In this document: positions 1 through 37,092 of the stretch, in pieces
Position numbering within the stretch: the first letter of the stretch is position 1
How the letters are laid out: every line of letters begins with the position of its first letter
NCBI GenBank assembly: GCA_009927495.1
Contig: RFMX01000296.1
Span: 1 to 37,092 of the forward strand
Direction of reading: 5' to 3'
Source of the DNA: Betaproteobacteria bacterium
GTDB taxonomy: Bacteria > Pseudomonadota > Gammaproteobacteria > Burkholderiales > Burkholderiaceae_C
Length of the DNA stretch: 37,092 nucleotides
Translations under genes and position numbers: made by a program
The notes under the pieces: generated by a model
What the model was told of the DNA's origin: nothing
Databases searched by the model: none
What the model saw: the letters and a program-made list of their open reading frames with translations, nothing else

Positions 1-495
1 AGCTAAATTGCCACCGGCGCTGTCGCCACCGACCGCCACACGGCGTGGGTCGATGTGCAAAGCAGCCGCTTGTGCAATCACCCAGTTGAAAGCAGCCAAT
101 GCATCGTCGTAGGCCGCTGGAAACACATGCTCTGGGGCCAAGCGGTAGTCCACCGAAAACACCGCACAGCCACTGGCGTTGCTGAGTTGACGGCACAAGA
201 CATCGTGGGTTTCGATGTTGCCAATCACCCAACCACCGCCATGGAAGTAAACCAATGCAGGCAAGACCTCGTTGGCAGTGACACCCATGGGGCGGTATTC
301 ACGCACAGGCACTTGCACACCGCCCAAGTTGGGTAAATGGTCATGCACATACGACATGACGGGCGGGTCAGGTTGCGTCAAAGCCTTGCGCAAAACATAA
401 AAATCTCGCGCTTCTTTGGGCGGCAACGTGTTGACCGGTGGCACACCGCGGTCCACCATGAGTTGTAAGAGCGCCTTGGCTTGTGGGTCGATCAT
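1..495 (-). CDS. alpha/beta hydrolase, HSL-type esterase/lipase (3' end lies outside window)
   Basis: Reverse-strand translation from ATG at 495 gives [20 protein letters not shown]...[10 protein letters not shown]...VDYRLAPEH...[20 protein letters not shown] oxyanion motif and GDSAGG nucleophile motif are typical of the HSL family; open to window edge. Confidence 0.85.
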
Positions 496-518
496 GGTGG
501 CTTTAACTTCATCAGTGT

Positions 519-1340
519 TTAAGTGGACTGACCAATCGCTTGGTACGCCTGTTGGTGTGTTTGCAACCACTGCCTCGACAACTGGTCGTCATGCTGGGCA
601 GGGTGAAACTCAGCACGGAAATACTGTTTCCAAGCCGCAAACGAGCTGGTGAGCAGGCCTTCTTTGGCGAACAAATGCCGTCGCGCACTGCGCCACGTGC
701 TGAGTTTAAAGAGGCTACCGTCGCGCCAAAGGTTGTGACAGGTTTGTCGCAAGATGTCGGTCAAGAAAAAGATGGTGACGGTGATCATCCAGCGTTTACG
801 CCAAACTTCATTGCCACCCATGGCGCGGTAAACATCAAAAGACACACTGCGGTGTTCGGTTTCTTCGCTGGCATGCCACATCCACAGGGTTTGCAGACGC
901 TGTGGCGCTTGCGCCAAAAAGTCTGGGTGGTTAAGCAACCAAGCGGCGAACACCGAGGTGTAGTGCTCATAGGCGGCTGTGACTGCTACCGCATGAATGG
1001 CTTTTTTCTGGTTGATAAGAGCAATACGGCGAAGAATCCGTTTTTCCCAATGATTGACCATGCCATGGTTAAAAACATGGTGGTTAAAGCGTTCATGAAT
1101 TCGTCGGTGTGTCGCCTCTTGACCGATAAAGCCTTTCACCTCTTTTGCAAAAAGGCTTTTTTCAGGGCTTAATTCTTTGATGCCACGGCGCAAAGAGTCG
1201 ATGAAGAATTGCTCTCCCACAGGAAAACTCATCGACAAGGCATTCATCAATGCCGAGCTGAAGGCGTCGCCGCCATTCCAACGCAACTCAAAGGGCGCTT
1301 CTAGATCGATCAGTAGCTTGCGAATAGTTAAATCGGACAT
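519..1340 (-). CDS. predicted metal-dependent hydrolase (PF10118-like)
   Basis: 273 aa ORF with [16 protein letters not shown] and [15 protein letters not shown], the conserved E/H clusters of this family. Confidence 0.8.
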
Positions 1341-1354
1341 GGTGAGTTGGGATA

Positions 1355-1786
1355 TTAAGAGGGAAGTTGACAGGGACCAGTGACTACAAATTTTAAATTT
1401 TTACCATAACGATGCACATCTTTCATGGCATACAGCGTGACGGGTTGGCGGGTGATTTTGATTTCAACCTCTTCTTGGCTCGCAATATGTTTGCGCTTGA
1501 CCCAAATGCTGGTTTTGGAGGTGAGGTCTTGGCCTTTGAATTCTTCGGTAATCAGGGTGTTGACGAACATGCCATACAGCTTGGGCCCTTCAATCTTGAT
1601 GTACAAATGGTTGCCAATGCTCTCGATATTGACTTCCACCGTCGCAGGTTTGACCACGATTTTCTCCATCTCTGGAAAACTGCCTTGCGCTTCACAGGTG
1701 ACGGTGTAACCCCATGCGCTGACGCTGAGCAAGCTGGCAGACACGGTGGCCAAGCACAGCCGCCAAGTTTTCCCTTTCAGCGGCAT
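1355..1786 (-). CDS. small secreted protein of unknown function
   Basis: ORF 1355..1813; internal start MPLKGKTWRLCLATVSASLLSVSAWG gives a good signal peptide and only a short overlap with the upstream gene. Confidence 0.6.
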   Translation of the reverse strand: MPLKGKTWRLCLATVSASLLSVSAWGYTVTCEAQGSFPEMEKIVVKPATVEVNIESIGNHLYIKIEGPKLYGMFVNTLITEEFKGQDLTSKTSIWVKRKHIASQEEVEIKITRQPVTLYAMKDVHRYGKNLKFVVTGPCQLPS

Positions 1787-2123
1787 GTGCGCTGCCCTTT
1801 TTCTGTTTTGCACACCAAGCCATTGGACAGATGTGTTTCTTCGGTACTGCTTTGCGGCACACCACCGCGTGAGGTGTAACTGTCAGCAGGTGCAGGCGCG
1901 GCAGGCTTGCGGGGCTTGGTCGCTGTAGCAGGTTTGGCATCCATGATTTTGTTGCCATCAATCAGCACCGCAGGCGAACCTGGCTGGTTGATCGTGACTG
2001 GGCTAGGGTTGCTGCGGGTGGCCTCGGTTTGTGCATTGGCCAGTGGCTGGGCACAAAGCAACCTGCCATCAGGGCAAAGGCGGCAGTGCTGGAAGCAAAC
2101 AAGCGAGAATGGGCAAACAACAT
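1777..2123 (-). pseudogene. small secreted protein of unknown function, apparent -1 frameshift near 2062
   Basis: N-terminal frame (ATG at 2123) MLFAHSRLFASSTAAFALMAG and downstream frame LLCAQPLANAQTEATRSNP... join into a normal signal peptide with an ANA|Q cleavage region if one base is added at the GGTTG junction. Confidence 0.55.
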
Positions 2124-2256
2124 GGGTGCGATCTCAACAACAGGGTGGCAATGATCGCATGGTTCGCAATCAGGCGAAGGGGGCCTGTGTATTTCCCACC
2201 TGCTCAAGGGTTGGGTGTTATTCCCTGTGAATATCGATCTTTTTTAAAGGAATTCT

Positions 2257-2787
2257 GTGCTTTCCAAATCTCCAGCCACCAGGCTTGCCGTGTTGTTATC
2301 TTCCATTGCATGGGCTTGGCCTTTTCAGGTGGGTGCTTTTGACGCAACGAAGTTTGACGACTTCAAGACCACCAATGTGTGCAAATACTGCGATTTGACA
2401 GATGCCCCCATGAGCGGTCGCGATATGCGCGGCGCTGACTTTCAAAACGCCAACCTCTCGGGGGCCAAGATGGACAAGGCCAATATGGCCGAGCGACCCA
2501 TGGAGAAACGCACTTTGGTGACTAATTTCGAAGACGCCAACTTGCGCCGTACCGACTTCACCGGCGCGAATTTGCATTTGGCCAACTTCACCAATGCCTA
2601 TTTGCGTGAAGCCAATTTGAGCGGTGCTGATTTGGGTGAAGCGGTGCTGACCATGGCCAATTTGAAAAGCGCTTTGTTGCTTGGTACCAACCTCAAGGGT
2701 GCCAAGATGGATGACGCCAAACTCGATGACGCGAAGTTTTGCAAAACCGTGATGCCTGATGGGGCTGTGAATGATTCGGGTTGCTAG
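2257..2787 (+). CDS. secreted pentapeptide-repeat protein
   Basis: GTG start preceded by AAAGGA; signal peptide; tandem A(D/N)LXX repeats (ANLSGAKMDKAN, ANLRRTDFTGANLHLANFTNAYLREANLSGADLGEA). Confidence 0.85.
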   Translation: MLSKSPATRLAVLLSSIAWAWPFQVGAFDATKFDDFKTTNVCKYCDLTDAPMSGRDMRGADFQNANLSGAKMDKANMAERPMEKRTLVTNFEDANLRRTDFTGANLHLANFTNAYLREANLSGADLGEAVLTMANLKSALLLGTNLKGAKMDDAKLDDAKFCKTVMPDGAVNDSGC

Positions 2788-2816
2788 TCGGTTTTGACGA
2801 AGGCCCAACTGTTTTT

Positions 2817-3233
2817 TTACAGACAAGCTTCTTGTAGCGACCGTAAAACGCTGGTCCTGTCTTTGGGTTGAGCGTTTTGAGCGTCTGTCGCTGCCATCTC
2901 GCGAAACCGCTGGCCAACCGCATGGTGCAGTTGAATGAGTTTGTTTTTATCGCTAGAGGGCAAGGAGTTATCTGCCTCTACGCTTTTCACCACATTGGCT
3001 TCAACTTTGTCGCCGTTGCGTTTGACTTGGAAAAAATACAACTGTCTATCAGCTGAATCCGTGGGAAAGGTGTCCAAGCCATGCCGGTGCATGGTGTACA
3101 AGCCTTGGTAAAACTCAGCATAGTAGGTTGAGCTTTGAAGACAACTTGCGCTTTGGCTTAAACCAAGTGTTGGCCACAAGGTACACACCAGCAGCGTGCC
3201 CATAAGCTGTGATTTAACAAAAACGCCTCTCAA
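2817..3233 (-). CDS. small secreted protein of unknown function
   Basis: 138 aa ORF overlapping the TerC stop; signal-like MGTLLVCTLWPTLGLSQSASC; real start may be the internal ATG at 3203. Confidence 0.55.
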   Translation of the reverse strand: MRGVFVKSQLMGTLLVCTLWPTLGLSQSASCLQSSTYYAEFYQGLYTMHRHGLDTFPTDSADRQLYFFQVKRNGDKVEANVVKSVEADNSLPSSDKNKLIQLHHAVGQRFREMAATDAQNAQPKDRTSVLRSLQEACL

Positions 3234-3981
3234 TCGTCTTCACCAGGCATGGTGGAGTGGCGAAGTTGCACAGCGTGAGAGCGTTTTTTGCGAAAGCGGA
3301 TGTTGAGCATTTCCACCCCAAAAGCGAAAGCCATGCCGAAGTAGATATAGCCTTTGGGAACATGGTGGCCAAACCCTTCGGCCACCAGCACCACACCGAC
3401 CACCACCAAAAAACTCAAAGCCAGCATCTTGATAGAGGGGTGAGCGTCAACAAACTGGCCAATCCCCTTGGCAAACAACATCATCAAACCCAGCGATATG
3501 ACGACAGCCGCAATCATGATGCGCACATCGTCGACCATGCCCACGGCGGTGATGATGGAGTCGAGCGAAAAGACCAAATCGATGAGGATGATTTGCAAAA
3601 TGATGGCCATCAGGTTCGCTTTGGCATTCACACTCGCTGGCGCCTCGTCGCCTTCCAGCGAATGGTGAATTTCACCGGTGCTTTTCCAGATGAGGAACAA
3701 ACCACCCGCCAGCAATATCAGGTCTCGACCAGAAAAGGGTTGACTCAACACCGTGAAAATGGGTTCGACCAAACCAATGATCACTGAAAGTAAAAGCAGC
3801 AAACCGATGCGCATGAACATCGCCATGAACAAACCAATGCGACGCGCCATTTCCTGCTGCGCCTTTGGCAGTTTGCTCACCAAGATCGAAATGAAAATAA
3901 TATTGTCGATACCCAGTACCAACTCCAGCACGGTCAAGGTGGCCAATGCCACCCACATATGGGGTCTATTAGGAGTTCCAT
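3230..3981 (-). CDS. TerC family integral membrane protein, N-terminus apparently frameshifted at 3961-3964
   Basis: LEL VLGIDNIIFISILVSKLP and later VFSLDSIITAVGMVDD are TerC hallmarks. Upstream reading frame ATG at 3981 gives MELLIDP and rejoins the TerC frame only if one C is added to a CCCC run. Confidence 0.85.
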
Positions 3982-4039
3982 GAGGGGATGTAATTTTTTC
4001 TCATAGTTGAACAAAACTTGCGTTAATGGCTGCGGACGA

Positions 4040-4777
4040 TTATTTCAGAGACGAAGCCGTATTTTGGCAGTCCTTCAAACGGCGCAGGCGCAGCACCAAC
4101 CAGATACGGCGAATCAACACATAGGTGAGCCACACAGCCCAGCCAGAAAACACCACATCGCTGAAAAAATGACCGCCTTGGGCGACCCTGACTGCGCCTA
4201 TGCCTGCACCAGCAACCAGACCCATCAGCAAGAATTTTTGACGACGCTGCCAACCCGCCCACATGCCCCAAGCCATCAAGCTGAATCCACTGGCTGCATG
4301 ACCGCTGACAAAGCTGCAGTTGACATTGCAGTGTGTGCTCCATTGAAAAGCGGGGACAAAAGGTTTGTCAGCGCCGAACAGTTGCAATTGCTCGGGGCGA
4401 GGACGCCCCACGTTGTTTTTCAACCCCCAGTCCACCACCACACCCAAGCCCACTACCGCCATGAGTACCCATGCAAGCAGACGTCTTTGCAAACCCAGCC
4501 TTTGAGCTTGTGGGCGTATCTTTAGATACAACAAACCCAAACAGCACAGTACGAACGCCGCTCGGCCCACCCATGGCGTGGCCACATAAATCGCATGCAC
4601 CCAAGGCAGCTTGTTGGCTGGAAAGGTGGCACTTGGCATGTCAAAAAATGCCAAGGAAACCTGCAGATCAAGCGTTGGCCACAGCGTGAACAACAGCAAC
4701 GACAAAGCCAAACCCGTGCCGCCTAGCCAATACTCGCGTTGACGGGCTTTCAAGATTGAGGCTCCTTCAATAGCCAC
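4040..4777 (-). CDS. PAP2 family phosphatase (LpxE/LpxF-like)
   Basis: KNNVGRPRP, SFVSGHAASG and RVAQGGHFFSDVV match the three PAP2 motifs; multiple TM segments. Confidence 0.85.
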   Translation of the reverse strand: MAIEGASILKARQREYWLGGTGLALSLLLFTLWPTLDLQVSLAFFDMPSATFPANKLPWVHAIYVATPWVGRAAFVLCCLGLLYLKIRPQAQRLGLQRRLLAWVLMAVVGLGVVVDWGLKNNVGRPRPEQLQLFGADKPFVPAFQWSTHCNVNCSFVSGHAASGFSLMAWGMWAGWQRRQKFLLMGLVAGAGIGAVRVAQGGHFFSDVVFSGWAVWLTYVLIRRIWLVLRLRRLKDCQNTASSLK

Positions 4778-6300
4778 AAAAACAGCGGTCGTCCAGCGGG
4801 GGCAGGATCGGACAAAAGCTCAACCCGCTTGTAACGCTCACGCATAAAACCAGGTAACTCTCCCATCACCAACAGCAAAACCGGACCTTGGTGTTGGGCG
4901 GGGTCAAAACGGTAAAGTAAATCGTAATGGTGCAAAGGGTAGGGTGTTTGTTGCCAACTCAATGCCATGACTTTCTGTTCTCGCCAAGCATAGGCAGCGT
5001 GAATGATGAGTGTGCGGTCAAGGGCGACCAATATTGCGTCAGGGTGGGACGCCACCAAGGGCTGAAGCAGCTTTAAGGCTTCTTCCCAACCCCTCGCACG
5101 GCCCCACAAGTCCCATTTGGATGTTTTGACAGGCAAGCCCAAACGATCTCGCCAATCTCCCCCCAACGACAAAGCCGTTGAGAAAAAACTGGCTACGAGA
5201 AGCACCGCCAATGGCTTACGCCAGTGCCAGGGTGCTGCTCGCGCCCCCAACAACCAGCCCAATGCCACAGAGGCGCCTAGCAAGGCGGGTGCTGGCCAAT
5301 TGATTTGAGCCGTGCCTTGAATGGCTTGCAGGCCCCCAATGGCCCATAAAGGCCAACTGCCATGCCAAGCCCATAAGGCAGGGCGGATGGAAAAGCTCAG
5401 TGGTGTGCTCGCTGGCTTGATCCATAGTCGCATGACCACCAGCACAGATACCCAGAGAAAAACAGGACCTGCCAACAAGGCCTGCGAGCCAAGGTATTCA
5501 ACAAGGCGGGGCAACAATTTGGCAAAGAACGAGCCAGAGGAAGCGCTGCCGCCAGACAATAAATCGGCGGTGTGTTTCAGGGTGGGCCAATCGTGGGCGT
5601 GGTTCCAAGCCAGATGCGGTAACAAAGCCAAGGCGGCCAAACCAGCAGCCAACACCATGCCTTTGCTAACAGCAACGCTTCTGTGGCCAAACCACCACCA
5701 CACCACCCAACTCGCCAAAACGGCTGACATGGTGTACTTGGACAACACACCCAAGGCCAGCACAGCGCCTACCCATAGCCATCGTGACCAGCGTAAGGGA
5801 TGCGCCATTGCGCGCCAGACCAGCCACAGTTGCAAGGACCAAAACAGCACCAGCGGACCATCGGTGGTGGCCACTTGTCCCAGCACGCCACTTGCCAAGC
5901 TACTGGCAAACAGCACAGCAGCCCAAGCGCCCACAGCATGAGGAGATGCCAGAGGCTGTTGACTGTCGCGCTGCATTTCCCAACCCAAACGCCAAAGCAC
6001 CAAAGGCACCACTGCCCAACACAGTTGCACCAACCAGCGCACACCGGTTGTCGCGTCGCCTGCCACCCAAACCGACAACTTGATCAAGAACGGTAACAAC
6101 GGGGGCTTGGAGTAATAACCCCAAGCCAGCTCCCGGCTCCATTCCCAGTACTGCGCTTCATCGACAAACAAGCCAGCGCCGCTGTGAGAGGCAGTGAACA
6201 AGCGTAGCAGCCATAACCCGGGCAGCAGCAGAATCAGCATTCCCCATGCTTGCCAGCACCAAGGTGAGGACGTTTTGGAAGAAGGATGAGGTTCAGTCAT
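4750..6300 (-). CDS. GT39/ArnT-like polyprenyl-phosphate-sugar glycosyltransferase
   Basis: 516 aa multi-TM protein; N-terminal FVDEAQYWEWSRELAWGYYSKPPLLPFLIKL is the typical GT39 catalytic-loop region. Confidence 0.85.
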   Translation of the reverse strand: MTEPHPSSKTSSPWCWQAWGMLILLLPGLWLLRLFTASHSGAGLFVDEAQYWEWSRELAWGYYSKPPLLPFLIKLSVWVAGDATTGVRWLVQLCWAVVPLVLWRLGWEMQRDSQQPLASPHAVGAWAAVLFASSLASGVLGQVATTDGPLVLFWSLQLWLVWRAMAHPLRWSRWLWVGAVLALGVLSKYTMSAVLASWVVWWWFGHRSVAVSKGMVLAAGLAALALLPHLAWNHAHDWPTLKHTADLLSGGSASSGSFFAKLLPRLVEYLGSQALLAGPVFLWVSVLVVMRLWIKPASTPLSFSIRPALWAWHGSWPLWAIGGLQAIQGTAQINWPAPALLGASVALGWLLGARAAPWHWRKPLAVLLVASFFSTALSLGGDWRDRLGLPVKTSKWDLWGRARGWEEALKLLQPLVASHPDAILVALDRTLIIHAAYAWREQKVMALSWQQTPYPLHHYDLLYRFDPAQHQGPVLLLVMGELPGFMRERYKRVELLSDPAPAGRPLFLWLLKEPQS

Positions 6301-6327
6301 GGCAAAGCTTTAGGGGGCTGCCCATTT

Positions 6328-7896
6328 TCAAGGGGGAAGTTTGGACCCTGCAGGTCTGAGAACCAATGCAAAACCTCGTTCGCTGGCAACCACAGTCCAG
6401 TCCTCAGGCCAGTAAGGTTGATCGGTGCGAACTAAGGCCAACTCGCCTTCTTGTGGCGCACGCCGTGGCGCAGGGCTTTGCCGGTAAAGAGCAAAAGAAG
6501 GGAAATGCACGCCCCACTGCACCGCCGGTTGACTTAAGGCCTTTGCGGCCAAACCATGCACCGGTCCTTGCAAGGTCTGGCTCCACCAAGGCAGCACGCC
6601 CAAGGCCAACACAGCGCTCCCCCCCATGGCCAGCAAACCAAAGCGCGGCAACTGAAGCGGTGCAGGTAAAAACCGACTGGAAACCAACCAAACAACTTGC
6701 ACCATCAACACCGCAGCGCTGATGGAACGCAAAAAGTGGGGAGCGTTAGAAGTTTGTATCAAGCTGCGGTAAAGACTGTCGCCTATCCACTCGGGGTGGT
6801 CACGCAAGACCGCAGGGAGCGTCAGCAGCAGTGCCATCCAAGCCGTCAACAAAACCGCACATGCCCACCACCAACGGTTGCTGGCATGCAGACCAGCATA
6901 GGTCAACAAGAGCACCACGCCTGGCGCTGCATACAGCACATAGTGGGGCAACTTGGTCGCTGACAAGGAAAAAAATACCACCACAAAACCCGCCCATAGC
7001 AAGGCAAACCGCAAGATTGGGGTCTGCCACAGTGGTTTCCAACGCATTCCCACATTGAGAACCAGTGGCGTCCAAGGCATCCACAGCAAAGGCAAGACCA
7101 ACACAAAATAAAGCCAACCACCGCTATGACCTTCCATGGGGGCGCTGAAGCGGTCCAAGTTATGGCGCAGGAAAAAACCTTGAATGAATGCGTCTCCGTG
7201 GCGTAACCACGCATAGATATACCAAGGCCCTGCCACCGCACCAAAGATGAGCCAAGACCAGCCATCGCGCAGGGTTCTCAGCACCAAACCTGGCGCAGTT
7301 CCCCACCATTGCCAAAGCAGCAGAACGACCGCTGGAATCAGCACAGCCACTGGCCCCTTGGTGAGTACCCCCAAGGCCATCCACAAAGCCAAACGCCGAA
7401 GTGCTTGACGGTCGTTGTTGCAGAGGTAGCGCCAAAGGTCCAAGGCTGAGAGCATCAACCACAGACCCAGCAATGCATCTGCCGTGGCGGTGCGTGCCAT
7501 GGCCCAAGGCCCCAAACTGCTGGCAAACACCATGGCAGCCAGCATGGCAGCACGCGACCCCCAAGCTTGGTAGGCAGTGAGTCCCAGCGCCAAACAAGCA
7601 ACCCAAGCGGCCAGCGCAGAAGGCAGTCGCAAGGCAAATTCGTTGACGCCGAAAACCTTCACGCTGAGGGCTTGTAGCCAATACACACCTATGGGTTTGT
7701 CAAATCGGTCAGTGCCATTGAGGGTGGTGTGGCCCCAATCGCCACTGACCACCATCTCCCGGGTGGCTTCGGAAAAAGCGCCTTCGTCCACATCAAACAA
7801 CAGGCTTTGGCCTAGGCCCAGTAAAAAATAGCCTAGCAATAAAAAGGCGGCTACAAACGTCCAGCTGCGACTGACGGGTGCTTCAGACCCGGCCAT
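6328..7896 (-). CDS. ArnT-like GT39 glycosyltransferase
   Basis: LLFDVDEGAFSEATREMVVSGDW...GTDRFDKPIGVYWLQALSVKVFGVNEFALRLPSAL is characteristic of ArnT-like proteins. Start set at internal ATG (MAGSEAPVS) to reduce overlap with the upstream GT2. Confidence 0.88.
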   Translation of the reverse strand: MAGSEAPVSRSWTFVAAFLLLGYFLLGLGQSLLFDVDEGAFSEATREMVVSGDWGHTTLNGTDRFDKPIGVYWLQALSVKVFGVNEFALRLPSALAAWVACLALGLTAYQAWGSRAAMLAAMVFASSLGPWAMARTATADALLGLWLMLSALDLWRYLCNNDRQALRRLALWMALGVLTKGPVAVLIPAVVLLLWQWWGTAPGLVLRTLRDGWSWLIFGAVAGPWYIYAWLRHGDAFIQGFFLRHNLDRFSAPMEGHSGGWLYFVLVLPLLWMPWTPLVLNVGMRWKPLWQTPILRFALLWAGFVVVFFSLSATKLPHYVLYAAPGVVLLLTYAGLHASNRWWWACAVLLTAWMALLLTLPAVLRDHPEWIGDSLYRSLIQTSNAPHFLRSISAAVLMVQVVWLVSSRFLPAPLQLPRFGLLAMGGSAVLALGVLPWWSQTLQGPVHGLAAKALSQPAVQWGVHFPSFALYRQSPAPRRAPQEGELALVRTDQPYWPEDWTVVASERGFALVLRPAGSKLPP

Positions 7897-8899
7897 GCCA
7901 GCCCTCGTTGTGTTGAGGGGTAGGCGCATCCACCAAATGGTAGGCCTGTGCTTTGCCGCCTTCATAGTAGGTGCGCATCAGCAACTCTCCCAAGACACCG
8001 GTGGTGAGGAACTGCAAGCCGCCCAGCACACAGAAAAAACCGACAAACATCAGGGGACGTGTGCCGATGGATTCGCCCATGAATTTCAGTGCCATCAAAT
8101 ACACCAAGATGCCCATACCCACCGACAGCACGGCCAAGCCAATGCCGCCAAAAAAGTGACCAGGACGTGTACCAAAGCGCAAAAAATAGTGGATGGACAA
8201 CAAGTCCACGATCACCCTCAGGGTGCGTGAAATGCCGTATTTGGATTGGCCCTTGGTGCGTGCGTGGTGACGCACCGGCATCTCGGCCATGCGCTCCGCT
8301 GAGGTGACGGTGGAGAGCCAAGCCGGAATAAATCGGTGCATCTCGCCATACAGGCGAATCTTGCGCAGCACTGGTGCGCGAAAGGCTTTCAAGCTGCAGC
8401 CCAAGTCTTTGAAGTTCAAGCCGCTGACTTTGCGAATCAGGCGGTTAGCAAAGAAAGAAGGGATTTTGCGCAAGAAAAAACCATCTTGGCGGTTTTGCCG
8501 CCAGCCTGCCACGATGTCTTTGTCCTCAACCAGCAGTTGTTCCACCAGCATGGGGATGTCACGTGGGTCGTTTTGTAAGTCGCCGTCCATGGTGACGATG
8601 ACGTCGCCTCGGGCGCAATCGATGCCCGCTTGCATGGCGGCGGTTTGGCGGAAATTGCGTTGCAGACGCAAAGCGCGGATATGCGGCCCCACCTCAGCGG
8701 CATGTTGGCTTAAGCGAAACCAAGTGCCGTCGGTGCTGCCGTCATCGATGATGACCAACTCCCAAGGCCAAGGGTAGTCGCTGAGCGCAGCTTGCACCGC
8801 ATCGATCAAGTCGGCGGCAAGTTCAACTTCGTTGTACATAGGCACCACCACTGACAAACGGTGGGCAGGAATTCGGTTGGGTATGGTCGTGAGAGTCAT
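7883..8899 (-). CDS. GT2 polyprenyl-phosphate glycosyltransferase (ArnC/DPM1-like) with two C-terminal TM helices
   Basis: VVVPMYNEVELAADLI, IIDDGSTDGT, MDGDLQNDPRDIP, and C-terminal TM pair. Confidence 0.9.
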   Translation of the reverse strand: MTLTTIPNRIPAHRLSVVVPMYNEVELAADLIDAVQAALSDYPWPWELVIIDDGSTDGTWFRLSQHAAEVGPHIRALRLQRNFRQTAAMQAGIDCARGDVIVTMDGDLQNDPRDIPMLVEQLLVEDKDIVAGWRQNRQDGFFLRKIPSFFANRLIRKVSGLNFKDLGCSLKAFRAPVLRKIRLYGEMHRFIPAWLSTVTSAERMAEMPVRHHARTKGQSKYGISRTLRVIVDLLSIHYFLRFGTRPGHFFGGIGLAVLSVGMGILVYLMALKFMGESIGTRPLMFVGFFCVLGGLQFLTTGVLGELLMRTYYEGGKAQAYHLVDAPTPQHNEGWHGRV

Positions 8900-9820
8900 T
8901 TAGCTATTGTCGCCATTCGCAAGGGTGGGTGGTGGCCAGCGTAAAACTGACCATGCCAGCAAGGCCGCACCCAAGGATATCGCCAGACAAAAAACATGGA
9001 CCAGCAAGGCGGCAGCGGGTAATTGGGCGGCCACATCGGCATCTTTGATGCCAGCAGCCAGCCAAACCCCTGCTTCGTAAGTACCCAGTCCTGCAGGACC
9101 TTGCAAGGGCAACAAACCCGCCCACTCACCGCCCAATGCGCCTTGAAAAGCGGCTTGGATGGGAATCGCTAAAAGTGAAGACAGCAAGAGGGCCACCACG
9201 CACAACTTGCAGACCCAGTTGCCAAGCGACAGCAGCCATGCGCTGCGTGGGGCTCTGCGGTGCAGCAGCTTGCGTAATACCCGTGCCCATGCGCTGCGAC
9301 GATTCAGCAGCCAAAGCCAATAATGGGCTGGCAACATGACCAAGCCCAAAAGTATGCAGCTGCAAAGTACTGGCCAGCCCCAATGCAAATCAGGCCACAA
9401 CCACACCAACAGCAAGCCCAAAATACCTGTATCTTGAATGCGCAGCCACATCAAACTTCTCAATGATTGACCCAAAGGTGCAGCGAAAACCTGCTTGACC
9501 AGCAAGGGGTAACCCGCTTCGCCCGCTCTGAAGGGCAAGACCAGTACCGCTGCGTTGTGCAACAGCACCAAGCGGATGGCCGTCAGCAAACTGACTGGCC
9601 TGCGCCAATGCCACTCTTGTTGCACCCGACGACCGCGCAACACAAAACTCAGCAACCACAACAGCGAGCAAGACAGCCATAACCATGCAGGCAACTGCGC
9701 CGCGCTTTGCATCAGGCCACCGACATCTACATGGCGCAGCAGCCAAAACAGCAACAAAGCCCCTAGGCTCCAACCTAGCATCCACTTTGACCATTTTTTC
9801 AGTAGGTGCAGCGAAGTCAT
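8900..9820 (-). CDS. UPF0104 / LPG-synthase-TM-like membrane protein
   Basis: About 8 TM segments with VLPFRAGEAGYPLLVKQ and LLPLQGPAGLGTYEAGV motifs typical of this family. Confidence 0.8.
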   Translation of the reverse strand: MTSLHLLKKWSKWMLGWSLGALLLFWLLRHVDVGGLMQSAAQLPAWLWLSCSLLWLLSFVLRGRRVQQEWHWRRPVSLLTAIRLVLLHNAAVLVLPFRAGEAGYPLLVKQVFAAPLGQSLRSLMWLRIQDTGILGLLLVWLWPDLHWGWPVLCSCILLGLVMLPAHYWLWLLNRRSAWARVLRKLLHRRAPRSAWLLSLGNWVCKLCVVALLLSSLLAIPIQAAFQGALGGEWAGLLPLQGPAGLGTYEAGVWLAAGIKDADVAAQLPAAALLVHVFCLAISLGAALLAWSVLRWPPPTLANGDNS

Positions 9821-10656
9821 CCCTGTGACCTTTGGTGTCGCAGTCCCAAGTAACGGCTAACGGCGCTGAGCAATCCGATGACCGCAACCAAGCCCATGGC
9901 GATCTTGGCGGCAATTTCTGGCGGCGCGGTGACTATCACATAGATGACCAAGCCTATTTCCAAAATGAGCAACAGCCAAGCGCCAAAACGCGCTGACAAA
10001 TAAGGTGTCCATGCCCACCACCATTCCCAGCGTTGCGCCAACCATGCGATCCATATGCCAAGCCCTAGGCCTGCGATCACATCCGCTGGCCAATGGGCTC
10101 CCACCACCACCCTAGAGAAGGCCACCAACAAGCCACCTAAAATCAGGAGGAGCAGCAAGGCTTTGCGGCGCAACAGTGAGGGGTACATGAGCACGATCAG
10201 GCAGACCAAGGTTGACGCCGCCAAGGCGTGTCCAGAAGGCATGGAGTTGGCTGATATGGGCGGGTTGCCCATCGGGTTGAGCAGTGTGGGGTCTAAGCTC
10301 GACAAAGGCCTCTGTACTGAGAACCATGCCTTAAGGGCAGGCGAGACCACTGAACCGATCAAGAACCCTTTGATGGCCAAAGCCGACCCTTGGCGGGTCG
10401 ATCTGCCCACCGCCAGCAACAAGATAAATACCAGCGCAGCGTCGCCCCCTTGGGTGAGAAAAATCCAAAGCCATGCAGGTCCCATAGCAGTAGCGTGTAC
10501 CGCCAGCATGGCTTCACGGTTCCAATCTGAGCGCCAAAGTGCCCAAGCCAACAGTAACAAAAGTGTGGCCAAAGCCAGTGCGATCGACTGGCTTCTTGCT
10601 GACACCCGCGGGATTGAGCTAAACAGCGGGCGCATGACGGTAACGAGCTTTATCAA
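9817..10656 (-). CDS. PAP2 family phosphatase
   Basis: KAWFSVQRP, SMPSGHALAAS, SRVVVGAHWPADVIAG motifs; start may be the internal ATG at 10635. Confidence 0.88.
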   Translation of the reverse strand: MIKLVTVMRPLFSSIPRVSARSQSIALALATLLLLLAWALWRSDWNREAMLAVHATAMGPAWLWIFLTQGGDAALVFILLLAVGRSTRQGSALAIKGFLIGSVVSPALKAWFSVQRPLSSLDPTLLNPMGNPPISANSMPSGHALAASTLVCLIVLMYPSLLRRKALLLLLILGGLLVAFSRVVVGAHWPADVIAGLGLGIWIAWLAQRWEWWWAWTPYLSARFGAWLLLILEIGLVIYVIVTAPPEIAAKIAMGLVAVIGLLSAVSRYLGLRHQRSQG

Positions 10657-10673
10657 ACAATGAATACCAACGA

Positions 10674-11690
10674 TTGAATGACATGAGCAAAAAAGTATTG
10701 GTGACAGGTGTGGCGGGCTTCATAGGCTCACACTTGGTGAAAAGCCTGCACGCCTTGGGCTACGACGTGGCCGGCTGCGACAAAGTTGACCCGGCCACCG
10801 GTATAGGTGGGGCCGCTGATACAGCAGACCCGCTGTTGGCACGTTTGCGCAAAGAACGTCTTTGGGGATGTGTCACCCAAAAAGGTGTGAAGTATTTTCA
10901 AATTGATATAGGGCAAACAGATGCCTTTGCTTCAGTGGTGGCGCAGTGGCAACCCGACACGGTGGTGCATCTGGCAGCGCAGGCAGGTGTCAGGCATTCG
11001 ATGCAAGCGCCCATGGATTTTGTCACACCCAATCTGGTGGGTTTCGCCCATGTGCTGGATGCCTGTCACTGTCATCAGGTGCCGCAACTCTTGTACGCCA
11101 GCTCCTCCAGCGTTTACGGCATGCGCAGCCAAGTCCCTTTCCTAGAAACCGACCGTACCGACCAACCTCAGTCGTTTTATGCTGCCACCAAAATGGCCAA
11201 TGAACTGATGGCCTATGCCTATCACTCGCAGTACGGCATGGCATCGTTGGGCATGCGGTTTTTTACCGTCTATGGACCTTGGGGGCGAACCGACATGGCG
11301 CCATTTTTGTTTGCCCAAAATATTCGCCGAGGTCTGCCCATCAAGGTCTTTGGCGAGGGCAAGCTGCGCCGCGACTTCACCTATGTGGATGACATTGTGG
11401 AGGCCATCGAGGGTTTGGTCGCTAGTCCCCAGTTGGTGCAAGCGGCCCAGATTGTGAATATGGGTCATCAGCGCCCGGTTGTAGTCAATGCCTTCATTGA
11501 CTTGCTGGCAGGCCATTTGAAGCGTCAACCCATCATCGAGTACGCCCCCATGCAGGTAGCCGATGTACCCTTGACCTGTGCCAGTGAAGATCGCTTGGTG
11601 GGCATGCTGGGAAGCTGGCGCGAGACCCCTTTGGATGTCGGTCTGGAACGTTTTGTGAAATGGTTAGAGGCATGGGACCCCATGACCTGA
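10674..11690 (+). CDS. NAD-dependent epimerase, UDP-glucuronate 4-epimerase-like
   Basis: TGVAGFIGSHL Rossmann motif, YASSSSVYG, YAATKMANE, MRFFTVYGPWGRTDMA, as in UDP-GlcA 4-epimerases; translation may start at MSKKVLVTG (10683). Confidence 0.88.
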   Translation: MNDMSKKVLVTGVAGFIGSHLVKSLHALGYDVAGCDKVDPATGIGGAADTADPLLARLRKERLWGCVTQKGVKYFQIDIGQTDAFASVVAQWQPDTVVHLAAQAGVRHSMQAPMDFVTPNLVGFAHVLDACHCHQVPQLLYASSSSVYGMRSQVPFLETDRTDQPQSFYAATKMANELMAYAYHSQYGMASLGMRFFTVYGPWGRTDMAPFLFAQNIRRGLPIKVFGEGKLRRDFTYVDDIVEAIEGLVASPQLVQAAQIVNMGHQRPVVVNAFIDLLAGHLKRQPIIEYAPMQVADVPLTCASEDRLVGMLGSWRETPLDVGLERFVKWLEAWDPMT

Positions 11691-11748
11691 AATTACCCCT
11701 AGACTAGCCAGCAGACCCTAATTTATCCAACTTTTTCCAGGACCCACC

Positions 11749-13053
11749 ATGAAGAACCCATCATTTTCAAAACGTTTGCTGTGCATGCTAGGTCTTTCAC
11801 TGGCGCTGCCTTGGTTGGCGGTTGCCGCCGATATGCCTGCAGCCTCGCCAGCTTCCAAGGGTTTGGTGGCAGAGCGACTGGCACGCATTCGTCCTGTTAT
11901 TCAGACAGAAATCGATGCCCAGCGTATGCCGGGTGCGGTCTTGCTGATTGCGCGCAAAGGTGCCGTGGTGCATACAGAGGTGGTGGGCTTGCAAGACCCC
12001 GCAAGTGGCAAACCGCTCAAGCGGGACAGCTTGTTTCGAGCCTATTCGATGACCAAGCCTATGGTCTCGGTCTTGGCCATGATGATGGTCGAAGAAGGTC
12101 AACTGCAGCTGGCTGACCCCGTGGGTAAATTCCTTCCTGCATTGGCCAATATGCAAGTCTTGGCCAACCCTTCGGACGCCTCAGGTGCCACCGTGAATGC
12201 TGTTCGCCAAATCACCGTGTATGACCTGTTGCGCCATACCTCTGGCCTGACCTATGCTGAATTCACGCGCTCCCCCAGCATGAAGAGCGCTTACCAGCAA
12301 GCCGGTTTGTTTGCTCCTGAAGCACCTTCTTTGTGGATCACGCTCACTCCAGAGCAGCAAGTCGAGGCTTTTGCCAAAGCCCCATTGCAATGGCAGCCTG
12401 GCAGCACTTGGGAATACAGCTTGTCCACTGACCTGCTTGGCAGGGTACTCGAGGTGGTGGGCAAGAAGCCTTTGGGCAGTTTGCTCGAAGAAAAATTGAT
12501 CAAGCCCTTGGGCATGAAAGACACCCACTTTGTGGTTCCGGCCAACAAAGCAGACCGACTGGCACAAGCCTTGGCCATAGACCCGCTGACCAAAGCACCC
12601 ATGCCTGCCATGCTGGACGTGACCAAGGCCCAGGGCAATGACTCCGGAGGTGCGGGCCTGAGCACCACCGCTGACGATTACCTGCGGTTTTGCCAGATGC
12701 TGCTCAATGGAGGCAGTTTGGATGGCCGACGCTATCTCAGCAGAAGTACGGTGGCGCTGATGACCGCCGACCATCTGGGTCCCAAAGTCGCCACACCTTT
12801 GCAACCTGGCGAACTCTTAATGGGCGTTCAAGGCTATACCTTTGGCCTGGGTTTCATGGTGCGCCAAGGTGCCGGCATGGCCAGCGTCCCTGGCTCGGAA
12901 GGAGACTATGCTTGGGCTGGTGCAGGTGGTACCTTTTTTTGGATAGATCCCAAGGAGCAACTTATCGGTGTGTTGATGGCACAAACACCTGGCCCCATTC
13001 GCCAATACTACCGGCGCATGGTCAAACAATTGGTTTACCAAGCATTGGAGTAA
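11749..13053 (+). CDS. serine hydrolase, class C beta-lactamase-like
   Basis: Signal peptide; SMTKPM (SxxK), WEYSLSTDLLG (YxS), HTSGLTY motif. Confidence 0.9.
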   Translation: MKNPSFSKRLLCMLGLSLALPWLAVAADMPAASPASKGLVAERLARIRPVIQTEIDAQRMPGAVLLIARKGAVVHTEVVGLQDPASGKPLKRDSLFRAYSMTKPMVSVLAMMMVEEGQLQLADPVGKFLPALANMQVLANPSDASGATVNAVRQITVYDLLRHTSGLTYAEFTRSPSMKSAYQQAGLFAPEAPSLWITLTPEQQVEAFAKAPLQWQPGSTWEYSLSTDLLGRVLEVVGKKPLGSLLEEKLIKPLGMKDTHFVVPANKADRLAQALAIDPLTKAPMPAMLDVTKAQGNDSGGAGLSTTADDYLRFCQMLLNGGSLDGRRYLSRSTVALMTADHLGPKVATPLQPGELLMGVQGYTFGLGFMVRQGAGMASVPGSEGDYAWAGAGGTFFWIDPKEQLIGVLMAQTPGPIRQYYRRMVKQLVYQALE

Positions 13054-13056
13054 CAC

Positions 13057-13476
13057 ATGCCCAACACACAAAAAAAACTGATCGAGCACCTGAATGAAGA
13101 GGTTTATTGCAAACTGGGTGTTTCACCTGTTCACGGTATCGGCGTATTCGCCGTGCGTGATATTCCCAAAGGAATTCACCCGCTCAAGAGTTACTTGAAT
13201 ATCAAAGAGGTGGATATTGATAAGAAATTGATCAAAGACATACCCAAAGGTGTTCGCCAACAAATCGACACCTTTTGCTTTTACAACAAGAAAACAGTGT
13301 CAATCCCTACCATCGGGCTGAATTCATTCGATTTGGCGGTCTACCTTAACCACTCCAAAAAACCCAATTTAAGGTTTAAAAAAGCAGGGGTACTGGTAAG
13401 CCTGAGGAAAATCGCCGAAGGTGAAGAGTTATTTATCGATTACGACATCAGCTTCGGCGAGAAGCACTTTTTCTAA
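13057..13476 (+). CDS. SET-domain protein (putative protein-lysine methyltransferase)
   Basis: GIGVFAVRDIPKGI...LAVYLNHSKKPNLRFKK...EELFIDYD: SET signature (GxGxFA..., NHS, EL..DY). Confidence 0.85.
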   Translation: MPNTQKKLIEHLNEEVYCKLGVSPVHGIGVFAVRDIPKGIHPLKSYLNIKEVDIDKKLIKDIPKGVRQQIDTFCFYNKKTVSIPTIGLNSFDLAVYLNHSKKPNLRFKKAGVLVSLRKIAEGEELFIDYDISFGEKHFF

Positions 13477-13484
13477 AAGCCAGC

Positions 13485-14393
13485 TTATCCCACCATGGCC
13501 AAAACCATGGTGTTATCGGTTAGCGTAACGGCGGGTTCGTCTCTGAAGATTTGGTTGAACTGATGGGGTTTGAAGTCAGTGACCAAAGGCGAGGTGGGAT
13601 CTGTGACCAAGGGGTGTGCTTTATCAATCAGTGCCATCGCATAAATAGGTTCAAAGTCGGTGACAAACAAAGCTTTGTAGCCGTAGTCATCAACGGGACC
13701 AAGGTTGTAGTAGCGCAAGCCATTTTTAGCCGCCCAGCGGCAAGCTTGTAAACAGGCATAGATACCAGGTGAGCGGTTTTTATGGGCTCGGTTCCATTGG
13801 CAAAAACTTCCGTAAAGCTGGTTGTATTTGGGCAGCAATATGGAGACATCAGTCAGCACCAGTTCACCTTCGGTGTCGCGTACCCTTAAAACCAAAACTT
13901 CCAAGTCACGAACATAGTCGACAAAACCCTCTACCTCGCGGTCATCAATGCAATAGTTGGCGAAGTGCTCACCCCCCATTTCGAACATATCGTCAATGGT
14001 GAGTTGACTGCCAGGAATGAGCTCTTCGGTGTAAGTGAAATGTTTGTATTGCTTATCGAGTTCGCGGAATTTGCGTTCACGACGCGACTCAGACCAAAAG
14101 TCTTCTGCAAAGGTGTCGACCAAACCGTACTTGTCGTTGATAGGAACACCGTAGGGGCTATCGGGAGGAAGTGCATACACAACGAAAGGGCGGGGTGCAA
14201 AATTGATCATCTCCTCAGAGACATTGATATAGGGGCAAAGGGCATCCCAACGGGTGGTGTAGTAAAGAATGTCGTTATGGTCGCTTTCAACCAGTAAATT
14301 GTCCTCAGTCCAACTTTGGTAGCCTACATGCCGAACCTTGGGTGCAGAAGAAAACAGGTTCGCAGGTTTGAACTGGTATAGCGTGCCATTCAT
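13485..14393 (-). CDS. GNAT-fold acyltransferase-like protein (possibly Ate1/FemAB-like)
   Basis: 302 aa; C-terminal ...YGSFCQWNRAHKNRSPGIYACLQACRWAAKNGLRYYNLGPVDDYGYKALF resembles the GNAT domain of aminoacyl-transferase-type proteins; 4-nt ATGA overlap with upstream gene. Confidence 0.5.
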   Translation of the reverse strand: MNGTLYQFKPANLFSSAPKVRHVGYQSWTEDNLLVESDHNDILYYTTRWDALCPYINVSEEMINFAPRPFVVYALPPDSPYGVPINDKYGLVDTFAEDFWSESRRERKFRELDKQYKHFTYTEELIPGSQLTIDDMFEMGGEHFANYCIDDREVEGFVDYVRDLEVLVLRVRDTEGELVLTDVSILLPKYNQLYGSFCQWNRAHKNRSPGIYACLQACRWAAKNGLRYYNLGPVDDYGYKALFVTDFEPIYAMALIDKAHPLVTDPTSPLVTDFKPHQFNQIFRDEPAVTLTDNTMVLAMVG

Positions 14394-14848
14394 AGTGTTG
14401 CCTTTTGTGTTGATTTTTTAGATTTACTTTTTTTGGGTGTGATTTTTTTCAAGTCGAAATACGCCTTGTCCACCTCATAGTTCTGCTGCAAAAAAACAGG
14501 ATCTTTTTCTTCAAGCTTGGCCACAGTGCGCTCGACCTTGGCCATATGGGCAGACGCTTCACTGTTGATATCCGCCAGTCCTGCGATGTATTCGTCCATC
14601 AAAGGACAGTCAGCGTCAAAATAAAATTTTTGTTTATTGGGGTTGTAGCTCAGGGGATAAAGAGTGCATCCAAAAGGTTTATCTTCGCCAAGGGAGCAAC
14701 CCTGAGGCCCAAGGTGATCACATTGGGTTTGGATGCAGATGCTGCCGAGCCGTTTCTCTTCTTTTCGGGTCAGGGTAATTTCGAGGGAGGGATAACCGGG
14801 CTCAACGTTACAGCAACGCTGGCATTCGGCGCAGTGGTCAAACAGCAC
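14390..14848 (-). CDS. YkgJ-type cysteine-cluster protein (putative Zn/Fe-binding)
   Basis: CAECQRCCNVEPGYPSLE...CIQTQCDHLGPQGCSLGEDKPFGCTLYPLSY; GTG start with GGAG SD. Confidence 0.8.
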   Translation of the reverse strand: MLFDHCAECQRCCNVEPGYPSLEITLTRKEEKRLGSICIQTQCDHLGPQGCSLGEDKPFGCTLYPLSYNPNKQKFYFDADCPLMDEYIAGLADINSEASAHMAKVERTVAKLEEKDPVFLQQNYEVDKAYFDLKKITPKKSKSKKSTQKATL

Positions 14849-15005
14849 GCATCAACTCCGGGTGATACGTGGTGCGAACATCAAAGTGCGCATGGGGCAA
14901 ACAAATACAAGTGTCATCAATCTTTGGCGGGTCTGAAACAACATCATTCAACGAGGGTCAAACCAAAATTCCTATGCGGTGAACACGTACTAACAAGTTA
15001 ATTAA

Positions 15006-15034
15006 TTATTAACGGATTTGACATGTTGCGTCAA
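15006..15034 (-). promoter_or_regulatory. putative sigma70 promoter for the YkgJ-like/GNAT-like pair
   Basis: Minus strand TTGACG (15034-15029), 17-nt spacer, TAATAA (15011-15006); GTTAAT-N5-ATTAAC palindrome (14997-15013) overlaps the -10. Confidence 0.5.
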
Positions 15035-15106
15035 GAAATCGTTTTTTGTTTTTTTAGATGATTTAAATGATTTACAAACAAACCCTTAGCGCTCATTGCT
15101 CGTGAC

Positions 15107-15502
15107 TTACTTGATTGAATGCAGTCCAATCGCATTGCCCTCGGTGTCACCGATGATGGCTATGAAGCCGTTATTGCCAATGCTTTTCTTGTGTTTGAAA
15201 ACACGACCACCATGATCGATGGCGAGTTGTGTCTCGACAGCGCAGTCTTCACAGGAGAAATACACCATCACACCTTCGGTGGTGGGTTGTCGATCACGGT
15301 GCAGAACCAATGCACCTGTCGCACCAGCAGATTGCACATCGCCTTCAAAAACATACATGGTGTAGCTAATATCGTCGGTCTCTAAAGCAAATAATGAACG
15401 CTTGAATACAGACTCATAAAAAACTTTGGCACGTTGCATATCTGCGACATGAATTTCAAACCATGCCACAGGGTTACGAGGCAAGGGTGAGGAAGATGTC
15501 AT
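15107..15502 (-). CDS. VOC family (glyoxalase-like) protein
   Basis: NPVAWFEIHVADMQRAKVFYESVF and ...IIGDTEGNAIGLHS. Confidence 0.85.
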   Translation of the reverse strand: MTSSSPLPRNPVAWFEIHVADMQRAKVFYESVFKRSLFALETDDISYTMYVFEGDVQSAGATGALVLHRDRQPTTEGVMVYFSCEDCAVETQLAIDHGGRVFKHKKSIGNNGFIAIIGDTEGNAIGLHSIK

Positions 15503-16665
15503 GGCTTCTTTGCTTCAGCAGAAGGGGCAATTTTGACTGCGTCTCCATCGCTCACACCATCGGGAGGACTTTCAATCACGCTGTCTGAGGCTTCTAAACC
15601 AGAAGACAACTCAACCTTGTTGCCATAGTCTCGTCCAATCACGACGGCCTTGAGAACCACTTTGTTGTCAGGCGAGACAGTCGCCACACGCAAACCCGCT
15701 TTGGTGAATATCAATGCACTAGGGGGCACACTCAGGCCAGAGGAGACGCCTGGTAATTCAAAACTCACATTAGCAAACCCGCCTGGTATCAAAGTACCAC
15801 TGGCATTTTCGGCTGAAAGCTGAACCAACATACTGCCCGAACCAGCGCTGATGGCTTGCGACATGGTTTGCACTTTGGCGATGTAGGTTTTTCCAGGATT
15901 TTCGGGCACTGTGAACTTGGCGATGGCACCTTTTTGAATTTGCGACACATAGGCTTGGGGCAAATTCACATACAAATGTAAACGTTTGATGTCAGACACC
16001 ACAAACAACTCTGTACCTGCATTGCCCCCTACATTGATCAATGCGCCCACATCGGTATTGCGAGCGGTGACGACACCATCAAATGGAGCAACGATGCGGC
16101 TGAAGTTTTTCAGGGCCTCAATGCGGCTGACATTGGCCTGAGAGGCTGCAACGATGGCTTGCTTGGCTTTGAGGTCACCCAGTTTTTCTTCCACGGCTTG
16201 AGAAGAAACAAAATTGGTGGCAAGCAATGACTGCCACCGTTTCGCGGTGTTTTCGGACAAAGCTGCATTGGCTTGCGTACTGGCTAACTCGGCTTTGGCT
16301 TGAAGGATTTGTTGATCAAGGTCCGGGGTATCAATTTCAGCCAACAGTTGGCCAGCTTTGACAGGCGTACCAATGTCGGCTTTCCAACTTTTCAAATAGC
16401 CGCTGATACGCGCATAAATAGGCGCTTTGGAAAAAGCTTCGATGCGACCAGGCAAATCCAGCGTAGGGGTTACGTTCGCGGGCACAGGCGAGATCACAGT
16501 CACTGTCATCACCGATTGCGTTTTCGTCTGCTCTTTCAAAAGGTTTGTATCTGAAGTACGGGCGTTGATGCCGCTGTAAACCACATAAGCTGCCACTGCG
16601 GCACCTAACAACAGGGCGGTCCATAACAGGCTGCGAGAGACAGTAGGGGGTGACGACTCAAGCAT
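15499..16665 (-). CDS. RND efflux periplasmic adaptor (membrane fusion protein)
   Basis: LPGRIEAFSKAPIYARISGYLKSWKADIGTPVKAGQLLAEID lipoyl/hairpin domain; overlaps permease stop. Confidence 0.92.
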   Translation of the reverse strand: MLESSPPTVSRSLLWTALLLGAAVAAYVVYSGINARTSDTNLLKEQTKTQSVMTVTVISPVPANVTPTLDLPGRIEAFSKAPIYARISGYLKSWKADIGTPVKAGQLLAEIDTPDLDQQILQAKAELASTQANAALSENTAKRWQSLLATNFVSSQAVEEKLGDLKAKQAIVAASQANVSRIEALKNFSRIVAPFDGVVTARNTDVGALINVGGNAGTELFVVSDIKRLHLYVNLPQAYVSQIQKGAIAKFTVPENPGKTYIAKVQTMSQAISAGSGSMLVQLSAENASGTLIPGGFANVSFELPGVSSGLSVPPSALIFTKAGLRVATVSPDNKVVLKAVVIGRDYGNKVELSSGLEASDSVIESPPDGVSDGDAVKIAPSAEAKKP

Positions 16666-19600
16666 GCTTTACTCCGGAAAATGAGGGTTTGGTGCGTGAT
16701 TGCCCACGTTGGGTATGAACCAAACTGAAGATCAAGGGGACGATGACCAAGGTGGCGACCGTGGCAAAACAAAGCCCGCCAATCACGGCTCTGCCAAGTG
16801 GTGCGTTTTGCTCCCCGCCTTCCCCCAGCCCCAAGGCCATGGGAATCATGCCAATGATCATGGCCAAAGCCGTCATCAATACTGGCCTGAAACGAACAAA
16901 GCCAGCGTCCAAAGCAGCAGCCAGGGGGTCGCCCCATTCTTCTAGGCGTTCTCGTGCAAAGCTGATAACAAGCACACTGTTGGCGGTAGCAACACCCATG
17001 CACATGATGGCTCCCGTCAGGGCTGGAACGGACAATGTGGTGCGGGTGGCAAACAACATCCAAACAATGCCCGCCAATGCTGCAGGCAGGGCGCTGATGA
17101 TCACAAAGGGGTCTCGCCACGATTGGAAATTCACCACGATCAAGAAATAAATCAGCACCACAGCAGCCAATAAGCCCCATAACAAACCAGAAAATGCTTT
17201 CTCCATGGTTCTTACCTGACCCAGCAAAACCACTTTGGTGCCTTTAGGTAAATCTGCTTCTGTTTCAGCAATAACGCGCCGCACTTCTTTGGCGACGGTA
17301 CCTAAATCGGTGTCTTGGGTGGTGGCGTTGATTTGCACCATGGGTTGGATATCGTATTGGCTCACCACGGCATTGCGGGTGGTGCGGGTAAAACTGGCAA
17401 TACCGCCCAACAATTGTTGGTTGTTGTTAGACCCAGAAGACACCGGCAGGTTGGCCAAGTCATTGAGCGAATCTAGGTTGTATTGAGGCGCTTGCATCAC
17501 CACACTGTAGGAAATGCCATTAGCGGGATTGAGCCAGTAGGTTGGTGCAACCTGGCTGCTACCAGCTAGGTTGACCACCAAATTGTTGGTGACATCTCGG
17601 GGTGTGATGCCAAGGTCTTGGGCTTGCCCTCGGTCCATCGTGACGTCAAAAACCGGACTCTTAGCTGATTGCTGTATGCGGGCATCCGCAACGCCGGGAA
17701 TGCCACGAATGGCTTTCAATAATTTGTTGGCGTATTCAAAATTGCCCGCCAAATTCGCACCTCTGATTTGAATATCAATCGGCGCAGGTGCGCCGAAATT
17801 CAAAATCTGACTCACGATGTCGGCGGGGGGGAACGAAAAAACAGTATCTGGGAATTCTGTAGGCAAGATTTTCCGCAGTTCCCGAATGTAGTCAGCAGTT
17901 GGACGATGGTTTTTGCGCAAAGCAATTTGGATGTCCCCGTCTTGGGTACCAATCACGCCGGTGTTGTTGTAGATCAGGTTGATCCAACTGGGTGGCAAGC
18001 CGATGTTGTCTACCAAGGTGGTGATTTCTTCAGGGGGGATGACCTTCAGAATGGTTTTTTCAATGGCGGCAAACCGCGCTGCAGTCTCCTCCACCCGCGT
18101 CCCAATGGGGACCCGTGCATGGATCAGAATTTGTCCGCCATCGACATCGGGAAAGAAGTTGCTGCCCAAATAAGGTACGAGCGCAAACGACGCCAAGATA
18201 AAACCCATGAATACCGTGATGACTTTGATGCGGTTGAACAAGGCCAAATGCAAGAGGCTTCGGTAACCGGCCCGAAACTTTTCGAAGCTTGATTCAAAGC
18301 CACGCTGTAACTGCACCAAGGGGTTGCGACTGGCAGGCAAGCTTTGGTTATTGCTATGCATATCAGTATGCGCTGCATGGGGCTTGAGCAAATAGTTGGC
18401 CATGGTGGGTACCAAGGACCTGGACAAAAAGAAAGAAAACGCCATGGCAAGCATCACCGCTTCTGCCATGGGTACAAACAGGAACCGCGCAACACCATCC
18501 AAAAAGAACATCGGTACAAACACGATGCAAATGCACAAAAGCGAGATGAAGGCCGGTGTGACAATTTGTGCCGCACCATCCAAGATGGCGGTTTCCACAT
18601 CCTTGCCTTGTTCAAGGTGCCAGTTGATGTTTTCAATGGTCACAGTAGCGTCATCTACCAAAATGCCGACAGCCAGTGCCAAACCGCCCAAGGTCATGAT
18701 GTTGAGCGTTTCACCTAGGGCTGCCAATCCCATGATGGCACCCATGATGGACAAAGGGATGGAGACGGCAATGATGATGGTCGAGCGCCAACTGCCCAGA
18801 AAAAGAAAAATCATCACGCTGGTCAAGGCCGCCGCAATCGCGCCTTCCATGGCAACACCACTGATGGCAGAACGTACAAAAATCGATTGGTCATTCAGCG
18901 GTTTGACTTCCAACGTGGGCGGCAGCGAGGCCTTCATGGTTTGCAGTTTTTCCCGCACCCCGTCCACAATGGCCAAAGTAGAGGTAGTGCCGTTTTTCAG
19001 AACCGACATCAAAACAGAGCGATTGCCGTCTACATGAACAATATTGGTTTGGGGCGCATTGCCATCATGCACATTGGCCACGTCCCGCAGGTAAATCATG
19101 GCGCCATTGACTGATTTGACGGGGATATTGGCCAAATCTTTGATCTCAGTGGCAGCATTGTTGAGGTTGATGGTGTATTCCAGGCTGCCAATCTTTTGGG
19201 TACCGACAGGCGTGACGATGTTTTGAGCCGCTAGCGCTGCAGCGACATCTTGTGCACTTAAGCCGCGAGCTTGTAGCTCGGGTAATTTCAAATCCACTTG
19301 AACAAGACGCGACTTTCCGCCATAGGGAAAGGGAATGGCGGCACCAGCAACAGTCACCAAGGGTGTGCGCACCTGTGTGAGCCCGAGGTCAGCCAAATTT
19401 TGCTCTGACAGCCCCTTTCCTGATAACGCCAACTGCAAAATGGGCACGGTGGAGGCGTTGTAATTCACAATCAAGGGCGGCAGAGTGCCGGGCGGCATTT
19501 GCCGAATCATCACCTGAGAGATAGCAGTCACCTGTGCATTGGCAACGGCAATATTCACCCCAGGGTGAAAGAAGATTTTGACGATGCCCACACCCGCATA

Positions 19601-19860
19601 AGAATTGGCCTCGATGTGTTCAATGTCATTCACAGTCGTGGTTAAGACCCGTTGGTACAAGGTAGTGATACGACCCGCCATTTGGTCTGGTGGTAACCGG
19701 TGTACGCCCAAGCCACAGCAATCACGGGTATGCGTATTTCAGGAAAAATATCTGTTGGTGTTCGCAAGGCCGCTAAGGGGCCGAGTACCAACATCAAAAG
19801 CGCCATCACCACAAATGTATAAGGCCGTTTAAGGGCTACGCCCACCACATCTACCAGCAT
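16658..19860 (-). CDS. RND family efflux permease, apparent -1 frameshift near 19695
   Basis: Long ORF 16658..19711 with complete RND motifs; the N-terminal 50 residues MLVDVVGVALKRPYTFVVMALLMLVLGPLAALRTPTDIFPEIRIPVIAVAWAYTG lie in another frame (ORF 19642..19860) and join as AYTG-LPPDQMAGRI. Confidence 0.9.
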
Positions 19861-19882
19861 ACTTCTTGGCCCTTTAGTTCAT

Positions 19883-20428
19883 TCAAAATAAGCTCAACAC
19901 CCAAGCCGCATCCTTGTTGCTCGGGAACACAGGGTAATGTACTTGCTGAATCACGCCGTCGTTAGCCACCATGGTCAGTCTTTTGATCAAAGTCTTTCCT
20001 TCAATAATGAAGGTGGGTAAATGCAAGGCTTTTTGAAGTTGAAGTTGGACATCACTGAGCACAGGAAAAGGCAGTTGCAAGCGTTCGGCTAATTCTTGCT
20101 GGTAGGGCGTGGATTGCGTACTCAGGCCAAACACTTTGACACCTAAGGCTTTAAGGGCAGGGTGTGCTTCTTTGTAGGCATTGGACTGGGGGGTACAACC
20201 GCGTGCTCCCGGTATTTGGTCCCAGCCAGATGGCAAGGGTACACCGGGTACGCCTGTCATGGGGTAGCAGTAAATCACAATCCAGCCCTTTAAGTTACCG
20301 ACATCGACTTGCGCACCATCCGTCCCCATCAGCGTGACAGACGGCAGTGACATGCCCTTCAAATGTTGGGCGGCACCATCGTCTTGTGGAACTGGCAGGT
20401 TATCGGGGGTGGTGTTGTAGTTAGACAT
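19883..20428 (-). CDS. peroxiredoxin/redoxin family protein
   Basis: LPSVTLMGTDGAQVDVGNLKGWIVIYCYPMTGVPG...GARGCTPQ...FGLSTQSTPYQQELAERLQLPFPVLSD; start set at MSNYNTTPDN. Confidence 0.85.
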   Translation of the reverse strand: MSNYNTTPDNLPVPQDDGAAQHLKGMSLPSVTLMGTDGAQVDVGNLKGWIVIYCYPMTGVPGVPLPSGWDQIPGARGCTPQSNAYKEAHPALKALGVKVFGLSTQSTPYQQELAERLQLPFPVLSDVQLQLQKALHLPTFIIEGKTLIKRLTMVANDGVIQQVHYPVFPSNKDAAWVLSLF

Positions 20429-20496
20429 AACTTTGTATCCAGTGGCGACATCGCTATTTTCACCGAGCAATACCTAAACGACTTGGCGCCTTAGTG

Positions 20497-21981
20497 TCAG
20501 CCAGGTAAAAGAACCAGTGAGCCTGTGCTTTGACGAGATTCAAGCCTTGCGTGTGCTGTCGCTGCTTCTTTCAAGGCAAATTGCTCTGTTTGTACAGGCA
20601 GCAAAATACCGTCACGAAAGGCCTGCCAAACTCGCTCAGCCCTTTGGTTAAGCACAGCATGGGTTGCTACATAAGCAAATGCAACGGGTCGAGAAAAACT
20701 GACCGATTTCCCCACCAACCAATCGGGAGAAATAGGTTGCAGCGGACCACTTGCCTGGCCCAAACTGATCCAATGGCCACAAGGTGCAAGAGCCGCAAAA
20801 TTTTCTTCTCTTGCGGCATCCCCAAGACCGTCAATGATGACATCGGCTCCTTGTGAAATGTGGTGAACTGCGGCGCTGAATGTGTAATCTGATGTGACGA
20901 TGACATGCTGGCACCCATTGTCACGTGCAATACGTGCTTTGGCCTCAGAGCTCACGGTACCCATGACCAAAGCACCCATGTTTCGTGCCCATGCGCAAAC
21001 CAATGTCCCTACGCCACCTGCTGCTGCATGTACTAAGAGCCGGGTTCCTGCTTTGACTCGCCCAAGGTCGCGCAACAAATAATCTGCTGTGATGCCTTTG
21101 AGCAAGCTTGCTGCTGCTGTCCCGTCATCAATGCCAGCGCCTAAACGCACGGTCCAAGCCACAGGCACATTGCGAACCGAGGTGTAAGAGCCAGGGGCAG
21201 GGCCCATGTAAGCAACTCTGTCCCCTGGCAAAAGACTGGTCACATCAGGACCCACATCAATCACCTCACCGGCTGCTTCCATGCCAGGTGTTCCGGGGAG
21301 GGGAAGTAGTTCCGGAATCCAACCCTTGCGTAAATAGATGTCAAGGTAATTCACGCCTATGGCGGTTTGTCGAATCCGAACCTCTCCAACCCCAGGGGGA
21401 GGAACCTCTGAGGATTCAGCACGCAATTGAACAGCATCGCCATATTCACGCACTTTGATGGTCTGGGCGACAACGGGCGAAGCTTGAAGAACAGGCTTTG
21501 TACTGGTAGGGCGCAAATGACTTCGCCCTGCGTTGCTGCCTAATTGCAAATGACGTTTGAGGTTGGCAAACCCAGCTTCGTAGACCCCCTGAGCCACCAT
21601 ATTGCGCAGATCTGCTTCCATGCCAGGCGGGGTCGCAAAAGAAGAAGCCCAGTGCCAAAAAGTGCGTTGCCCATCGGTCACGGGTTTTAAAGTGATGGTG
21701 GCAACATAGCGTTGTAATGGAACTGTCGCCTCGATAATCGTATAAGTGCTGACGTAGTCTTTGTCGGACAGACTCAGCAGCATTTCTCTAATGTGATTGC
21801 CGTCTTGCAAAGTGAAGTTACGCACACACCCTACACGATCACTGGGTTTGCCGTCCTCAATTTCACTGTGGTCAACCACTTCATGCCATCGGTCATGGCT
21901 GTTGAAGTCGCGTAAAACAGCCCACACCCTCTCTATGGGGGCGTCGATCACTGTCGAGCGGACAACTTTTTGCAAAGCCAT
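20497..21981 (-). CDS. fusion protein: N-terminal SRPBCC domain + C-terminal quinone oxidoreductase (zinc-type ADH-like MDR)
   Basis: Residues 1-145 are homologous to the adjacent SRPBCC protein; residues ~175-494 contain GVGEVRIRQTAIGVNYLDIYLRKG, GMEAAGEVIDVG, VHAAAGGVGTLVCAWARNMGA. Confidence 0.9.
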   Translation of the reverse strand: MALQKVVRSTVIDAPIERVWAVLRDFNSHDRWHEVVDHSEIEDGKPSDRVGCVRNFTLQDGNHIREMLLSLSDKDYVSTYTIIEATVPLQRYVATITLKPVTDGQRTFWHWASSFATPPGMEADLRNMVAQGVYEAGFANLKRHLQLGSNAGRSHLRPTSTKPVLQASPVVAQTIKVREYGDAVQLRAESSEVPPPGVGEVRIRQTAIGVNYLDIYLRKGWIPELLPLPGTPGMEAAGEVIDVGPDVTSLLPGDRVAYMGPAPGSYTSVRNVPVAWTVRLGAGIDDGTAAASLLKGITADYLLRDLGRVKAGTRLLVHAAAGGVGTLVCAWARNMGALVMGTVSSEAKARIARDNGCQHVIVTSDYTFSAAVHHISQGADVIIDGLGDAAREENFAALAPCGHWISLGQASGPLQPISPDWLVGKSVSFSRPVAFAYVATHAVLNQRAERVWQAFRDGILLPVQTEQFALKEAATAHARLESRQSTGSLVLLPG

Positions 21982-22424
21982 TAGCGGCGGGTAGAGAAGT
22001 GGCGTTTCAGTGCGTCAAACCCAGCTTGAAAAACACCCTGTCCAATCGAGTTAGACAACTCTGCTTCGCGCTGTGGCGGGCAGTCAAATTCGGCACTCCA
22101 CTCGGCAAAGCATCGTCCACCATCGGTGATAGGCGTTAACTTGATGGTCGCGACATAGTTGTCTACCCCCATAGGGCTTTCCAATATGCTGTAAGTGCAG
22201 GTGAAGTCGTAGTCTGACAACGCGAGCAAACGCTCTCGAATCAGGCCACCATCGCGCAGGTGAAAGTAACGAATGCAGCCGACACGGTCTGATGCTTGGT
22301 TGTTTTCAATGCGACTGTCAGCAATCGCGGGATGCCACTGGGGCAAGGCATTGAAGTCGCGAATTTTGGCCCAGACAGCATCTGCACTCGCATCAATCAC
22401 GCTGGAGGTGTAGACCTGAATCAA
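21981..22424 (-). CDS. SRPBCC family (START-like) protein
   Basis: IDASADAVWAKIRDFNALPQWHPAI...; TAATG junction with the downstream fusion gene. Confidence 0.88.
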   Translation of the reverse strand: MIQVYTSSVIDASADAVWAKIRDFNALPQWHPAIADSRIENNQASDRVGCIRYFHLRDGGLIRERLLALSDYDFTCTYSILESPMGVDNYVATIKLTPITDGGRCFAEWSAEFDCPPQREAELSNSIGQGVFQAGFDALKRHFSTRR

Positions 22425-22428
22425 AACT

Positions 22429-24132
22429 CTACTCCTTGAGTGCAGGTGTTGTGACGGGATCGCTCATGCCAGCATTGGCCCCAGATACGCCTGAGACCAA
22501 GCGCTGAATGTCACCCCCTTCAAGGCCGATTTCTTTCAGGAGCTGGTCAACAATGGGCGCTTGTGCTCTAAAGCGCAAAGCAGAATTGACAATGCCATCT
22601 GCAAAACCTGCTTGACCACCATGGTCTCCTCCACCATGCCCGCCACCGCCAGCTAAGCCGTCGACATGCATGATTTTGATGCCCTCGATACGCTCCATCG
22701 GGCGCACCGATTCTCGAATAATGGCCTCAGCCTTTTCAACCAAGCGCATACGCAAAGCAGAAGCCCTAGCTTCAGGTGTCAAGGTGTTGTGCGCCTTGTT
22801 CATCAACATCAATGATTCAGCCTCAACTTCAGCACGAATACGTTGAGCCATAGCGCGAATTTTTTCTGCATCGGCATCGGCCTGTGCATTAGCGCGAATC
22901 GCGGCCCCACGACTGGCGCTGGCGTTTTCTTCAGCCTGTGCAGTTTGCACAATTCGCATGGTTTCACGCTCAATATCTTGCTGGGTAGCAATCAATTCAA
23001 TTTCTTTTTGTCGATTGGCTACCTCAACTTCCCTTGCAGTGAAAACACGTTCTTCTGCACTGACAGCCAAAGCCCGAGCTTCATCTGCCTTGGCCAAAGC
23101 CTCGCTATGTTGCTTGCTTTCAACAGCAACGGCAATCGCACGTTGTTGCTCAGCCAACTCTAAAGCCTTGCGACGTTCAATTTCAATCGATTGCAATGTT
23201 TGCTCTTTTAGGATGCGTTCCTTTTCAATGGTTTCATCCGATTGGATACGCGCACTCTCTATGGACTGACGGGCAATGATTTGAGCGCTTTCTGCTTCGC
23301 GGTCGCGCTCCACACGCTCTGTCGTGAGTTCAGAGCGCTGGCGAGCCCTGGCAAACTCAACCTCCCTGTTTTGCTGCAAGCGAGCAAGTTCAGATTCGCG
23401 GTCAATGTCCAGGGACAGCTTTTCCGCCTCAAGATTTTTATTGCGAATTGCAATCAAGGTATCTTGTTCTACGTCATTGCGTTGTTTCTTGCGGTGCTCA
23501 ATTTGTTCTGTCAAACGAGTCAAACCTTCCGCGTCAAAGGCATTGCTGGGGTTGAAATACTCCATGCTGGTTTGATCGAGTTGAGTTAAAGATGCAGCTT
23601 CAAGCTCTAATCCGTTCTTGGTTAAATCTTCAGCTACTGCTTCACGTACCCGACGCACATAAGCGCCGCGCTTTTCGTGCAGTTCTTCCATGGTCATGTC
23701 TGCTGCAGCGGTACGCAGGGCGTCGACGAATTTACCTTCGATCAATTCTTTCAGGCGTTCAGGCTCCAAAGTGCGTTGCCCCAGCGTTTGCGCGGCTGCT
23801 GCCACAGATTCGGGTTTTGCTGCAACTCGAACATAAAACTCTGCAATCACATCTACACGCATACGGTCTTTGGTGATCAAAGACTTATCACGCCCCCGAA
23901 TGACCTCAAGCCTCAGAGTGTTCATATTGACAGGAATCACATCGTGCAAGATGGGGAGCACAAATGCACCACCATCCACAACCACTTTTTCTCCACCTAA
24001 TCCAGTACGTACAAATGCACGCTCTTTACTGCTGCGCAAATAAAGCCAATGCAGCAACCATACCGCGATGGCAACGACAATTGCTAAAACGATGAGGCCG
24101 AGTAAAAACTCACCAAATTGAGAGCCCGTCAT
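22429..24132 (-). CDS. flotillin/YqiK-like SPFH (band 7) membrane protein
   Basis: N-terminal TM, SPFH domain (RTGLGGEKVVVDGGAFVLPILHDVIPVNMNTLRLEV), long E/A/R-rich coiled coil; start at MTGSQF. Confidence 0.9.
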   Translation of the reverse strand: MTGSQFGEFLLGLIVLAIVVAIAVWLLHWLYLRSSKERAFVRTGLGGEKVVVDGGAFVLPILHDVIPVNMNTLRLEVIRGRDKSLITKDRMRVDVIAEFYVRVAAKPESVAAAAQTLGQRTLEPERLKELIEGKFVDALRTAAADMTMEELHEKRGAYVRRVREAVAEDLTKNGLELEAASLTQLDQTSMEYFNPSNAFDAEGLTRLTEQIEHRKKQRNDVEQDTLIAIRNKNLEAEKLSLDIDRESELARLQQNREVEFARARQRSELTTERVERDREAESAQIIARQSIESARIQSDETIEKERILKEQTLQSIEIERRKALELAEQQRAIAVAVESKQHSEALAKADEARALAVSAEERVFTAREVEVANRQKEIELIATQQDIERETMRIVQTAQAEENASASRGAAIRANAQADADAEKIRAMAQRIRAEVEAESLMLMNKAHNTLTPEARASALRMRLVEKAEAIIRESVRPMERIEGIKIMHVDGLAGGGGHGGGDHGGQAGFADGIVNSALRFRAQAPIVDQLLKEIGLEGGDIQRLVSGVSGANAGMSDPVTTPALKE

Positions 24133-24184
24133 GGTCAATTCTCCAGCATAAAAAACAAACAACAGTCAACACAAACGACACGCT

Positions 24185-25027
24185 TCATTGAAAACCTTTG
24201 CGTTTCAGATTCACAAATTGGCGAGTGGTATCCGTTAAAGCAATCTCTGTGGGGAGACGTTCCATGGAACTTGCCCCATAAAACCCGTGCAGTTGTGGGC
24301 ATTCATTCAAAATCCATTCAGCGTCTGCGGGTGACGAAATAGGGCCACCATGGCACAGCAGTAAGACATCAGGTTTGACTTTCAACGCAGCTTCACACCA
24401 CTGGTGAATGGGCTCTACACAGTCCTCAAGCTTCATGGCCGTGTCTGCGCCAATGCTCCCACCGGTGGTCAAGCCCATGTGGCACACAACGATATCCGCA
24501 CCAGCTTGCGCCATATCGGCAGCTTGGTCGCTGCTAAAGACGTAAGGCGTGGTCAACAAATCAAGGGCATGTGCTTGTCGAATAATGTCTACCTCTAGGC
24601 CATAACCCATCCCAGTCTCTTCCAAGTTGGCACGGAAAAGCCCATCAATCAGTCCAACGGTTGGAAAATTCTGAACACCTGAAAACCCAAGATGAATCAA
24701 TCGCTGCAAGAATTCTTCAGGCAGCATGAAGGGATCCGTGCTATTGACACCAGCCAATACGGGTGTGTGCTTCACAACTGGCAAAACTTCTTTGGCCATG
24801 TCACAGACGATGTCATTGGCATTGCCGTAAGCAAGTAAACCGGCCAATGATCCCCTGCCTGCCATGCGGTAGCGACCAGAGTTATAAATCACAATCAAAT
24901 CGATGCCGCCAGCTTCCTCGCATTTAGCAGACAAGCCTGTTCCAGCTCCACCGCCAATGATGGGCATACCTTGTGCAACTTTTTTGCGTAAGTTGGCAAG
25001 AATGGTTTGACGGGCGATACGTGGCAT
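24185..25027 (-). CDS. TIM-barrel protein, phosphoenolpyruvate-hydrolase-like (PF09370), Tm-1 C-terminal-domain homologue
   Basis: [54 protein letters not shown]...; conserved partner of UPF0261 proteins. Confidence 0.85.
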
Positions 25028-25045
25028 GTGCTTTCCTGTTGTTGC

Positions 25046-27205
25046 TTAGGCTGATTTCGTTTGACGTTGGTTCAGGGTGCTGATGTCAAGCCATGCATCC
25101 ACCAACGCTTGTGCAAAAGCTTCATCATTGATGTGCAGAGGAAGTTTGATCAATTTGTGCTGCGCAGTTGTTCTGAAATTGGCTTGCAAAGCTGAAAACA
25201 AAGCTTGATTGGCTGCGGGATCGAAAAAAACCTGTCCTTCTTTATCGATGGCTGACACGCCTTTTTCAGGTATCAAGAACCTTACAGGTCCACGCATCGC
25301 ATTTAGCTTATTTGCGATGAACTCACCAATTTCTCGGCATTCTTCGGGGGTTGTACGCATCAAGGTGACATTGGGGTTATGTCGATACAAATTACGCCCT
25401 TTGAAACGCTCTGGCACTGTGTCATAGGGGCCAAAGTTGGCCATGTCCAAGGCGCCGCAAGAACCGACATAGGGTAAATCGACTTGAGCGAACACATCCA
25501 TGCGTGTGGGACCTGCAGACAAAGTTGCCCCGACAATTTCATCGGCAATCTCAGTGGTTGAGACATCAATAACCCCATTGAGAAGTTGAGATGCAGCCAA
25601 TTTCTCCATAGATTGACCGCCTGTTCCAGTGGCGTGAAAAACCAAGCAATCAAAACGATCCTCTAAACGCTTGGTTACAGCTTGGACGCAGGGTGTTGTT
25701 ACACCAAACATGGTGAGTCCGACAGCAGGCTTTACGGTTTCAGACCCACGGTGCTTGTGAGTCACCATGCCAGCGAGAGCATGAGCAGCATTTGACAAAA
25801 CTTTTTCGCTGATTCGGTTGATACCTTGTACATCTGTAACCGAATACATCATGCAAATATCGCTAGGCCCCACATAGGGACGCGTATCGCCTGAAGCCAT
25901 GGTTGACACCATGACTTTGGGAACCCCAATAGGCAGCACTCGCATGGCCGCTGTGGCCAAGGAAGTGCCCCCTGAGCCACCGGCAGAAATCAATCCACCG
26001 ACATCTCGGCGAGTGCGAATAAATGACTCAAAAGCCAAAGCCATTGCTGCAACACTGCTACCTCTGTCAGAGGAAAAAACAGCCTGCTCACCTTGAGGAT
26101 GGTGTCTTGCTACTTCGCGAGGATGGACTGAAGCTGGAGAGGGCCGCCCTGTTGTGGACAGATCTACCGTTACCACTCTTAGGCCGAGCTTTTCCAAGCA
26201 TTGTCTTAAAAAGAAAAGCTCTTTGCCTTTGGTATCAAAGGTGCCAGCCACATAGGCTGCCTGACTGCTGCTTGCTGCAACAGGAAAATCAAAAACTTGT
26301 GCAGGTGAAGCTGCAACTTGGGCTGTGCCTGCAGAAACCTCTGACGCGTTGAATGCCTTGGTGAATTGCTGACTGAATGGAATATCTTCTGAACTGTAGG
26401 CACGCTGTACACGCACAACAGTAGCAGGTTCATTGATGGCAGGCTCCACAGGTGCTTCATCAAACACTTCCCCAGAAGCACGCAGACCAAGCAGACGCTC
26501 TTGCAAACCTTTGTCATGGGCCAACTCAACAGCTGGCATTTCATCTTGTATGCGCCCATTGACCATCACAGCTACACGGTCAGCGCTGGCAACAGCAACC
26601 CCAAGGTTTTGTTCAATCAGCAAAATAGCTATGCCGTCTTCCGTGGCAAGTTGACGCAGCGAGGCCTCCACTTGCTCAACAATCACAGGCGCCAAACCTT
26701 CTGTAGGCTCATCCATGATCAAAATACGTGGTCTCAAAAGCAGTGCTCGACCAATAGCCAACATTTGCTGTTCACCGCCGGAAAGCTGAGTGCCTCCGTT
26801 GTTTTTTCTTTCGGCTAATCGAGGAAACATCGCATACACGCGGTCAACATCGTTACGCTGAGGAGCAACCAAACGCAAGGTTTCATCAACGGTCAATGAA
26901 GGCCAAACACGCCGACCTTGAGGAACATAGGCCATGCCACGTCGGGTGATTTCATGGGGTGATTTGCCCAAAATTTCTTCACCCGCTAAGCGCACGCTGC
27001 CACTTGCATTCACCAACCCTGTGAGCGCATTGCAAAGTGTAGATTTGCCCATGCCATTGCGACCCACAATGCCTAAAACCCCTTGACTTAATGACAACGA
27101 GATGCCCTGTAGTACATGGGCTTGGCCGTAGTACACATGCAAATCCTCAACCACCAACAAAGGTCCTTTGAAGGTTCTAGTGGGAGCTTCACCAAACCAG
27201 GCCAT
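25046..27205 (-). CDS. fusion protein: LivF-type ABC ATPase + UPF0261/Tm-1-like ATP-binding domain
   Basis: Residues ~15-245: GRNGMGKST Walker A, LSGGEQQMLAIGRAL signature, ILIMDEP Walker B. Residues ~317-705: AAYVAGTFDTKGKELFFLRQCLEKLGLRVVTVDLST, GGLISAGGSGGTSLATAAMRVLPIGVPKVMVSTMASGD of UPF0261. Confidence 0.92.
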   Translation of the reverse strand: MAWFGEAPTRTFKGPLLVVEDLHVYYGQAHVLQGISLSLSQGVLGIVGRNGMGKSTLCNALTGLVNASGSVRLAGEEILGKSPHEITRRGMAYVPQGRRVWPSLTVDETLRLVAPQRNDVDRVYAMFPRLAERKNNGGTQLSGGEQQMLAIGRALLLRPRILIMDEPTEGLAPVIVEQVEASLRQLATEDGIAILLIEQNLGVAVASADRVAVMVNGRIQDEMPAVELAHDKGLQERLLGLRASGEVFDEAPVEPAINEPATVVRVQRAYSSEDIPFSQQFTKAFNASEVSAGTAQVAASPAQVFDFPVAASSSQAAYVAGTFDTKGKELFFLRQCLEKLGLRVVTVDLSTTGRPSPASVHPREVARHHPQGEQAVFSSDRGSSVAAMALAFESFIRTRRDVGGLISAGGSGGTSLATAAMRVLPIGVPKVMVSTMASGDTRPYVGPSDICMMYSVTDVQGINRISEKVLSNAAHALAGMVTHKHRGSETVKPAVGLTMFGVTTPCVQAVTKRLEDRFDCLVFHATGTGGQSMEKLAASQLLNGVIDVSTTEIADEIVGATLSAGPTRMDVFAQVDLPYVGSCGALDMANFGPYDTVPERFKGRNLYRHNPNVTLMRTTPEECREIGEFIANKLNAMRGPVRFLIPEKGVSAIDKEGQVFFDPAANQALFSALQANFRTTAQHKLIKLPLHINDEAFAQALVDAWLDISTLNQRQTKSA

Positions 27206-28032
27206 CAGTGTTTGCCCCCCATATAGATCGCTTGCACCTGGGCATCGTTTTCAATCTCAGATGGCGTTCCAGTTTTAATTACGGCGCCGTTATGCATCAC
27301 AGTAACTTTTTCAACCACACGCAAAGCAATTTCTAAATCGTGCTCTATCAGTACAAAGCTCATGTGTGAGGGAAGAGAAATAAGCAGTTTGACCAACTCT
27401 CTTCGCTCAGCAGGTGATAAACCCGCTGCAGGTTCATCAAACAAAATCAAGCGTGGAGCGCCTGCTAAAGCAATCGCAATTTCAAGTTGTCGCTGCTGGC
27501 CATGCGCGAGATTGCTGACCATTTCATCTGCAATATGGGTGAGGCGTCCGCGCTCTAACAACTCTTGGGTGGCTAATGTAGAGGGATGGTTTTTACTTGC
27601 CCTCCTGAAACTGAATCTTGCATTGGCCACACCTCGGACAGCAAGAAATAGGTTATCGCGCACACTAAGATCGCGGAATAAAAGTGAAGACTGGTAGGTT
27701 CGTCGCAGTCCTTTGCGGATGCGCTCAAACGGGTCCATGTAAGTGACGTCTTCACCAAAGAAACGTATACGACCCAATGTGGGTGGAAAGTCGCCGGTGA
27801 TGGCATTGAACAAGGTGGTCTTGCCCGCACCATTCGCACCCAAAATGGCACGCTTTTCACCGGCGAGAACAGATAAAGAAACATCATCCACCGCCCGCAA
27901 AGCGCCAAATGCCCGTGTCACATTTTCCAAGACCAAGGCCTCGGACGACATGAGGGGTACTTCGCTCGGCGAAGTACCTTCGGGCCGAGCCATTTCTGGC
28001 GAGCTTGAACGCAATGCGGTGATGGATGCCAT
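27205..28032 (-). CDS. LivG-type branched-chain ABC transporter ATP-binding protein
   Basis: GANGAGKTTLFNAITGDFPPTLG, LAHGQQRQLEIAIALAGAPRLILFDEPAAGLSP. Confidence 0.92.
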   Translation of the reverse strand: MASITALRSSSPEMARPEGTSPSEVPLMSSEALVLENVTRAFGALRAVDDVSLSVLAGEKRAILGANGAGKTTLFNAITGDFPPTLGRIRFFGEDVTYMDPFERIRKGLRRTYQSSLLFRDLSVRDNLFLAVRGVANARFSFRRASKNHPSTLATQELLERGRLTHIADEMVSNLAHGQQRQLEIAIALAGAPRLILFDEPAAGLSPAERRELVKLLISLPSHMSFVLIEHDLEIALRVVEKVTVMHNGAVIKTGTPSEIENDAQVQAIYMGGKH

Positions 28033-28049
28033 CTTTATCTGCCTGATGC

Positions 28050-29303
28050 TTACTTACGGCAGTCAGGAATATCCCGTGTACCTAAGCCCATTTTTTTGAA
28101 CTCTGCTTCAGGCAGACCCAAGGTTTGGGTGATATTAGGGACAGTTTTGACCACTTTGTTGAACAAGGAACCATCTGCTGCCTTGGTTACTTCGGTGATG
28201 TAAGTGGGGCCTACACCGTTGCGGTTTGCGTCAATCACCACTTCGCCAGCAGGGCCGACAAACTTGGTTTTTTGCAGGGCTTCACGGTATTTTTTTTGAC
28301 CGCCACTCAAGTCGCCTTTGACTGCATCCAGTCCATCCAAAGCGGCTTTGGTGTTAATGTAGTAAAGGTAAGCAAACAAAGAAGGGCTTGGGAAACCATC
28401 TTTGAAGTTGGCTTTGTAGTCAGCAACAAATTTTTTCCATTCGGCTGTGTCCAAAGAATCGGCCATGGGTCCTGCAGAAGCGGTACCCACCAAAGATTCG
28501 CGGCGCTTTCCTTTGTAGTTCAACACGGTCTGGTCTACGGTGATAGAGCCGCCCACCATAGGCTTGGTACCACCGGCTTGTTCGTACTGGGTTAAAAAGT
28601 TCACTGCATCTGAGCCACCTAAGACCACCAGCAATGCATCAACATCTTTGGGAATCTTGGCAATCACAGACGCATAGTCTTTGGTGCCTAATGGAACCCA
28701 AGCTTTGTCGACCACTTTGCCACCCTTGGCGCAGTAACTGGCCATGAAACCTTGAACTTGAGAGTAGGGGAAGCCATAGTCTTCGGCAATCAGGAACATT
28801 TTTTTGTATCCCTTTGACAAAGCATGGTCACCCAGCCCCACCATCCACTGTGCACCCTCTGTGTTGAAGCGGAAGAAGTTCGCTGAAGGATCGTTCAATG
28901 TCGCAGCTTGTGCACCCGATGAACCGTTGACAAAAGTGATACCAGCCTGTGTTTTGGCGTAGTTCTTAACGGCAATACCTTCGTCACCAGACAATGGGCC
29001 AATCATGATTTGGACTTTGTCTTGCTCTACCAGTTTACGAGTGGCTGCTACAGCTTTGTCAGGGTTGCCATCAGAAGAGCCACTGATGAGCTCAATTTTC
29101 ATACCGCCTGCAGTGCCACCTTTTTGTTTCAGGGCAAGCTCAGCGCCACGAATACCATCTTGTCCTGGTACGGCGAATGGACCTTCAAGAATAGAAAGCA
29201 GTCCAACTTTCAAGGTTCCTTCAGCGAAAGCAAAACCCGTAGTGGCCGCCAAAATTGCTGCGCTGATCACAGTACGTGCCAGTGTTCTTTTACTCGAATA
29301 CAT
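28050..29303 (-). CDS. ABC transporter periplasmic substrate-binding protein (LivK/amide-binding type)
   Basis: Signal peptide MYSSKRTLARTVISAAILAATTGFAFA; KVGLLSILEGPFAVPGQDGIRGAELALKQ; GAGGAGACAACAATG start context. Confidence 0.92.
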   Translation of the reverse strand: MYSSKRTLARTVISAAILAATTGFAFAEGTLKVGLLSILEGPFAVPGQDGIRGAELALKQKGGTAGGMKIELISGSSDGNPDKAVAATRKLVEQDKVQIMIGPLSGDEGIAVKNYAKTQAGITFVNGSSGAQAATLNDPSANFFRFNTEGAQWMVGLGDHALSKGYKKMFLIAEDYGFPYSQVQGFMASYCAKGGKVVDKAWVPLGTKDYASVIAKIPKDVDALLVVLGGSDAVNFLTQYEQAGGTKPMVGGSITVDQTVLNYKGKRRESLVGTASAGPMADSLDTAEWKKFVADYKANFKDGFPSPSLFAYLYYINTKAALDGLDAVKGDLSGGQKKYREALQKTKFVGPAGEVVIDANRNGVGPTYITEVTKAADGSLFNKVVKTVPNITQTLGLPEAEFKKMGLGTRDIPDCRK

Positions 29304-29405
29304 TGTTGTCTCCTCAGGTTGAAAAAAGGCCAATGGCCGGTGAAAAAACGCCCGGACCTACCGGCCATAGCGTCGAGTTACCAAACTGATTGATCAAAAC
29401 ATCAA

Positions 29406-30556
29406 TCATGAGCGGCGACTTTCAGGAGCTGACGCAGCGGATGAAATCAGCCAACGTGAGCGAAATTTGTTCCATAGACCCAGCAGTCCATCAGGCGAGA
29501 AAAATACGATCAATAAAAACACACCGCCAATCACCAGATTGAAGCGTTGCCTATCGACCAAATCGATGGCGAAGTTTTGCAGCAAAACAAAAGTGATGGC
29601 GCCAATGAATGCACCTAAGGGATGCTTCATGCCACCTAGCACAGCAATCACCAAAATATTGATAAGTGCGCCAGTGTTGATAGAACCAGGCGAGACGCGG
29701 TTGTTGTACCAAACCAGAAGAATGCCACCTACCGATGCCAGCAGTCCTGCGAACGCATGTGCAGCCAGCCGGTGAGCTGTGACATTGAATCCCAGCGAAT
29801 TCATTCGCCTTGGGTTGTCGCGGATACCTTGTAATGCCAAGCCAAAAGGCGCTCGAACCAAATACTTGATTGCCCAATATCCGCAGAGCGCACAGCCAAG
29901 TGCAAGGAAATAAAAGGCGACTGGATCGGTGAAATCAACATCACCTACGATGGGGGCGCTGATTTTGCTGAAGCCTTGAAACCCATTAAATAAACCATAG
30001 TTCTGTTGAGTCAAATAAAAAAATGCCACACCAATGGCCAAGGTAATCATGATGGTATGGATACCTTCAGTTCTGATAGACAACCAACCAATCAAGGTGG
30101 CAAACACAACAGAGATAAGCATTGCAAAAAGTACGGCCAACCACCAGGGCCAGCCCAGACTGATGGCCTGCATACTGCTGGTACCAAAAATTGCAATCAG
30201 GTAACTGCTAAGACCCGCTACAGTCATTTGCGACAGTGACACCATGCCACCATAGCCACCTAAAAAAGTCAGTGATAAAGCGATGAGACCCATGGCAAGC
30301 GACTGGCCCCAATTTGGTAGGTAAAGAAAGGAGACGCGACAGCAGGGTAAAGCAACACCATGGCCATGAATAACCAGTGACGAAGATGAACTGGCGCCCA
30401 CAAGCGTGACCACCAACCTGTGCCCTGATAGGAGGGGGTGTTGTAACGAGGTGAGCGAGAGACGGAATTTTGCACAGCAGGCGCTTGCGTGCTGACTGTC
30501 ACCCTGACGCCAGGTGACTGTGTGTTCATGGCGCGACGCCAGTGGGCTGCACTCAT
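29406..30556 (-). CDS. LivM-type permease, apparent -1 frameshift at 30307-30310
   Basis: N-terminus ORF 30269..30556 (MSAAHWRRAM...LLYPAVASPFFTYQIG) and body ORF 29406..30416 (GQSLAMGLIALSLTFLGGYGGMVSLSQ) join if a GGGG run is GGGGG; ATGA overlap with LivH stop supports the start. Confidence 0.9.
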
Positions 30557-31509
30557 GTGGCTTTTCCTAAAACACCGCGTGGCCTGAAAGCCAAGGCAAT
30601 GATCATGATGACGAAGGTGAAAACTACGCTGTAGGTGGGTGCGTATGCTTGACCAAATTGCTCAGCAAGACCAATCAGCAAAGCACCAATGGCAGCGCCT
30701 GGCACACTGCCCATGCCACCCACAATCACCACCACCAATGAAGCCAATAAATAACGTGTGTCTTCTCCAGGTGAGATAGACAAAGCAGTACCTCCAACGA
30801 CACCCGCTAAACCAGCAAGTCCAGCACCTAAAGCAAAAGTGAGCGCAAAGATACGCTGAACATTCACCCCCGATGCTGACAACATGCCACGGTCATCCAC
30901 CCCCGCACGAATCATCATGCCGATGCGAGTCCCATTGAGCAACCCCCACAGCAGCAAACCAATGACGATCGCTATGAGCAATACAACGATACGGTAGGTG
31001 GGGAATTTTTCGATGATGGGCAGACTCATCGTTCCGTAAATCCAAGCGGGTGGGTCAAAGGTATAAATTTCCCCGCCAAAGTACCAAAGCATCAAATCAG
31101 CTAAGACGATGGACAGGCCTATCGTTACCAATGTTTGCCTGAGGTCTTCACCTTGCATACGCCTGAAAACCACGATCTGAATGACCACGCCAAGCACGCC
31201 AGATGAAACAAACCCCGCCAAAACGGCTAACAACCAAGAGCCTGTGAGGTCACCCACAATCCAGCCCACATACGCGCCGACCAAAAACAAAGAGCCGTGT
31301 GCAAGGTTGACATTTCGCATCAAGCCAAAGACCAAAGTAAAGCCACTGGCCACAATGAAATAGAGCGACGCCAAAGTCAATCCGTTGAGGAATGTCTTGA
31401 GAAAAAGCACGGCGTCGTCAAACAAGCCCCAAAGCGCAAGCAACGCCAATGGAAAGACCAGCAACCACCAAAAAGCTAATCGCCCACGGCTCATGCAGCT
31501 CGCTCCCAT
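30553..31509 (-). CDS. LivH-type permease
   Basis: LNGLTLASLYFIVASGFTLVFGLMRNVNLAHGSLFLVGAYVGW; VVIVGGMGSVPGAAIGALLIGLAEQF. Confidence 0.92.
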   Translation of the reverse strand: MGASCMSRGRLAFWWLLVFPLALLALWGLFDDAVLFLKTFLNGLTLASLYFIVASGFTLVFGLMRNVNLAHGSLFLVGAYVGWIVGDLTGSWLLAVLAGFVSSGVLGVVIQIVVFRRMQGEDLRQTLVTIGLSIVLADLMLWYFGGEIYTFDPPAWIYGTMSLPIIEKFPTYRIVVLLIAIVIGLLLWGLLNGTRIGMMIRAGVDDRGMLSASGVNVQRIFALTFALGAGLAGLAGVVGGTALSISPGEDTRYLLASLVVVIVGGMGSVPGAAIGALLIGLAEQFGQAYAPTYSVVFTFVIMIIALAFRPRGVLGKAT

Positions 31510-32807
31510 GCACGTTGACGGCTGGTGGGTGGGTGTTTGGCAAACACACCGTCCTTCATGACAGCCAACATACGCGATGGCTCTCGCAAAATTGCTAAGT
31601 TGGTCAGCGGGTCGCCATCAACCAATAACAGATCAGCCAAATAACCTTCTTTGATCAAACCCAGTTCATTGGGCTTCATCATGATTTGGCCGCCATACAA
31701 CGTACATGAGCGGATCGCTTCCATGGGCGTGAAACCAAGGTAGCGCACAAAGAACTCTAGGTCACGTGCATTTTGACCGTGGGGCGTGAATGCAAAACCA
31801 TAGTCACCGCCTGGCATGACACGAACGCCACGTTTATGCATGGCAGACAAAGATTTCAATGCAACTTCCCATTCGATGCCATACCCCATGCTCTCCGCTT
31901 TGGCTCGGGTGACGCCCCATTCAGAGGCTTCATTGAGCAATGCGTGAATAATGCCAATGCCTGGCACCACAAACACGCGGTCTTTGGCGGCTTCGAGCAT
32001 GTCTAGCGTTTTTTCATCACAAAAGCTAGCGTGGTAAATGATGTCAATGCCATGGCGCAAGGCTTGTTGAACTGAAGGGCCAGAGCGTGCATGCGCGGCA
32101 GCACGTTTTCCTCTCATGCGCACTTCTTCCATCGCTGCTCCCACTTCAGCATCCGTCATCCAATGGGTTTCGGCAGGGGAGTCGGGGGTGAAGTTGTCAC
32201 CGGATAAATTCAGTTTGATGGAGTCGACCCCATACTTCAAAAACATGCGAACACATTTGCGCATGTCCTCTGCACCGCTGACATTGGCACCAAAGCTGAA
32301 TTCGGGAAAGGGCAGGTGAGGCAGGGTTTCGTCGCCCAAAGCGCCAAGCACGGTGATTTCTTGGCTTGCCGCTAAATAGCGAGGACCTGGAATTTGCCCG
32401 CTGTTGATAGCGTTGCGAATGACCACATCCAAACGTGGCTTGGCGCAGGCGGCACCGACGCAAGAGGTCCAACCCGCTTCTAAATAGATTTTGGCAACCT
32501 TGGCACTCCAAAGCACATGCTCTTCCAAGGGCATGGTTTGAATGCCAGCCAAATTGGCAGCGTTGTTCCAAGAGAAATGGGTATGAGCTTCGCACATCCC
32601 AGGCATGAGTGTCGCGCCTGCCGCATCGACTTGCATAGCGTCTCCTGCTGACATGGGCGCCGCCGATTTGCTAATGTGCTTGATGCGTTTTCCCTCCACC
32701 AACACACTGCCTGGATAAGGCGCGGCACCCGATCCATCAAGAATGCGAACATTGGTAAATAGAGTGGCTGTCATGGCTGTCTCCTCTTTAGAGCTTATGC
32801 GGCCCAA
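31491..32807 (-). CDS. amidohydrolase (imidazolonepropionase-like metal-dependent hydrolase)
   Basis: MPGMCEAHTHFSWNN (HxH), SIKLNLSG (Lys), AAHARS and IIYHASF (His), MPGGDYGF (Asp): complete amidohydrolase ligand set. Confidence 0.92.
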   Translation of the reverse strand: MGRISSKEETAMTATLFTNVRILDGSGAAPYPGSVLVEGKRIKHISKSAAPMSAGDAMQVDAAGATLMPGMCEAHTHFSWNNAANLAGIQTMPLEEHVLWSAKVAKIYLEAGWTSCVGAACAKPRLDVVIRNAINSGQIPGPRYLAASQEITVLGALGDETLPHLPFPEFSFGANVSGAEDMRKCVRMFLKYGVDSIKLNLSGDNFTPDSPAETHWMTDAEVGAAMEEVRMRGKRAAAHARSGPSVQQALRHGIDIIYHASFCDEKTLDMLEAAKDRVFVVPGIGIIHALLNEASEWGVTRAKAESMGYGIEWEVALKSLSAMHKRGVRVMPGGDYGFAFTPHGQNARDLEFFVRYLGFTPMEAIRSCTLYGGQIMMKPNELGLIKEGYLADLLLVDGDPLTNLAILREPSRMLAVMKDGVFAKHPPTSRQRAWERAA

Positions 32808-34108
32808 CGGGTGGGCGGTGACTGACGAGTAGGGGCTCCCCGGCTATTGATTGATGGTGGTTCGCGATGGAATTTGCCATCTTTCATGACGGCAAGAATG
32901 CGCGACTTGTCTTGCAGCACAGTGATGTCAACCATCGGATCACCATCCACCAACAAAATATCAGCCAAATACCCTTCTCGAAGCTGTCCTAAGGGCGCAG
33001 CACTGCGCATCATGGGTGCTCCCCAAGCAGTCGCACTGAGCAAGGCTTCAAGGTTGGACATGCCTATGTGCTTGGTGAAATATTCGAGGTCTTTTGCGTT
33101 AGTACCGTGCGGTGTCCATGCAAAACCATAGTCACCCCCAGGCATGATGCGCACGCCGCGTTTGTGCAACGCACGCATGGATTCAATGGCTGCATCAAGC
33201 TCTTTGTAGTAACCCATTTTTTGAACAACATCAGGCGTTAGGCCATATTCTTTGGCGTTGTGGCAGGTGTTGATCAACCATGCCAGCCCAGGTGCAATGA
33301 AATGCGCGTTGCGATGCTGATCGAGCAAATCCAGTGCTTCGTTGTCTAAAAAACTAGCGTGGTAAATGACATTGATACCTTGCTTGACGCATTGTTTAAC
33401 AGACCAAGTTGAACGTGCGTGGGCCGCAACCCACTTACCCCAACTTTTGGCTTCTTGTACACAGGTGGTGATTTCTTCTTCAGTGAATTGGCTTTGCTCA
33501 CTGGACATGCCAGTGATGGATTCACCCGATAGATTGATTTTTAAAGTGTCAACGCCGTATTTGCAGAACATGCGAACACAGCGACGCATTTCATCGTTGC
33601 CGCTCACGACTGCGCCAAATGAAAACTCTTGTTGCGGTAGGTGTGGTTGGGTGCTGTCTCCTAAGCCACCTGGAACGGTGATTTCCTGGCTGGGTGCTGT
33701 GTAGCGTGGACCAATGATGGTGCCGTCGTTGATGGCATTGCGAATCACAATATCCAGTCTTGGCTTGGCCGCTGCTGCGCCGACGCAAGAAGTCCAACCC
33801 ATGTCGAGGTAAAGCTTGGCCACTTCTGCACACCACAAAATATGTTCCTCAGGTGGCATGCGTTGTATGGCGTCTAGGCTTGGCTGGTTATTCCAAGAAA
33901 AATGTGTATGGGCTTCAACCATCCCTGGCATCAAAAAGCACCCAGCACCATCTATGACAGTTTGACCTGCTAAAGGCATGTTCCGCATACCTTGATGCGT
34001 TCGGGTGACCCGAATAATTTTGTTGCCTTCAACCAGCACTTCGCCGGGGTAAGGCATATCCCCTGTTGCATCAAAAACATTAACATTGGTAAACAGCACT
34101 TGGCTCAT
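32795..34108 (-). CDS. amidohydrolase, paralogue of adjacent 31491..32807
   Basis: Same motif set (MPGMVEAHTHFSWNN, TLKINLSGES, AAHARS, VIYHASF, MPGGDYGFAW) with colinear similarity over full length. Confidence 0.92.
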   Translation of the reverse strand: MSQVLFTNVNVFDATGDMPYPGEVLVEGNKIIRVTRTHQGMRNMPLAGQTVIDGAGCFLMPGMVEAHTHFSWNNQPSLDAIQRMPPEEHILWCAEVAKLYLDMGWTSCVGAAAAKPRLDIVIRNAINDGTIIGPRYTAPSQEITVPGGLGDSTQPHLPQQEFSFGAVVSGNDEMRRCVRMFCKYGVDTLKINLSGESITGMSSEQSQFTEEEITTCVQEAKSWGKWVAAHARSTWSVKQCVKQGINVIYHASFLDNEALDLLDQHRNAHFIAPGLAWLINTCHNAKEYGLTPDVVQKMGYYKELDAAIESMRALHKRGVRIMPGGDYGFAWTPHGTNAKDLEYFTKHIGMSNLEALLSATAWGAPMMRSAAPLGQLREGYLADILLVDGDPMVDITVLQDKSRILAVMKDGKFHREPPSINSRGAPTRQSPPTRWAA

Positions 34109-34118
34109 GTCTCTTCCT

Positions 34119-34904
34119 TCAAGCGTGTCGTTTTAAAAATGCACGTGCTTCACGGGCGCATTCATGGGGTTTCTCAATGGGAGTCCAATGGCCACAACGA
34201 GTCAGAACTACCGATTTGGCAGATCCCATGCGACGTGCCAAGGCACGAACAGCTTCTGGTGGCGAGACTTTGTCTTCCTCACCCGTGACCAGCAACACCG
34301 GCGAAGCGATGCGTTCAACATCTGCACTGCGTGCTTGTGACAATACGTCGCAAGTGGCTGCATATCCAAGCGGTGACTGTCGCATCAGACTTTCACGGAC
34401 ATAGGCATACGCACTGGGGTTGTTTCTTTTCGTGTGCTCAGAAACTGCGGTAGTTAACAAAGACTCTGTCACTTCTTGTAGACCTTGCATACCTGTATTT
34501 CGAATTTTTTCAGCCCGGTTGCGTATGTTTTCGCGAGCAGCCTCAGGGGGCTCTGCCAAAGGACCAAACAACACCATGCTCTTAACCAGTGAAGGCTCTG
34601 CAACAGCTAAGTGCTGAAGCACAATGGTTCCCATGGAATGTCCTAGCCACTGTGCATCAGTAATACCCAACCTTTTGCAGATGGTTTGCAGGCACTGCAC
34701 CAACAGAGTCATGCTCAACTCTTCTGTGGGTAGCTTTGAGCGACCACTGCCCGGCAGATCAATGCGTATCAATCGGTGAGCGTCAAGACTGGGGTGCATG
34801 GCAGACCATGTGTTGGAGCTTCCACCCAAACCATGCACGCACACCACCGGCGAACCCGTGCCGCTTTCTTCCACAGCTACATGGTCCATCAGGTAAAAAC
34901 TCAT
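34119..34904 (-). CDS. alpha/beta hydrolase
   Basis: VVCVHGLGGSSNTW, LGHSMGT nucleophile elbow, C-terminal CGHWTPIEKP. Start placed at MSFYLMDHVAVEE; ORF extends to 35030. Confidence 0.85.
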   Translation of the reverse strand: MSFYLMDHVAVEESGTGSPVVCVHGLGGSSNTWSAMHPSLDAHRLIRIDLPGSGRSKLPTEELSMTLLVQCLQTICKRLGITDAQWLGHSMGTIVLQHLAVAEPSLVKSMVLFGPLAEPPEAARENIRNRAEKIRNTGMQGLQEVTESLLTTAVSEHTKRNNPSAYAYVRESLMRQSPLGYAATCDVLSQARSADVERIASPVLLVTGEEDKVSPPEAVRALARRMGSAKSVVLTRCGHWTPIEKPHECAREARAFLKRHA

Positions 34905-34997
34905 CCATTTACCTGCAGGAAGGCGAGAAATTTTTTCAACATTTTGCAGACTCCAGACGCCAAACTTTGAGGATATGCCTATAAACTGTTGCAAATC

Positions 34998-35019
34998 AAA
35001 TGAGACGCCCGTCTCATTT
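34998..35019. promoter_or_regulatory. perfect 10-2-10 palindrome, candidate TetR operator
   Basis: AAATGAGACG-CC-CGTCTCATTT located between the divergent hydrolase and TetR-family genes. Confidence 0.6.
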
Positions 35020-35093
35020 ATTCGGCTCATCCTAAAGCTTGACGGTCTTATGTGAAAGTGATTGCAACGACTTTTTCATCCTGATTTACCCTG

Positions 35094-35789
35094 ATGGCAA
35101 GAAAAATCCCACCCCCAACTCCGGATAAACCACTAGCCCCATCGGGGGTCAAGCAATCTACCTTTAATCAGCTACTGGATATTGCTCGACAGAAGATTGA
35201 ATTAACTGGAACTGCGCCCTCGGTCTCCGAGGTTGCATTGTTTGCCGGCGTTTCTAGAGCAACGGCTTACCGTTGTTTCCCTAGTAGAGCAGCGATGCTG
35301 ACGGCGGTGGTAGGGGTTTCATTGGGACCTATGCGTACTTTTGCTTCAGATCATTTAGATGGCATAGACAGAGTGCTGGATTTGTTTAAGCGCAGTCTGC
35401 CGCGGTTAACTAAAAATGAAACGTCATTTCGAACCGCTGTTCAACTTTCGTTAGAACAGCGTGCCTTGGCCTTAGCGGGTCAATTGAAAGAACCTTCATT
35501 CAGACGCGGCTACAGAATTCAAATATTGGCGCATGCGATGGAGCCTTTCAAGACCCAACTGCCACAGGATATTTATTTGCAATTGCACAAAGCTTTGTCT
35601 GTTGTCTATGGCATTGAGTCCTATATTGTTCTGAAAGATATATGGGGAGAAACGAGCAAGCAGGTAGAAACAACAGTGCTGTGGATGGCAAAAGCATTGG
35701 TGGAAGCGGCGCAAATTGAAGCCTTTGCCCGCATAAACTCACAGCCAGGCAAAGTTAAGCGTACGCAATCTCTGAAAGGAAAAACATGA
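35094..35789 (+). CDS. TetR family transcriptional regulator
   Basis: N-terminal HTH: ...APSVSEVALFAGVSRATAYRCFPSRAAMLTAVV; all-helical C-terminal domain. Confidence 0.85.
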   Translation: MARKIPPPTPDKPLAPSGVKQSTFNQLLDIARQKIELTGTAPSVSEVALFAGVSRATAYRCFPSRAAMLTAVVGVSLGPMRTFASDHLDGIDRVLDLFKRSLPRLTKNETSFRTAVQLSLEQRALALAGQLKEPSFRRGYRIQILAHAMEPFKTQLPQDIYLQLHKALSVVYGIESYIVLKDIWGETSKQVETTVLWMAKALVEAAQIEAFARINSQPGKVKRTQSLKGKT

Positions 35790-36664
35790 AGTTAGCCACA
35801 TTTGTTTACAAAGGTAGCCGACGTGTTGGTCTATTAAGTGATGATGGTTTAAGTGTCCAAACACTTGATTTAAACAACCATGAAAATGAGCAAGGTATTC
35901 TGGCATTGGTTGATCGAAAAGCCAGCGGTAAACCCTTTCCTGGAATCAGTTCTGATTCAATAGCTTTGAGCGATGTGAGGCTAGAGGCGCCAATTCCACG
36001 CCCTATGCGAAATATTTTTTGTGTTGGAAGAAACTACCATGCCCATGCAAAAGAGCTTTCAACAACCGTTTTCAAAGATAACAATACCGACCCCAATGCA
36101 TGGCCTATCGTTTTCACCAAAGTTCCAGAATGTGTCACAGGACCTTATGACGATGTGTATTTGCCTTTGAAGGTTTCCCAGCAAATTGATTACGAAGCTG
36201 AATTGCTGGTGGTCATTGGTATGCAGGGGAAAAATATTTCCAAGGCTGACGCTATGTCGTATGTGTATGGCTTTACCGTGGTGAATGATGTGACTGCACG
36301 AGATGTGCAAATGCGGCACCAGCAATGGGACCTGGGTAAATCGTTTGACACTTTTTGCCCCATGGGCCCTTGGATTGTCACCGCTGATGCATTTGATGGT
36401 TTGAATGCACATGTGAAATGCTGGGTGAATGGTGAACTGCGGCAAGATGGAAATGCGGCAAATATGATTTTTGATATACCCACATTGATTGAAACGTGTT
36501 CTCGTGGAATTACTTTGTACCCTGGCGACTTGATTGCCACTGGAACGCCAGCAGGTGTGGGAATGGGTTTAAATCCTCCTCAATATTTAAAGCATGGCGA
36601 CAAAGTTCGCATTGAAATTGCGCAACTCGGCGCAATTGAAAACACATTCATTGCTTCAACCTGA
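35786..36664 (+). CDS. fumarylacetoacetate hydrolase family protein
   Basis: IFCVGRNYHAHAKEL, QIDYEAELLVVIG, VVNDVTARDVQ, GDLIATGTPAGVGMG. Confidence 0.95.
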   Translation: MKLATFVYKGSRRVGLLSDDGLSVQTLDLNNHENEQGILALVDRKASGKPFPGISSDSIALSDVRLEAPIPRPMRNIFCVGRNYHAHAKELSTTVFKDNNTDPNAWPIVFTKVPECVTGPYDDVYLPLKVSQQIDYEAELLVVIGMQGKNISKADAMSYVYGFTVVNDVTARDVQMRHQQWDLGKSFDTFCPMGPWIVTADAFDGLNAHVKCWVNGELRQDGNAANMIFDIPTLIETCSRGITLYPGDLIATGTPAGVGMGLNPPQYLKHGDKVRIEIAQLGAIENTFIAST

Positions 36665-36677
36665 GGAGTTCATTGAC

Positions 36678-37052
36678 ATGATTCTTGGCATGAACCACTT
36701 CACTGCTATCGCCAAAGATCCAGTAGCTACTTTGGACTTTTATGAGCGCATTATTGGTTTGAAAGTTGGACCACGCCCAGATTTGGGTTTTCCTGGTGCT
36801 TGGCTTTATGCTGGAGACACAGCTGTGCTTCATTTGTACTTTGAGCGTCCTGTTCCCAACCCGCCTGCTGGCGTTATTGACCACATGGCTTTCACTGCAA
36901 AAGATATAAAGGCCGTTAAATCGGTCTTCGATTTATCAGGCTATCCCTATAAATTACAGCACCGACCCAATGGGCCATGGCAGATTTTTTGCGAAGACCC
37001 CAGTGGCGCCAAGGTAGAGCTCAATTTCAGCCCACTTGAAAGTTTGGATTAA
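36678..37052 (+). CDS. VOC family (glyoxalase/extradiol dioxygenase-like) protein
   Basis: MNHFTAIAKDPVATLDFYERIIGLKVG...VIDHMAFTAKDI...SGAKVELNF; start at ATG 36678 rather than 36594, which overlaps the FAH gene. Confidence 0.88.
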   Translation: MILGMNHFTAIAKDPVATLDFYERIIGLKVGPRPDLGFPGAWLYAGDTAVLHLYFERPVPNPPAGVIDHMAFTAKDIKAVKSVFDLSGYPYKLQHRPNGPWQIFCEDPSGAKVELNFSPLESLD

Positions 37053-37062
37053 ACAAATGAAA

Positions 37063-37090
37063 AAGCCCTTGATAATTGCATCAAGGGCTT
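37063..37090. terminator. intrinsic terminator hairpin at end of TetR-FAH-VOC operon
   Basis: AAGCCCTTGAT-aattgc-ATCAAGGGCTT stem-loop just after the VOC stop codon. Confidence 0.8.
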
Positions 37091-37092
37091 GA

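Follow-up and report, generated by a model that had tools for sequence, protein, structure and literature searches.

A conserved palindrome between a TetR-family gene and a divergent operon is predicted to be the operator of the regulator

Introduction

In the 37,092-nucleotide stretch of betaproteobacterial DNA analysed here (contig RFMX01000296.1; hereafter the window), a gene for a TetR-family regulator points away from an operon of putative catabolic genes, and a palindrome lies in the short region between them. Is this palindrome the site through which the regulator acts, and on which of the two operons? When a TetR-type regulator gene and a divergent neighbour lie less than 200 bp apart, the regulator is usually a repressor of that neighbour, and in the archetype, tetA-tetR, two 15-bp palindromic operators (tetO) lie between the divergent genes (PMC3511530). 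The original prediction for this locus took the palindrome for a TetR operator controlling both divergent operons.

Results

The sequence AAATGAGACG-CC-CGTCTCATTT at 34998-35019, a predicted operator with no strand of its own, was found to be the perfect 22-nt palindrome that had been claimed, at exactly that position. Its arms (34998-35007 and 35010-35019) are complementary at 10/10 positions and are separated by the 2-nt spacer CC. Within it lies the conserved core TGAGACNNNNGTCTCA (35001-35016), with the pattern TGAGAC-N4-GTCTCA, that is, two half-sites around four central nucleotides. The placement between two divergent starts was confirmed as well, with the ATG of an alpha/beta hydrolase at 34904, the ATG of the TetR gene at 35094 and 189 bp between them. 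Allowing up to three mismatches, we found a single occurrence of the full palindrome pattern in the window and none in 100 dinucleotide shuffles. Perfect palindromes of such size numbered about 0.2 per mononucleotide-shuffled 37-kb window, compared with two in the real one. Since such palindromes are uncommon yet possible by chance, the size alone is suggestive, and we regard conservation as the decisive evidence.

The copy at 34998-35019 was the sole perfect TGAGACNNNNGTCTCA in its own genome (2.08 Mb, 83% complete), and a search of this assembly for a wider regulon found no second perfect core site. The best copy with one mismatch (L030) falls where an unrelated ORF begins and seems to be a chance match.

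Using the TetR protein as query, we recovered orthologues from within the genus and the family. The named genomes that were scanned contributed 80 loci, which belong to Comamonadaceae and other Burkholderiales, Reyranella, rhizobia and Rokubacteria. The core was scored out of 12, taking the best site within 300 nt upstream of the TetR match. It was perfect in 49 loci and scored 11 in 17, 10 in 13 and 9 in a single one. The check that had been proposed, a search for this palindrome ahead of orthologous regulator genes, thus returned a site of at least 9/12 in 80/80 named loci and of at least 10/12 in 79/80. The remaining 1.14 Mb of these loci held two sites at 10 and none at 11 or higher. Further orthologues outside the 80 that have a complete upstream region also carry a core of at least 9/12, and the core stands upstream of TetR orthologues with just 38-53% identity. 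Around distant TetR genes (12 loci), the core scored no better than 8-10 anywhere in the locus. The putative operator is therefore kept in all relatives with checkable upstream DNA, in Burkholderiales, rhizobia and others.

Many relatives carry a second half-site, which we counted at 5/6 letters or better. In the rhizobial loci (L099-L118) GTCTCA occurs exactly 19 bp to the right of the main operator in 16/16 loci, and in the Burkholderiales group (L039-L095) TGAGAC occurs 19 bp to its left in 27% of 56. This arrangement, absent from the window and its lineage, suggests that two, perhaps cooperating, dimers bind in those relatives. One member of the group, L039 (CALPPP020000051.1), is a MAG contig titled Rickettsia typhi; its TetR is 90% identical to that of the window and it has the same Comamonadaceae-type cluster, and the label looks wrong.

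The position of the palindrome relative to transcription was assessed by promoter prediction. A predicted sigma-70 promoter of the divergent operon lies on the minus strand at 35029-35056, with the -35 element TTCACA at 35056-35051, a 16-nt spacer and the -10 element TAGGAT at 35034-35029; the transcript would start near 35022. TTCACA-N16-TAGGAT was the only promoter-like site in 34850-35200. Relatives have an equivalent promoter at the corresponding place (mean score 7.3/12, compared with 3.1 in shuffles), of the type TTGTGN-N18-TATGAT, in which the -10 element and the operator core are usually 15 nt apart. This promoter is conserved in the Burkholderiales relatives and was not seen at that place in rhizobia. 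The operator is thus predicted to begin a few bases past the expected divergent start site, where a protein on the DNA would block the polymerase. The TetR could possibly act as an activator; the predicted site position downstream of the start speaks against such a role. Repression of the divergent operon also fits the spacing of the two genes, since 189 bp between the ATGs is within the 200-bp rule for divergent repressors (PMC3511530).

On the other side of the operator, a possible tetR promoter, weakly predicted, reads ACGCCA-N17-TATAAA on the plus strand (34957-34985), with an expected start near 34992. Its -35 element is TTGCCA in L003, L004 and L006. TATAAA (34980-34985), just left of the operator, may be the -10 element of tetR and is kept in five members of the genus (L001-L004 and L006). 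In the comparison across the family, the predicted tetR promoter was not conserved outside the genus, which makes autoregulation the weakest step. If this promoter is real, two promoters would face each other across the operator. Of the control over both operons that had been claimed, the part concerning the divergent operon is supported by the family-conserved promoter, while autoregulation is less certain, with position and the genus-level TATAAA in its favour.

The regulator itself is encoded at 35094-35789 on the plus strand and has 231 amino acids. Pfam TetR_N matched with an E-value of 7.9e-5 and 22.8 bits, just under the curated cut-off of 24, and a profile search of the PDB matched TetR-type regulators over the N-terminal helix-turn-helix (best E 8.8e-7). 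The structure model was confident and all-helical (pLDDT 88.7). Its top fold matches in the PDB were TetR-type repressors aligned over about 190 residues with target TM-scores mostly of 0.6-0.7; the E-values of these matches were weak, around 1e-3 (best 1.4e-3), and KstR came first at about 15% identity. The protein thus fits the TetR family, with a helix-turn-helix that is marginal by the Pfam cut-off and a modelled all-helical fold with a C-terminal ligand/dimer domain. The recognition helix SRATAYR (around residues 54-60) was identical in 32/32 aligned proteins, in keeping with the unchanging half-site.

Immediately ahead of the tetR start (35077-35096), the window and L002-L010 share an almost unchanged stretch, CCTGATTTACCCTGATG, in which no ribosome site is obvious. 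In other relatives the tetR start is preceded by GGA(G) and then ACCC. We had considered the stretch as a further regulatory site and dropped this after the comparison with relatives, which suggests that it is the translation-initiation region of tetR.

Could the palindrome belong to another regulator? All that ties the TetR gene to the site is that they are neighbours and are inherited together, which leaves room for this reading. However, this TetR clade is accompanied by the site in Burkholderiales, rhizobia and Rokubacteria alike, and the recognition helix is invariant. Moreover, a TetR orthologue was present in 16 of 200 related genomes. Ten of these 16 have exactly one perfect core copy, at tetR every time, five have a degenerate copy at the corresponding place by tetR, and in one the tetR gene is cut off at the contig start. 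Among the 184 relatives that have no orthologue, a perfect core was found in 10, about the chance level given by a reversed control (7/200). We therefore consider another regulator very unlikely.

As RNA, the palindrome would form a strong stem in each of the predicted leaders, and it might function as a hairpin in either transcript or in both, be it as leader structure, attenuator or terminator. However, no intrinsic terminator, with a G+C-rich stem and a T-run, was found at 34850-35200, an Rfam search gave no match for the palindrome region, and the folding energy of both predicted leaders was about that of shuffles (z -1.5 and -0.1). The changes in the arms across relatives broke 27 pairs, gave 15 of the G-T type and compensated just two, so what is conserved is the sequence and not the pairing. 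The four central nucleotides of the core vary among relatives (TTGC, GCGC, GGGC and others) and the half-sites are nearly unchanged. We dropped the hairpin and terminator explanation as highly improbable. With a variable centre and with changes in one arm that the other rarely follows, the pattern fits a DNA site that is read by a protein.

The palindrome could finally be a chance feature of coding sequence if the hydrolase started at 35030, for which the open frame in the window and in L003 is the one argument; we give this practically no credence and exclude it on the in-frame stops of close relatives, three in L002 (TetR 90% identical) and two in L004 (79%). L002 also differs from the window by 1 nt in the length of the N-terminal extension, a good ribosome site, AAGGAG, precedes the MSFY start in L004, and the ATG at 35030 falls inside the predicted -10 element of the divergent promoter. 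Since the upstream frame holds stops in L002 and L004 and this ATG lies within the -10 element, the comparison supports a non-coding extension and a start at ATG 34904 (MSFYLMDH). This agrees with the earlier view that the conserved fold begins at MSFYLMDH and that the palindrome is probably non-coding.

The hydrolase (Abhydrolase_1, 34119-34904, minus strand) is the first gene of the divergent operon. It is followed on the same strand by two paralogous amidohydrolases (Amidohydro_1, 32795-34108 and 31491-32807, together 31491-34108), each found left of tetR in 53/80 loci. Next comes a branched-chain-type ABC transporter (25046-31509, minus strand) with two permeases, a binding protein, an ATPase and a second ATPase fused to UPF0261, in a gene order that is conserved in relatives. 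The fusion is a single 719-aa ORF (25046-27205) in which the ABC_tran ATPase is joined to the whole of a UPF0261 (Tm-1-like) protein; rhizobia have the Tm-1-like gene as a separate one. A phosphoenolpyruvate (PEP) hydrolase-like TIM-barrel protein (PF09370, E 4.5e-128) is encoded at 24185-25027, again on the minus strand. Farther leftward are genes for a flotillin-like protein and for a 494-aa fusion (20497-21981) of a polyketide-cyclase/SRPBCC domain to a zinc-type alcohol dehydrogenase/quinone reductase. The catabolic genes of the window are also divergent from tetR in relatives and in an annotated Variovorax plasmid, and in rhizobia the divergent neighbours of tetR are the Tm-1-like and PEP-hydrolase-like genes. 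These contents suggest that the divergent operon serves the uptake and breakdown of an organic compound.

On the plus strand, a gene of the fumarylacetoacetate hydrolase (FAH) family (35786-36664) probably belongs to the tetR operon, because its ATG overlaps the tetR stop. A glyoxalase/VOC-family gene (36594-37052) is next in this operon. The FAH gene has switched sides: in 48 relatives it stands in the divergent operon left of tetR, and in the closest relatives of the window it is downstream of tetR, still beside the same operator.

Discussion

We consider it highly likely that the adjacent TetR uses the palindrome as its main operator, for the ligand-released repression of the divergent catabolic operon. 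A dimer of the regulator would read the two TGAGAC half-sites and, bound just past the divergent start site, would block RNA polymerase and keep the catabolic operon off. The bound TetR probably also keeps its own operon off; we hold this autoregulation to be likely, and in this genus the promoter of the tetR operon would face the operator from the other side. A small-molecule ligand, presumably the transported substrate or a pathway intermediate, would release the repressor. What the analysis shows is a conserved non-coding site in this position, a conserved promoter-like element, a TetR-like fold and a linked operon; binding, repression, autoregulation and the ligand are what we infer.

The arrangement resembles TetR/tetO in that the regulator gene is divergent from its target, a palindromic operator lies in a short intergenic region and control in both directions is expected. 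In contrast to TetR/tetO, the window has one operator and not two, and the predicted target is a catabolic and uptake operon rather than an efflux pump. A TetR-type protein that represses a degradation operon, as predicted here, is also known from mycobacterial KstR and BkaR; for bkaR, the target described is a branched-chain keto-acid operon close to it (PMC3920632). KstR was the best fold match, but identity over that match is about 15%, and the enzymes here are amidohydrolases, UPF0261 and PEP-hydrolase-like proteins.

In E. coli, the bioA/bioBFCD and argE/argCBH operons have face-to-face promoters that share one operator. The locus would have the same central operator between facing promoters if the predicted tetR promoter is real, although the repressors belong to other families and the second promoter is weakly supported here.

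The switch appears to be of an ordinary kind, while this particular switch and its target pathway appear uncharacterised. A search of the open-licence literature gave no paper that deals with this operator or with a TetR linked to Tm-1-like genes. UPF0261 is described as an uncharacterised domain, which forms the plant virus-resistance protein Tm-1 jointly with a TIM-barrel domain (PMC5028733).

The analysis corrects the start of the hydrolase gene. It also gives this uncharacterised TetR clade a conserved candidate binding motif and defines the operon most likely under the control of the clade. Identifying what induces release of the repressor would lead directly to the pathway substrate. A wider proposal, towards and against which we lean equally, is that the clade is the dedicated regulator of an undescribed degradation pathway with UPF0261/Tm-1-like and PEP-hydrolase-like proteins, common to Burkholderiales and rhizobia, with dimers that cooperate at the 19-bp spacing in many relatives. 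If this is true, the ligand of the TetR clade would reveal the pathway substrate.
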